Assembly (NCBI GenBank): GCA_944325905.1
Contig: CALVBY010000003.1
Location: forward strand, 1 to 50,545
Direction: 5' to 3'
DNA length: 50,545 nucleotides
Source of the DNA: Candidatus Gastranaerophilales bacterium
GTDB lineage: Bacteria; Cyanobacteriota; Vampirovibrionia; Gastranaerophilales; Gastranaerophilaceae
The notes under the pieces were generated by a model. The model was given only the letters and a program-made list of their open reading frames with translations. It was not told the origin of the DNA and made no database searches. The translations under genes were made by a program, and so were the position numbers. This document shows positions 1 to 50,545 of this stretch, one piece after another. Position 1 is the first letter of the stretch. Each line of letters begins with the position of its first letter.

Positions 1-1220
1 GGAGATAGTATATAATCTTTACTTTCTAAAACAACTTTCGCAGTACCGCTCAAAACAACCCAATGTTCACTTCTATGGTTATGGGATTGAACAGATAATT
101 TTTGTCCCGGATTTACGTGAATAATTTTTGTTTGAAACCCCTTACCCGCAGCAATCACAGTATAAAAACCCCAAGGTCTATATACTGTTTTATGAACCAT
201 TTGGGTATCATCGTGTTGTTGTTTTAGAGTTTCATAAACCTCTTTAACTTCTTGAGCACATTCTTTTTTACAAGCCAAAATGGCATCTTCAGTTTCAACT
301 ATAACAGTATCTTCCAACCCTATTGTGGCAACCAATTTGGAAGATGCATATACAAGAGAATTTTTAGAATCTTTATCCAAGACATGCCCGACAAAAACGT
401 TACCATTTGAATCTTTCTTGCTTACATCATATATAGATTCCCAAGACCCTAAATCCTTCCAGTCACTTTTTAATTCTACAAAACCAATTCTATCAGATTT
501 TTCCATAACTGCATAATCAATTGAAATATTTGGCATCTTTTCAAATTCAGTGAAAGGAACATTATCAGATGATGTAAAATCAATACTATCTATTACATCA
601 ACGATATCAGGTGCCCATTTTTTAAGCTCATCAAGAATAACAGAGGCCTTAAACATAAAAATTCCGCTATTCCAATAATAATTACCTTCTTCCAAATATT
701 TTTCAGCAAAAACACGGTCTGGCTTTTCCACAAAATTTAAGACTTTACCATTATCATCTATTTTTATGTACCCAAATCCTGTTTCAGGATATAACGGCTT
801 AATACCAAAAGTAACAATCATACCCTGCTGAGCTTTTAGCACCGCCATATTAACCGCCTCGGTAAACTTCGCACAGTCCTCTATCAATAAATCTGACGGC
901 ATAACAACAACTATAGGATCAGAGTTCGTTTTTTGCATCAAATATTTAACAGAGATAGCAATTGCAGGAGCTGTATTTTTTGAAATCGGTTCAGATAAAA
1001 CAATACTTTTTTTATCAACTTGCATTTTAACATTTGATGCATGCTTAGTATTTGTAACGCTCAAAATTTTATCAGCAGGTAAAAATGAATTTAATCTTTC
1101 AAAAGTAGATTGCAACAAACTTTTATCAGAATTAAGATTTAAAAGCTGCTTTGGATAAAGCTCTCTAGACAAAGGCCATAATCTGCTTCCTGAACCACCT
1201 GCTAAAATTATACCGTACAT
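1..1220 (-). CDS. manC: Mannose-1-phosphate guanylyltransferase / mannose-6-phosphate isomerase (3' end cut by window edge)
   Basis: The gene makes GDP-mannose from mannose-1-phosphate and GTP, for surface polysaccharide or LPS. The reading frame is open from the ATG at 1220 to the window edge, about 406 codons. The N-terminus reads MYGIILAGGSGSRLWPLSR, the nucleotidyltransferase signature with the GGxGxRLWP loop. Near the left edge the frame gives VYRPWGFYTV and then a cupin-like segment, SVQSHNHRSEHWVV, typical of the C-terminal type II mannose-6-phosphate isomerase domain of ManC/AlgA. Families of this kind run about 450-480 residues, so only the last part of the cupin domain is missing. 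An AAAGGAG ribosome binding site lies just upstream of the ATG. It follows thiE on the same strand with its own promoter at the thiE stop. Identification is firm; whether both activities are present cannot be judged. Confidence 0.93.
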   Translation of the reverse strand, partial: MYGIILAGGSGSRLWPLSRELYPKQLLNLNSDKSLLQSTFERLNSFLPADKILSVTNTKHASNVKMQVDKKSIVLSEPISKNTAPAIAISVKYLMQKTNSDPIVVVMPSDLLIEDCAKFTEAVNMAVLKAQQGMIVTFGIKPLYPETGFGYIKIDDNGKVLNFVEKPDRVFAEKYLEEGNYYWNSGIFMFKASVILDELKKWAPDIVDVIDSIDFTSSDNVPFTEFEKMPNISIDYAVMEKSDRIGFVELKSDWKDLGSWESIYDVSKKDSNGNVFVGHVLDKDSKNSLVYASSKLVATIGLEDTVIVETEDAILACKKECAQEVKEVYETLKQQHDDTQMVHKTVYRPWGFYTVIAAGKGFQTKIIHVNPGQKLSVQSHNHRSEHWVVLSGTAKVVLESKDYILS

Positions 1221-1242
1221 ATCTTTCTGCTCCTTTAAAAAA

Positions 1243-1248
1243 ATTATA
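1243..1248 (-). promoter_or_regulatory. -10 box for manC
   Basis: A perfect TATAAT on the minus strand lies immediately downstream of the thiE stop and 22 nt before the manC ATG, with AAAGGAG in between. No good -35 box is visible at the expected spacing. Confidence 0.5.
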
Positions 1249-2259
1249 CTATAAAAGTTTCAAAAATTCTTCCGCAGCCTTTTCTGGATTTTCTGCATTT
1301 ATAATAGCTCTAACAACCGCTATTTTCTTTAAACCATTTGCGACAACCTCGCGAGCATTGGACAAATCAATTCCCCCAATTGCAAAAGCCGGAATATCAA
1401 TATTTTCACTTACCCATTTCACATATTCCAACCCAACAGAAGCTCTTCCAGGCTTTGTCGGAGTAGTGAATACAGGCCCAACACCTATGTAATCCGCACC
1501 GTATTCCACAGCTTTAATTGCTTGTTCCGGAGCATGGGTTGAAATCCCTATTATTGCATTAGGCCCCAAAATCTTCCTTGCAGAAGCCACGTCCATATCG
1601 TCTTGTCCCAGATGAACCCCATCAGATTCAAGAACATAGGCTATATCAACACGATCATTTACAATAAAGGTTGCTCCGTATTCTGCACATAACAATTTTA
1701 CTTTTTTACCCAATTCCAATATTTCACTTGCGGTTTTAGTCTTTTCACGAAGCTGCAATATATCAACTCCGCCTTTCAAAGCTGCAGCAACCGCATCTAA
1801 AAATTTGTCTTCACTCTCAAATTTATCTGAATTTGTAACCAAATAAAGTTTTTTATCTTCAAGCATCAACTTATTGTATTTTTCTTTTAATTTATTCCAC
1901 ATAACCTTCTCCAAAGTATAAGACTTGTATCTGAGCTCTTCAAATTTGGCAAAATTTTCAGGTAAATACTCTGCTAAAACCCTTAATGCTTGCTGTAAAC
2001 GCTTAATATTAGCCTTAAAAATTGTTTCAATTCCGCATCTTTTATCAGGATTTTTAATATCTGTCCCAATATCCCCATCTGAATCACGCGCATTTAGTAA
2101 GTTCTGATAATCTCTATCTTGAACCAAATTTATATCATGTCTTAAGATTTTTAATTCCTCAGAAATCTTAATATCTTCCAGAATAAATCTTGAAATTTCT
2201 TCTAATACGCGCAAAGCCTCGCAACATCTGTTCAAATTTGCATCAATAATCCTTTTCAT
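1249..2259 (-). CDS. thiE: Thiamine-phosphate synthase with N-terminal ThiD2-type domain
   Basis: ThiE condenses HMP pyrophosphate with the thiazole phosphate to give thiamine phosphate. The C-terminal half is a classic ThiE TIM barrel, with GVDILQLREK, FIVNDRVDIA, DGVHLGQDDM, IGISTHAPEQA and DYIGVGPVFTTPTKPG. The first ~130 residues begin MKRIIDANLNRCCEALRVLEE, which matches the ThiD2-type domain fused to ThiE in many Cyanobacteria. I place the start at 2259 (336 residues) rather than at an in-frame ATG 42 nt upstream: homology begins at MKRIIDANLNR, and a TATAAT box lies only 7 nt before this ATG. No Shine-Dalgarno is visible, so the mRNA may be leaderless. The role of the N-terminal domain is not shown by the sequence. 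Confidence 0.93.
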   Translation of the reverse strand: MKRIIDANLNRCCEALRVLEEISRFILEDIKISEELKILRHDINLVQDRDYQNLLNARDSDGDIGTDIKNPDKRCGIETIFKANIKRLQQALRVLAEYLPENFAKFEELRYKSYTLEKVMWNKLKEKYNKLMLEDKKLYLVTNSDKFESEDKFLDAVAAALKGGVDILQLREKTKTASEILELGKKVKLLCAEYGATFIVNDRVDIAYVLESDGVHLGQDDMDVASARKILGPNAIIGISTHAPEQAIKAVEYGADYIGVGPVFTTPTKPGRASVGLEYVKWVSENIDIPAFAIGGIDLSNAREVVANGLKKIAVVRAIINAENPEKAAEEFLKLL

Positions 2260-2266
2260 ATCTACA

Positions 2267-2272
2267 ATTATA
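2267..2272 (-). promoter_or_regulatory. -10 box for thiE, leaderless spacing
   Basis: TATAAT ends 7 nt before the thiE ATG, so transcription would start at or beside the A of the start codon. No clear -35 box is seen. No riboswitch-like leader can fit. Confidence 0.45.
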
Positions 2273-2389
2273 CCGTAAAAAAATAATCTCAGTCGTAACA
2301 TTTTTTTACATTTTAATTGAAATTAGTAAATATAGAATTCAAAAAAAACTTTATATAAATAAGGTAATGTGTAATTGGAGAATTAGGTT

Positions 2390-2806
2390 ATGGATTTTGA
2401 AAATATGATGGTAACCCCTACTATTTATCAAGATATTCCAACGAGTTTTATGATGAACCCTATGCCAATGATGCCAATGTGCGGAATGTATCCTGCATAT
2501 GGTGTTGGAACAATGCGTCCGGTATTAAATAACGACAAATTTCAAAAACTCGAAGAAAAAGAAAGCGAAACAAAACATACACTAGGTAAAACCGGTATAA
2601 TTGCAGCAGCATTAATTACAGCAGCAGTTCTATTTAGCAAAAAGTTTAAAGCTCCAAGTATCCAGTTCTTCAAAAATCTTGGAACAAAAGTTAAATCCGG
2701 TTATGGCACCGCAAAAGCAGGCATATCCACCGGATTAGACAAAGTCAAAAATGTAGCTGTAAACCTCTGGAACAAAGTCAAAACAGTCTTTAAGAAAAAA
2801 CCTTAA
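2390..2806 (+). CDS. Small membrane protein of unknown function
   Basis: I do not recognise this 138-residue protein. The N-terminal 45 residues are rich in Met and Pro (MNPMPMMPMCGMYPAYGVG). A charged stretch follows, then one hydrophobic segment at about residues 65-82 (GIIAAALITAAVLFS). The C-terminal ~55 residues are basic and amphipathic (repeated K-V-K and W-N-K). There is no signal peptide in front. Topology is probably a single-pass membrane protein with a cationic tail. The start has a GGAG site (TTGGAGAATTAGGTT before the ATG). It is transcribed away from thiE and ends in a hairpin terminator, so it is probably a one-gene unit. It appears lineage-restricted, which is inference. Confidence 0.75.
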   Translation: MDFENMMVTPTIYQDIPTSFMMNPMPMMPMCGMYPAYGVGTMRPVLNNDKFQKLEEKESETKHTLGKTGIIAAALITAAVLFSKKFKAPSIQFFKNLGTKVKSGYGTAKAGISTGLDKVKNVAVNLWNKVKTVFKKKP

Positions 2807-2833
2807 AATATATAAATATATACATTCCCCTTA

Positions 2834-2862
2834 AAGGTAAGAATTTATTTCTTACCTTTTTT
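2834..2862 (+). terminator. Intrinsic terminator after the small membrane protein
   Basis: A 10-bp stem (AAGGTAAGAA / TTCTTACCTT) with a five-base loop is followed by a T run. Confidence 0.8.
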
Positions 2863-2863
2863 A

Positions 2864-2872
2864 TGATACAAT
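2864..2872 (+). promoter_or_regulatory. Extended -10 promoter for yajQ
   Basis: TGATACAAT fits TGnTATAAT with one mismatch. It lies 19 nt before the yajQ ATG, with AAGGGGG between as ribosome binding site. Confidence 0.5.
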
Positions 2873-2891
2873 AAGCAAAAAGGGGGTAAAT

Positions 2892-3392
2892 ATGGCAAAA
2901 GATTGTAGTTTTGATGTAGTGTCCGAATTTGACAGACAAGAACTTGTAAACGCTGTTGATCAAGTTAAACGTGAAGTATCTTCAAGATTCGACTTAAAAG
3001 ATTCAAATTCTGACATAATATTGGATTCAGACAAATCAATTACCATAACAACTAACGATGAAATGAAATTAAAAAATATCTATGATATTTTACAATCTAA
3101 ACTTGTAAAAAGAAACCTTAATATCCGAATATTGGATGCACAACCGATCGAAAACGCACTTGGAGGCAATGTAAGACAAGTTTATAAGCTTAAAAAAGGC
3201 TTAACACAAGAACTCGCAAAAAGAATATCTTCAGACATAAAAGATATGAAAATAAAGGTTCAACCTTCTATCCAGGGTGATAGTGTAAGAGTTTCAGGCA
3301 AAGATAAAGACGACTTGCAAAAGGTAATACAAATGCTTCGACAAAACGAAGAAAAATATGATTATCCGTTGCAATTTACAAATTACAGATAA
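2892..3392 (+). CDS. yajQ: YajQ family nucleotide-binding protein
   Basis: This is a 166-residue full-length YajQ/UPF0234 protein. The start reads MAKDCSFDVVSEFDRQELVNA, and further motifs are VSSRFDLKDS, IRILDAQPIENALGG and IKVQPSIQGDSVRVSGKDKDDLQ, all family hallmarks. The fold is two ferredoxin-like domains. Members have been reported to bind nucleic acids and, in some species, cyclic di-GMP, acting as an effector. That is known of the family and is not shown here. A c-di-GMP link would fit the HD-GYP protein at 39921-41636. It is convergent with panD and shares a terminator with it. A strong AAGGGGG site sets the start. Confidence 0.95.
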   Translation: MAKDCSFDVVSEFDRQELVNAVDQVKREVSSRFDLKDSNSDIILDSDKSITITTNDEMKLKNIYDILQSKLVKRNLNIRILDAQPIENALGGNVRQVYKLKKGLTQELAKRISSDIKDMKIKVQPSIQGDSVRVSGKDKDDLQKVIQMLRQNEEKYDYPLQFTNYR

Positions 3393-3420
3393 AATAAGAG
3401 CCTAAGGCTCTTATTTTTTT
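3393..3420. terminator. Bidirectional terminator between yajQ and panD
   Basis: The stem AATAAGAGCC / GGCTCTTATT has loop TAA and is followed by T's on the plus strand. The panD stop codon lies inside the right arm. On the minus strand the tail is less uniform. Confidence 0.8.
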
Positions 3421-3764
3421 ATAATTTTATTATTATCATCAACCATAATCACGGTCGGTTCGTAATTTTCTGCTTCATCCGGGGTAAAATACGCATAAGA
3501 TACGATTATAACTTTGTCACCCGGTTGAACTTTTCTGGCAGCAGCACCATTCAAACATATACAACCGGAATCAGCCGGTCCTTTTATAACATAAGTTTGA
3601 AATCTTTCACCATTGTTCACATCCAAAATATCAACCTTTTGACCAACTTTAATATTGCTGGCTTTTAACAAAGTTTCATCAATGGTAATTGATCCAACAT
3701 AATTAAGATTAGCATCAGTTACAGTAGCTCTATGTATTTTTGAATATAAAAATTCTAATAACAT
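3411..3764 (-). CDS. panD: Aspartate 1-decarboxylase precursor
   Basis: PanD decarboxylates L-aspartate to beta-alanine for pantothenate and CoA synthesis. The 117-residue length is normal. The proenzyme self-cleaves between Gly24 and Ser25; YVGSITID is intact here, so the pyruvoyl cofactor can form from Ser25. Other family motifs are [17 protein letters not shown] at the N-terminus and [22 protein letters not shown] near the middle. The gene stands alone behind its own promoter, with a GAGG ribosome binding site. The CoA-pathway gene coaBC lies elsewhere at 27356-28582. Identification is firm. Confidence 0.97.
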
Positions 3765-3786
3765 TTTAAAAATACCTCACGCATGG

Positions 3787-3815
3787 ATTATATACCAGAC
3801 AAAAAAGTGGTGCAA
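3787..3815 (-). promoter_or_regulatory. panD promoter overlapping upstream terminator
   Basis: TTGCAC (3810-3815) and TATAAT (3787-3792) are separated by 17 nt. The -35 box is part of the terminator stem that closes the amylase operon upstream. Confidence 0.65.
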
Positions 3816-3830
3816 GTTTTCACCTGCACC
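3801..3830 (-). terminator. Terminator of the amylase operon
   Basis: On the minus strand GGTGCAGG pairs with CTTGCACC (one G-T pair) around a six-base loop, followed by ACTTTTTT. Confidence 0.75.
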
Positions 3831-3854
3831 TGTGTTGTTTATTTAATGTGTGCC

Positions 3855-5576
3855 TTAATGCTGCTTAAACACTTTATCTGAATAATTTTCTATAAATGGA
3901 GTTTCCACTTCAAACACATGAATTCTTGCAGGTCCAAGCTCAACTCTTAACTCGTTATCAGCTGCCTGAATTATACTTTCTTTGCCATATGACGGCAACA
4001 AGTTTTTCAATTCTTCTGAAGCCTTTAATGTGGGGACTTTTACCTTACAAGCAACCGACCTGTCAATATTCTTGTTGGCAACAACTAACAATGTCTTACC
4101 TTTATAGTATCTTGCATAAGCTATTACTTGATCATCTTTATCTCCGACTTTGTCAAGTTCAATAAATGAACCTTTATTGATGATATCTGAATACTTATCT
4201 TTCAACTTGAAACATTCTGTCATAAATTGACCAATTTCAGGATTTTTACCACCCGGTTTTCTTGATAAATTAAATATATCAAGTTTTCCGTGGTGAACAG
4301 TCATTTCATGACTATTAGTTGCAGTATTTGGGTTGTATTTATCTTCATATGGGAATGCATAGTAGTCCCCAGATTGAAATCCATCAACTATATATGGATT
4401 TAACATAGGTAATGTTGCCTGCAAACCACTTGTCAAATTACAATAGTCAGTTTTACCATGGTACATAGGCGAAATATCATCATGCGTTGAGAAAGAACCA
4501 ATTAACGATTTTCCCTTATCCAATCTATTAGACATATCAAGCTGAGACTCAACATATTTCATAAATTCCTTGGCTGTATCCATTTCATGAAAAATATGAT
4601 ATTGTCCATATATTAAATCGAAGCCTGCTCTTAAAGAGTCTTCCGGTCTATCAAAAGGCATATTTGCTTGCGAAGAAGCATCTTCATACGTATATGTTTC
4701 AGCAAGCCAACCAAATTCAGGATCCAATTTCCTTGAATAAGGAATTATTATATCCCAAAATTCAACCGGTTTAGCCCTTGCTACATCAGCTCTTATACCA
4801 TCAACACCCATATCAACACAAAAATCTATGTATTGTTTGTGAAGTTCAAGCAATTTAGGATTTAACGTACGTTTACCTTCGTCTTCCCAAGGCTGAAACA
4901 TCCTAATATCATTCCAACCCTGAGGTGTTTTAGCTAAGCCATCACGCTCTTTTGCCATCAACTCAGGTTTTGCTAAAAACATATCGTATGATGCACAACT
5001 AGGTAAATCAAGCATAACCCTTATACCTCTTTCATGGCAGGCATCTACAAATGCTTTAAATTGTTCTCTCGGACTTCTTGGATCATTCGGCTCAATAAGC
5101 ATAGGATCTATCTCAAGCATATCTTTCGGAGAATATACAGAACCAGCAGTTCCCATTGCTTTTTGTTTTCCTGGCGGATGAATAGGTAAAATATGCAATG
5201 TATTAAAACCTTGTTCCTTTACTTCATCCAATCTTTCTATTGCATTTAAAAAAGTACCATGCTGTTCGTTTCCATCAATATATTCGTTTCCGTTTAAATC
5301 TTTTGCGTTAAATATTCTAGGCAAAATCGCCAAAATTTTTGCTTCATTATTTCGCATTAGTGTACGCAAATTATTTTTATAAGGCTTAACTTCGACGTTT
5401 CTATGTTCAACTTTATTTACAATAGGAGCATTAATAGAAGCTGTCGACTTGAGAAAATTTTCGAGCAAATTACCACTTTTTATCTCTGGAGTAAATTGAT
5501 AATCAAAATTTTTATCCGTAGACTTTGAATTAATCATATTAACTTTTTGTGTCAATAAATTTGTTGCATTAATCAT
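3855..5576 (-). CDS. GH13 family alpha-amylase-like enzyme
   Basis: This is a 573-residue TIM-barrel glycoside hydrolase family 13 enzyme acting on alpha-glucans. All four conserved regions are visible: region I GIRVMLDLPSC (~184-194), region II DGIRADVARA with the nucleophile Asp264, region III WLAETYT with the acid/base Glu293, and region IV FSTHDD with Asp366/367. About 75 residues precede the catalytic domain and a beta-sandwich tail follows (~480-573). No signal peptide is seen, so it is probably cytoplasmic or delivered by other means. The ATG overlaps the stop of the upstream membrane-protein gene by 8 nt, so the two are probably translationally coupled. Exact substrate (glycogen, maltodextrin or sucrose-type) cannot be assigned. 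Confidence 0.85.
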   Translation of the reverse strand: MINATNLLTQKVNMINSKSTDKNFDYQFTPEIKSGNLLENFLKSTASINAPIVNKVEHRNVEVKPYKNNLRTLMRNNEAKILAILPRIFNAKDLNGNEYIDGNEQHGTFLNAIERLDEVKEQGFNTLHILPIHPPGKQKAMGTAGSVYSPKDMLEIDPMLIEPNDPRSPREQFKAFVDACHERGIRVMLDLPSCASYDMFLAKPELMAKERDGLAKTPQGWNDIRMFQPWEDEGKRTLNPKLLELHKQYIDFCVDMGVDGIRADVARAKPVEFWDIIIPYSRKLDPEFGWLAETYTYEDASSQANMPFDRPEDSLRAGFDLIYGQYHIFHEMDTAKEFMKYVESQLDMSNRLDKGKSLIGSFSTHDDISPMYHGKTDYCNLTSGLQATLPMLNPYIVDGFQSGDYYAFPYEDKYNPNTATNSHEMTVHHGKLDIFNLSRKPGGKNPEIGQFMTECFKLKDKYSDIINKGSFIELDKVGDKDDQVIAYARYYKGKTLLVVANKNIDRSVACKVKVPTLKASEELKNLLPSYGKESIIQAADNELRVELGPARIHVFEVETPFIENYSDKVFKQH

Positions 5577-8094
5577 TTTCTTGTCCTTTCGGAACTTTCA
5601 TTTTGCCAAAGAAAAACTGTGACAATACTGTAATGCCCAATAATCCGAGTCCGAATCCGCCGAACATTTTAAGCCATTTTTTGGTATTGAACATTTCCTT
5701 CATTGTTACACTAAACATTTGATCAGGAGCCATACCCATTACCAGGAACTGCTGATATGATTTTGCATTTTTATTTACACTGCGGGTAGTGTGATTTGGC
5801 TTAAAGAAATAGTCAGCATCTCCAATTTCTTTAATAAATTTATCTCTATATTTTTGAAGTTCATCTGCAAATACAGAACTTGAAACCACTTCAGATGTTT
5901 TTGGATGTAAAGGGTTTTCATAGAGTAATCTTACGACCTCTTGGAAGAACGTTTTGTCTTGAGGTAAGTCAACTTTACCACCACTTACAAACCCATCAAG
6001 ATATTTATTCTTAACTTTTCCGTCTTTAACAACTATCTGACTTAAGTCACTAATATCAGGGTTAGGATTTCTTAATTCGTAGAATTTAGTAATGAAATCA
6101 GAAGTTGTACCTTCAATTGAAATATTCTTGGCTAATTCAACCACTTCTTCTTTCATCTCACGAGGCATACCATCGTGTAAAGCAGCTATGCAAGATCTAT
6201 CTATAGCACCAACATCCGCAATTCTTTTATAAAAATCCAATGTATTAAGTAATCTGTATAATGAACTTCTAATACCTAGAAGTCTATTTGTAACGAAAGA
6301 CATCTGAATATTCTTTAATGAACCAAACGCACCATTTAAACGCTTCTCTGTATTTGGCATATTTAGCCTTTTTTCGTCAAGTAATTGTGCAAATTGCTCA
6401 AATATAGAATTTACAGCAGATCTGTAGTTTGCTGTTGAATTAGAAGATGTATCAAGATCTTTTATTTTTGAATCAAGTTGAGAAATTTTCTCTACCAAAG
6501 ATTTTATCAAATTATCATAATCATCTCTATCTGAAGAAACAATATGTTCAATTTTTTCTCTGATAAGCTTGCCTACCATTTTTCTATCATGTCTTGTTTC
6601 TGCAATTTCTTTATCAGAAATATTAAAAAGTTTAGGCAAACTTTCCATAACTTCATTCCAAGCATTTGCCACACCTGTCTCAGGAGCTGCAGCGGCTTTT
6701 AAATATATATATTCATCTAAAACTGCATTTTTTGCTTTAAAATCCGTAAATGCTCTGGCAATTGACTTAAGTCTTTCAGCTACTTTTGGAGTAAGTTTTG
6801 CAGTTGAATTTTCAAATAAGGCCTTTGCAACAGGATTGTTTGAAACCTTAACACCAAAAAGTCTATTAATCACCGCTACTTCATCAATTTGAGACGCTGC
6901 ATTGGAATTATTATAAAGAGATATATTCTTTCTGATTTTGGTTCCAACAATACCCAAAACTCTCTTCAAATCAGCTTCACTTAATTCTTTATTTAAATAC
7001 CCGCTCTTGTCCAATATATCAGCAAAATCATTAACACTTGGTATTATACTTTTTAATTCTTCTGGTTTTACAATATTCTCAAGAGATTCTGCAGTATATT
7101 GAGTAATCCTTTGTATTGCATCACTATCGAGAATGTATCGTTTATCATTCAAATGTAAAATATTATCAAGATCATCTCTTATTGCGGCAGAAGTTACACC
7201 ATCGAATCCAGTAGAGAGAATATCCTTTATCTGTTTTACTACTTCAGGTGTCAACTCACTATTTTTGTTAGCAGCAATTATAGAATCCATACGTGTGAGA
7301 ACAGTCTTATCCTTATATTTTTCAGAAACCTCTCCCACGTTTTCTATCAACCTTTCAGCTTTCTTTGAACGCAAATCGCCAAGATATCTCTTGGCTGGTT
7401 TTTCCAAAGCATTGCACATTAAAGCACTTAAAATAGGTGTAGCAAAACCTGAAGTGAGCATCCACATGGTATTATTTTGGACAGCAACTTTTTTCATTTT
7501 TTCTTGGATGAATTCTCTACGATTATTAATATTCTTAGGAACTTTCATCCAATCACCTATTTTATCAATTTGTTCATCACTATACAAATCCCAAGGGAGA
7601 TATTGAGGATCTTGGAAAAACATTTTTTCTCTGCCAAAACTATCTTCATATTTTTGTCTTATATTAAACCCATGAATCAATTTTGCAGGCAACTGAAGTG
7701 CCACTTTAGGCCATATTGACATTGCAGCAAAAAATGAAGCAAATCCGACTAATTCCATAGCTTTAGGTAGTGGAGCTTGTTTTCTGGTCATAAGATAAGC
7801 AGCAATCATAAGACCACCAAGCTTCATTCCAATATCATTTACCTTACCTAATTCATGATCATTTGCAACACCTGCAATGGATTTACCTAAAGACTTTGTA
7901 TCATAAACAAAATTTTTATAAACCTTAGCTGGAGCACCCAAAATACCATTATGAACAAGACGCCCTTTAGCTTTTAATGGTTTTATAAATGTCCTATTAG
8001 AAAGTACGTACTCGATATCTAGATTACGATCCTTTTTATCCGGTGTAACCTGTGGCATGTTATTCATATACGTTTGTATCAAATTTGGTCGCAT
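5569..8094 (-). CDS. Large membrane protein of unknown function, partner of amylase
   Basis: I do not recognise a family. The 841-residue product has two hydrophobic stretches near residues 90-140 (MIAAYLMT, then VGFASFFAAMSIWP), another near 215-230 (MWMLTSGFATPILSALM), and one at the C-terminus (~812-830, FGGFGLGLLGITVLSQFFFG) before a short charged tail. Between them lies a ~570-residue mainly helical hydrophilic region. The motif LPWDLYSDEQIDKIGDWM (~170-187) resembles the RWDLFY region of the protein encoded immediately upstream, and both start with an NRT-x-I segment, so the two look related. It begins one base after the upstream stop and overlaps the amylase start. It probably scaffolds or localises the amylase at a membrane; this is inference from the operon only. 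Confidence 0.75.
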   Translation of the reverse strand: MRPNLIQTYMNNMPQVTPDKKDRNLDIEYVLSNRTFIKPLKAKGRLVHNGILGAPAKVYKNFVYDTKSLGKSIAGVANDHELGKVNDIGMKLGGLMIAAYLMTRKQAPLPKAMELVGFASFFAAMSIWPKVALQLPAKLIHGFNIRQKYEDSFGREKMFFQDPQYLPWDLYSDEQIDKIGDWMKVPKNINNRREFIQEKMKKVAVQNNTMWMLTSGFATPILSALMCNALEKPAKRYLGDLRSKKAERLIENVGEVSEKYKDKTVLTRMDSIIAANKNSELTPEVVKQIKDILSTGFDGVTSAAIRDDLDNILHLNDKRYILDSDAIQRITQYTAESLENIVKPEELKSIIPSVNDFADILDKSGYLNKELSEADLKRVLGIVGTKIRKNISLYNNSNAASQIDEVAVINRLFGVKVSNNPVAKALFENSTAKLTPKVAERLKSIARAFTDFKAKNAVLDEYIYLKAAAAPETGVANAWNEVMESLPKLFNISDKEIAETRHDRKMVGKLIREKIEHIVSSDRDDYDNLIKSLVEKISQLDSKIKDLDTSSNSTANYRSAVNSIFEQFAQLLDEKRLNMPNTEKRLNGAFGSLKNIQMSFVTNRLLGIRSSLYRLLNTLDFYKRIADVGAIDRSCIAALHDGMPREMKEEVVELAKNISIEGTTSDFITKFYELRNPNPDISDLSQIVVKDGKVKNKYLDGFVSGGKVDLPQDKTFFQEVVRLLYENPLHPKTSEVVSSSVFADELQKYRDKFIKEIGDADYFFKPNHTTRSVNKNAKSYQQFLVMGMAPDQMFSVTMKEMFNTKKWLKMFGGFGLGLLGITVLSQFFFGKMKVPKGQEND

Positions 8095-8095
8095 A

Positions 8096-9127
8096 TTAAT
8101 TCACCACATACTTTCTGTCTTTGTCTATTACGTCATCAGCATTTTGCTTAGATGGTTTGGATATTGTTACAGCATTAACTACTCCAATTATTGATGATAA
8201 TGCAGCTGCGCCAATCATGACTTTACCTGCATGCTTCGGCCACCAACCCTTAGCGTTATCAATACCACGCCACATATCTTTAGCACTTTTTACTGCACTA
8301 TCTTTAAAAACTTTTATAGAATGTTTAAACTTGTTGAACTTCCAAAATTTCAATGTTGCAACATTAAAATAATCATCCCAAGGAGCTTGGAATGCATAGC
8401 CAACACCGGCGGCTGCCCACAAGTATGAAGACAAAATTTTTGCAGTATCCGTCTTTGCAGCTATCTTTTTAATAACAGGCTTCATTTCCTGATCAGAATC
8501 ATTTAAATCCTCTCCAAAACCGATTTTTTTAGCTATCTTATCAAAGTATTCATTTCTAACATCACCATCTGCTTCTGATTTGTAAAATAAATCCCAACGA
8601 GGGAACTCTTTACTTTCGTAAGCCTTATGATATTCAATACTTGTAATATCAGTATCATATATATTATCAGGTAGTTCATAATTTACTTTCGCGTAAGGTA
8701 CCTCAGTATCCACACCCGTTATCCATTCTACAGGTTTTGTAACAAATGACTTAGTGAATGATTTTAACAAACCGTAAAAAAGAACTCCCAATGCCATTTT
8801 GCGGCCAATAGAACCTGCTTTAGATCTGGCTAGAGGTGCAAAATGTTTGTTAGCAGAATTAAAAACAGACATGAGCATAACACTGCCGACAATATAAGGA
8901 ACACTACCCATTGTCAAAAACTCATAGAAATTTGCATTCTTGCTACCTTTCAAACCCTTTGCCGGATACAATGTTAAAGCATTTGTAAATTTATCGAATC
9001 CAATTCTTGTTCTGTTTGCAAAATTATTTTCCAGCAGAGTATCTTTATCGTAAGGTAATTTTTTACCTTCCGTATCGTCACTTTTAAAATTTATCCTACT
9101 ATTGATGCCACTTATCGGAACAATCAT
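8096..9127 (-). CDS. Membrane protein of unknown function, first gene of amylase operon
   Basis: Unrecognised 343-residue protein. I place the start at 9127 (MIVPISGIN...) because a GCGGAG site lies 7 nt before it, not at the in-frame ATG at 9142. Hydrophobic segments are visible near residues 65-85 (SVPYIVGSVMLMSVF), 103-117 (KMALGVLFYGLL), 240-255 (YLWAAAGVGYAF) and 302-322 (VMIGAAALSSIIGVV). The N-terminus carries INFKS at residues 12-16, a short motif that recurs at the start of other unknown proteins in the window. The mid-protein PRWDLFY motif parallels LPWDLY in the next gene. No Shine-Dalgarno-independent clue to function was found; operon context with a GH13 enzyme suggests a role in alpha-glucan handling. 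Confidence 0.75.
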   Translation of the reverse strand: MIVPISGINSRINFKSDDTEGKKLPYDKDTLLENNFANRTRIGFDKFTNALTLYPAKGLKGSKNANFYEFLTMGSVPYIVGSVMLMSVFNSANKHFAPLARSKAGSIGRKMALGVLFYGLLKSFTKSFVTKPVEWITGVDTEVPYAKVNYELPDNIYDTDITSIEYHKAYESKEFPRWDLFYKSEADGDVRNEYFDKIAKKIGFGEDLNDSDQEMKPVIKKIAAKTDTAKILSSYLWAAAGVGYAFQAPWDDYFNVATLKFWKFNKFKHSIKVFKDSAVKSAKDMWRGIDNAKGWWPKHAGKVMIGAAALSSIIGVVNAVTISKPSKQNADDVIDKDRKYVVN

Positions 9128-9219
9128 TTTAACTCCGCACACATTACAATGTATATAAGACCGGTCAAATTTTTTTTTGCCAAAAGTTCTTTTTTGTTTT
9201 ACATTTTTTTACAAAAAAT

Positions 9220-10062
9220 CTATGAAAAAATTGTAAAAAATAATGCAGTCAAAATACCCACAATTACACAATAATATCCGAAAACTGCTAATGAAAATTT
9301 AGCAACAAAATTCAGAAAATATTTTATACACAAATAACCAACAGCACAAGACACCAACGTACCTAGTACAATAGCATTCCAATTATATGAAAGTACTTCA
9401 TGCAAATCAAGTTTTATAAATGGATAAACCATTGATGCCCCAAGTATAATAGGAATACTCAGCAAAAACGAATATTTTGCAGCTGTCAACCTGTCAAGTC
9501 CGTTAAATAAACCTGTTGCGATTGTCCAACCTGAACGAGAAAACCCGGGGAGTGCTGCCAAACCTTGCGCTATTGCAATAAAAATTGAACTTTTTAAATC
9601 AACATCAACCTTTGTAGGCATTTTTTTTGATTTATATTCACTGTAAAAAAGAACAAAACCTGTTATTATTAACAATATACCGACAATAGCGGGCGAATAC
9701 ACCAATTTTTCTGCAATTTTCTCCATCGGTAAAGCGACAGCTACCGTAATAATTGTACCTAATATTATAAATAACCCGACTTTTGCCTCTCTATTTGAAA
9801 AATCTTTAGTCTTTATTCCATTCCACAAACCCTTTAGTATATCCATGATTTCTTTTCTAAAGAAAATTAAAACTGCAATTAATGTACCAAAATGAAGCAT
9901 TATATCAAAAAAGATTTCTTCATTAGATTGCTGTACAATTTCAATACCTTTAAAAACCTTGTAGAAATTTGATGTAAAAACTAAATGTGCAGAACTTGAA
10001 ATCGGTAAAAACTCACTCAATCCTTGCACTATCCCCATTAATATTGCTTGTATAAAATTCAT
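9220..10062 (-). CDS. uppP: Undecaprenyl-diphosphatase
   Basis: UppP/BacA removes a phosphate from undecaprenyl diphosphate in the inner membrane so the lipid carrier can be reused for peptidoglycan and O-antigen synthesis. The 280-residue length is normal. The two signature regions are intact: QGLSEFLPISSSAHL (~13-27) and PGFSRSGWT. Many hydrophobic helices fit the multi-pass family topology. It is the last gene of the kdsD-kdsC-queD-uppP cluster, starting 5 nt after queD. No hairpin terminator follows, only A/T-rich sequence. Confidence 0.97.
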   Translation of the reverse strand: MNFIQAILMGIVQGLSEFLPISSSAHLVFTSNFYKVFKGIEIVQQSNEEIFFDIMLHFGTLIAVLIFFRKEIMDILKGLWNGIKTKDFSNREAKVGLFIILGTIITVAVALPMEKIAEKLVYSPAIVGILLIITGFVLFYSEYKSKKMPTKVDVDLKSSIFIAIAQGLAALPGFSRSGWTIATGLFNGLDRLTAAKYSFLLSIPIILGASMVYPFIKLDLHEVLSYNWNAIVLGTLVSCAVGYLCIKYFLNFVAKFSLAVFGYYCVIVGILTALFFTIFS

Positions 10063-10067
10063 CCCTA

Positions 10068-10430
10068 CTATTCCTCTTCAAAATATGATGCACAAGAAGT
10101 CTGAGTTTCCCAAACAGAAATCTTACTTAACTGAACTATCTTTTCCTTTAATTTCCAATATATAAAACTTGCAATCATTTCACTTGACGGACTTTCACCC
10201 TTAAACTCAGGAAGCTCGTTTACATCCTTATGGTCCAACATATCTAAAACAGCGTTCAATTCACGCTTTAACACTTTATAATCAATTAAAATGTTGCTTT
10301 TATCTAGCGTATCACCTTTAACATAAGCTTCAACCATCCAGTTATGTCCATGCTGATTTTCACACTCCCCATCATAATTCAACAAATGGTGTGCTGCAGA
10401 AAAAAATGCTTGCGTCTTGATCTCGTACAT
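10068..10430 (-). CDS. queD: 6-carboxy-5,6,7,8-tetrahydropterin synthase
   Basis: QueD converts dihydroneopterin triphosphate to 6-carboxytetrahydropterin, the first committed step of queuosine synthesis. The 120-residue protein has the FSAAHHL motif with a zinc-binding His, and ECENQHGHNW with catalytic Cys23 and zinc ligands His27 and His29. LDHKDVNE and a C-terminal VWETQTSCASY complete the pattern. It shares one base with the kdsC stop/start junction and sits between LPS genes, so it is cotranscribed but not functionally linked to them. The closely related eukaryotic-type PTPS is the alternative; the length and Cys position favour QueD. Confidence 0.93.
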   Translation of the reverse strand: MYEIKTQAFFSAAHHLLNYDGECENQHGHNWMVEAYVKGDTLDKSNILIDYKVLKRELNAVLDMLDHKDVNELPEFKGESPSSEMIASFIYWKLKEKIVQLSKISVWETQTSCASYFEEE

Positions 10431-10978
10431 TATTTAACCTCACTCCCGCTTCCGTTACTTCCTTCACAGACAATATATTCTTTTTCTATTCCTTGACAAT
10501 CCAGAATAAAATCACACAATTCTCTTACTGCTCCCTTGCCTCCATTTTTTGATGATACAAAGTGACATATTCCCTTAACTTCCTCCACTGCATCATTTGG
10601 GCAACAAGCAAGTCCGACTTTTTCTAAACAGCAAATATCCGGCAAGTCATCTCCCATATATGAAATCTGGTCATATTCAAGTGAATATTTTTCTTTTAAT
10701 TCTTCTAATGTCGGAAGTTTGTACTTTTTCCCTTGATGAAGCTCTGTTATATTCAGATTTTTAGCTCTGTGAGCAACCGTTCCGTTATTTCTTGCCGTAA
10801 TTATGGCAGTAACAAAACCTGATTTTGCCATCCTAACAAGCCCATGCCCGTCTTTTGCGTTAAAAGTCTTATATTCAACACCATTTTCATCGTAAGTTAC
10901 ACTTCCATCGGTCATAACTCCGTCAACATCAAAAACCATCAGCTTAATTTTTTTGGCTCGTTCTTTAAGTTCTATCAT
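10430..10978 (-). CDS. kdsC: 3-deoxy-D-manno-octulosonate 8-phosphate phosphatase
   Basis: KdsC is a HAD-family phosphatase that makes free Kdo from Kdo-8-phosphate for the LPS inner core. The HAD motif I is MVFDVDGVMTDG (Asp17 nucleophile, Asp19), motif II is TARNN, and motif IV is YMGDDLPD. At 182 residues it is the small, cap-less tetrameric type. Its ATG overlaps the kdsD stop by 4 nt (ATGA). The final ~20 residues (EGSNGSGSEVK) are low-complexity and dispensable-looking. Confidence 0.95.
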   Translation of the reverse strand: MIELKERAKKIKLMVFDVDGVMTDGSVTYDENGVEYKTFNAKDGHGLVRMAKSGFVTAIITARNNGTVAHRAKNLNITELHQGKKYKLPTLEELKEKYSLEYDQISYMGDDLPDICCLEKVGLACCPNDAVEEVKGICHFVSSKNGGKGAVRELCDFILDCQGIEKEYIVCEGSNGSGSEVK

Positions 10979-11949
10979 GCTACACCTGCTTTCAAAATAT
11001 CATGAATATGAATTACCCCAATAGGTTTGTCAGAGCCATCAACAACAGCTAAGGCAGTTATTGAATATTTTTCCATCAAATGCAATGCGCTGGCCGCATA
11101 TTCATCTTCTCTGATTCTTTTAGGATTAACTGTCATAACATCTTTTATTAACAAAGATACAGTATCAGGATATTTGATAAGCGTTCTTCTTATGTCACCA
11201 TCTGTCAAAACACCTGCAAGATTTCCGGAAGCATTTACAATAATTGCCATACCAAGTTTAAACTTTGAGATAACTTCAATAACTGATGTAAATGTATCAT
11301 TTTCATGAACAATTGGTAATTTATCCTCATCAGAAAGCATCAAATCTTTAACATGATACAAGAAACCTTTTCCAAGAGCTCCTGAGGGATGGAAAATCAA
11401 GAAATCTTCTTCGGAAAATCCTCGTTTTTCCAGCAAACAAACCGCCAAAGCATCACCCATTGCCAGTGTAGCAGTTGTACTTGCTGTCGGGGCTTTGTTC
11501 AAAGGACAGGCTTCTCTCTCAACTGAAATATCAATCACAACATCACTTGACTTGGCAAGTGTTGAATTCATATTACCCGTCATACCTATCATTGGAATAC
11601 CAAATCTCTTAATAAGAGGCAATAAATTCATTAACTCTTGAGTCTCACCGCTGTTAGAAATTGCAATAACAACATCTTCTCTTGTAATAACCCCGGAATC
11701 ACCATGTGTACTTTCTGCCGGATGTAAAAAATATGACGGAGTACCTGTTGAAGAAAGCGTAGCAGCAATTTTCTTACCTATCAGTCCGGATTTTCCCATA
11801 CCTGTAACAATTACACGACCCTTGCAGTTATACAAAAGCTCTACAGCTTTATCAAAATTATCACTTACTCTGTCTTTTAATCTTAGTATAGAATTTGCTT
11901 CTATAGTTAATACTTCTTTCGCCAAATCATTTATTGATTTTACATTCAT
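10975..11949 (-). CDS. kdsD: D-arabinose 5-phosphate isomerase
   Basis: KdsD/KpsF interconverts ribulose-5-phosphate and arabinose-5-phosphate, the Kdo precursor. The 324-residue protein has a SIS domain (~30-170), with VTGMGKSGLIGKKIAATLSSTG and AISNSGETQE. Two CBS domains follow (~205-324), with GVLTDGDIRR and PIGVIHIHDIL. The conserved HGDSGVIT and CPLNKAPTASTT segments are typical of this isomerase. It is the first gene of the cluster, behind an AAAGGGG ribosome binding site and a duplicated -10 region. Kdo synthesis implies an LPS-bearing outer membrane. Confidence 0.95.
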   Translation of the reverse strand: MNVKSINDLAKEVLTIEANSILRLKDRVSDNFDKAVELLYNCKGRVIVTGMGKSGLIGKKIAATLSSTGTPSYFLHPAESTHGDSGVITREDVVIAISNSGETQELMNLLPLIKRFGIPMIGMTGNMNSTLAKSSDVVIDISVEREACPLNKAPTASTTATLAMGDALAVCLLEKRGFSEEDFLIFHPSGALGKGFLYHVKDLMLSDEDKLPIVHENDTFTSVIEVISKFKLGMAIIVNASGNLAGVLTDGDIRRTLIKYPDTVSLLIKDVMTVNPKRIREDEYAASALHLMEKYSITALAVVDGSDKPIGVIHIHDILKAGVA

Positions 11950-11976
11950 AACTTCTACCTATCCCCTTTAAGCATT

Positions 11977-11999
11977 ATTATACACTAATTATACACTAA
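11977..11999 (-). promoter_or_regulatory. Tandemly duplicated -10 region upstream of kdsD
   Basis: On the minus strand the 11-bp unit TTAGTGTATAA occurs twice with no gap (11978-11988 and 11989-11999). Each copy creates a TGTATAAT -10 box, at 11977-11982 and 11988-11993. Confidence 0.55.
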
Positions 12000-12072
12000 A
12001 AGTATTAAATACTGATAAAAATTTTAAAGTTTTTAAAATTTTTGCGCGATTTTCATGTAAAAAGAGGGAAAT

Positions 12073-12357
12073 ATGGTCCAAAATATAACAAAAAGTAGAT
12101 TTTTAGACTTAAATTGTACAAATTCTCAAGAAATTTTGAATAATGTAAAAAAATACATAAATAAATTTGACTGTCCTAATCTTAAATTGGATTTATCCAA
12201 GCTCAATGTGCTTGACGCGACAAAGGTAATGGTCATATCCTCTGCATATCACTACAGCAAATATCCCAAAGGTAAAATTCAATGCCGTGTTCAATCAGAC
12301 AGTATAAAAAATCTTGTTACAAATTTTGCCGCAATAAATCTTGAAGTTATAGATTAA
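12073..12357 (+). CDS. Small STAS-like protein of unknown function
   Basis: The product has 94 residues and no signal peptide or membrane segment. The central part, LKLDLSKLNVLDATKVMVIS, resembles the beta-strand-then-helix core of STAS/anti-sigma-factor-antagonist domains, in which a Ser or Thr follows the acidic DxS loop. The family call is by shape only and weak. It starts after AGAGGGAAAT and is divergent from kdsD, with 123 nt between. rpmI follows 132 nt downstream but has its own promoter, so cotranscription is uncertain. Confidence 0.65.
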   Translation: MVQNITKSRFLDLNCTNSQEILNNVKKYINKFDCPNLKLDLSKLNVLDATKVMVISSAYHYSKYPKGKIQCRVQSDSIKNLVTNFAAINLEVID

Positions 12358-12384
12358 ACCGGTTAACATCTTTTCACAATTTAC

Positions 12385-12415
12385 TTGCAAAAAGAAATTT
12401 ATGTAATAATATAAT
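12385..12415 (+). promoter_or_regulatory. Promoter of rpmI-rplT
   Basis: TTGCAA (12385-12390) is followed by TAATAT at 16 nt or TATAAT (12410-12415) at 19 nt. The start of transcription would be near 12421, giving a leader of about 70 nt. Confidence 0.5.
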
Positions 12416-12419
12416 AATC

Positions 12420-12457
12420 AGCCGAAAGTTATAGGCTTTGGTATGCCTGTAATTTTT
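12420..12457 (+). promoter_or_regulatory. Candidate transcription attenuator in the rpmI-rplT leader
   Basis: TTATAGGC (12429-12436) pairs with GCCTGTAA (12445-12452) around an eight-base loop. TTTTTT follows directly, which is intrinsic-terminator geometry ahead of rpmI. A competing pairing AGCC (12420-12423) with GGCT (12434-12437) would disrupt it. In other bacteria L20 represses its own operon through the leader RNA. A similar role here is inference. Confidence 0.5.
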
Positions 12458-12489
12458 TAGTTACTTTAAACCAAAAAGGAGATAAGAAA

Positions 12490-12699
12490 ATGCCAAAAAT
12501 GAAAACACACAAGTCTGCTGCAAAACGTTACAAAGTAACAGCATCAGGCAAAATTCAAAAAAGACAAGCAGGTATAGGCCACTTGCTCCAACACAAATCA
12601 GGTTCTAGAAAACGTAGAATTTTCAAGATGGTTGGTGTTTCTGAGTCACACTTAAAACTGGTTTCCAAAGAGTTACCATACAAGAAGTATTCAAGATAG
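12490..12699 (+). CDS. rpmI: 50S ribosomal protein L35
   Basis: The 69-residue basic protein has the L35 signature MPKMKTHKSAAKRYKVTASGK and the HLLQHKS...KRR region that sits in the large subunit. An AAAAAGGAG ribosome binding site precedes it. rplT follows after 9 nt, the usual order. infC, commonly the first gene of this operon, is not here; a leader with a candidate attenuator takes its place. Confidence 0.98.
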   Translation: MPKMKTHKSAAKRYKVTASGKIQKRQAGIGHLLQHKSGSRKRRIFKMVGVSESHLKLVSKELPYKKYSR

Positions 12700-12708
12700 G
12701 AGCAAAAA

Positions 12709-13059
12709 ATGAGAGTAAAACGTGGTAATGTAAGTCGTTTAAGACATAAAAAAATATTAAAACTTGCTAAAGGTTTCAAAGGTGCAAGAAGCAGAATCTT
12801 CAAAGTAGCAAACACTGCTGTTATGAAAGCACTTAAGTATGCATACAGAGACAGACGCACTACAAAACGTAACATGAGACGTCTTTGGATCGTAAGAATT
12901 AATGCTGCAGTAAGAGAACGCGGTATGAGCTATTCAAGATTTTTGAATGCTTGCAAAAAAGCCAATATTGTTGTTAACAGAAAAATGCTTGCTGATTTAG
13001 CTGTTAATGATAAAGAAGCTTTTGACGTAGTATTTGAAACTGCTAAGTCTGCTAAATAA
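12709..13059 (+). CDS. rplT: 50S ribosomal protein L20
   Basis: The 116-residue basic protein matches L20 throughout ([53 protein letters not shown]). L20 is an early assembly protein of the 50S subunit and in other bacteria is the autoregulator of the infC-rpmI-rplT operon. Its own ribosome binding site (AGGAGCAAAAA) lies at the end of rpmI. A hairpin terminator follows. Confidence 0.98.
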
Positions 13060-13080
13060 GCAATGATTAAGCCATAAAAA

Positions 13081-13106
13081 AAGAACCCTTAAGAGGGTTC
13101 TTTTTT
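13081..13106. terminator. Terminator between rplT and prepilin gene A
   Basis: AAGAACCC / GGGTTCTT stem with six-base loop and a T run on the plus strand. An A run precedes it, so it also serves the minus-strand prepilin gene. Confidence 0.85.
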
Positions 13107-13878
13107 ATTTGGATGAAATTTCTTGCAACATTTCATCAACTGTTTTACCTCCGGATTCTTTAAAACCCGAACCCTCCTTAAATTTTAAAATACCTTCGCT
13201 ATCTTTATACAATCTAAATGAGAATAAATCATAACCCCATTTATTTGGACCTTTCTTACCATTTATATCAACAAAGAATAACTGAGGAGAGATATTTACA
13301 GCTCCCCAACCATTGATTACAATAGTCCCATCAGCAAGTACCATTGTATAATTTTCATTCATCAAGTTATCTTTTTTCTGTGCAGACGGCATTCCAGATG
13401 CAATCTGGCTACCTCCATCATATGTATCACGACCCTCATATTCTGGTACACAACCGTTTGCATAAGGTTCTTTTTTACAAACTCTGGCAAATTTTAAGTT
13501 TTCACCAATAGCTTTTCCAAAAAGGCTACATTCGGTAAATATTCCACTATAGTCAGAAGGTACAGGCTTACCAGTAGAAACCAATACATATCCACCAATA
13601 CAAGTATTACCATCCTCAGCGTATTCTGAACAAACAGCAGGGCCATATGGATTAACATCCCAATAATAACATTTTGGAGGGACACCAAAATCGTACTCTG
13701 CCATCTGCATGGCCTGCCGCAACATAGCATATGTTTTTTTGAATTGAACCTTTAATGAATAATCCTGATATTTATGAATAAGTGTCGGTATTGTTAATGC
13801 GGCTACTATCCCGATTATTGCTATAGTTATCAATACCTCAGCTAAGGTAAATCCCTTTTTAAAACCATAAGTCACCAT
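13105..13878 (-). CDS. Type IV prepilin-like protein A
   Basis: This 257-residue protein has a short basic leader ending in Gly9, then FTLAEVLITIAIIGIVAA, the prepilin N-terminal methylation motif with Glu at +5 of the mature chain. A prepilin peptidase would cleave after Gly9 and the hydrophobic helix would pack in a pilus or pseudopilus core. The globular part has several Cys, a LADGTIVINGW segment and, near the C-terminus, VDINGKKGPN followed by G-x-D-x-F-x-F. The same two elements occur in prepilin B (47274-48014). The start at 13878 fits a perfect promoter with leaderless spacing. Upstream lies a nine-base C run inside a short ORF (see findings). Whether it is a major pilin, minor pilin or secretion pseudopilin cannot be told. 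Confidence 0.88.
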   Translation of the reverse strand: MVTYGFKKGFTLAEVLITIAIIGIVAALTIPTLIHKYQDYSLKVQFKKTYAMLRQAMQMAEYDFGVPPKCYYWDVNPYGPAVCSEYAEDGNTCIGGYVLVSTGKPVPSDYSGIFTECSLFGKAIGENLKFARVCKKEPYANGCVPEYEGRDTYDGGSQIASGMPSAQKKDNLMNENYTMVLADGTIVINGWGAVNISPQLFFVDINGKKGPNKWGYDLFSFRLYKDSEGILKFKEGSGFKESGGKTVDEMLQEISSK

Positions 13879-13884
13879 ATTTAA

Positions 13885-13913
13885 ATTATAGTTTCTATTG
13901 GCAATAGTGTCAA
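13885..13913 (-). promoter_or_regulatory. Perfect consensus promoter of prepilin A, leaderless spacing
   Basis: TTGACA (13908-13913), 17-nt spacer, TATAAT (13885-13890). The -10 box ends exactly 6 nt before the ATG, so position +1 coincides with the start codon. No Shine-Dalgarno is present. Confidence 0.85.
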
Positions 13914-13931
13914 GATGTTTACTATACCTAC

Positions 13932-13976
13932 TTAAAGGAGTTGCCCCCCCCCGTTATGTCTCTCGTACCAAAACAT
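13932..13976 (-). other. Candidate short leader ORF spanning the nine-base homopolymer upstream of prepilin A
   Basis: An ATG at 13976 follows GGAGGAATAAATT, a strong ribosome binding site at the end of plsY. It reads 14 codons (MFWYERHNGGGQLL) and stops. The three Gly codons are the homopolymer. With one extra G the frame runs on without a stop into prepilin A, adding 33 residues. Translation is not demonstrated. Confidence 0.45.
13944..13952. repeat. Homopolymer of nine C (nine G on the gene strand), locus A
   Basis: Uninterrupted C run in an AT-rich genome. It lies 30 nt upstream of the -35 box of prepilin A. The only other run of this length I noticed in the window is at 47198-47206, also upstream of a prepilin gene. 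Confidence 0.9.
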
Positions 13977-13990
13977 AATTTATTCCTCCA

Positions 13991-14590
13991 TTATCTCACT
14001 TTGTTTTCTTCGCCTCTAATTAATCGCCCAATATTTTCTCTATGCAAATATATTATATATATTGCACCTAAGGCACAATAACAAACATACGCAACAGGCT
14101 CATTAAAATACCACATCAAAAACGGCGATATAGCCAAAGCTATCATAGAACCCAATGACACATACTTTGAAAAATATGTTATTACAGCCCAAACACCAGC
14201 AATAATGAGACCAACCTGCCAATTAAGCGCCAAAATTGTTCCTACACCAGATGCAACAGATTTTCCACCGGTAAATTTCAAAAATACTGATTTACTATGA
14301 CCAATAATAACGGCAACAGCAGCCAAAACAGGTAAAAGTCCTATTTCAACAAAAGCTGTGGCGAAAATTTTAGCTAATATAACAGGTAAAGCACCTTTTA
14401 TAGCATCTAAAATCATTACTATAAAGAACCATTTTTTACCCATTACGCGTTTTACATTAGTAGCTCCGGTAGAACCGGAACCGATAGTTCTAATATCTTG
14501 TCCGGTAAAAAGTTTGACAATAATATAACCTGTAGGTATAGACCCAACTAAATATGCTAACAAAATTACTAAAAATAATTCCAAAATCAT
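13991..14590 (-). CDS. plsY: Glycerol-3-phosphate acyltransferase PlsY
   Basis: PlsY transfers the acyl group of acyl-phosphate to glycerol-3-phosphate in the inner membrane, the first step of phospholipid synthesis. The 199-residue length and motifs are canonical: GSIPTGYIIVKL near the N-terminus, GSGSTGATNVKRVMGKK, and FLKFTGGKSVASGVGT. Multiple hydrophobic helices fit the seven-helix topology. It reads toward prepilin A and ends 14 nt before the short leader ORF, so readthrough would carry that ORF. The adhesin gene is divergent. Confidence 0.97.
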   Translation of the reverse strand: MILELFLVILLAYLVGSIPTGYIIVKLFTGQDIRTIGSGSTGATNVKRVMGKKWFFIVMILDAIKGALPVILAKIFATAFVEIGLLPVLAAVAVIIGHSKSVFLKFTGGKSVASGVGTILALNWQVGLIIAGVWAVITYFSKYVSLGSMIALAISPFLMWYFNEPVAYVCYCALGAIYIIYLHRENIGRLIRGEENKVR

Positions 14591-14794
14591 AAAATAATCC
14601 TTTCGCTGTTAATCATAACACAAAATTAATAATAATTAATAATTTATATCTTGTTTATATTGTAAGGATATACAAAGTAAATAAAAATTTACTTTTAGAA
14701 AAATATCATGAGTCTAGCAAAAATTTTTATGTTTAAATGTTATTACTAAGGAGTTATTTTTTTAAAGATATTGAGGAAAGGACGTTATAGGATT
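14591..14794. other. Divergent intergenic region between plsY and the adhesin gene
   Basis: About 200 very AT-rich bases. No convincing promoter pair, hairpin or small gene is visible; regulatory sequence for both flanking genes is expected. Confidence 0.4.
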
Positions 14795-17644
14795 ATGAGA
14801 AATTTAAGCAAGAAAAAGTTATTTGCTGCAGTACTTAGCGTTAGCTTTGCAGTTCAACAATCTGCATTTTTAGGTGTTTATGCAACCGACATTTCAGGCA
14901 TCACAGGTAACAATGGTATTTACAATATTAACCCCGATCAAATTAAGGGAGATACCGGTTTCAGACAATATGAAAATTTCAATCTAAGTAAAGGTGACGT
15001 TGCAAATTTAATTTTTAAATATGGAGCTGAAAACGTAGAAAAATTTATTAACCTGGTTGACAATACAATTAATATTAACGGTATAGTCAACTCAATGCGC
15101 GACAATCAATTTTACAATGGACATGCAATATTCATTTCACCAAACGGTATGGTAGTTGGCGCAAGCGGTGTATTAAATGTAGGAGCTCTTTCTGTATATA
15201 CTCCTTCCCAATCAGACTATAAGAAATATATAGATGGCAATTATTCTCAAGATTTAGCTACATTGAAAAAGGGTACTGCAGATGTAGAAATCAATGGTAA
15301 AGTTTTTTCTAGAGGTGATATAGATATTATTGCAAGAGATGCTATTATAGGAACAAAAGGTGCCTTAATTGCGGGAGTTAATAATACTCAGTTAATTAAT
15401 TCACAAAAAGGAGCAGACATCCTATTTGATTCTCTTGTTAACACAAGCAACATAAAAGCTGCTGACTCTATTTCAATAGAAAATGGCAATATTATGATAA
15501 AAACTGATGTTCGTGATGGCGGCATAAAAGTTGCAGGTTTATTAAAAAATAACGGTAAAGGTGATATTACTCTAGCGAATAATGGGACAAAAAATCTTGT
15601 TGTATCCGGAAAAATTGAAAATGCGAACGGCAATGTTTCACTAGTTAACAGACAATCCAGCACTGTAATTTCCGGCGATATGAAGAACTCAGGAGGAACT
15701 CTTGCTGTTGTAAATAATAAAGGTAACTTAAAAGTTAATTCTTCCGCCAAAATAGATAACCATGGTGAATTACGCCTAGTTAATAGAAACGGAAAAAATT
15801 TAAACGTAAATGGTCAAGTAACAAATGATGGTTTAACTCTTATCTCCAGTAATTCCGGAAAGGTCCTTATCGGAGGCAAATTGAACAACCAAAACGGCAC
15901 ACTAACCGTAGTAAGTAATGGCTCAGGACTAGAAATTACTAAAGATGCGCAAATAAGTAATAATGATGCTATAAAGATGGCGAACACCGGTAAGAACGGT
16001 TTCCAAATGGATGGTACCATTAAGAACAGTGGTTCTACCGCACTTACAAACTGGTGGGGAGATTTTACTATTGACGGAACAATTGACAATACCTCCGGCA
16101 AAATGAATCTTTCAAATGCTGACTCTAAAATGACAATCACAAAAAATGCACGAATTTCCAATAATGGAGATCTTCAAATTATAAATTCTGGTAAAGAAGG
16201 ACTAGAAATTAACGGCAATGTTAAAAACAACTCATCAACAAACATTTGGAGTGTGAAAGGTGATTTAAATATCAACGGTGATGTTGTAAATTCAAATGGC
16301 AAACTAACCATTCAAAATGACGGGAATGCGTTAAATACCGGCAAAACATCAACAATTACAAATAATAGTACAACTGTTATAACCAATACAGGCAAAGGTG
16401 GAATGAACCTAAATGGTGTTTATATGGGCTCCGGAAATAGTACAATTGACAACCAAAATGGAGACCTTAACATAAACAATACTGTGGCACAAATGGGCAA
16501 CAAAATCGTAATTAAAAATTCAGGTAATGCTCTAAATATTAATAGCAATATTAAAGGTACAGAAAATGATTATATTGGTTCTGTAATAAGCAACGGTGCT
16601 GATGTCACAATATTCAACACAGGCGAAGGCGGAACAAATATTAATGGTATGATTGCAAAAAGCAGCGATGAAACAAAAAATATATCCATTATAAACCAAA
16701 ATGGAGGGCTAAACATTTTTGATGCTGATATTTTGAATACAAATGGTAACATAAGCATTTCAAACAGTGGCACTGAAGCTTTAAAAATGAACGATAACAC
16801 CGTAATAGATAACAAAAACGGTAAGGTAACAATACTTAATGGTTCAGAAAAAGGTGCCAGTATCGACGCAAAAATTTCAAATAACGGCATTACAAATATA
16901 ACAAACCTAAAAGGACATATTTCCACAAATGCTATAATCACCAATAAAAATGGTAAGCTGGAAATTGTTAACAATGGTTCAGGAATGACTATTGGCGGTA
17001 ACGCTGCTATATCAAACAACACCGATATAAAAATAGCAAATACAGGTGCCGAAGGTCTTGAGATTAAAGGTAACATCGAAAATAACGGTTCAACTGCGAT
17101 TTCCAACTGGGCAGGTAAATTCAAAATAAGCGGCAAAGTTGAAAATTCAGACGGTAAAATGAACATTACAAGCGCTCAAAACAGTACAGGATTACACTTG
17201 ACAAAAGAAGGGCAAATTTTAAATAACAATGATGAACTTCTAATCCAAAATACCGGAAAAGGTGGTATAAAACTTGACGGACAAGTTAAAAATAACAGTT
17301 CTACAACAGTTTACAATACCAACGGTAATCTTGAGGTTAATGGTGTAGTTCAAAATAAAGGTACACTAATGATATCTAACAAGGGACAAAACCTTACTGT
17401 AGGCAATGATGCAATTATCAAAAATGATGGTAAAACCACAATACGCAATTCAGGAATTAATGGTATGAATATTTTTGGTATGATTGCAAATGAAAACGGT
17501 GTATTAAATATTGAAAATAATGCAGGAGAATTGAACATAAGTGAAGATGCTTGGATTACAAATCGTAATGACAAAATAAACATTAAAGACGTTAATGGCA
17601 ATTCATACAGCTTAGAAAGTGATTCTATTAATCTTCAAAAATAA
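14795..17644 (+). CDS. Filamentous adhesin, LktA/filamentous-haemagglutinin-like, repeat-rich
   Basis: The 949-residue product begins with a signal peptide (MRNLSKKKLFAAVLSVSFAV, predicted cleavage after VYA at residue 30). I use the ATG at 14795; an in-frame TTG 24 nt earlier adds no homology. Residues ~31-170 resemble the N-terminal secretion domain of two-partner-secreted adhesins, including FISPNGMVVGASGVLNVG, characteristic of LktA-type filamentous adhesins. The rest consists of many degenerate beta-helix repeats rich in Asn, Gly, Ile and Thr, with clauses such as NSNGKLTI, NTGKGGM and NNGSTAISN. The protein ends in ordinary hydrophilic sequence, with no autotransporter barrel, LPXTG or other anchor. 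No TpsB transporter is adjacent. A secreted or surface beta-helix protein is likely. Confidence 0.82.
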   Translation: MRNLSKKKLFAAVLSVSFAVQQSAFLGVYATDISGITGNNGIYNINPDQIKGDTGFRQYENFNLSKGDVANLIFKYGAENVEKFINLVDNTININGIVNSMRDNQFYNGHAIFISPNGMVVGASGVLNVGALSVYTPSQSDYKKYIDGNYSQDLATLKKGTADVEINGKVFSRGDIDIIARDAIIGTKGALIAGVNNTQLINSQKGADILFDSLVNTSNIKAADSISIENGNIMIKTDVRDGGIKVAGLLKNNGKGDITLANNGTKNLVVSGKIENANGNVSLVNRQSSTVISGDMKNSGGTLAVVNNKGNLKVNSSAKIDNHGELRLVNRNGKNLNVNGQVTNDGLTLISSNSGKVLIGGKLNNQNGTLTVVSNGSGLEITKDAQISNNDAIKMANTGKNGFQMDGTIKNSGSTALTNWWGDFTIDGTIDNTSGKMNLSNADSKMTITKNARISNNGDLQIINSGKEGLEINGNVKNNSSTNIWSVKGDLNINGDVVNSNGKLTIQNDGNALNTGKTSTITNNSTTVITNTGKGGMNLNGVYMGSGNSTIDNQNGDLNINNTVAQMGNKIVIKNSGNALNINSNIKGTENDYIGSVISNGADVTIFNTGEGGTNINGMIAKSSDETKNISIINQNGGLNIFDADILNTNGNISISNSGTEALKMNDNTVIDNKNGKVTILNGSEKGASIDAKISNNGITNITNLKGHISTNAIITNKNGKLEIVNNGSGMTIGGNAAISNNTDIKIANTGAEGLEIKGNIENNGSTAISNWAGKFKISGKVENSDGKMNITSAQNSTGLHLTKEGQILNNNDELLIQNTGKGGIKLDGQVKNNSSTTVYNTNGNLEVNGVVQNKGTLMISNKGQNLTVGNDAIIKNDGKTTIRNSGINGMNIFGMIANENGVLNIENNAGELNISEDAWITNRNDKINIKDVNGNSYSLESDSINLQK

Positions 17645-17674
17645 TCAAATTATTATCAAAAATTGATAAAAAAG

Positions 17675-17709
17675 AAAAAGCAACTTGAATTAAACAAGTT
17701 GCTTTTTTA
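17675..17709 (+). terminator. Terminator of the adhesin gene
   Basis: AAAAAGCAACTTG / CAAGTTGCTTTTT stem with seven-base loop and T tail. Confidence 0.9.
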
Positions 17710-17749
17710 TTACTTAGCAAAATTATTTTTTATATGTTTTGAAGAAAAT

Positions 17750-19213
17750 ATGCAAGTAAAAAATCTTTTAATATCTCAAACTTATTCATCAAACAACAAA
17801 AATTCTAAACCAAAACGTACATATACACACAATTATGATGTAGTAAATTTTTCCGGGAAAAAGGGAAATGATGACCTACAATACATAAATGCACAAAAAT
17901 ATGCTAATAGACAGCGATTTTTGAGTTTTTTTAAACATAAAAACTTACCTGATTATGACTTAAACAAACTTGAAGGGATTCAAGAAGGCATAAAAATTTT
18001 TGAAGGTCTAAGCATGAAAGAAATCGCTTTTATGCTTCAAGATTTACACGGAATAGCAGTAAAGCGAGGTTGTTCAAATCAATGTTTACATTGCTACGCA
18101 GGAGCAAAACCTTCCGGAAAAGACAAGGATAACTACATAACTAGAATGCCATTTGAAACTTTTTGCGACATCACAGATGGCATAAAACAACTTAAAGAAA
18201 GAATTGGGATAAAACCATTAACGCATAAGGGTGATCCCTACACCGATATATACTATGATGCTGACTGTATGGAAATATCACTCTTTGATAAACAAGGCAA
18301 AGAACATGATTATATGGAATTAATTGACAGGATGTATAGTGCTACAGAAACTCCATCAATATTTGATACAGCCGGATGGAATCCAAAAAGTAAAAAAATG
18401 CAAGAACGTGCCGAAAAATACGTAAAGTATATGCTTGATTTAGAGAATCAAAAAAAATTTTATCAAATTAACTTATCATTTAGCCCGTTCAACGCAATAT
18501 ATGCAAGAGCAATAGAGCTTGGATACAATCCTGAAAACTATTCCCCTCTTATTCCTATAGAAGATTCTACAAAACCTATGTCGAAAGGAGAAAAACTATA
18601 TAGGATATATATTGATAGAATGGCTAACGCTTTATATACATTTACGCCGCTGTTAGGAGAAAAAAATTTCAGTATAATATCAAGGCCTGTTGAAAATAAT
18701 GAAAAAAATATGCAAAATTTTACAGTAAACGATTATGAAAAAATCAAACAACATGTTCTTGAAAATTTGTACTTAAGATACTTACTTGATTTTCAAAGTG
18801 AACAGAAATTTGTAAAATCCAAGGAACATGCTGTTATTATTTTAGATAGATATGATGAATTATTAAGTAAAATTGATACAAAACTGATTCCAAGCGGAAG
18901 ATTCAAAGAATTATACTTGAAAAGGAATCCAAACGTTACAGAAGATGAATTTAATTCAAAATACAAATATGTCGGGGAATTTAATAATTATTTTAAGAGT
19001 TTAAAAAATGGTGAGAAATTAAAAAATTTAAAAATAAGATACCTTAAAATAATAGATGCAGATGGCAAGTTATATCTATATGACACACTAAGACTTATTC
19101 CAACGGATATACAGCTGAATATTTCAACAAAAGATTGTATTACGCCAAAACTATCTCCCGAAGTAGTCCAAGATTTTAAGATTTCAAAAGAAACTATTAA
19201 AGGGCAATATTAA
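17750..19213 (+). CDS. Radical SAM protein of unknown substrate
   Basis: This 487-residue protein carries the radical SAM cluster motif RGCSNQCLHCY, with Cys108, Cys112 and Cys115 as C-x3-C-x2-C. I place the start at 17750, since an upstream in-frame ATG lies inside the adhesin terminator. The N-terminal ~40 residues are unstructured and basic, with VVNFSGKKG at residues 31-39. The segment after the cluster includes long charged helices and no extra Cys cluster of the SPASM type that I can see. Substrate and pathway are unknown. It has no partner gene: the adhesin upstream is separately terminated, and the TolC-like gene follows 129 nt later. Peptide or RNA modification are both possible. Confidence 0.8.
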   Translation: MQVKNLLISQTYSSNNKNSKPKRTYTHNYDVVNFSGKKGNDDLQYINAQKYANRQRFLSFFKHKNLPDYDLNKLEGIQEGIKIFEGLSMKEIAFMLQDLHGIAVKRGCSNQCLHCYAGAKPSGKDKDNYITRMPFETFCDITDGIKQLKERIGIKPLTHKGDPYTDIYYDADCMEISLFDKQGKEHDYMELIDRMYSATETPSIFDTAGWNPKSKKMQERAEKYVKYMLDLENQKKFYQINLSFSPFNAIYARAIELGYNPENYSPLIPIEDSTKPMSKGEKLYRIYIDRMANALYTFTPLLGEKNFSIISRPVENNEKNMQNFTVNDYEKIKQHVLENLYLRYLLDFQSEQKFVKSKEHAVIILDRYDELLSKIDTKLIPSGRFKELYLKRNPNVTEDEFNSKYKYVGEFNNYFKSLKNGEKLKNLKIRYLKIIDADGKLYLYDTLRLIPTDIQLNISTKDCITPKLSPEVVQDFKISKETIKGQY

Positions 19214-19342
19214 TCTGAACCTACACTTATCTTTAAATGATTAACAATTGTAAAAAAGTATAAAATATAAAGACATATTTTAATATTAAATGTATAATTG
19301 ATGTATCTTTTAGTGAATCATATATTTTAGGAGTTAGGAGAA

Positions 19343-21748
19343 ATGAAAAGAATTCTTAGCATGTTGCTCGTGCTTTTAATGCTGTTTAGTTGTACAAATC
19401 TTGCATATGCAATACAAGATATGACAGCTGAAAAAATACTACAGGCCTCACCAAATGCACGAAGTATAGAGCTCGCATTTGTTTTTGACGGTCCGTCTGA
19501 CAAAAATGAAGAAGTACTAAAAACTTTCCAAAAAACAATAACAAGGTCACTACTACCAGATTATAAAGCAGTTTTTCCGAAAGACCTGATATTTACTGGC
19601 GACTGGACTGAACAAAGCGCTGCAACCGTTTCAGAAAATGCATTAAAATCCAGAGCTCTAATGGTCATTTCTCTGGGTTATATGTCTAGCGTATACTTAA
19701 CTGAAAAGAAAGAAAAAAATAAATTTGTTGTAACTATAGATGAATACGGATTAAGAGATTTTGGCAGTAATGCATTTTTCAACCCCGTAAAACAATCGGT
19801 AAATGATTTTATTTTATTTAAAAAACTTGTACCAACGCAAAAGAAAACTGCCGTATTGATGAATGCAACATTCTATAAAACACAAAAAGACTGGCATTCA
19901 ATAATTGAAAAGAAATTCAAAGAGAAAAATTGTGATTTAGATTTCGTTGTAATCCCCGTAAGCAACAAAAGCTTAAAAGCATCTTTAGATAAAATACCTC
20001 AAGATGTAGATTCCGTATTTGTAACCCCTATGTTTAATTTAAGTCAAGAACAACGTAAAGAACTATATACATACTTAAATAACAAAAAACTTCCGACATT
20101 CTCCTCAGTTGGGAAAGAAGATGTTGAATTAGGAGCCCTTTTAGGAACATCAACACCTGATGTCGATAGAAAACTTGCAGAGGCTACTTCTTTTAACATC
20201 CATGGAGTACTCCACGGTAAAGCTGTAAAAAATGAAAAAATCCCTTTTTATGATGACAAAGTAATCTTTTATAATAGTGACACAGGAGAATTACTAGGAT
20301 ATACAGCTCCATTAAGACTTCTAAATAACGCAGAAATAATTTCTAATAAGCCTGTAACCAAGTATGACCTCTCCTATGTGTTCAATACACTTGATAATAG
20401 TAACCTTGACATTACAAGGAAAAAATATCTTGTAGATGCTGCAAGAAGAGCAACAACAAGTGCATACTTGAGATATTTACCAACTCTTAGAATAGATTTA
20501 GGATATCAAACATATAACAGCGATTACGCTAAATCATACTCAGATGTTCCAACTCGAGTTGGTCAATTTGTAGTTGCAATGGACCAAGTTATATACTCAC
20601 CTGATTTGGTAACAAATATTATAGTAAAACATAAAAAATTAAACTTTGATAAAGCTGAAAAAGCCCTAACAGAACAAAATATAGGTTTACAAGTAGGACT
20701 ATTATATATAGATACTTTAATCCTTGAGAATATGATTAAAGTCCAAGAAGAATACGTAAAAGAATCACGTGAAAATCTTGCAATTGCGAGAGTTAGAGAA
20801 AAGATGGGGATTTGTGGTAATGAAGAAGTACTTCGCTGGGCAGGACAAGTCAGTGAATCAGAGAAAAAACTTTTAAACATGAAAGCAGATTACAAAAATG
20901 TAAGAATTTCAATTAACAAATTATTATACAAAGACCAAACCGAAGTATATGAACTAGCACCATTGACAGCAAGTGATCCTGCTTTTTATACTTCAGATTT
21001 ACATGTAATTGATCACGTAAGAACACCCGAAAAACTTAACAAATTTATCGATTTACTTGTTGAAGAGGCAATCTATCTTGCTCCGGAAACTACAAAATTA
21101 AAAGCGGCAATCGCGATGAAAAAAGCCGAAATAGGCAATTATGTTCAAAAATTTGTTTTACCTAATGCAATGATGTCGCTTGAATACGGCTCTCAATTTG
21201 ACAGAAGTCTTCCTTACGCAAATATAGGGCACCTGCAATTGGCACCATACGGTACACCTTGGTTAAACTTGGATAAAACATCCGGAAGATTTTTAATAGC
21301 AGCGCAATGGAAACCTATTGAAGGCGGGACAAAAATAGCCGAAATAGCTCGCTGCAAATCAGAACTAAACGAACTTAACGCATATCTGGAACAGGTTAAT
21401 ACTGAAATAGAAATGCAGGTTAGAGAAGTCGTAAACAGAGCTATAGCGAAATATTTTATGATAGAAAAATCTTACAAATCAATGTTTGCAGAGGGTGAAA
21501 ATTATCAAATGGTAAAAGAACGTTACCTAAGAGGTGAAGCCCCTATAACACAGTTGGCTGACGCACAAAATCTATACATGACAGCAAAAGTAGAGGCCTT
21601 AAATTCACAATATGAATTTTTCAAAGAACTCATGTGGGTTCAAAGAGGACTTGTCTCTGTGAACTGGACAAAAGCAAGTGATGATGCCAAAAAATGGGTA
21701 AAGAAAATCCCTGAAATTCTACCTGCAGAAGACGATTTTTCACTATAA
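19343..21748 (+). CDS. Fusion of ABC substrate-binding-like domain with TolC-like outer membrane domain
   Basis: The 801-residue product starts with a signal peptide. Leu14-Phe15-Ser16-Cys17 fits a lipoprotein signal peptidase site, but AYA at residues 21-23 would also suit signal peptidase I. Residues ~40-335 look like a periplasmic-binding-protein fold of the ABC_sub_bind type (alternating beta/alpha, KKTAVLMNATF, VDSVFVTPMF, PTFSSVGKEDVELGAL, HGKAV...). Residues ~345-790 look like an outer membrane efflux protein: long alpha-helical heptads, ALTEQNIGLQVGLLYIDTL, and a second repeat ending in RYLRGEAPITQLADAQNLY. The latter is the typical R-x-x-x-G-x-x-x-x-x-x-L-D/A-A-Q motif. The combination in one chain is unusual. 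The start has a TTAGGAG site. A hairpin terminator follows. Confidence 0.72.
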   Translation: MKRILSMLLVLLMLFSCTNLAYAIQDMTAEKILQASPNARSIELAFVFDGPSDKNEEVLKTFQKTITRSLLPDYKAVFPKDLIFTGDWTEQSAATVSENALKSRALMVISLGYMSSVYLTEKKEKNKFVVTIDEYGLRDFGSNAFFNPVKQSVNDFILFKKLVPTQKKTAVLMNATFYKTQKDWHSIIEKKFKEKNCDLDFVVIPVSNKSLKASLDKIPQDVDSVFVTPMFNLSQEQRKELYTYLNNKKLPTFSSVGKEDVELGALLGTSTPDVDRKLAEATSFNIHGVLHGKAVKNEKIPFYDDKVIFYNSDTGELLGYTAPLRLLNNAEIISNKPVTKYDLSYVFNTLDNSNLDITRKKYLVDAARRATTSAYLRYLPTLRIDLGYQTYNSDYAKSYSDVPTRVGQFVVAMDQVIYSPDLVTNIIVKHKKLNFDKAEKALTEQNIGLQVGLLYIDTLILENMIKVQEEYVKESRENLAIARVREKMGICGNEEVLRWAGQVSESEKKLLNMKADYKNVRISINKLLYKDQTEVYELAPLTASDPAFYTSDLHVIDHVRTPEKLNKFIDLLVEEAIYLAPETTKLKAAIAMKKAEIGNYVQKFVLPNAMMSLEYGSQFDRSLPYANIGHLQLAPYGTPWLNLDKTSGRFLIAAQWKPIEGGTKIAEIARCKSELNELNAYLEQVNTEIEMQVREVVNRAIAKYFMIEKSYKSMFAEGENYQMVKERYLRGEAPITQLADAQNLYMTAKVEALNSQYEFFKELMWVQRGLVSVNWTKASDDAKKWVKKIPEILPAEDDFSL

Positions 21749-21767
21749 TAAATCATAAATTCAAATA

Positions 21768-21801
21768 AAGAAAGGCGGGTAAAAATTTACCCGCCTTTCT
21801 T
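21768..21801. terminator. Bidirectional terminator
   Basis: Near-perfect 16-bp stem (AAGAAAGGCGGGTAAA and complement) with a tiny loop, between the TolC-like gene and the GGGtGRT gene, which converge here. Confidence 0.85.
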
Positions 21802-21819
21802 AAAACATTTTGCTGTAAG

Positions 21820-22824
21820 TTATTGAGCCATAGCTTTTTCAACAGCAACAGCAACAGCAACAGTTGCACCAACCATAGGGTTGTTGCCCATACCGATAAC
21901 ACCCATCATTTCAACGTGAGCCGGAACTGATGAAGAACCTGCGAATTGAGCATCACCGTGCATTCTACCCATAGTATCAGTCATACCATATGAAGCAGGA
22001 CCTGCTGCAACGTTATCCGGGTGAAGTGTACGACCGGTACCACCACCTGATGCTACTGAGAAATATTTTCTACCATTTTCCCAGCACCATTTTTTATAAG
22101 TACCTGCTACAGGGTGTTGGAATCTTGTTGGGTTTGTTGAGTTACCTGTAATAGAAACGTCAACACCTTCTTTAATCATAATTGCAACACCTTCGTTAAC
22201 ATCGTCAGCACCATAGCACTTAACTTTTGATCTTTCACCGTCTGAGAAAGGTATTTCTTTTTTAACTTTTAATTCACCTGTCTTATAATCATATTCAGTT
22301 TCAACAGCTGTAAAACCGTTAATTCTTGCAATTATATAAGCAGCATCTTTACCAAGCCCATTCAAGATAACTCTTAAAGGTTCTTTTCTTACTTTGTTAG
22401 CATTTCTTGCAATACCAATTGCACCTTCAGCAGCTGCAAAAGATTCGTGACCTGCCAAGAAGCAGAAGCATTTTGTATCTTCTCTCAAAAGCATAGCTGC
22501 CAAATTACCGTGACCAATACCAACTTTTCTGCTATCACCTACTGAACCAGGAACTGCAAATGCTTGCAAACCTAAACCAATAGCTTCAGCAGCATCTGCT
22601 GCATTTTTAATACCTTTTTTAATTGCGATGGCACATCCTAAAGTATATGCCCAAGATGCGTTATCAAATGCAATAGGTTGAATACCTTTTACAATTGCGT
22701 CAACATCAATTCCTTTTGATAAGCATAAATCACGAGCTTCTTCCAAAGATTTGAAACCATATTCAGGTAAAACTTTCTTTAAGGTAGCCTCGCGTCTGTC
22801 TTGTCCTTCAAATTTAACTGTCAT
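21820..22824 (-). CDS. GGGtGRT family protein
   Basis: The 334-residue protein contains the family's naming motif, SVASGGGTGRTLHPD, and several glycine-rich loops (GHGNLAAMLL, GMGNNPMVGAT). I use the ATG at 22824 (MTVKFEGQDRRE), which has AAGGGAAAAAT in front, instead of the ATG at 22872. The biochemical function of this family is not established as far as I know. It is regularly encoded next to a NifU-like scaffold protein, as here, where its start lies 37 nt after that gene's stop. The last residues are a repetitive Ala-Val run (ATVAVAVAVEKAMAQ). A role connected with iron-sulfur clusters is inferred from the neighbour. Confidence 0.85.
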   Translation of the reverse strand: MTVKFEGQDRREATLKKVLPEYGFKSLEEARDLCLSKGIDVDAIVKGIQPIAFDNASWAYTLGCAIAIKKGIKNAADAAEAIGLGLQAFAVPGSVGDSRKVGIGHGNLAAMLLREDTKCFCFLAGHESFAAAEGAIGIARNANKVRKEPLRVILNGLGKDAAYIIARINGFTAVETEYDYKTGELKVKKEIPFSDGERSKVKCYGADDVNEGVAIMIKEGVDVSITGNSTNPTRFQHPVAGTYKKWCWENGRKYFSVASGGGTGRTLHPDNVAAGPASYGMTDTMGRMHGDAQFAGSSSVPAHVEMMGVIGMGNNPMVGATVAVAVAVEKAMAQ

Positions 22825-22861
22825 ATATTTTTCCCTTATATTAATTCTAACTTCTACTACA

Positions 22862-23563
22862 TTATTCTTCACGAGGATCGATGTATTTTACAGCATCAGC
22901 AAATCTGCCGTAAGTACCGATATTTTTTTCGTAAGCTTCTTTTGGATCAACGCCTTTCTTAATAGCATCCATAACTTTACCAAGGTTAACAAACTGATAA
23001 CCGATAACTTCGTTATTTTTATCCAAACCAAGTTTCAAAATATAACCTTCAGTCAATGAAAGATATCTAACACCCTTTTGTTTAGTAGAGTGAATAGTAC
23101 CAACCATTGAGCAAAGCCCTTTACCTAAATCTTCAAGTCCTGCTCCTACGGGAAGACCGTTTTCAGAAAATGCTGATTGGGTTCTTCCATATACTATCTG
23201 TAAGAATAACTCTCTCATTGCAACGTTGATAGCGTCACAAACAAGGTCTGTGTTCAGTGCTTCTAAAATGGTTTTACCAGGTAAAATTTCTCCTGCCATA
23301 GCAGCTGAGTGAGTCATACCTGAACAACCAATTGTTTCAACAAGCGCTTCTTGAATAACACCTTCTTTAACGTTAAGTGTTAACTTACAAGTACCTTGTT
23401 GTGGTGCACAGCAACCACATCCGTGTGTAAGACCTGAAATGTCTTTAATTTCTTTACATTTTGTCCATTCACCTTCTTGAGGTATTGGAGCCGGTACGCC
23501 TTTAACTCCACGGCATACACAGCATTGATTTTCAATTTCGTGTGTAATTTCTATCTTGCCCAT
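22862..23563 (-). CDS. NifU/IscU-like iron-sulfur cluster scaffold protein
   Basis: The 233-residue protein has an IscU-like core: LVETIGCSGMTHSAAMAGEILPG supplies one Cys. Others come from the unusual N-terminal Cys cluster (NQCCVCRGVKG and THGCGCCAPQQGTC). It is longer than plain IscU, with a C-terminal ~80-residue extension. The strong AAGGAGG site sets the start. It is first in a two-gene unit with the GGGtGRT protein. Cysteine content is high and the N-terminal CC-x-C and CGCC clusters probably bind metal; that is inference. No desulfurase is adjacent. Confidence 0.8.
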   Translation of the reverse strand: MGKIEITHEIENQCCVCRGVKGVPAPIPQEGEWTKCKEIKDISGLTHGCGCCAPQQGTCKLTLNVKEGVIQEALVETIGCSGMTHSAAMAGEILPGKTILEALNTDLVCDAINVAMRELFLQIVYGRTQSAFSENGLPVGAGLEDLGKGLCSMVGTIHSTKQKGVRYLSLTEGYILKLGLDKNNEVIGYQFVNLGKVMDAIKKGVDPKEAYEKNIGTYGRFADAVKYIDPREE

Positions 23564-23601
23564 TTGGCCTCCTTTTTAGTCTACCGTCTATTCCTAATTA
23601 A

Positions 23602-23607
23602 ATTATA
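23602..23607 (-). promoter_or_regulatory. -10 box for the NifU-like gene
   Basis: TATAAT 38 nt before the ATG, with AAGGAGG downstream; no good -35 at 17 nt. Confidence 0.45.
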
Positions 23608-23641
23608 CTATAAACAAAAAGCTTTTAATATTTTTTTCTAG

Positions 23642-23647
23642 TATAAT
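23642..23647 (+). promoter_or_regulatory. Possible -10 box for pgi
   Basis: TATAAT in the divergent region, 57 nt before the ATG; a second weaker box TGGTATAAA lies 9 nt later. No -35 box recognised. Confidence 0.35.
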
Positions 23648-23704
23648 GTTTGGTATAAATATTAAGAGAAAAAAAATAAAAGCATATAATTTAAGGAGGT
23701 CTTT

Positions 23705-25015
23705 ATGACAGAAAACACTTTATCATTGTCTCAAAATCTTGGAATTACAACAAAATTCACAGGAATAGATTTTGGTAAATACGAATCAAAAGTATCAGAA
23801 TTCGTGAGTGAATTTGCATCACGCGCAAACAAAAAAGGTCAATTTTTAAACTGGGTAAATTTACCACAAGAACAAATTAAAAGAGTTGACGAAATTTATA
23901 CACTCGCTGAAAAACTAAAAAAACAAACAGGCGCAGAAAAATTAAGCGTTCTTGGTATAGGCGGTTCTAAACACACTGTTGAACATATGCTAAGTATCAA
24001 TGGCTTAAACGTAAATCAAGACAAAATTCTTTTTTACTCAGATGTTGATTCTGCAAGCCTTGAAAGATACCTATACAGATTAGGTGATATAACAAAATCA
24101 AATTATCTTGTAGCATCAAAATCAGGTTCAACATTTGAAACTAAAGACGGCTTTTTAAGAATACAAACCATGCTTGAAAATGAATACAAAGCAAAGGGTC
24201 ATTCTAATTATGAAGAACTTGCAAGTAAACATTTTATAGCAGTAACTGATGGTAACGCTGAAAAAAGCGAACTTAGAAGAACCTCTAATGAAAAAGGCTG
24301 GTTAGGCGATTTATATATTCATGATGATGTTGGCGGAAGATTTTCAGCATTTGATGACCATGCTTTATTCACACTCGCTTATGCAGGCATGGATAAGGCA
24401 GATATGGTTCAAATGCTTGAAGCAGCTCAAAATATTTCAACAAGAGCATTATCTGCTGACTTAAGCCAAAACGATGCTTTAAAAGAAGGTATATTCTGGG
24501 CAGATGCAGTATTAAACGGCATAAGCACCTCAGTTCATCAATATATGGGAGCAATTTTTGAAAACACAGTTTACTGGAATGCTCAAATGCAAAATGAATC
24601 AATTAAAGATACCCTAAAACAAGTTGCAAAAGTACCTGATGCCATGCACCACAGTGCGGAAGCACACTTCAATCCGGCAAACAAATTTGCTTTTGCACTC
24701 ACTACACCAAAAGATAGCGGTGTATGCAGAGAAAATGCTGAAAGCTATATTGAAGCTCTTGAAAAATCATACGAAAGCATGGGCGCATTTTTCAACGAAT
24801 CAGTTGCTACAAAAGGAATGGGATTAACACCGGAAGCAGCAGGCGCCATGACTCAATTGAGAGCTTTTGCTACTGTTTATCAAGAAATTGTTACCAAAAT
24901 TATGCAAGGCACACAATTCCCTGAAGTTCTTGACAGCGTTCTTCAACCACACGTTGAATACTATAAAAAGAATTTAAAAGGCGGAGTTGTTATTCCGGGA
25001 AGAATTTCCGAGTAA
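23705..25015 (+). CDS. pgi: Glucose-6-phosphate isomerase
   Basis: Pgi interconverts glucose-6-phosphate and fructose-6-phosphate in glycolysis and gluconeogenesis. Both SIS subdomains are visible: VLGIGGSKHTVEHM and VASKSGSTFETKDG, and the signature DVGGRFSAFDDHALF. The catalytic His/Lys region near the C-terminus includes GVVIPGRISE. At 436 residues it is the shorter bacterial type. An AAGGAGG ribosome binding site is 5 nt from the ATG, and a terminator follows, so it is monocistronic. Glycan-related genes (GH13-like proteins, phosphohexomutase) elsewhere in the window would draw on the same sugar phosphates. Confidence 0.94.
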   Translation: MTENTLSLSQNLGITTKFTGIDFGKYESKVSEFVSEFASRANKKGQFLNWVNLPQEQIKRVDEIYTLAEKLKKQTGAEKLSVLGIGGSKHTVEHMLSINGLNVNQDKILFYSDVDSASLERYLYRLGDITKSNYLVASKSGSTFETKDGFLRIQTMLENEYKAKGHSNYEELASKHFIAVTDGNAEKSELRRTSNEKGWLGDLYIHDDVGGRFSAFDDHALFTLAYAGMDKADMVQMLEAAQNISTRALSADLSQNDALKEGIFWADAVLNGISTSVHQYMGAIFENTVYWNAQMQNESIKDTLKQVAKVPDAMHHSAEAHFNPANKFAFALTTPKDSGVCRENAESYIEALEKSYESMGAFFNESVATKGMGLTPEAAGAMTQLRAFATVYQEIVTKIMQGTQFPEVLDSVLQPHVEYYKKNLKGGVVIPGRISE

Positions 25016-25042
25016 TTTTCAAAAATAATTGTTAAGTTATTT

Positions 25043-25069
25043 AAAAAGCGGATGAAAAATCCGCTTTTT
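25043..25069 (+). terminator. pgi terminator
   Basis: AAAAAGCGGAT / ATCCGCTTTTT stem with loop GAAAA. Confidence 0.9.
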
Positions 25070-25106
25070 AGTAGCAAATTTATTTTTTAGAAGATTTATA
25101 ACGAAC

Positions 25107-26537
25107 ATGAAAATATTACCTATCTCTAGTTATAATATACAAAATACACCTAAAAGCAGAAGAAATACACCTTCACAGACCGCTAAAAAAGCTACATATG
25201 TTTCCAATATGCTTTATAATGACCTGACCAATAAAGCACTTATAAATTTTAATGGTTATTTTGGGGACAAACAACCAATTAAAAAGTTATATGCAATTAC
25301 AAGCGGAAATAACGAACCCAAATACGATAACTGGACAAATAACCACATATACGAATATGGTTATAAGAAATGGATAAATGCAGCACCAAATGAAGTTTTA
25401 AAAAGAACACCAGCTGAAACAATAGACACCATAATGAATTTGACCGGGAACAGACAAATTCCGGAACGTATAGAAACTCCTAACATAGGAGGTAAAAATT
25501 GGGGAAGAACAGCAAATTATATTGAAATAAATCCTAGATTAATAGCAAAATATGAAAATGGAGTAATTTCGGACGGATTACTAAACACAATGAAGCTGAT
25601 GACTTTATTGCCACCCTCCTCAGAGCGTGCAGCTAACTGCATAATACTATCTCAACTATACCCATCTCTTTATGGTGATGGTACAACTAATGATGAAACG
25701 CTTTATCACGTAGATTTACACAGAGGTATAAGTAAAAATCTTACAGCCAGAGGGCTTGATCACAAAATGGGTGATGATGAACAAGTAAAGGCTTTCAACG
25801 ATTTAGCCCATCTTCTTGGATTTAAGACAGGTATTAGAATGCCACTATCCGAAGGACAACTAAGAATAAAAGGTAAAGATTTTTCTTGGCTTAGGAATGA
25901 GCAAGCCTATATCGATGCATGTGCTTGGGCAATTGACTTAGGATTTGATTCTATATACTTTGACAGTGGGAAACATGTAGTTAACATTAATGGCTATTGT
26001 GGCATAGGTGCGATACCAAATGCACAACAAATGTCATATATTTTGAGAAAAATAAAAGAATATTCTGGTCGTTCAGATCTTTCTTTCATTGGAGAAAAAT
26101 GTAGTGAGAGTTCTATCTATAGTGCAATAGGATTCAATGCAGGTACAGATTGGAGTAATGCAAATCACATTGAAAATGTAAAATATGATTCAAGAAAACA
26201 GGCCAGCTCTGAAACATATGCTGCAGGCCCAGACGTTTCAAACGATAATGATAATGGCGAAATGACATTTGATGAACGCCTAAACAGATTGAATTCCTGC
26301 TTATTCGGTTATGATAATCCAAAAGACAAACTGCCCGCATTTATGCAGATAAATGATATATTACCTCTTTCACCATATATAAATACCCACCAAGTTATGG
26401 AACATGCCATACAAATGGATGGCTCTGAAGCATGGACAGAATGTGAAAGACATTTAGACGGAGTATTTAGAACTGACGAAAATGCGAGAAAATATACGCA
26501 AGAAGTTTATAAAACTTTTAGTAAATCACTATATTAG
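25107..26537 (+). CDS. Degenerate GH13-like TIM-barrel protein
   Basis: The 476-residue protein is not obvious, but its middle matches the GH13 pattern. HLLGFKTGIRMPLSEGQ (~235-251) stands at region I. GFDSIYFDSGKHV (~279-291) is region II, with the nucleophile position Asp286 kept but the invariant Arg two residues before it replaced by Tyr. SFIGEKCSE (~326-334) fits region III with Glu330. A candidate region IV is INTHQVMEHA. The Arg loss suggests altered or absent hydrolase activity. No signal peptide; the N-terminus begins MKILPISSYN, then INFNGYFG at residues 46-53. Ribosome binding site is weak. It is a single-gene unit. The GH13 call is by motif reading and moderate. Confidence 0.6.
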   Translation: MKILPISSYNIQNTPKSRRNTPSQTAKKATYVSNMLYNDLTNKALINFNGYFGDKQPIKKLYAITSGNNEPKYDNWTNNHIYEYGYKKWINAAPNEVLKRTPAETIDTIMNLTGNRQIPERIETPNIGGKNWGRTANYIEINPRLIAKYENGVISDGLLNTMKLMTLLPPSSERAANCIILSQLYPSLYGDGTTNDETLYHVDLHRGISKNLTARGLDHKMGDDEQVKAFNDLAHLLGFKTGIRMPLSEGQLRIKGKDFSWLRNEQAYIDACAWAIDLGFDSIYFDSGKHVVNINGYCGIGAIPNAQQMSYILRKIKEYSGRSDLSFIGEKCSESSIYSAIGFNAGTDWSNANHIENVKYDSRKQASSETYAAGPDVSNDNDNGEMTFDERLNRLNSCLFGYDNPKDKLPAFMQINDILPLSPYINTHQVMEHAIQMDGSEAWTECERHLDGVFRTDENARKYTQEVYKTFSKSLY

Positions 26538-26562
26538 AATATTTTAGTATATAAATAAAAAC

Positions 26563-26598
26563 ATTAAGAGCATTTTGAATATTCAAAATGCTCTTAAT
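26563..26598 (-). terminator. 36-bp perfect palindrome at the tRNA-Gln 3' side
   Basis: Arms of 18 bp (ATTAAGAGCATTTTGAAT and complement) with no loop bases. On the minus strand it is followed by GTTTTTATTT, suiting a terminator for the tRNA; on the plus strand no T run follows, so termination of the 25107 gene there is less clear. Confidence 0.7.
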
Positions 26599-26604
26599 CA
26601 AGTT

Positions 26605-26676
26605 CTGGGGCGGAAGGATTCGAACCTCCGGATGGCTGGACCAAAACCAGCTGCCTTACCACTTGGCGACGCCCCA
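26605..26676 (-). tRNA. tRNA-Gln(TTG)
   Basis: A 72-nt cloverleaf on the minus strand. The acceptor stem is TGGGGCG / CGCCCCA with discriminator G. The anticodon stem GCTGG / CCAGC encloses loop TTTTGGT, with anticodon TTG reading CAA/CAG. The T arm contains GGTTCGAATCC. No CCA is encoded. Confidence 0.96.
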
Positions 26677-26694
26677 ATATCGGCTACATTTTTT

Positions 26695-26722
26695 ATTTTA
26701 CGCACTAAAATTTAGTTGTCAA
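26695..26722 (-). promoter_or_regulatory. tRNA-Gln promoter
   Basis: TTGACA (26717-26722) and TAAAAT (26695-26700) with a 16-nt spacer, 18 nt before the mature 5' end. Confidence 0.7.
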
Positions 26723-26724
26723 TA

Positions 26725-27414
26725 TTATAAAACTGTTTTGAAAGGACTTTTTTCATTTGCAAAAATAACCTCAACATGATTTTTCAAAAGATTTTCAAAA
26801 ACCTTTAACACGAGAATCTCACTTTCAAAATGCCCAATATCAAAGAGCACAATCGGACTTTCAATTGCGGTATGGAACTTAACATCTCCTGTCACCAAAG
26901 CATCCGCTCCATTTTCAAACGCTTCTTGAATAAATTCAGAACCGCTGCCTGCACAAAATGCTATCTTTTTAATTTCGGCAACATTTTCATTATTAACAAT
27001 TCGAACATTTGAAGAAATCTTACAAATTTTTTTAAGAAAATCCGCAACAGATATTTTACAATCTACAACTCTCAAAAAATCCCCAACCGAAACTCCATCA
27101 CCCAGACCTAAATCGGCAATCAAAGTATCTGTTGTTCCGCCTTTTGCTCTGTCTAAATTTGTATGAGCACAATAAATATTGATATCCTTATATTTCATTG
27201 GCACAAAAAACAACGGATGATGCGAAATTATCATATCACAATTTTCTTTTTTGGCCTGTTCAAAAATATCATCCGTAACCGTTAGACAAAGCATGACTTT
27301 CTTAATATCAGTATACTCTGCCAAATCAACAATATTCCCTGAACAATCCCAATCTTCAGCAAATTCCGGAGGTGCAAAGTTCTCTATTATCTTCGTTATT
27401 TCGTTCTTGTCCAT
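26725..27414 (-). CDS. Nif3-like dinuclear metal centre protein
   Basis: The 229-residue protein belongs to the Nif3/YbgI (DUF34) family. AEDWDCSGNIV is the expected N-terminal motif. Metal-binding His residues are seen in ISHHPLFF, YCAHTNLD and, near the C-terminus, LFDIGHFESE. The biochemical role of the family is debated; some members are annotated as GTP cyclohydrolase 1 type 2 homologues without firm support. Its start lies inside the 3' end of coaBC, with a 59-nt overlap in another frame. AGAGGTGATAT before the ATG supports this start. Confidence 0.9.
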   Translation of the reverse strand: MDKNEITKIIENFAPPEFAEDWDCSGNIVDLAEYTDIKKVMLCLTVTDDIFEQAKKENCDMIISHHPLFFVPMKYKDINIYCAHTNLDRAKGGTTDTLIADLGLGDGVSVGDFLRVVDCKISVADFLKKICKISSNVRIVNNENVAEIKKIAFCAGSGSEFIQEAFENGADALVTGDVKFHTAIESPIVLFDIGHFESEILVLKVFENLLKNHVEVIFANEKSPFKTVL

Positions 27415-28582
27415 ATATCACCTCTAAAATTTCTTTTGCAATTGAATATTTATCGGATCTTTCAAGCTTTTTTACAATTCCTTTTTGATTTAATATTGTT
27501 ACTTCATTATAATCACTTGAAAAACCGATATCAGACCTTGAAATATCATTGGCAATTAAATAATCACAACCTTTTTTCAAAATCTTTTCTTTCGCATTTT
27601 CGAGCAAATTTTCACTTTCGGCGCAAAAACCCACAACTGTTTGAATTGTTTTCTTAGATGAAATTTCTTTTAAAATATCCGGATTTTTGACTAATTGTAT
27701 AGAAATTTCATCATCGGATGTCTTTTTCATTTTCTGCTCGGAGATATTCTTTACCCTGTAATCTGCAACAGCAGCCGCCATTATTACGCAATCAGCTGTT
27801 TCAAATTCTTTATTAACAGCTTTTTGCATATCAAGCGCAGATTTTACTTTTACAATCTTGTAATTACGCTTAACATGAACTGTAGAAATCAAAACAACGT
27901 CAGCACCCTGTTCAAATGCACAATCTGCAAGTGCAATACCCATTTTACCGGAAGAGTAATTTGAAATATATCTCACAGGATCAATGTCCTCGATAGTTCC
28001 GCCGGCAGTTATGACTATTTTTTTACCTGACAATTTTTTTTTTGAATTTAAAACTTCCACAGTTCTGTCAAAAATCTTATCCAAACTGCAAAGTCTTCCA
28101 ACACCTTCTGTTCCGCAAGCCAAAAAACCTGCTTCCGGATCTATAATCTCATAGCCGTATTTTTGTAATTTTGCAATGTTTTCTTTAACAGCTGCATTCT
28201 GCCACATATTACAATTCATCGCAGGAGCTATCAAAATCGGCTTTTTAAAAGCACAAACAACAGATGTCAAAAGATTATCACAAATTCCATTTGCAATCTT
28301 ACCAATAGTATTTGCAGTAGTTGGCGCTATAAGCATAATATCAGCTTCATCTGCGTATGAAATATGCTCAGGTTTATAATCTGGAATATTGAACTCATCA
28401 ATTCCGACTTCATTTTGACTTAAATTTTGCAAAGTTAATTTTGTCACAAAATTCAACGCATTTGGAGTACAAATCACTCTAACATTTGCATTTTGTCGCT
28501 TATACATCCTTATAAGCTCACAAATCTTATAAGCTGCAATCCCGCCGGTTATTCCTATCAATATCGTTTTACCGCTAAGCAT
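27356..28582 (-). CDS. coaBC: Phosphopantothenoylcysteine synthetase/decarboxylase
   Basis: This bifunctional flavoprotein makes 4'-phosphopantetheine from 4'-phosphopantothenate and cysteine for CoA. The CoaC domain (~1-185) has GITGGIAAYK and APAMNCNMW with the active-site Cys. The CoaB domain (~190-390) has ITAGGTIEDIDPVRYISN followed by YSSGKMG, and IMAAAVADYR. The last ~17 residues lie past the usual family end and overlap Nif3 by 59 nt. It overlaps gmk by 8 nt. Together gmk-coaBC-Nif3 form one operon; gmk next to coaBC is a common bacterial arrangement, often with rpoZ between, which is absent here. Confidence 0.95.
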   Translation of the reverse strand: MLSGKTILIGITGGIAAYKICELIRMYKRQNANVRVICTPNALNFVTKLTLQNLSQNEVGIDEFNIPDYKPEHISYADEADIMLIAPTTANTIGKIANGICDNLLTSVVCAFKKPILIAPAMNCNMWQNAAVKENIAKLQKYGYEIIDPEAGFLACGTEGVGRLCSLDKIFDRTVEVLNSKKKLSGKKIVITAGGTIEDIDPVRYISNYSSGKMGIALADCAFEQGADVVLISTVHVKRNYKIVKVKSALDMQKAVNKEFETADCVIMAAAVADYRVKNISEQKMKKTSDDEISIQLVKNPDILKEISSKKTIQTVVGFCAESENLLENAKEKILKKGCDYLIANDISRSDIGFSSDYNEVTILNQKGIVKKLERSDKYSIAKEILEVIYGQERNNEDNRELCTSGIC

Positions 28583-29138
28583 TTTTACGCTCCTTGTTGA
28601 TTACGTTTTCCAAAGCCTTTATAGCAGTTTCCAAATCATCATTGACGATTTTATAATCAAAGTTTTCTGCTCTTTCAAGCTCTATCTTAGCCTCATTCAA
28701 ACGTTTTTGAATAGTTTGTTCATCTTCAGTATGTCTGCCGCGCAAGCGATTTTCTAATGCTTCATAAGACGGAGGACAAATGAAAATCAACACAGCTTCA
28801 GGCATTCTGCTTTTAACCTGCAAAGCACCTTGAGTGTCAATTTCAAGAATTATATCCTTACCTTCTTCAAGACACTTGTTTATGTATTTTTTCTTAGTAC
28901 CATAAAAATTATCGGCAAATTGAGCCCATTCAAGAAATTTATCATTATCAATGCAATTTTTGAATTCATCTTTTGATAAGAAAAAATAATTTACCCCATC
29001 AACCTCACCAGGTCGAGGTTTTCTTGTTGTACAAGAAATAGACAACATAAATTCAGGATTACGTTCTAAAAATCCTTTTAAAACCGTGCCCTTTCCGACA
29101 CCCGAAGAACCTGATATTACATACAATTTCTTATTCAT
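28575..29138 (-). CDS. gmk: Guanylate kinase
   Basis: Gmk phosphorylates GMP to GDP. The 187-residue protein starts MNKKLYVISGSSGVGKGTV with the P-loop, and has the GMP-binding STTRKPRPGEVDGVNY-type segment (here CTTRKPRPGEVDGVNYFF) and EIDTQGALQV. I choose 29138 over an in-frame ATG 57 nt upstream: homology starts here, and a TATAAT ends 7 nt upstream. No Shine-Dalgarno lies before the chosen ATG, so the transcript may be leaderless. First gene of the gmk-coaBC-Nif3 operon. Confidence 0.95.
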   Translation of the reverse strand: MNKKLYVISGSSGVGKGTVLKGFLERNPEFMLSISCTTRKPRPGEVDGVNYFFLSKDEFKNCIDNDKFLEWAQFADNFYGTKKKYINKCLEEGKDIILEIDTQGALQVKSRMPEAVLIFICPPSYEALENRLRGRHTEDEQTIQKRLNEAKIELERAENFDYKIVNDDLETAIKALENVINKERKNA

Positions 29139-29145
29139 TAAAAAT

Positions 29146-29151
29146 ATTATA
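29146..29151 (-). promoter_or_regulatory. -10 box for gmk, leaderless spacing
   Basis: TATAAT ends 7 nt before the gmk ATG. No -35 recognised. Confidence 0.5.
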
Positions 29152-29206
29152 CAATGAAAAATCTCTTTGTATACATTTAGCGCAAAGTTTTGCAATAATT
29201 ATAAAT

Positions 29207-29234
29207 AAAAAGCGGTCTTAAAAGACCGCTTTTT
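29207..29234 (-). terminator. Terminator of the MFS transporter gene
   Basis: AAAAAGCGGTCTT / AAGACCGCTTTTT stem with a two-base gap, T-rich on the minus strand. Confidence 0.85.
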
Positions 29235-29240
29235 AAAACT

Positions 29241-30650
29241 TTAATTATGCCTTTTAGCATCCTTTTTGTACTCATCAATTGCAAGAATAGTACAAATAAT
29301 CAAACAAATTATACCGGATACTAACCAGAAATATATCGCACCATCCCAGTTTTGTTGACCGTTTGAACCTAGTTTATCTACTAGGAACCCTGTTCCTGTA
29401 GCAGATAAAAATGCCCCAACATAACCAAACGTTCCTGTGAATCCTGATGCTGCAGATGCAACTTTTTTAGAGCTGCTTTCAACCGCGCAAAGCCCGCCAA
29501 TCATCATCTGAGGACCATATGTGAAAGCTCCTAAAAGTCCAATTATAACATAATTTAATGAATCTATTGTATTAAATTTAAGTGCCAAAATGGCAAAAAT
29601 AACACCAACTAAATATATCAAATTGACAGGAGCTCTTTTCCCTTTGAACAATTTGTCAGAAATCAGCCCCGCACAAACAGTTCCGCAAATACCAACAAGC
29701 GGCAAAGAAGCTATCATATTTGTAGCATCTTCAAGCTTAATATTCTTGGCATTTTTTAAGTACATAATCATCCAGTCTTCAGCACCAAATCTGATAATAT
29801 AAACAAATACGTATGCAATAGCCAGAAGCCAAATAGTTTTGTTACACAAAACATATTTTTTGAAAATTTGCACATAAGACATACCGTCTTCAGCCTGCTT
29901 ATCATGAGATGATTTAACCTTAACCGGCTCATTTCTATATTCTTCAACATCAGGCAACCCAAGAGATTGGGGTCTGTCACGCAATCTTTCAAAAAGCCAC
30001 AAAGCAGTTATTACAGCCAACACACCAGGAACCAGAAATGCTGCTCTCCATCCAAAATGAGCTGCAATATGACCTGCAATAATGAAACTTAAGAAAGTTC
30101 CCATTTGGTGAGAACAAGACCAAAGTGACCACTTTGTACCACGTTCAGAATTGGAATACCAATATGTCAAACTCTTTGCGACAGCCGGGAAACCTGCTGA
30201 TTGAAACCAACCGCTAACACCCCACAAAAATGCCAAAACCCATAAAAGTACAACTGCAGTCATTTGAGTGCTTAATCCCAAAACGCTTACAGCACTAGGG
30301 GCAAGGGCAAATAAAATATTTGCAACAGCAGTCATCAAAAGAGCTGTTGGAAAGAATTTTCTAACATCAGATCCGTCAGCCAAAACACCATTCACAAACT
30401 TACCGATACCGTAAGTCAAATAAAGTGAGCTGCCCAATAAACCCAACTCAGTTGCCGAATATCCGAATTCATCCATAATACCCGGCAAAGCTACTGCAAT
30501 ATTTTTCTTACACAAATAAAATACCGTATATCCAATAAAACAAGCATAAAAAATTCTCAAACGCCAATGAGAATACATTGACTTAACCTTACCTTCATCC
30601 TCAATAACCGAAACGGCTGGAGGTTCTTTAAAAAATCCTTTCAATCCCAT
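29241..30650 (-). CDS. MFS transporter, organophosphate:phosphate antiporter type (GlpT/UhpT-like)
   Basis: The 469-residue protein has the hydrophobicity of 12 transmembrane helices. Segments FYLCKKNIAVALPGIMDEFG, YLTYGIGKFVNGVLAD and GWFQSAGFPAVAKSLTYWYS match the GlpT/UhpT/UhpC branch, which exchanges sugar phosphates or glycerol-3-phosphate for phosphate in the inner membrane. Which substrate, and whether it transports or senses, cannot be decided. It follows the exonuclease gene after 2 nt, so the two are cotranscribed though unrelated in function. A hairpin terminator ends the unit. Confidence 0.85.
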   Translation of the reverse strand: MGLKGFFKEPPAVSVIEDEGKVKSMYSHWRLRIFYACFIGYTVFYLCKKNIAVALPGIMDEFGYSATELGLLGSSLYLTYGIGKFVNGVLADGSDVRKFFPTALLMTAVANILFALAPSAVSVLGLSTQMTAVVLLWVLAFLWGVSGWFQSAGFPAVAKSLTYWYSNSERGTKWSLWSCSHQMGTFLSFIIAGHIAAHFGWRAAFLVPGVLAVITALWLFERLRDRPQSLGLPDVEEYRNEPVKVKSSHDKQAEDGMSYVQIFKKYVLCNKTIWLLAIAYVFVYIIRFGAEDWMIMYLKNAKNIKLEDATNMIASLPLVGICGTVCAGLISDKLFKGKRAPVNLIYLVGVIFAILALKFNTIDSLNYVIIGLLGAFTYGPQMMIGGLCAVESSSKKVASAASGFTGTFGYVGAFLSATGTGFLVDKLGSNGQQNWDGAIYFWLVSGIICLIICTILAIDEYKKDAKRHN

Positions 30651-30652
30651 AA

Positions 30653-31567
30653 CTACTTATTCCTTATTATTTGTATGTTTCTTGTCTCTGTGAGTTCTTG
30701 ACGAGCATTTTTTATAATTTCACGTTTTTCATCATCAATACTGTGACCGCAAACCAAACGATCAATAAAACCAGTATTCAATTTAACAGCTTTTTCGAAT
30801 GCTCCGATCTCATCCAATACTTCTTTAATTTCTGCTAAATCATAACCGAAAGTTTGCTTTGAATTATATGTTAATATATCACCTGACTGCGAGGTTATCG
30901 GAGTTCCGCCTTGTTCAAAATACAATTTAAAAACAGATTTCAAATCTTGTAATTCTGATTGCAAAGTATTTATCGTTTGTTGTATTCTCAAGAATCTTTC
31001 AAACAAATATTCAACATTATCAAGCTGCTTAACTTCCCAATCATATTTTTGCAAATATAGTTTTTTCAATTTAGGATATGACAAAGCAAGCCCCATGGTA
31101 TCTGCCATTGCTCTGTGATGATTCGTAAGCTCAACATTAAATTTGTTGGTTAAAGCCTCCAGACCATGAGATTCAAGCTCTGGATAAACCTCCTTGAACA
31201 TTTGTTGTGTATCAATTCTTGGGTTTTCAATACCTTTGCCAAATACACGCATACTAGCTTCATTCAAAAACATGTAATCAAAAATAGCGTTGTGGGCCAC
31301 AATCGGATAATCACCAATAAATTCAAGAATTTTTGGCATAATTTCTTCTTCAGTCGGGGCATCGGCAACCATTTCCTGAGTAATTCCATGTATTGCAATA
31401 CTTGATTTTCTAATGTGTTGCTGAGGATTAATCAAAGTCTGAAATTCATCCTTCACCTTGCCGTTTTCAAGTCTAACAGCGGCAAATTCAACCATCCTCT
31501 CCTTTGTATAATCCAGCCCAGTTGTTTCTGTATCCAGAACAATTTCTATTATTTTTTTTCTTACCAT
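30653..31567 (-). CDS. DnaQ-like DEDDh 3'-5' exonuclease
   Basis: The N-terminal ~175 residues are a DEDDh exonuclease: LDTETTGLDY (ExoI, D and E), HNAIFDYMFL (ExoII), and HHRAMADT (ExoIII, His and Asp). This is the proofreading fold of DNA polymerase III epsilon. The remaining ~130 residues are helical and charged, without a recognised domain; they are longer than plain DnaQ. It may be a stand-alone exonuclease rather than the replicative epsilon subunit. AGGATAACACA precedes the ATG. Divergent from trxA. Confidence 0.82.
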   Translation of the reverse strand: MVRKKIIEIVLDTETTGLDYTKERMVEFAAVRLENGKVKDEFQTLINPQQHIRKSSIAIHGITQEMVADAPTEEEIMPKILEFIGDYPIVAHNAIFDYMFLNEASMRVFGKGIENPRIDTQQMFKEVYPELESHGLEALTNKFNVELTNHHRAMADTMGLALSYPKLKKLYLQKYDWEVKQLDNVEYLFERFLRIQQTINTLQSELQDLKSVFKLYFEQGGTPITSQSGDILTYNSKQTFGYDLAEIKEVLDEIGAFEKAVKLNTGFIDRLVCGHSIDDEKREIIKNARQELTETRNIQIIRNK

Positions 31568-31618
31568 TGTGTTATCCTATTGAGATCTATTAAGATAATA
31601 GCACAAAAAAAAAATCTA

Positions 31619-31627
31619 TGGTAAAAT
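31619..31627 (+). promoter_or_regulatory. Extended -10 promoter of thioredoxin gene
   Basis: TGGTAAAAT fits an extended -10 box, 28 nt before the ATG, with AAAAAGGAG between. Confidence 0.5.
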
Positions 31628-31655
31628 AGCGCATGTAAAAGAAAAAGGAGAAGCT

Positions 31656-31979
31656 ATGTCAAATGCAATAGAAATAAATGATTCATCATTTGAACAAGAA
31701 GTTCTACATTCCGAAAAACCTGTAGTAGTTGACTTTTGGGCTCCATGGTGCGGACCTTGCAGAAAATTAGGACCTATTTTGGATGAAGTAGCTACAGAAT
31801 TAGGGGACAAAGTTAAAGTAGTAAAAGTTAACACGGATGAAAATCTTAAGACAGCTCAAGATTATGCCATAAGCGGCTTGCCAAGTCTTTTGGTTTTCAA
31901 AGAAGGAAAAGCTGTTGAAAGACTTGTAGGATTAATGCCAAAATCAACAATTCTTTCTAATGTTGAAAAACATTTATAA
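31656..31979 (+). CDS. trxA: Thioredoxin
   Basis: The 107-residue protein has the full thioredoxin fold with the active site WAPWCGPCRKLGPIL (redox pair C-G-P-C). The cis-Pro loop SGLPSLLVFKEG is also present. It is a general cytoplasmic disulfide reductase. AAAAGGAG ribosome binding site and own promoter and terminator, so monocistronic. No thioredoxin reductase is nearby. Confidence 0.96.
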   Translation: MSNAIEINDSSFEQEVLHSEKPVVVDFWAPWCGPCRKLGPILDEVATELGDKVKVVKVNTDENLKTAQDYAISGLPSLLVFKEGKAVERLVGLMPKSTILSNVEKHL

Positions 31980-32000
31980 TTTTTTCATAAAATTTAATTA

Positions 32001-32029
32001 AAAAAGAGCCATATTAGTGGCTCTTTTTT
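32001..32029 (+). terminator. trxA terminator
   Basis: AAAAAGAGCCA / TGGCTCTTTTT stem with loop TATTAG. Confidence 0.9.
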
Positions 32030-32111
32030 TGTAACAATCTGTAATAAAACTGTATTTTTTCTAAAGTTTACAGGCATTTCAACCGTAATTTATACTAAAG
32101 GAAAGGTACTC

Positions 32112-35100
32112 ATGGTTTTTAAGATTACGGATTTAAGAAAACAATATGGCGTTTTTCAGCCTGCTGAAACAGAAGCTGATGCCTTGGCGTACGAAGAAGA
32201 ACGTCAAAAAAACCATGAAGAAGCTGTTGCAAAAAAGGTAGAAGAATTAAAAGCTTTATACAATTCAAATCCGACAAAATATTCAAAATTTAAAAACTTT
32301 GACGAAGAAGACTGGAAAAATTACGCAGAAACTTGTTTAAAAGCAAATTCCGCAACTACTGCAAAATATTCATTTAGTTCACTTCCATCTGTAGAGAATG
32401 ACCCTGAACTTGCAAAATGGGCTAAATTTACATATGAAGAAATCCTGCAAATGGAATCAACAGGTGTACTTATTCCTAAAGAAATTCTTGCATGGGCACA
32501 TACTATGCAAGATAGTGATGTGACTGCTTACGAAATTAATGATGATCCAAACGCAACAGAAGAAACCGAAGAAACCGGAACAAATTCAAGCAACTCTGAA
32601 TTAAAAGAATTACAGAAAAAAGCCCAAACCATGAGTAACAAATCTGAAAATACACAAACCGAAATCAACCAAAATTTCGAAGCTTTTCAAGAAGTTGCTA
32701 AAAAAGCAGAGCAAGTAAAAAAAGAACAAGAAACAACTAAAAAAGATTCTTTAAAACAAATTGAAGAATTAACAAAAGAATGGGAAGAAATTTCAGCTAA
32801 AGTAAAAAAAGGTGACAAACTTTCAGAATCCGAACAAAAACGTTACAAAGAACTTGGCGGAATGCTAAACGGAAAAGATGGAGAACTTGTAACCGCAATT
32901 CAGGCATCTTCAGATGATTTGCAAGACTTAATGAATTCAATGAATGGCTTAAATACTGAAATTAAAAACAGTATTGAAATTGGCGATGAAACTGTAGAAA
33001 TAGCAAAACAACTTGCCAGATATGAAACAGGTTATGATTATACAAGCAAGGGTTCAAAAAATATTGTAAATATGACGGTCGGAGAAATAAAAAACGTACT
33101 CGAAGGCAGTCAAGGCAAAGATATAGCAAAAGAAGCTTTAGAAAATGGTAACAATCTGATTGAATTTTCAAATACATTAAGCAATCAATTAATGATGAAC
33201 CAATATGCATCATTATATGATTTTGCAGAAGTATTTACACAAACTTCTACTGAAACTATTACTAATACAAAAGAAGTTCTTGGTGATGATTTTAACAAAA
33301 CAACCGAAGAATTAAATGAACAAATTGATGCATTACCTGATATGACAAATGCTGAAAATGATCGCTACAATCTAGAACAAAATGGTGTAGGTTTAGTTGG
33401 TCAATCATTGTACTTTACAAAGAAAAGTACCGGAGAATCATTCAATTCTTTGATTTCTATGATTCAACTTGACGCTACACAAAAGCAATCAACAAAAGAA
33501 CAAACACAAAGCCAAGAATTAACTGATAAAGTTACAAATGAAATGACATCTAAAAAAGAAGAAATAGATATCTTGACTGAGAAAAAAGAAAAAGCTGAAG
33601 AAGCAAAAGAACAAAGCTTGGCTAAACTTGAAGATCCTACAAACATAGCAAATGCTAAAAATTCTCCAGAAAAATTAGATAATAATGCTATAGAAGAATT
33701 TACTGAAAAAGATCAACAAAAACTGGATTCACTAAATGACGAAATGGAAGCTGTTGGAAACACCAGCCAACAAAAGTTATTCCAATCATTATCAAAAGTT
33801 CAAGGTCTAAACGAGATATTACAAAATGCAAATCTTGACGGCCTATCTGCAATAGATTATGGTCAAGTTACACAACAAGTTGGACTACAATTAATGTCTA
33901 CAGTACCTCCAACTTTCTTCTTATGGTACATCTATATGATAGGATTGATGGCTTATACAAGCGGCTTAACAGCAGAAGCTCTAGGCGAAAAGAACAATGA
34001 ATTGTTTGAAGAAACAGACAATGTAAATAACCAAAATATATCATCTATAGGTCAAAATCAATTATCAATTCAAGAAATTACAAAAGTAGAAGCCGTAAAC
34101 TTGGTTTCTACAGCTGAAGGTGAAAATAATTCTTCAAAAGCAGAAAACAATCAAACTGAAGCTAAAGATGAGATTGAAACTACCGAAAAAGATGAAAATA
34201 CTAATATTGAAGGGAAAAATGAAACCCAAAATAATATAAATCTTAATGATGATTTAGAAAAAAATAATACAATAGCAAGAGAAAATTCTAATGAAAAAGA
34301 CGTAAAAACAACAAACATTTCAAACAATGAAACCACAATAATAAATGAAACATTAGAATCACAAGAAGAAAATGACACTAATATAGCCGAGCAAACTTCT
34401 ATTAATGAAGTTGATCAAACTGGTGCAGCTAATTCTCCTAAAACAACTGATACAGAAGGCACCGATAATGCAGATAATGAAGAAGAAATGTCAACAGACT
34501 CTGCTCAAAGTAGCGTAGATAAAATGCAAACCAAGACAGAAGAGGAAAATGATGAATCTATAGAAAATAAAAAAGATACAGAAAAAACAGAAAAAGAACT
34601 TGAAAAAGAAATGAAAGTTCTTGAAAAAAACATGAAAAATGATCAAAAAGAACTGGAGAAGATTGCAAAGGAATCACAAAAAATCACTCAAGAAAAAGAG
34701 CAACTTGCAATGGAATTTGAAGTATTAGATGCACAAAATAACGAAATAATGGCTCGTCAAGAATCTGCACAAAAACAACAAACTTCTAATTCCACAGGCT
34801 TAATAACAGGACAAAATGACCAACAAGGTGGTCTTTTGACCGGTGCAGTTCAACAAAATACAATGGCTATAACTGGGGATGATAATTCAACATTACAGTC
34901 TAATCAAGATAGAATCGTAAGTATCTCCTCAAGATTTACTGCTCTTGATAAAAAATTAAATGTAAACCAAACTAAAGTTAGAAACATAAGCTCAACATCA
35001 AGAAAACGTTATAACAAATTTGAAAAACTAGCAAAAGCTAAAGAAAAAGTAATTAAACAAAACCAAAAAGTAGAACAAGAAAAACAATCTAAAGTTCAAA

Positions 35101-36548
35101 AATCTCTTGCCACAGTTGGAATAATAAATAACGTATTTTCTATAACTTTATCTGCTGGTACAATTTTGATTGCGATAGGTTCTGCAATGCCTTTTGGTAC
35201 AGGTGCTCCCTTGGTAGCAGCAGGTAGCATAATGGTAAAAGTAGGAACATATGGCATGGCCTCTTGTGCAATCTTAAAATCTACAATATTAATAGCAAAT
35301 GGTAACTTTGAGGCTGCATTCACCACAATGGCAATGACCGCAGTACAAATAGCCACATCAATGATCCCTGGAGCAGGTGCCGCTAGTGGTGCTGTTAATG
35401 CAGCGACCGCTACAACAACTCAAGCTGTTGCTGCAGGTCTAAATATTGTTAGCGCTGCAACAGATACAGTTGCACAAGCCCAAACTTTGGCTGGTAAGGA
35501 ACAAAGTGGATGGTTAAATACAGTTTCTCAAATTGCAGGTGCAGCATCAGTATTAACTAACGTTGCCGGCGGATTCACCAATTCAAAACAAGTAAAACTT
35601 GATTCCGCTGGAAATGCAATGAAAGATGCATCCGGTAAAGTTCTAACCGACACGACAAAATCAGCATTTTCACAAGCAAACACTTTTGGGAAAACTCTAC
35701 AGGTAGCACAAGCCATAGGAAGTACAGCCACAACAACAGCACAAATAAGTGCTCTTATTAAACAAGCCAATGGAGAAGACCCAGGAGAATTTGAAAATAT
35801 TTTAAACACTATTGGTTATTCAATTTCTGCAGCAGCTTCACTTGGACAAATCGGTATGAAAATCGCAGAAGCAGCTTCTAATAAGAAAGAATTAAACAAT
35901 GGCGAAATTAATAATGAAAAAGATAATCAAACAGAAAAAACTAAAACTGAGGAAAACGAAAAAGACAACACAATTCCTGAAAGTTTAGCCGCAATGATGA
36001 AAAATGATGAATTATTACCTCAAATCAATGATCCTCAAAACGATCTAAAAATAGCAAGCGAAAATGCACTTGCTGCAATTTCAGAGTCAAATTCAAACAT
36101 AGATCCTGAAATTTCAGATAAAATAGCCGCATATGATCCCGAAACAATAAATAATAACATTGAAAACAATGTTATTGAAAAAGACGAAGCATCATTAGAA
36201 CCTGTTATTTCAGATGAACTTAAAGAAAAAATTGATGCTGAAATAAAAAAGACACCTGAAATTAAAACTGATGAAATAACAGGACCTGAAAATAATACAA
36301 ACATTACAGATAAAAACAATTTAAAAGGAGAAAAAATTGACAGAATAATGGATATAACAACAAATACATTGGGTGCAGGCTCACAGATTATGCAAGCCGT
36401 ATCAGCTATAGGAAACTTAAATACACAAAGCCCTGATGATGCGAATGAAACTGTTTTAAAGCTATCCAACATGAAAAAAGGTAAATCGTTAATCAGAAAA
36501 ATTAAAAAACGCAGAGCAGCATTGTACGGATATACTAAATCATCATAA
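32112..36548 (+). CDS. 1478-residue coiled-coil protein with hydrophobic regions, unknown function
   Basis: No family recognised. There is no signal peptide. Residues ~1-150 are globular and charged. Residues ~165-330 and ~475-585 are heptad-rich Lys/Glu/Gln coiled coil. A first hydrophobic segment lies at ~595-625 (TVPPTFFLWYIYMIGLMAYTSG). A Glu/Asn/Thr-rich, probably disordered stretch spans ~640-820. A second coiled coil is at ~825-890. A long small-residue-rich hydrophobic region is at ~995-1120 (ITLSAGTILIAIGSAMPFG and following), then disordered acidic sequence to a basic end (KSLIRKIKKRRAALYGY). The order coiled coil, hydrophobic hairpin, coiled coil recalls pore-forming translocators and toxins (IpaB/SipB-like) only in architecture. 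Single-gene unit with a terminator. Confidence 0.75.
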   Translation: MVFKITDLRKQYGVFQPAETEADALAYEEERQKNHEEAVAKKVEELKALYNSNPTKYSKFKNFDEEDWKNYAETCLKANSATTAKYSFSSLPSVENDPELAKWAKFTYEEILQMESTGVLIPKEILAWAHTMQDSDVTAYEINDDPNATEETEETGTNSSNSELKELQKKAQTMSNKSENTQTEINQNFEAFQEVAKKAEQVKKEQETTKKDSLKQIEELTKEWEEISAKVKKGDKLSESEQKRYKELGGMLNGKDGELVTAIQASSDDLQDLMNSMNGLNTEIKNSIEIGDETVEIAKQLARYETGYDYTSKGSKNIVNMTVGEIKNVLEGSQGKDIAKEALENGNNLIEFSNTLSNQLMMNQYASLYDFAEVFTQTSTETITNTKEVLGDDFNKTTEELNEQIDALPDMTNAENDRYNLEQNGVGLVGQSLYFTKKSTGESFNSLISMIQLDATQKQSTKEQTQSQELTDKVTNEMTSKKEEIDILTEKKEKAEEAKEQSLAKLEDPTNIANAKNSPEKLDNNAIEEFTEKDQQKLDSLNDEMEAVGNTSQQKLFQSLSKVQGLNEILQNANLDGLSAIDYGQVTQQVGLQLMSTVPPTFFLWYIYMIGLMAYTSGLTAEALGEKNNELFEETDNVNNQNISSIGQNQLSIQEITKVEAVNLVSTAEGENNSSKAENNQTEAKDEIETTEKDENTNIEGKNETQNNINLNDDLEKNNTIARENSNEKDVKTTNISNNETTIINETLESQEENDTNIAEQTSINEVDQTGAANSPKTTDTEGTDNADNEEEMSTDSAQSSVDKMQTKTEEENDESIENKKDTEKTEKELEKEMKVLEKNMKNDQKELEKIAKESQKITQEKEQLAMEFEVLDAQNNEIMARQESAQKQQTSNSTGLITGQNDQQGGLLTGAVQQNTMAITGDDNSTLQSNQDRIVSISSRFTALDKKLNVNQTKVRNISSTSRKRYNKFEKLAKAKEKVIKQNQKVEQEKQSKVQKSLATVGIINNVFSITLSAGTILIAIGSAMPFGTGAPLVAAGSIMVKVGTYGMASCAILKSTILIANGNFEAAFTTMAMTAVQIATSMIPGAGAASGAVNAATATTTQAVAAGLNIVSAATDTVAQAQTLAGKEQSGWLNTVSQIAGAASVLTNVAGGFTNSKQVKLDSAGNAMKDASGKVLTDTTKSAFSQANTFGKTLQVAQAIGSTATTTAQISALIKQANGEDPGEFENILNTIGYSISAAASLGQIGMKIAEAASNKKELNNGEINNEKDNQTEKTKTEENEKDNTIPESLAAMMKNDELLPQINDPQNDLKIASENALAAISESNSNIDPEISDKIAAYDPETINNNIENNVIEKDEASLEPVISDELKEKIDAEIKKTPEIKTDEITGPENNTNITDKNNLKGEKIDRIMDITTNTLGAGSQIMQAVSAIGNLNTQSPDDANETVLKLSNMKKGKSLIRKIKKRRAALYGYTKSS

Positions 36549-36575
36549 AAAAGCGGGTTGTAAACCCGCTTTTTT
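36547..36575. terminator. Bidirectional terminator
   Basis: AAAAAAGCGGGTT / AACCCGCTTTTTT stem with loop GTA, between the convergent large gene and the pentapeptide-repeat gene. Confidence 0.9.
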
Positions 36576-37104
36576 AATAATCACTCATTGGACTATCATC
36601 TTCATCCTTAAGTGAACTTAAGTCATCATGACTTGTCACATCAAAATCTTCAGGCAACAATTCATCATCAGGCCAAATAGTATCAGAATCGTACCTTGAT
36701 GAAGACAAATTGTACGAAGCCGTAAAATCTGAACTACTTAAATCAGATTCAGAAAATATACAACCTGCCAAATCACAGTCTGTAAAATTACAATAAGTCA
36801 TTTCAGCATAACTGCAATCAGCACCATTCATAAGGCTTTCGGTAAAATCACACTCAAGAACTCTTGCTCTTGTAAAATCCACTGATGTTAGATCTGCATT
36901 ACTAAAATTAACAAAAGACAAACTACAATCGGCAAAAGAACTGGAATTAAGATCAACATCAGAGAAGTCAATTTCTCTTAAAGCAATACCGGAAAAATCC
37001 GTCTCACTCAGGTCAACTTCCTCTTGATCTAACTTCCATTCGTTGAATTTTTCAGGATTTTTCCTCAATAAATCTACTAATTCTTCCTTCGTGTAATCTA
37101 TCAT
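36574..37104 (-). CDS. Pentapeptide-repeat protein
   Basis: The 176-residue protein has about 18 tandem five-residue units in residues ~30-130, such as DLSET, DFSGI, DFSDV, SFADC, NFSNA, DLTSV and DFTRA, following A/S/N-D/F-L/F-x-x. They predict a right-handed quadrilateral beta-helix. The N-terminal ~28 residues (MIDYTKEELVDLLRKNPEKFNEWK) form a helical cap and the last ~40 are acidic and disordered. The protein is very acidic, without signal peptide. It is the last gene of the signalling operon, 10 nt after a response regulator. Binding partner is unknown. Confidence 0.88.
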   Translation of the reverse strand: MIDYTKEELVDLLRKNPEKFNEWKLDQEEVDLSETDFSGIALREIDFSDVDLNSSSFADCSLSFVNFSNADLTSVDFTRARVLECDFTESLMNGADCSYAEMTYCNFTDCDLAGCIFSESDLSSSDFTASYNLSSSRYDSDTIWPDDELLPEDFDVTSHDDLSSLKDEDDSPMSDY

Positions 37105-37114
37105 TATGTTCTCC

Positions 37115-37729
37115 TTAATTTTCTGTCAAATTCATCTGCATTGCCAGCAAAACCGCTTGAGTTCTATTTTTTACCTTTAGTTTCTTAAAGATACTATTCA
37201 TATGACTTTTAACAGTAACTTCGCTCAAAACCAGTTTTTCTGCTATTTTTTTATTATTATCACCATACGCGGCAAGCTTGAGTACTTCTTTTTCACGACT
37301 TGTAAGAGTTTGCAAAGATTCAGTTGAAGTAAATGTTAAATCTTTTGATAAATTACTTTGCAAATTACGTCTTGAACGTCTTAAGACAGCTTCCATTCTT
37401 GCCAAGAGGTTTTGCAGTAAGAACGGCTTGATTATATAATCATCGGCACCATTCATAAGTCCGGTAACCATTTTTTGTTCTTCATTTACTGCTGTAATCA
37501 TTATAACAGGAATATCTTTTGTTTCAACATTTTTTCTTATTTCTTTTAAAGTATCCCAACCATTCATATTTGGCATCATTACATCAAGCAAAATAATATC
37601 AAAAACATTTTCAGATAAAATTTTCAAAGCTTGAATACCATCCGTAGCGGTCAAAACATCATAACCGTAATGCGGAAGTGCATCTTTCAAGTATTTAGGG
37701 TTGTCATCAACCAATAATACTGTTTTCAT
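37115..37729 (-). CDS. Response regulator with LuxR-type HTH (second of two)
   Basis: Residues 1-120 are a receiver domain: VLLVDDNPK with the acidic pocket, ILLDVMMPNMNG with phospho-acceptor Asp49, VIMITA and the Lys of YIIKPF. Residues ~140-200 are a LuxR/GerE HTH: LTSREKEVLKLAAYGDNNKKIA and VKSHMNSIFKKL. It would bind DNA on phosphorylation. No histidine kinase is in the operon or the window. It follows the other response regulator after 8 nt. Confidence 0.93.
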   Translation of the reverse strand: MKTVLLVDDNPKYLKDALPHYGYDVLTATDGIQALKILSENVFDIILLDVMMPNMNGWDTLKEIRKNVETKDIPVIMITAVNEEQKMVTGLMNGADDYIIKPFLLQNLLARMEAVLRRSRRNLQSNLSKDLTFTSTESLQTLTSREKEVLKLAAYGDNNKKIAEKLVLSEVTVKSHMNSIFKKLKVKNRTQAVLLAMQMNLTEN

Positions 37730-37737
37730 GTCATCCT

Positions 37738-38385
37738 TTATACAATTTTATTCTTTAGTGCTTTTAGTGCAGCCTGAAGCCTATCATCAACTTCTAACTT
37801 TTGCAAAATATTTGCCACATGAGCTTTTGTTGTATTAATGCTTATAACAAGCATTTGAGCAATTTCCATATTACTATAACCTTCAGTCATAAGTTTCAAA
37901 ATTTGAGACTCACGTGTTGTAAGGTCATAATTTTTGCCATTATTATCAGAATCAAAACTTGGTGAATTTGAACTTGCTTTTAGCACAATATGTGCAACGC
38001 TTGGATCAAACCAAGCAGCACCATCCGCAACAGATTGAACAACTTGGACGAGTCTTTGAGGATTAATTTCCTTTGAGCAATAGGCATTTGCACCTGCTTT
38101 AAGACTATTCAATACTTCTTTTTCATCATTATGGGACGTAAGCATAATAACCTTAACGTCCTTATTTAGAGATTTTATTTTTTTTGTTGCATCAATACCA
38201 TTCATTTGAGGTAAACCCAAATCCATAATAATAATATCAATTTGATTATTATTGAAAATGTCTATAGCTGCTTCAGCAGAGTCCGCCTCGTAAATTTCAC
38301 CTACATAATCAACTCCTTCAAAAGTTGTTTTTAAACCAAATCGAGTAAGTTCGTGGTCTTCTACTATAAGTATATTTTGCTTCAT
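37738..38385 (-). CDS. Response regulator, NarL/LuxR type (first of two)
   Basis: The 215-residue protein has a receiver domain (~1-120) with VEDHELTRFGLK and IIIMDLGLPQMNG (phospho-acceptor Asp55) and KEINPQRL, and a LuxR HTH (~150-212) with LTTRESQILKLMTEGYSNMEIAQ. It overlaps the upstream TPR gene by 4 nt (ATGA). Sequence differs clearly from the neighbouring regulator, so it is not a recent duplicate. An orphan regulator, since no kinase is seen here. Confidence 0.94.
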   Translation of the reverse strand: MKQNILIVEDHELTRFGLKTTFEGVDYVGEIYEADSAEAAIDIFNNNQIDIIIMDLGLPQMNGIDATKKIKSLNKDVKVIMLTSHNDEKEVLNSLKAGANAYCSKEINPQRLVQVVQSVADGAAWFDPSVAHIVLKASSNSPSFDSDNNGKNYDLTTRESQILKLMTEGYSNMEIAQMLVISINTTKAHVANILQKLEVDDRLQAALKALKNKIV

Positions 38386-39920
38386 ATGCTTAGCTCCTCT
38401 TTAGCAGGCTGATAATTCGGATTTATAATGAGACTTTTTCTAAAACTTCGCTTAGCATCGCCCACCAAACCTTTATTCTTATACACAAGTCCTTGATAAT
38501 AATAATATCTAAAATCATTTTCGTCAATATATTTAGCAATTGCAAGATAATTTGATGCAGAATCAAGGTTGTTCTTTTCGATTTCAGTTCTTGCCAAATC
38601 AATCCATCCGTCTTTAAATTGAATATTTATAGCCAAAGACTTTTTTAGATATGCAACTTCTCTACTTTTATCCAACAATGCCATATTGTAATATGCCTGA
38701 TAGCAATCAGACTTAGTACGTAAAATTTTGGCATAAACATCGAAAGCTTTTTTAATATTACCAATTTTTTGATAAGTATCTGCAACTCTTAACTCTGCCA
38801 AAACAGAATCTCTTTGACCAGAAGTTGCATTTTGGAAATACTTTAACGCTTTCTCATAATCACCGTTTTTAAAAGCCAAATCTCCTAAAACCATTAATGC
38901 AATTGAATTTGATTTATCTATTTTATATGCCTTCATTGCATTATCCTCAGCTTTTTCATACTCTTTTAAATCATAATAAACTCTGGCAAGCAAAGCATAG
39001 ACCTCTTTATTATTACTTTTTTTAGTATTAAAAGCTGTTTGTAATGTTCTCATTGCTTTATTTAATTCATTTTCATAATAATAATAGTATGCAAGGTGAT
39101 ACTTTTTATCGAACTCATTTTTTTTAGTTTTATACAAAGTATATTCTTCAATTGAATTAACTTTTCTTTTAAATTCAGTTGTAATAAGATTTTGAGATTT
39201 TATATCCTCAACAACTTTCAAAGCATTTTGTGGTTTTTTGGACTGCGTTAAAATTTCAGCTTTTAATTTTTTATAGTTGAGGTTTTTATTATTTTTAGAA
39301 ATAGCAATATTAATGTATTTTTCAGCTTCTACAATATTATTTGACTTCAAAAAACCCAGAGCCGCTATATAATTAGCATAATCAGATCTCTCCAATAATG
39401 GAATATTTTTCGTAAGCTCCGTTGTTACTTCTCTGCTTTGATCATTATATACGATATTCGAATACATTTCTGCCAAGTAAAGCTCTTCATTTCTGGAAAG
39501 TTTTGCTGAAGGAAAATAAAAATGCTTAATATCATCTATCAATAAATAAGTAATATCATCATCTTTAAGTTTTGACATTGCCAAGTCAGACAAATCAAAA
39601 AAACCTAAATCCGCCATCTTTTCAGACAACATTAAATGGGTATAGTCTGAAGGAGTTGTACTTTCAATCAGGACCTCAAAATCAGCGTAAGAAGATTTAA
39701 CATTACTTTGAATATACCTGTTAAGAGCAATTGCATATTGGTTGTGGATATCGTTCTTTGTCAGCGTAGCTTTTTGCGGGACATTCAGGATGTCACGTTC
39801 AACAGGCAGTTTTGTATCAAGTGGGTTGGCAGGTTTAATGAAGTCATTAAAACTTACCGCATAAACATTTGTTGAACATGCAGCAAATACTATTATTAAA
39901 CTTAACCATTTTTTTACCAA
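38382..39920 (-). CDS. Exported TPR-repeat protein
   Basis: The 512-residue product starts with TTG directly after the upstream stop (TAA TTG), with GTGAGG as ribosome binding site. A signal peptide is visible, MVKKWLSLIIVFAACSTNVYA, with cleavage after residue 21. The rest is helical TPR-type repeats; the clearest are at ~310-470, such as YALLARVYYDLKEYEKAEDNA, ALMVLGDLAFKNGDYEKALKYFQ and YYYYQGLVYKNKGLVGDAKRSF. It would act as a periplasmic or outer-membrane-facing scaffold. The Cys within the signal (AACST) could be a lipobox but fits poorly. Its place between a GAF/HD-GYP protein and response regulators suggests signalling or pilus-related assembly; this is inference. Confidence 0.85.
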   Translation of the reverse strand: MVKKWLSLIIVFAACSTNVYAVSFNDFIKPANPLDTKLPVERDILNVPQKATLTKNDIHNQYAIALNRYIQSNVKSSYADFEVLIESTTPSDYTHLMLSEKMADLGFFDLSDLAMSKLKDDDITYLLIDDIKHFYFPSAKLSRNEELYLAEMYSNIVYNDQSREVTTELTKNIPLLERSDYANYIAALGFLKSNNIVEAEKYINIAISKNNKNLNYKKLKAEILTQSKKPQNALKVVEDIKSQNLITTEFKRKVNSIEEYTLYKTKKNEFDKKYHLAYYYYYENELNKAMRTLQTAFNTKKSNNKEVYALLARVYYDLKEYEKAEDNAMKAYKIDKSNSIALMVLGDLAFKNGDYEKALKYFQNATSGQRDSVLAELRVADTYQKIGNIKKAFDVYAKILRTKSDCYQAYYNMALLDKSREVAYLKKSLAINIQFKDGWIDLARTEIEKNNLDSASNYLAIAKYIDENDFRYYYYQGLVYKNKGLVGDAKRSFRKSLIINPNYQPAKEELSI

Positions 39921-41636
39921 TTAAACCTCACAACCTGAATAATAATGATTAAACAAATCAACTATATTCTTATTATTTGAATTCTCATCATTAATAAAAT
40001 TATATATATCTAAAAGGTTATAATGACTCAATAGCTCTCTGTCATTATCTTTGAAAACAATATGACTTTCAGTCAAAAATACATTTATTATTCTGTCAAG
40101 AGAAATTGACAAAAAGACATCTACAATATTTTTATCAAAGTGTGAACCTGAATCATTAATCAAAATTTTAATAACATTTGCAATAGGCATTTTATCACGA
40201 TAGTGACGACGTGAAGTTATTGCATCAAATACATCAGAAACCGCAAGAATTCTTCCTCCATAAGGGATTTCCTCTCCCTTTAGATGCCTGTAATATCCTG
40301 AGCCGTCCCATTTTTCATGGTGAGAGCATGCAATATCCGTAATCAATTTAAAATCGTCAGACATATGGATTTTTTCCAAAATATCATGAGTAATTTGAAC
40401 ATGTTCTTGAATATGTGCATATTCTTCCGGAGTAAGCTTACCTTCTTTTTGTAAAACAGCATCACGAATACCAATTTTGCCTATATCATGCAAGATTGCA
40501 GCTTTTTCAATAATTTCTTTATTATGCGCATCCATATTCAACGCATCAACAATAAGCATAGCGTATAATTTAACCCTACTTGAGTGCCCTGCGGTAATCT
40601 TATCACGTGCATCAATAGATTTTGCAAGAGTATCGATAAAACTTTCAAAAAGATCCTTTTGCTCCTTGTAAAGCTCTTTTTGTTGTTCAAATAATTGAGC
40701 ATTTTCAAGGGCAATACTAGCACTGCCGCCAATTGCAACAAGCAAATCTTCATCATTTTTTGTAAATACACCTTCAAGCTTGTTTAATACTTGAAATGCA
40801 CCTATAATCTCCTGATTATTATTTTTTATAGGCATACAAAGTATTGATTTGGTATGATAGCCAGATTTGCTATCCACATCTTTATTAAATCTTGGATCGC
40901 TATAAGCATCTGCAATATTAACGCTTTCTCCGGTCTGAACTACATATCCTGCAAGACCTTTATTTGCCGGAAAACGAATTTCCTGACTTTCCATACCCAA
41001 GGCGACTTTTGACCAGAGCTCATTTTTTTCTTTATCCAAAATAAAAACAGTACATCTGTCAGCCTGAATTGCATTTTTAGTTTCTTCAGCTATAACCTTC
41101 AACAAAACATTGATATCAGTCAATGCAGTAATAGAACGGCCTATTTTCACAAGAGATACCAATGGATCACTTTTTACAGGCAAAGAAAAATCCATACCGT
41201 TTTGAATTTGACTGATTCTTGTATTTATATAATCCGTCATGGCAAATTCATCATTTTTTACGGCATAATTTTTCGCATTATTGTAATGCAGCAGGGCAAC
41301 ATCATTGTTGTTTTCGTCAAAATTTATGTTACCTTGAACAATTTCTACAAACATTTTGGCCATATCACTTTTAGAATATTGTGCCATATAAGATGCATCA
41401 TTTACAGCTTCCAATACAACTTTTATGGAATTTTTATCCAAAAGGTAACTGGTCATTGCTGCCAAACTCATACAAGCAGAAATATATTCACTTGCTTTGA
41501 TTGCAGTGAATTTTTTCTGTGCCTCTAAAAAATCAAACTTGGCATCCTCATAGTTCTTATCATTCAAGGAATTTATCCCTTTTTTGATAAGCTCTTTACC
41601 TTCTAACACTAATTGAGTATCTAAAACTTCAGCCAT
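39921..41636 (-). CDS. GAF and HD-GYP domain protein, variant c-di-GMP phosphodiesterase
   Basis: The 571-residue protein has an N-terminal TPR-like helical part (~1-155), a GAF sensor domain (~165-315) and an HD-GYP domain (~335-510). The HD motif is intact (LHDIGKIGI, His383-Asp384; also AGHSSR and CSHHEKWDG). The GYP triplet is GYY (residues 447-449: G-Y-Y), then HLKGEEIP. Family members hydrolyse cyclic di-GMP, and the third residue of the triplet affects partner or activity in some. First gene of the operon, with AGAGGG ribosome binding site. c-di-GMP control of surface structures would fit the pilin and adhesin genes here, which is inference. Confidence 0.88.
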   Translation of the reverse strand: MAEVLDTQLVLEGKELIKKGINSLNDKNYEDAKFDFLEAQKKFTAIKASEYISACMSLAAMTSYLLDKNSIKVVLEAVNDASYMAQYSKSDMAKMFVEIVQGNINFDENNNDVALLHYNNAKNYAVKNDEFAMTDYINTRISQIQNGMDFSLPVKSDPLVSLVKIGRSITALTDINVLLKVIAEETKNAIQADRCTVFILDKEKNELWSKVALGMESQEIRFPANKGLAGYVVQTGESVNIADAYSDPRFNKDVDSKSGYHTKSILCMPIKNNNQEIIGAFQVLNKLEGVFTKNDEDLLVAIGGSASIALENAQLFEQQKELYKEQKDLFESFIDTLAKSIDARDKITAGHSSRVKLYAMLIVDALNMDAHNKEIIEKAAILHDIGKIGIRDAVLQKEGKLTPEEYAHIQEHVQITHDILEKIHMSDDFKLITDIACSHHEKWDGSGYYRHLKGEEIPYGGRILAVSDVFDAITSRRHYRDKMPIANVIKILINDSGSHFDKNIVDVFLSISLDRIINVFLTESHIVFKDNDRELLSHYNLLDIYNFINDENSNNKNIVDLFNHYYSGCEV

Positions 41637-41655
41637 TCTTAACCCTCTTTTTATT

Positions 41656-41684
41656 ATTGTACAATATTATCATTAATTTTTCAA
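41656..41684 (-). promoter_or_regulatory. Promoter of the HD-GYP/response-regulator operon
   Basis: TTGAAA (41679-41684), 17-nt spacer, TACAAT (41656-41661), about 20 nt before the ATG. Confidence 0.7.
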
Positions 41685-41775
41685 AAATAGTTACATTTTT
41701 TCAAAAAATAAATCAATCATATGAGGCAAATTTAATAATATATGCTACTCTAGTGAAAGTAAGCGAGGTATTTAT

Positions 41776-42291
41776 ATGGCTGATAATTTTAAAACTTTAA
41801 GATGTCCTGCATGTCAAAAAGAAATGAAAAAAGTTTTTGTCCCATCCGAAGGTGTAAACGTGGATATATGCCTAGATGGTTGTGGCGGTATTTATTTTGA
41901 CACAAGAGAATTCAAATATTTTGATGAACAAGATGAAAATATTGAAGAAATTGTAAAAGCAGCGGAAGGCAAAACTTTTGCAAAAGTTGATGAAAGCCTT
42001 CCGAGAACATGTCCCGTATGCGGCGCAAGAATGGTCAAAAATTATGCAAGCGTAAAAAAAGAAGTCCAAATTGACGAGTGTTATTCTTGCGGAGGAAAAT
42101 TCCTCGACCATGGCGAACTTGAAAAAATTCGTGCACAGTATGCAACCGAAGAAGAGAGAAGTGCAGACATAATGAAAGAGGTTTATAGCACAGTTGGCGT
42201 GGAAATCAAACGCCTTGAAGCAGAAAACGAAGAACTTCGTGCAAAACGTTCTTGGACGAAAAAGCTCTTTGATAAAATGATTTACGGATAA
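41776..42291 (+). CDS. Zinc-ribbon (TFIIB-type) protein
   Basis: The 171-residue protein has two zf-TFIIB-like modules. The first is CPACQKEMKKV with CLDGCGGIYFD downstream. The second is CPVCGARMVKN with CYSCGGKFLDHGEL. Each supplies a pair of C-x2-C clusters for one zinc. The C-terminal ~50 residues form a charged helix. This family (zf-TFIIB, DUF of the same name) is common and its function is unknown. GCGAGG ribosome binding site; single-gene unit divergent from the HD-GYP operon. Confidence 0.85.
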   Translation: MADNFKTLRCPACQKEMKKVFVPSEGVNVDICLDGCGGIYFDTREFKYFDEQDENIEEIVKAAEGKTFAKVDESLPRTCPVCGARMVKNYASVKKEVQIDECYSCGGKFLDHGELEKIRAQYATEEERSADIMKEVYSTVGVEIKRLEAENEELRAKRSWTKKLFDKMIYG

Positions 42292-42293
42292 AT

Positions 42294-42319
42294 AAAAAGG
42301 CCGCTTAAGCGGCCTTTTT
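42294..42319. terminator. Bidirectional terminator
   Basis: Perfect palindrome AAAAAGGCCGCTT / AAGCGGCCTTTTT between convergent zinc-ribbon and XRE genes. Confidence 0.9.
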
Positions 42320-42324
42320 ATTTA

Positions 42325-42555
42325 TTAATCAAATAATTCCCGCATATCAACATTCAAAGCTCTTGAAAGCCTTTTAACCGTTGAAATGGTTGTATCAGTA
42401 ATTCCTCGTTCTATTGCACTTAAATAACTCGTTGAAATATTTGCATTAAAAGCTAACTCAGCTTGACTTATTCCAAGTTCACCACGGAAAAAAGCAACTT
42501 TTTTACCCAGCTTTCTACATAGAACTTTGTCGTACTTGAATGACTTCTTACCCAT
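42325..42555 (-). CDS. XRE-family helix-turn-helix regulator
   Basis: The 76-residue protein is a Cro/CI-type HTH: LGISQAELAFNANISTSYLSAIERG, with recognition helix and the conserved Ile-Glu-Arg-Gly. It has no other domain. Promoter spacing (TATAAT ends 9 nt before ATG) leaves almost no leader and no Shine-Dalgarno. It lies divergent to a small LuxR-type protein across 100 bp, with a small inverted repeat at that gene's -10 box, so it may regulate the pair. Confidence 0.9.
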   Translation of the reverse strand: MGKKSFKYDKVLCRKLGKKVAFFRGELGISQAELAFNANISTSYLSAIERGITDTTISTVKRLSRALNVDMRELFD

Positions 42556-42564
42556 ATCGCTAGA

Positions 42565-42608
42565 ATTATAATATTCCTATTGACAAAAATAAAACTATGG
42601 GATAGTAT
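42565..42608. promoter_or_regulatory. Divergent promoters of the XRE and LuxR-type regulators with inverted repeat
   Basis: Minus strand: TATAAT at 42565-42570 for the XRE gene. Plus strand: TTGACA (42580-42585), 17-nt spacer, TAGTAT (42603-42608) for the LuxR-type gene. ACTAT-GGG-ATAGT (42594-42606) is an inverted repeat overlapping the plus-strand -10, a candidate operator. Confidence 0.65.
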
Positions 42609-42655
42609 TTTATTAGCTAAAATATTCATTGCAAAGGACTTTTTGGATTTAAAAT

Positions 42656-42898
42656 ATGAGAAAACCAAGAAAAACAATTCGTTACCCATATACACTTGAG
42701 GGACAACCTCTTACAGAAGTTGAAACTGCTATAATTGAAGCAATTATACAAGGCTATAGTTTCATTAGGATTTCCAAAACTTTAAACATAACAAAATCAC
42801 AAATGAAATGGCTTGTTAAAAAGCTATATTGCAAATTAGGAGTAAACACAAAAATTGCTGCTGTTACCAAAGCAATTAAAACAGGCATTGTTGACTGA
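42656..42898 (+). CDS. Small LuxR/GerE-type HTH protein without sensor domain
   Basis: The 80-residue protein consists of a basic N-terminus (MRKPRKTIRYPYTLEGQPL) and a GerE-type HTH (~20-80). LTEVETAIIEAIIQGYSFI corresponds to the usual LTxRExEVLxLxAxGxSxxEIA, and MKWLVKKLYCKLGVNTKIAAV to the recognition helix region. Some of the usual contact residues differ. It has no receiver or ligand domain, so activity is set by level or partner. It converges with the phosphohexomutase gene with 2 nt between stops and no hairpin. Confidence 0.8.
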   Translation: MRKPRKTIRYPYTLEGQPLTEVETAIIEAIIQGYSFIRISKTLNITKSQMKWLVKKLYCKLGVNTKIAAVTKAIKTGIVD

Positions 42899-42900
42899 GT

Positions 42901-44265
42901 TTATTTTTTGAATTTTTCTATTTTATCTAAACTATCACTTTCAAAATATATTCTCAACAACGGCTCTGTGCCACTCGGACGAACAAGTATCCAGCTTGTA
43001 CTATCTTCCAGGTAAAGTTTTACACCGTCTTTAAAATCTTTTCTTGAAACTTTCATGCCTGCAAATTCATCCGTTGATTTAAACTTATCAATAACTTTTT
43101 CGATTTCTTCGCGAGTTTCAAGCTTCAAATCAACCCTGTCATTATAGAATTTGCAACCAGCCATTTGGTTCAAATCTTCTTGTAATTGGCAAAGAGTTTT
43201 ATTTTCATACGCCATAGCTTCCAAAATCAACAAATTAGCCAAAATACCATCTTTTTCCGGAATATGGCCTCTTATGCTTAAACCACCTGACTCTTCCCCG
43301 CCTATAATTGGGTTAAATTTACGCATAGCCTCACCTACATGCTTAAACCCGACTGCCGTTTCTATAAGGTCAACTCCGCATTTTTCAGCGATTTTATCAA
43401 GTAACAAACTTGCTCCAACTGTTTTGACAATGCAGCCATCCATATTCTTATGTTTTCTCAAATGTAAAAGTAAAATTGCAATAATTTCATTCGGCGTAAC
43501 ATATTCACCATTTTCATTAATAACCCCAAATCTGTCACCGTCACCATCATTTGCAAAACCTACAGCATTAGGAGTTTTTTTAACCATTTCAATTAATTCA
43601 GACATATATTTTGGCTTAGGCTCAGGCATACCTCCCCCAAAATTTACATCATGCATCATATGGATACTGTTAAATTTTATACCTTCATCGCACAATAATT
43701 TATCAAAATAACCTATTGTCGCTGAATACAGTCCATCAAATATAATATTTTTATTTAAATCCCTTATTTTGTCAAAATTAATCAAAGACTTTATATGTTC
43801 AAAATAAGCCGGTGCAAAATCGAATTCTTTTAAAGAACCATTTGCCTTTTTCTCAAAATCGACACCCAAATTTGCGACAATTTCATCCGTAATGTCAGAC
43901 GTTGCAGGTCCTGCATAATCCGGAATAAATTTTATCCCTAAATACTCAGGCGGATTGTGTGATGCCGTAAACATAATCGCACAAGCATCTTTAATTTTTG
44001 CATTATACGCAAGCACAGGCGTCGGAATTACCTTGTTACTATATAAAACATTAAATCCAAGATTTGACAAAACCTCGGCACATTCGCGCGAAAATTTGTC
44101 CGCCATATTTCTGGGATCATACCCAACAATGATTTTTTTATATATTCCAAAATTATCAAAAACATACTTTGCAATTGCCTTGGTGACAATTAATACATTT
44201 TCTCGGTTAAAATCCTCACCCACAACTGCTCGCCAACCATCAGTTCCAAACTTAATATTTGTCAT
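42901..44265 (-). CDS. Phosphohexomutase (phosphoglucomutase/phosphomannomutase family)
   Basis: The 454-residue protein has the alpha-D-phosphohexomutase motifs: KFGTDGWRAVV, the active-site Ser loop FTASHNPPEYLG, the metal loop FANDGDGDRFG, the sugar loop GGEESGGLSI, and the phosphate loop RPSGTEPLLRIY. Enzymes of this family move the phosphate between C1 and C6. Mannose, glucose or glucosamine specificity cannot be decided by eye. Such an enzyme could supply mannose-1-phosphate for ManC at the other end of the window. Confidence 0.92.
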   Translation of the reverse strand: MTNIKFGTDGWRAVVGEDFNRENVLIVTKAIAKYVFDNFGIYKKIIVGYDPRNMADKFSRECAEVLSNLGFNVLYSNKVIPTPVLAYNAKIKDACAIMFTASHNPPEYLGIKFIPDYAGPATSDITDEIVANLGVDFEKKANGSLKEFDFAPAYFEHIKSLINFDKIRDLNKNIIFDGLYSATIGYFDKLLCDEGIKFNSIHMMHDVNFGGGMPEPKPKYMSELIEMVKKTPNAVGFANDGDGDRFGVINENGEYVTPNEIIAILLLHLRKHKNMDGCIVKTVGASLLLDKIAEKCGVDLIETAVGFKHVGEAMRKFNPIIGGEESGGLSIRGHIPEKDGILANLLILEAMAYENKTLCQLQEDLNQMAGCKFYNDRVDLKLETREEIEKVIDKFKSTDEFAGMKVSRKDFKDGVKLYLEDSTSWILVRPSGTEPLLRIYFESDSLDKIEKFKK

Positions 44266-44288
44266 TATATTGCCCTTTTTATTCTTTC

Positions 44289-44297
44289 TGGTATAAT
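44289..44297 (+). promoter_or_regulatory. Extended -10 promoter of pheA
   Basis: TGGTATAAT matches TGnTATAAT exactly, 28 nt before the ATG, with TGGAG between. Confidence 0.6.
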
Positions 44298-44325
44298 TTT
44301 AACTGAAATATGGAGTTTAGTAAAT

Positions 44326-45180
44326 ATGGAATTCAAAAATGTGCTGAACATTGCATACCTTGGGCCTGAAGCATCATTTTCCGAGATGGCGCGTGATATT
44401 TTCTGCCAAAGATACAATATCAACACTTTTTCAACCCCTCTAAAAACCATACCGGATGTAGTAGATTTTGTCGATAAAAACCCTTTTACACTAGGTGTAG
44501 TTCCTGTTGAAAACTCAATTGACGGTACATTGAGAGCATCTCTTAACAGCCTTATGTCAACTCAAAATCCAAATATAAAAATCTTATCGGAAGTGGTTTT
44601 ACCGATTGAGTATTGCTTGTTGTCAAGAACTACCGAATTTTATAGTATAACCGGTATAATAGGAACTCCTTACCTGCTAGGTAAATGTCAGGAATTTATC
44701 AAACACGAATTACCGCTGCATTTAAACATAATCGAAAACACAACTATGGCAGAATGTGCAAGAAACCTTTCGAATTATAATCTGACATACGGCTCAATTG
44801 GGAACAGAAAAACAGCAGAAACATATAGATTAAATATTTTAAAAGAAAATATTAACGATGATAAAACAAACCAAACGAGATATATTCTTTTCGGCAATTT
44901 TGAAACACCTGTCACAGGAAATGATAAAACCGCGATAGCTTTTGCCACAAATAATACTCCGGGAGCTCTTTTAGAAGTTTTGAAAATATTTTTGGAGAAT
45001 GATATCAATTTAACATATATATCATCACAACCTTCAAAAGATGATATGGAAGAATACATATTTATAATAAACTTTAACGGGCATATAAAAGACGAAAAAG
45101 TTACAAAAGTTTTAAATATGATAAAAACAAAAACGATTTTTTATAGATTTCTGGGATCTTATGAAAAAAGCCATGATTAG
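44326..45180 (+). CDS. pheA: Prephenate dehydratase
   Basis: The enzyme converts prephenate to phenylpyruvate for phenylalanine. The 284-residue protein has IAYLGPEASFSEMA, GVVPVENSIDGTLR and a C-terminal ACT domain (~195-280; NTPGALLEVLKIFLENDINLTYISSQPS, the ESRP region replaced by SSQPS). The catalytic TRY-type Thr-Arg motif appears as QTRYILF. No chorismate mutase domain, so it is the monofunctional form. GGAG ribosome binding site. Divergent from the phosphohexomutase. Confidence 0.95.
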   Translation: MEFKNVLNIAYLGPEASFSEMARDIFCQRYNINTFSTPLKTIPDVVDFVDKNPFTLGVVPVENSIDGTLRASLNSLMSTQNPNIKILSEVVLPIEYCLLSRTTEFYSITGIIGTPYLLGKCQEFIKHELPLHLNIIENTTMAECARNLSNYNLTYGSIGNRKTAETYRLNILKENINDDKTNQTRYILFGNFETPVTGNDKTAIAFATNNTPGALLEVLKIFLENDINLTYISSQPSKDDMEEYIFIINFNGHIKDEKVTKVLNMIKTKTIFYRFLGSYEKSHD

Positions 45181-45206
45181 AACTCTTTTATGTACTTTTA
45201 TTTTTT

Positions 45207-45215
45207 TGATATAAT
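45207..45215 (+). promoter_or_regulatory. Extended -10 promoter of tyrS
   Basis: TGATATAAT matches TGnTATAAT exactly, 22 nt before the ATG; AGAGGG between is the ribosome binding site. No T-box leader fits in this short gap. Confidence 0.6.
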
Positions 45216-45237
45216 CAAAGAATAAGAGGGAAAAATC

Positions 45238-46461
45238 ATGGTAGAAATAAGAGAAGAATTTATAGAACAAGCAAAAAAACTTGCACGCGGAGCTGAAATC
45301 TTACCCGGAGGGATTGAAGAATTAGCCGTGAAACTTCAACACGCAAAAGACACAAACACACCACTAAGAGTAAAATTAGGTATGGATCCTACAAGACCTG
45401 ATTTGCATTTAGGACATACTGTTGTAATGCGTAAATTAAGAGAGTTTCAAAAACTAGGACACCAAGTTGTTTTAATCGTCGGCGGAGCAACTGCTATGGT
45501 AGGAGATCCTTCAGGTAAATCCGAAACCAGACCTTCTCTTACAAAAGAACAAGTTGAAGAAAATGCCAAATCATACTTTGAACAAATGTCAAAAGTAGTT
45601 GACGTTACGAAAGCTGAAGTTACAAATAATGCTGATTGGCTTCACAAAATGAGTTTTACGGATCTTTTAAAACTTGCAGCACAAATAACTGTAGCACAGA
45701 TGATGACAAGAGATGATTTTGCAAAAAGATATGCTGAAGGAAGACCTATTTCAGTACATGAATTTTTCTATCCTCTAATGCAAGCCTATGATTCTGTAGT
45801 AATTGATGCTGATATAGAACTTGGCGGAACTGATCAAAGATTTAACACTCTTTTAGGCAGACAAATTCAAGAAGCTTACGGCAAAAAATATCCTCAAATG
45901 GTTATGCTTTTGCCACTGATTGAAGGTACTGACGGTATTGTTAAAATGTCAAAAACATATCCGGAACACTGTATTTCTCTAACTGATAGTGCGAAAGACA
46001 TGTTTGGTAAATTAATGAGTATACCAGATAGTTTGATAGTTAAGTATTTCACACTTCTTACGGATGTTAGTGATAAAGAATTAAAAGAAATTGAAGAAAA
46101 ATTAAAAAATCCTGAAATTAATCCAAGAGATTTGAAACTACAACTTGCGCACACGATAACAGAAGAATACCATGGCAAAGATGGTGCTGATCATGCACAA
46201 CAAGAATTTATTAACGTAGTTTCAAATAAAGGTATACCGGAAGATATTCCTGAAGTAAAAGTTGAAAACGGCAAGGGAATACTTGATTTGTTGGTAGAAT
46301 TAAACTTTGTACAATCAAAAGGTGAAGCAAAACGCTTAATCCAAGGCGGCGGTGTAAAAATAGACGGCGAAAAAATTGCCGATATGGCTTATACTTTGAC
46401 CTTTAATGAAAGTGTAATATTGCAGGCAGGTAAAAGAAAATTTGCCAAATTGGTAAAATAA
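45238..46461 (+). CDS. tyrS: Tyrosyl-tRNA synthetase
   Basis: The 407-residue class Ic synthetase has the HIGH-type motif DLHLGHT, the tyrosine-site region around QAYDSV and GGTDQRFN, and the KMSKT version of KMSKS. A C-terminal S4 domain (~345-405; SKGEAKRLIQGGGVKIDG) binds tRNA. The long TyrS type common in Cyanobacteria and Firmicutes-type bacteria is about this length. It is followed after 1 nt by cysE. Confidence 0.95.
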   Translation: MVEIREEFIEQAKKLARGAEILPGGIEELAVKLQHAKDTNTPLRVKLGMDPTRPDLHLGHTVVMRKLREFQKLGHQVVLIVGGATAMVGDPSGKSETRPSLTKEQVEENAKSYFEQMSKVVDVTKAEVTNNADWLHKMSFTDLLKLAAQITVAQMMTRDDFAKRYAEGRPISVHEFFYPLMQAYDSVVIDADIELGGTDQRFNTLLGRQIQEAYGKKYPQMVMLLPLIEGTDGIVKMSKTYPEHCISLTDSAKDMFGKLMSIPDSLIVKYFTLLTDVSDKELKEIEEKLKNPEINPRDLKLQLAHTITEEYHGKDGADHAQQEFINVVSNKGIPEDIPEVKVENGKGILDLLVELNFVQSKGEAKRLIQGGGVKIDGEKIADMAYTLTFNESVILQAGKRKFAKLVK

Positions 46462-46462
46462 A

Positions 46463-47116
46463 ATGTTTAAACTTATAAAACGAGGAATAATAAAAGTAAA
46501 AGAAGATATTCAGGTAATCTACGACAAAGACCCTGCAGCAACAAACATATTGGAGGTTTTGCTTTGCTACCCGGGTTTGCATGCACTCATTGCCTATAGA
46601 TTCGCTCATAGATTGTATAAATGGCATATTCCCTTAATCCCAAGAATAATATCCTATTTAACAAGAATAATTACCGGTATAGAGATCCACCCCGGTGCAA
46701 GAATAGGCAGAAGATTCTTTATTGACCACGGCGAAGGCGTCGTCATAGGGGAAACAACAACTATCGGTGATGACGTTTTGATATACCAACAGGTAACACT
46801 AGGCGGTACAGGCAAAGAACACGGCAAACGCCACCCAAGCCTTGGTAACAATGTTATTGTAGGTGCTGGTGCAAAGGTATTAGGAAACATAAAATTAGGA
46901 GATTATGTGAGAGTAGGTGCAGGCTCAGTTGTTGTTGAAGATGTTCCTGAATATTCTACTGTAGTAGGCGTTCCAGGAAGAATAGTTCATAGAAAAGTCC
47001 TTGACAAAAACGGCGTTTTGATGCACAACAGAATACCTGATCCTATAAAATGCGAATTGAATAGGCTAAAATACGAAGTTCAAGAACTGAAAGAAAAGTT
47101 AAATAGTAATCATTGA
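46463..47116 (+). CDS. cysE: Serine O-acetyltransferase
   Basis: CysE acetylates serine to O-acetylserine for cysteine synthesis. The 217-residue protein has an N-terminal helical domain and a left-handed beta-helix of hexapeptide repeats (~75-175): HPGARIGRRFFIDHGEGVVIGE, LIYQQVTLGGTGK, HPSLGNNVIVGAGAKVLG and YSTVVGVPGRIV. The catalytic His is in IDHGEG. It starts 1 nt after the tyrS stop, in an operon with it. The C-terminal ~20 residues are a charged helix. A short ORF and a C run precede prepilin B just downstream. Confidence 0.96.
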   Translation: MFKLIKRGIIKVKEDIQVIYDKDPAATNILEVLLCYPGLHALIAYRFAHRLYKWHIPLIPRIISYLTRIITGIEIHPGARIGRRFFIDHGEGVVIGETTTIGDDVLIYQQVTLGGTGKEHGKRHPSLGNNVIVGAGAKVLGNIKLGDYVRVGAGSVVVEDVPEYSTVVGVPGRIVHRKVLDKNGVLMHNRIPDPIKCELNRLKYEVQELKEKLNSNH

Positions 47117-47160
47117 CAAACTAGAAAAAATAATATTTAATAAAGAAGAAGGAGATTTAT

Positions 47161-47253
47161 ATGAAAAAGATTGATGCAAAAGCGGTTCAGATAGTCGCCC
47201 CCCCCCGGTGTGCTTCCCAATTTTGGCTTTCCACGACATTGACAAAATTTTAA
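47161..47253 (+). other. Candidate short leader ORF spanning the nine-base C run upstream of prepilin B
   Basis: An ATG at 47161 follows AAGGAGATTTAT, a strong ribosome binding site 45 nt after cysE. It reads 30 codons (starting MKKIDAKAVQIVAPPR) and stops. The run encodes the Pro codons. With one extra C the frame continues without a stop into prepilin B, adding 38 residues. Translation is not demonstrated. Confidence 0.45.
47198..47206. repeat. Homopolymer of nine C, locus B
   Basis: Uninterrupted run 32 nt upstream of the -35 box of prepilin B; mirror of the run at 13944-13952. Confidence 0.9.
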
Positions 47254-47267
47254 ACTGTAATTATAAT
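47239..47267 (+). promoter_or_regulatory. Perfect consensus promoter of prepilin B, leaderless spacing
   Basis: TTGACA (47239-47244), 17-nt spacer, TATAAT (47262-47267), then exactly 6 nt to the ATG at 47274. No Shine-Dalgarno. Confidence 0.85.
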
Positions 47268-47273
47268 TCTGAT

Positions 47274-48014
47274 ATGATGAATTATAGGTTTAGCCGTTTT
47301 TGGGCGTTTACACTTGCCGAAGTTTTGATTACCTTGGCTATAATTGGTATTGTTGCTGCTTTAACCATACCAAATTTAATTTTCAAATATCAGGAAAAAC
47401 AAACAGTATCAAGACTTACAAAAGCATATTCAACAATTAATAATGCTTATCAAAGGGCAAAAATTGACAATGGTGAACTCTCAACTTGGGGATTCGAAGG
47501 GAATTCAACTGGTTCAAGCTATTCTAACAACGCATACTTATTTTGGGAGAAAATAACTCCTTATCTTAAAATTGATGATAAAAAAACTTCACAAGATGAT
47601 GCAAATAGATTTGAATATAAAAGATACTTCTTAACAGGAGTCCCAAATAACAATAGTGTATCCACAATAGTACATCTTGCCGACGGAATGACTCTTTCCG
47701 GAGGTTGGATTTCGAACTATAAATGTAACAATAGAAATATTTGCGGTGATTTTCACATTGACATAAACGGAATAACCAACTTGCCAAATACTATTGGCAA
47801 AGATATTTTTTATTTTTATATCTATAAGGATGCAATCATACCTATGGGTACTAAAGATGATCGACAACACCCTATAGAACGGAGTTGTAACCTAAATAGC
47901 ACTATTACTAATAATGGCTACGGCTGCACAGCTTGGGTAATTTATAATAAAAATATGGATTACCTACGTTGCAACGATTTGTCATGGAATTACAAACACT
48001 CTTGCAATGAGTAA
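47274..48014 (+). CDS. Type IV prepilin-like protein B
   Basis: The 246-residue protein has a leader MMNYRFSRFWA, then FTLAEVLITLAIIGIVAA with Glu at +5 of the mature form. Ala rather than Gly precedes the cleavage site. The globular domain shares LADGMTLSGGW and DINGITNLPN followed by G-x-D-x-F-x-F with prepilin A, so they are one family. Six or more Cys occur near the C-terminus. I use 47274 because of the promoter; a GTG at 47208 is in frame but has no ribosome binding site. It follows cysE but has an independent promoter. Confidence 0.87.
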   Translation: MMNYRFSRFWAFTLAEVLITLAIIGIVAALTIPNLIFKYQEKQTVSRLTKAYSTINNAYQRAKIDNGELSTWGFEGNSTGSSYSNNAYLFWEKITPYLKIDDKKTSQDDANRFEYKRYFLTGVPNNNSVSTIVHLADGMTLSGGWISNYKCNNRNICGDFHIDINGITNLPNTIGKDIFYFYIYKDAIIPMGTKDDRQHPIERSCNLNSTITNNGYGCTAWVIYNKNMDYLRCNDLSWNYKHSCNE

Positions 48015-48081
48015 TTTTTTAAAACTTCCTTATGCGGGGATATTTTTTATGCTAATATAGATACTACAAGGAGTAGAAATC

Positions 48082-49047
48082 ATGAAAGCTTTAGTATTTG
48101 ACAATGAATTAAAACTTGTAAAAGATTATAAAAAACCTGTACCGCAAAAAGGAGAAGCTCTTATTCGAGTAACCTTGGGCGGAATATGCAATACAGATTA
48201 CGAAATCACAAAAGGATATATGGGATATGTCGGAATCCTCGGACACGAAGCTGTCGGAGTTGTTGAGGAAATCAACGATCCTGATCAATCACTTTTAGGC
48301 AAACGTGTTGTATCAGAAATAAGCTACGGCTGCAAAGAACCTGACTGTCCGTATTGTGCTGAAAAACTTTACCGTCATTGTCCAAACCGCCACACTCTTG
48401 GCATTTGGCGTAAGGACGGGTGTTTCGCAGAATATTTCACAATGCCTTTGGAAGTTTTATTTGAAGTACCTGATAATGTTCCTGATGAACAGGCCGTATT
48501 TGTGGAACCTTTAGCTGCAGCATGCGAGATTACCGAGCAATTGCATATAAAACCTTTTGAAAAAGTAGTTGTATTGGGTGATGGCAAACTGGGGCTAATC
48601 ACAGCTTTAACTCTTAATGCACAAAATATTGATGTTATTTTGGTTGGGAAACACCAAAATAAACTTGATATTGCAAAAGCTCAAGGCGTTGAAACATACC
48701 TTCTAAACGATTTCAAAGTTGAAAAGAAATATGATGTAGTAGTTGAAGCTACAGGCTCTATTTCAGGATTTGAAACAGCTTTGGCATTGACAAAACCGCG
48801 CGGAACATTGGTTTTAAAAAGCACGGTAGCAGCTTCTAAAGAATTTAACCTTGCACCTATTGTAATTGATGAAATTACAGTTTTAGGCTCAAGATGCGGT
48901 CAGTTTGGAGCAGCATTGAGACTTTTGAAATCAGAAAAAATCGACTTTTCTCCGCTTATTTCAGCAACATACTCTGTTGACGATGCCATTGAAGCATTTG
49001 AGAAAAACAAGCAAAAAGATACTTTAAAAGTTTTGTTAAAATTCTAG
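48082..49047 (+). CDS. Zinc-dependent medium-chain alcohol dehydrogenase-like protein
   Basis: The 321-residue protein has the GroES-like domain with Cys36, His55 and Glu56 (GILGHEAVGVV) as catalytic-zinc ligands. A structural zinc lobe has Cys84, Cys89, Cys92 and Cys100. The Rossmann fold follows, with VVLGDGKLGLITAL (~172-185). Substrate cannot be told: threonine, sorbitol, glucose and other dehydrogenases look alike. A good AAGGAG site precedes the ATG. Its -10 region is not clear. Confidence 0.87.
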   Translation: MKALVFDNELKLVKDYKKPVPQKGEALIRVTLGGICNTDYEITKGYMGYVGILGHEAVGVVEEINDPDQSLLGKRVVSEISYGCKEPDCPYCAEKLYRHCPNRHTLGIWRKDGCFAEYFTMPLEVLFEVPDNVPDEQAVFVEPLAAACEITEQLHIKPFEKVVVLGDGKLGLITALTLNAQNIDVILVGKHQNKLDIAKAQGVETYLLNDFKVEKKYDVVVEATGSISGFETALALTKPRGTLVLKSTVAASKEFNLAPIVIDEITVLGSRCGQFGAALRLLKSEKIDFSPLISATYSVDDAIEAFEKNKQKDTLKVLLKF

Positions 49048-49048
49048 T

Positions 49049-49077
49049 TTGCTTAAATAAGTTTTTTAGAATAAAAT
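49049..49077 (+). promoter_or_regulatory. Promoter of the LptF/LptG permease, leaderless spacing
   Basis: TTGCTT (49049-49054), 17-nt spacer, TAAAAT (49072-49077), then 7 nt to the ATG. No Shine-Dalgarno. Confidence 0.45.
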
Positions 49078-49084
49078 AAGATAT

Positions 49085-50209
49085 ATGTTGGATAATCTGG
49101 TAAGTAAATTTAAGAACATAACTCTTTTGGATAAATATATCCTAAAGCAGATTATTGAGATGTTTTTGATGGGAGTTTGCGTATTCACATCAATTATATT
49201 TGCATCTGACACATTCATCACACTTATCAAACAAATTTCCATGTTCGGAATTCCTTTTAAAGTCGCCTTGATGATGATTATCTTAAATTTACCTTCTGTT
49301 GTTGTTATGACAATACCTATGGGTGTTTTGCTTGCAACAGTTATGACTTTGAATAATTTAAGTTTAAAATCGGAAATCACCGTTATGAGAGCTTGCGGAA
49401 TAGGCTTGAACAGAATTGCGAAACCAATTTTTATATTTGCAATAGTTATGTCAATTTTCAGCTTTTTCATTAATGAAAGTATTGTACCTATAATGACAAA
49501 ACAGTCAAAAGATTTGGCTTTGTGGGCATTGGGCCAAAAGAATATTCCAAACGGCAAGCAAAATTTTGTTTTCAAAGAATTGAATGACAACGGATTTTTA
49601 AAAAGATTATTTTATGTAGGATATTGCGAAGATAAGACTTTGCACAATATAACCGTTCTTGACACATCAAAAGAAGGGACTATTCAAGTTCTCCAAGCTC
49701 GAGAAGGGAAAACCTCTCCAAAGGGTTGGGAATTTGAAAAAGGTGCAATATACACAGTAGATAGTGAAGGGAAAGTTTTAAACACAACTCTTTTTGACGA
49801 TTTAAACGCCCAATTTGGTGTTGATATGACAAAAGAATTAAATAAAAACGTCGCAAAAGAAATGAACTTCCCAAATCTTGTCAAATATTTAGCAACGAAA
49901 GTGATACCAGAGGAACAAAAAAGAGTTTTGGTTATTGAACTTTTTGATAAAATAGCGCTTCCTGTAACAACTATCGCACTTGTATTAATTGGTGTTCCGC
50001 TTGCAATAACACCACCAAGAGTCCGTTATAACAGAGGATTTTTATTCAGTATTCTCATAATTTTTGTTTATTACCTGATTAGAGCGTTATCTATATCTTT
50101 TGGCGAATCGGGGAAACTTGAACCATTTTTAGCAGCTTGGATGCCAAATATTGTTTTAACAATATGGGGTGCAATCCTTTACTATAAAAAAGTTTTCACT
50201 ATTGAATAA
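49085..50209 (+). CDS. LptF/LptG family LPS export permease
   Basis: The 374-residue protein has the YjgP/YjgQ layout: about three N-terminal transmembrane helices (~15-130), a periplasmic beta domain (~140-270) and three C-terminal helices (~285-370). The N-terminal LDKYILKQIIEMFLMGV, the PMGVLLATVMTLNNLS turn and EITVMRACG are typical. Such permeases extract LPS from the inner membrane for the Lpt bridge. Only one of the pair is here; which one cannot be told. No Shine-Dalgarno lies before the ATG. Confidence 0.9.
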   Translation: MLDNLVSKFKNITLLDKYILKQIIEMFLMGVCVFTSIIFASDTFITLIKQISMFGIPFKVALMMIILNLPSVVVMTIPMGVLLATVMTLNNLSLKSEITVMRACGIGLNRIAKPIFIFAIVMSIFSFFINESIVPIMTKQSKDLALWALGQKNIPNGKQNFVFKELNDNGFLKRLFYVGYCEDKTLHNITVLDTSKEGTIQVLQAREGKTSPKGWEFEKGAIYTVDSEGKVLNTTLFDDLNAQFGVDMTKELNKNVAKEMNFPNLVKYLATKVIPEEQKRVLVIELFDKIALPVTTIALVLIGVPLAITPPRVRYNRGFLFSILIIFVYYLIRALSISFGESGKLEPFLAAWMPNIVLTIWGAILYYKKVFTIE

Positions 50210-50249
50210 ATTACTCTTTTTGCAGGTGAAAAAATTATTATTTTTGTCG

Positions 50250-50255
50250 TAGAAT
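50250..50255 (+). promoter_or_regulatory. -10 box of the last gene, leaderless spacing
   Basis: TAGAAT ends 6 nt before the ATG at 50262. A poor -35 (TGAAAA) sits 17 nt upstream. No Shine-Dalgarno. Confidence 0.4.
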
Positions 50256-50261
50256 GTTGGT

Positions 50262-50545
50262 ATGGAGAATAATCGTAACTTTTTTAACGTTAATCCTGTA
50301 CAGTCTGTGAAACAAAATCCTTTTACAGGTGCAAATAATTTGACAGATGAGCCAAAATCTGCCGCATCAAATCCGATGCAAAATCGCCTTAATGGTTATG
50401 ATTCCACTATATTAAACGACAAAACTCTCCCACAGGCCGAAACCGATAAATTAAAATTGGAATATAAAATTTCTGAAAAACAAAAAGCTTTAACTGATAT
50501 TAACGGCAAAATTAAAAATGCAGAATTATATGGGACTCAAAACGA
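50262..50545 (+). CDS. Hypothetical protein, 3' end cut by window edge
   Basis: An open frame of 94 codons runs to the window end. It begins MENNRNFFNVNPVQSVKQNP, then FTG at residues 21-23 and a Ser/Asn-rich linker; a Lys/Glu-rich heptad pattern starts near residue 70 (DKLKLEYKISEKQKALTDI), probably a coiled coil. There is no signal peptide in this part. It shares the short (N/I)-x-F-x-G type N-terminal pattern of other unknown proteins here. Function unknown. Confidence 0.6.
   Translation, partial: MENNRNFFNVNPVQSVKQNPFTGANNLTDEPKSAASNPMQNRLNGYDSTILNDKTLPQAETDKLKLEYKISEKQKALTDINGKIKNAELYGTQN

What the first reader, a model, noticed from the sequence alone, without database searches (positions are those of the whole stretch)
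47161..47279. Same architecture repeated at unlinked prepilin B
Seen in sequence: ATG at 47161 behind AAGGAG, a nine-C run at 47198-47206, and the same +1 rule (ten C would give an uninterrupted extension of 38 residues into prepilin B). The same TTGACA-17-TATAAT-6-ATG promoter follows, and the run lies 32 nt upstream of -35 (30 nt at locus A). The run is C on the gene strand here but G at locus A, and the flanks are otherwise not alike, so this is not a simple recent duplication. Two nine-base runs in an AT-rich window, both in front of prepilins and both one base short of an in-frame fusion, is unlikely by chance. I propose a paired contingency system controlling surface pilins, not previously described to my knowledge.
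Basis: partly seen in the sequence, partly recalled or inferred. Interest (0 to 1): 0.88.

Follow-up and report, generated by a model that had tools for sequence, protein, structure and literature searches.

The report
Random on/off switches for pilin genes
A run of nine Cs in front of this gut bacterium's pilin gene is one of 24 such G/C runs in its genome, nearly all of them close to pilin genes, and it likely works as a random on/off switch, since a public database holds the identical pilin in the predicted switched-on reading frame.

Summary
The genome has 24 G/C runs of 8 or more (20 of nine, 4 of ten); 23 lie within 400 nt of a prepilin motif. As assembled, 6 of 21 scorable loci are in frame with an upstream RBS start, 14 are one base short, 1 needs two. 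From run to prepilin, the prepilin frame is open in 103 of 108 loci of five genomes, the other two frames in 8 of 216. Locus B is out of frame here, but public protein P0001 carries the identical pilin joined in frame, as ten C would give; P0129 shows the same for a second locus. Best reading: slipped-strand contingency switches on a divergent prepilin repertoire in relatives of Candidatus Gastranaerophilales, mostly OFF and one base from ON. Here most loci also have a consensus internal promoter with the start codon at its predicted +1, so OFF need not mean silent; the relatives examined mostly lack it. The mechanism class is known; target, host lineage and double-start layout were not found in the papers searched. 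Switching was not observed: no reads or RNA were available.

The parts
47113..47141 (+). Predicted promoter P1, TTGACA-17-TTTAAT, upstream of the run-containing frame
   Evidence: 11 of 12 consensus letters; the same string type precedes C-run loci L036 and L042. Weak alone: no shuffle control was run, and the consensus scan does not list it because its rule asks for A at position 2 of the -10.
47149..47154 (+). Ribosome binding site AAGGAG
   Evidence: Sequence
47161..47253 (+). Run-containing frame as assembled (30-aa OFF peptide with stop)
47198..47206 (+). Run of nine C, the proposed switch
47239..47267 (+). Predicted promoter P2, TTGACA-17-TATAAT, 12 of 12
47262..47286 (+). Inverted repeat TATAATTC-N9-GAATTATA over the -10 and the internal start codon, possible operator
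   Evidence: about 0.005 in 200 letter shuffles at B; covariation not above shuffles
47274..48014 (+). Prepilin B, short form from the internal ATG (predicted leaderless start); the mature pilin would start at 47307
   Evidence: TIGR02532 18.8 bits against a cut-off of 16.3 for P0001
13932..13976 (-). Locus A run-containing frame as assembled (14-aa OFF peptide with stop)
13944..13952 (-). Locus A run, nine G on the gene strand
13885..13913 (-). Locus A predicted promoter P2, 12 of 12
13105..13878 (-). Prepilin A, short form from the internal ATG
   Evidence: P0121, 99% identical, starts here

Best explanation
Window 47161-47306 is the 5' end of a prepilin gene in which a run of nine C, one base out of frame, likely acts as a slipped-strand (contingency) switch of translation. 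Shown: the run follows an RBS and ATG, the prepilin frame is open from the run to the pilin, the assembled nine-C form stops early, and a public protein carries the identical pilin joined in frame as ten C would give. Inferred: the run gains or loses a base at replication, so that from predicted promoter P1 a cell makes either a 30-aa stub (OFF) or a prepilin with a 49-aa leader (ON), which the single prepilin peptidase would cut to the same mature pilin. The run would then set whether and how much of this pilin is made, not its mature sequence. The locus is one of about two dozen such switches in this genome, on pilins whose N-termini are alike and whose bodies differ greatly; most are OFF and one base from ON, which I read as a bet-hedging pilin repertoire. 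In this genome most of these loci also have a consensus promoter P2 with the start codon at its predicted +1, which would give a short-leader form without the run; there the switch is likely a boost rather than a strict on/off, while loci and relatives without P2 would be strict.
For: Runs near prepilins: 23 of 24 here against 176 of 2000 random positions in the same loci; 34 of 43 sampled runs in G022 (of 92) and 8 of 14 in 398 kb of G041; 22 of 25 in G009 (of 115) and 26 of 30 in G038 (of 36). Frame open from run to prepilin in 103 of 108 loci, other frames in 8 of 216. Run-to-pilin distances of 28-250 nt in G022 share one residue mod 3 in 31 of 34. ON is one base from the commonest length: in G022 all 28 loci with ten are one short and 4 of 5 with eleven are in frame. 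In-frame forms of loci that are OFF here: P0001 = B, 100% over the mature pilin; P0129 = L043, 99.6%, with two leader substitutions. Near-identical flanks with different lengths inside one genome: L184 12 and 10; L212, L219, L214 10, 12, 13; L272 and L275 13 and 12, out of and in frame. OFF frames stop 9-17 nt after the run in 14 of 15 loci, 44 nt at B. One prepilin peptidase match in each of four genomes. Pilins: 78% identity in the first 30 residues, 23% in the rest, 17 complete ones.
Against: No reads, RNA or DNA of the in-frame allele were seen: P0001 and P0129 are protein records whose sources the tool does not show, and homopolymer or gene-caller error, or a second assembly of the same sample, is not excluded. 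For A only the short form was found (P0121), and L034, ON here, gave no OFF form. P2 with its own start makes B's run dispensable for making pilin. The leader between run and pilin shows no excess of third-position change in the 92-nt class (0.31, 0.36, 0.35). A nine-G family of G038 shows nine in each of its near-copies, so nine is not highly mutable there. The place of B in E27__bin3 (shared only on the downstream side) holds a run-free prepilin. Runs are not tied to prepilins everywhere: 8 of 32 runs at the first listed places of 30 genomes.
Confidence: 0.75

Rival explanations
1. Recoding: the run makes RNA polymerase or the ribosome slip, so a fixed share of product is in frame without any change of the DNA.
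For: The phase is strongly biased: 61 of 108 loci are one base short, and in a single genome nearly all loci share one phase (28 of 28 loci with ten in G022).
Against: In G009 the bias is the other way, 18 of 21 one base too long, so one fixed ribosomal shift cannot serve all. P0001 and P0129 show in-frame forms, and run lengths differ between near-copies. Transcript slippage as an added leak is not excluded.
Confidence: 0.12
2. The run controls only a short leader peptide that acts on P2 or on transcript elongation, and the working pilin always starts at the internal ATG.
For: P2 is perfect in 16 of 23 own loci and near-perfect in 3 more; ATG or GTG sits at its predicted +1 in 16 of 19; at the Asp codon inside the -35, 11 of 11 are GAC although window genes use GAT 248 to 78. 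A leader-peptide switch of pili is known in Streptococcus gallolyticus (PMC3894217, passages read).
Against: P2-like promoters (10 of 12 or better) follow the run in only 1 of 34, 1 of 22, 1 of 26 and 0 of 8 loci of G022, G009, G038 and G041 and in 4 of 23 named relatives. No terminator-like site lies between the run and 47274. The leader frame is kept open into the pilin.
Confidence: 0.1
3. The run is mainly a recombination joint at which leaders and pilin bodies are exchanged; frame effects are secondary.
For: L033 and L045 are identical for 60 nt after the run and unrelated before it. The same pilin (98.8 and 99.2% identical) has different leaders in L058, P0013 and P0015. Eight of the 22 runs outside the window lie within 250 nt of a contig end, two exactly at it.
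Against: Exchange alone does not explain the open prepilin frame, the early stops out of frame, or lengths one step from ON. It may act together with the switch.
Confidence: 0.1
4. Chance, assembly artefact or decaying genes.
For: Most loci are out of frame (93 of 108). 32 of the 55 N_methyl matches of this genome have no run of 8 or more nearby. The assembly breaks at several runs.
Against: Association far above background, frame openness 103 of 108 against 8 of 216, an RBS-type motif at each scored start (required by the scoring rule), and the same layout in several other genomes.
Confidence: 0.03

Closest known systems
polyG/polyC contingency loci of Campylobacter jejuni (29 loci of seven or more in NCTC11168; abstract seen, PMC4965091)
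   Same: G/C runs of about 9-11 inside reading frames, ON/OFF by frame, many loci per small AT-rich genome.
   Different: There the runs serve mixed surface-modifying genes (PMC8437040 abstract in listing). Here nearly all runs of the genome serve one gene class, prepilins, at one place in the leader, in an unrelated phylum.
GCAGA-repeat leader switch of the Pil1 pilus, Streptococcus gallolyticus (PMC3894217, passages read)
   Same: A repeat inside a short leader frame upstream of a pilus gene; most cells in the low state.
   Different: There a terminator hairpin is opened by a longer leader peptide and the pilin has its own start; here no such hairpin was found and the leader frame runs into the pilin. 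Sortase pili, not type IV-like pilins.
Neisseria pilin variation by gene conversion (recalled; named in the review PMC11868660, passages read)
   Same: Conserved N-terminus with a divergent body; silent copies; possible exchange of parts.
   Different: Many separate complete genes, each with its own run; gene conversion was not tested here.
Bordetella pertussis fim promoter C-tract (recalled, no call)
   Same: A C-tract upstream of a fimbrial promoter.
   Different: There tract length changes promoter spacing; here the run is inside an open frame and is kept in relatives that lack P2.
Phase-variable repertoire of Neisseria meningitidis (115 genes with variation; abstract seen, PMC5084427)
   Same: A genome-wide set of simple-repeat switches.
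   Different: Spread over many functions and repeat types.

Membership tests
Translational homopolymer contingency locus | Homopolymer tract near the 5' end of a translated frame | tested here: met
   Nine C 37 nt after an RBS-ATG at B
Translational homopolymer contingency locus | Out-of-frame lengths stop early, in-frame length gives a surface-type protein | tested here: met
   Stops 9-44 nt after the run in 15 OFF loci; in-frame reading gives a prepilin (P0001)
Translational homopolymer contingency locus | Tract length differs between members of the species | tested here: inconclusive
   In-frame protein forms P0001 and P0129 of loci that are out of frame here imply it; the DNA behind them was not seen
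Translational homopolymer contingency locus | Reversible high-rate switching of expression | not testable with these tools
   No culture, reads or RNA
Type IV prepilin (TIGR02532 / PF07963) | N-terminal cleavage/methylation motif | tested here: met
   TIGR02532 18.8 bits, cut-off 16.3. PF07963 is below its cut-off for B: 16.8 of 21.2
Type IV prepilin (TIGR02532 / PF07963) | Prepilin peptidase in the genome | tested here: met
   PF01478, one match over the cut-off in G000
Type IV prepilin (TIGR02532 / PF07963) | Pilin-like fold of the whole protein | tested here: inconclusive
   Model pLDDT 86.3 with one long N-terminal helix and a beta-rich head, but no PDB match at E <= 0.001; a pilin (1ay2) only at rank 38, E 4.7
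S. gallolyticus-type leader-peptide attenuation switch | Terminator hairpin between leader frame and pilus gene | tested here: not met
   No terminator-like site between the run and 47274; nearest at 47781
Promoter-spacing tract (Bordetella fim type, recalled) | Tract acts by spacing at a promoter that is present wherever the tract is | tested here: not met
   P2-like promoter in 1 of 34, 1 of 22, 1 of 26 and 0 of 8 run loci of four relatives

The most novel reading that the evidence does not exclude
Gastranaerophilales-type gut bacteria run a pilin lottery: from two dozen to about a hundred separate prepilin genes per genome, each with its own G/C-run switch that is OFF by default and one base from ON, with leaders and pilin bodies shuffled at the run, so that each cell wears a different small set of pilins. 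In this genome a second, repressible, leaderless promoter inside the leader adds a run-independent short form.
Probability: 0.4. Interest if true: 0.87.

Novelty: new variant of a known kind. Interest (0 to 1): 0.75.

Why it matters
If true, an uncultured gut lineage has one of the larger homopolymer contingency repertoires known, aimed almost wholly at one class of surface fibre. Run length in metagenomes would then report which pilins are ON in each host, which makes pilin choice, phage escape and immune sorting in bacteria that cannot be grown directly testable. It also warns that gene calls in this order may miss or truncate many prepilins.

Tried and rejected
A fixed -1 frameshift at the run was a strong idea while only this genome, G022 and G038 were in hand (mostly one base short); G009, where 18 of 21 are one base too long, removed it as a single mechanism.

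Shorter flank with longer run at L174 and L196 looked like compensation, but a base next to the run turned into G explains it; dropped.

RNA hairpin at P2: the inverted repeat is clear in several loci, but pairing and covariation are not clearly above shuffles (78 and 49 of 500 shuffles as high). Kept only as a possible operator.

My first prepilin pattern was too strict and gave 0 of 25 for G009, 15 of 22 for G022 and 25 of 30 for G038; broadened before the counts used here it gave 22 of 25, 16 of 22 and 26 of 30. The own-genome count uses the broadened pattern (23 of 24).

Of the 23 own loci, L050 has its motif 267 nt away in a separate gene and its run frame reads into something else, so 22 is the strict count; the single miss, L046, is a contig that begins at its run. 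L041 and L050 have no scorable start, hence 21 phases.

The PDB fold search found nothing significant. An exact scan for the C-leader in viral contigs found nothing.

Full report
What is there. At 47161 an ATG behind AAGGAG opens a frame that meets nine C at 47198-47206 and stops at 47251 after 30 residues. The prepilin frame, open through the run, carries FTLAEVLIT from 47307. With one more C the two frames would be one. TTGACA-17-TATAAT lies at 47239-47267, and an in-frame ATG follows 6 nt on, at 47274. Locus A is built alike on the minus strand with nine G. Two G/C runs of nine in 50 kb are not chance, and the perfect promoter string occurs only at these two places of the window.

Genome-wide. 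The genome (1,600,294 bases, 92 contigs) has 24 G/C runs of 8 or more, 20 of nine and 4 of ten. Twenty-three lie within 400 nt of a prepilin motif, against 176 of 2000 random positions in the same loci and 44 of 2000 in the window. One of these, L050, has its prepilin in a separate gene; the single miss, L046, is a contig that begins at its run. There are two leader families: G runs (AAC-G9-CAACTCCTTTAAGTAG and variants) and C runs (GCGGTTCAGATAGTCG-C9, as at B). The genome has 55 N_methyl matches, 48 over the cut-off; by position 23 are the run-linked ones. Among the 30 matches laid out, those without runs mostly have short plain leaders.

Phase. A start was scored as ATG, GTG or TTG with an RBS-like motif, open to the run. 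Of 21 scorable own loci 6 are in frame as assembled, 14 are one base short and 1 needs two. In G022 all 28 loci with ten are one short and 4 of 5 with eleven are in frame; in G009 all 12 with thirteen are one too long and 3 of 6 with twelve are in frame. G038 has 1 of 25 in frame, G041 1 of 7, and the named relatives 6 of 23, with 15 one short. Over the five genomes 15 of 108 are in frame, or 14 of 87 after dropping near-copies, fewer than one third (p 5e-6 and 4e-4; paralogues are not independent, so these are rough). In own, G022 and G009 the commonest length is an OFF length with ON one step away.

Is the frame real? From run to motif the prepilin frame has no stop in 22 of 23, 34 of 34, 16 of 17, 25 of 26 and 6 of 8 loci (own, G022, G009, G038, G041; five G009 loci with under 24 nt left out), together 103 of 108; the other two frames are open in 8 of 216. 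Distances vary from 28 to 250 nt in G022, yet 31 of 34 share one residue mod 3; in G009 19 of 22 do. That is hard to explain unless the joined frame is translated at times. Against this, the three codon positions diverge about equally in the 92-nt class, so what is kept there is openness and promoter letters rather than a peptide sequence.

Alleles. Searching public proteins with B's open frame gave 914 hits, best 120 listed, headed by P0001: 284 aa, pilin 100% identical to B, beginning MKKIDAKAVQIVAPPPVCFPIL, the in-frame reading. Its cluster has 13 sequences on 5 contigs, the longest 112,226 bases. B's contig C3 lies in size order between C2 (59,599) and C4 (47,514), and none of the other 16 complete run-linked own pilins is over 80% identical to it outside the N-terminus, so by inference another assembly holds this pilin. 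The tool shows no source for it. P0129 gives the same for locus L043, with two leader substitutions, hence probably another strain. For A only the short form was found (P0121). L034, in frame here, gave only its own in-frame form. Of the 240 proteins listed by the first two searches, 45 have GGG or PPP in the leader. Inside genomes, near-identical flanks carry different lengths, though the nine-G family of G038 does not vary.

Promoters. P2 is perfect in 16 of 23 own loci and near-perfect in three more, with ATG (15) or GTG (1) at the predicted +1 in 16 of these 19. It is rare in the relatives examined. It overlaps an inverted repeat around the start codon that could be an operator; a hairpin is not proved. 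P2 means that B's OFF state may still make pilin, with a short leader. Upstream of the run-containing frame, P1-like strings (9 of 12 or better) were found in 15 of 20 loci scanned, without a shuffle control; P1 at B is not listed by the consensus scan, which found 5 promoter-like sites where shuffles give 5.6.

What varies. The 17 complete run-linked pilins share 78% of the first 30 residues and 23% of the rest. Leaders and pilins are not fixed partners, and L033 and L045 are alike only after the run. In E27__bin3 the two genes downstream of B's place are 93% identical, the pilin there is 54% identical with a plain RBS-GTG start and no run, and the gene upstream of B is not there, so the shared order is on one side only.

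Distribution. In a family sample 52 of 60 genomes (own included) have runs of nine or more. In a class-wide sample the 15 family members (own included) have 11 to 111 runs; other families mostly have 0 to 10, but some members of f3, f8 and f9 have 14 to 46. Four run-rich relatives have 86-135 N_methyl matches and six genomes with no run of nine have 3-33 (six of the eight run-free ones, chosen by run count, so only indicative). The exact G-leader consensus of this genome was in 2 of 60 family genomes, own (16) and G048 (1), so the layout is shared and the letters are not. The tie to prepilins is not universal: 8 of 32 runs at the first listed places of 30 genomes, and some of the other runs lie in other frames. 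Named relatives are mostly Candidatus Gastranaerophilales MAGs; the window's own name is withheld, so the host name is inferred.

Literature (open-licence library only). Gastranaerophilales with phase variation, and Gastranaerophil with phase varia: 0 papers. Melainabacteria with homopolymeric: 1, a ribosomal-tree paper. Melainabacteria with phase variation, and Vampirovibrio with phase varia: the same 1, on flagellins; both seen in the listing only. Gastranaerophilales with pilin: 3, of which I read passages of PMC5877343, which names pil genes; the passages shown say nothing of switching. I read passages of PMC3894217 and PMC11868660 and the abstracts of PMC4965091 and PMC5084427.

Verdict. 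A real system found in several genomes of this family. It works like homopolymer contingency loci and meets their structural features, with indirect allele evidence; reversible switching remains to be shown.

Noticed in passing
window 47262-47286; L031, L033, L035, L037-L039, L043, L049: Inverted repeat of 8-10 bp arms (such as CTATAATTC-N9-GAATTATAG) over the -10 of P2 and the internal start codon; possible repressor site.
   Followed up: partly
L058 with P0013 and P0015; L032 with P0130: The same or nearly the same pilin (91-99% identical) carries quite different leaders in different records, as if leaders and pilin bodies are exchanged.
   Followed up: partly
L055 1960-2100: Beside the same downstream genes as B, a relative has a 54% identical prepilin with a plain RBS-GTG start and no run.
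   Followed up: yes
G000 contigs C19, C28, C39, C22, C20, C6, C87, C15: 8 of the 22 runs outside the window lie within 250 nt of a contig end, two of them exactly at it: shared leaders probably break the assembly.
   Followed up: no
L049 (254-nt leader); leaders of L066, L071, L169, L171: Repeat-like insertions that stay in frame and read as recurring peptides (such as CHPELVSGS or ILKQVQDD) lengthen several prepilin leaders.
   Followed up: no
L180, L188, L194, L208, L123 (G022, G009 and another genome): Some runs of relatives lie inside other long frames, not next to prepilins; possible further switches on unassigned genes.
   Followed up: no
L041 and L048 pilin C-termini: These 337-338 aa pilins resemble a C-type-lectin-like domain at the C-terminus by eye; a recalled impression, no call.
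   Followed up: no
model of P0001 (284 aa): The confidently modelled beta-rich head of pilin B has no significant PDB match.
   Followed up: no
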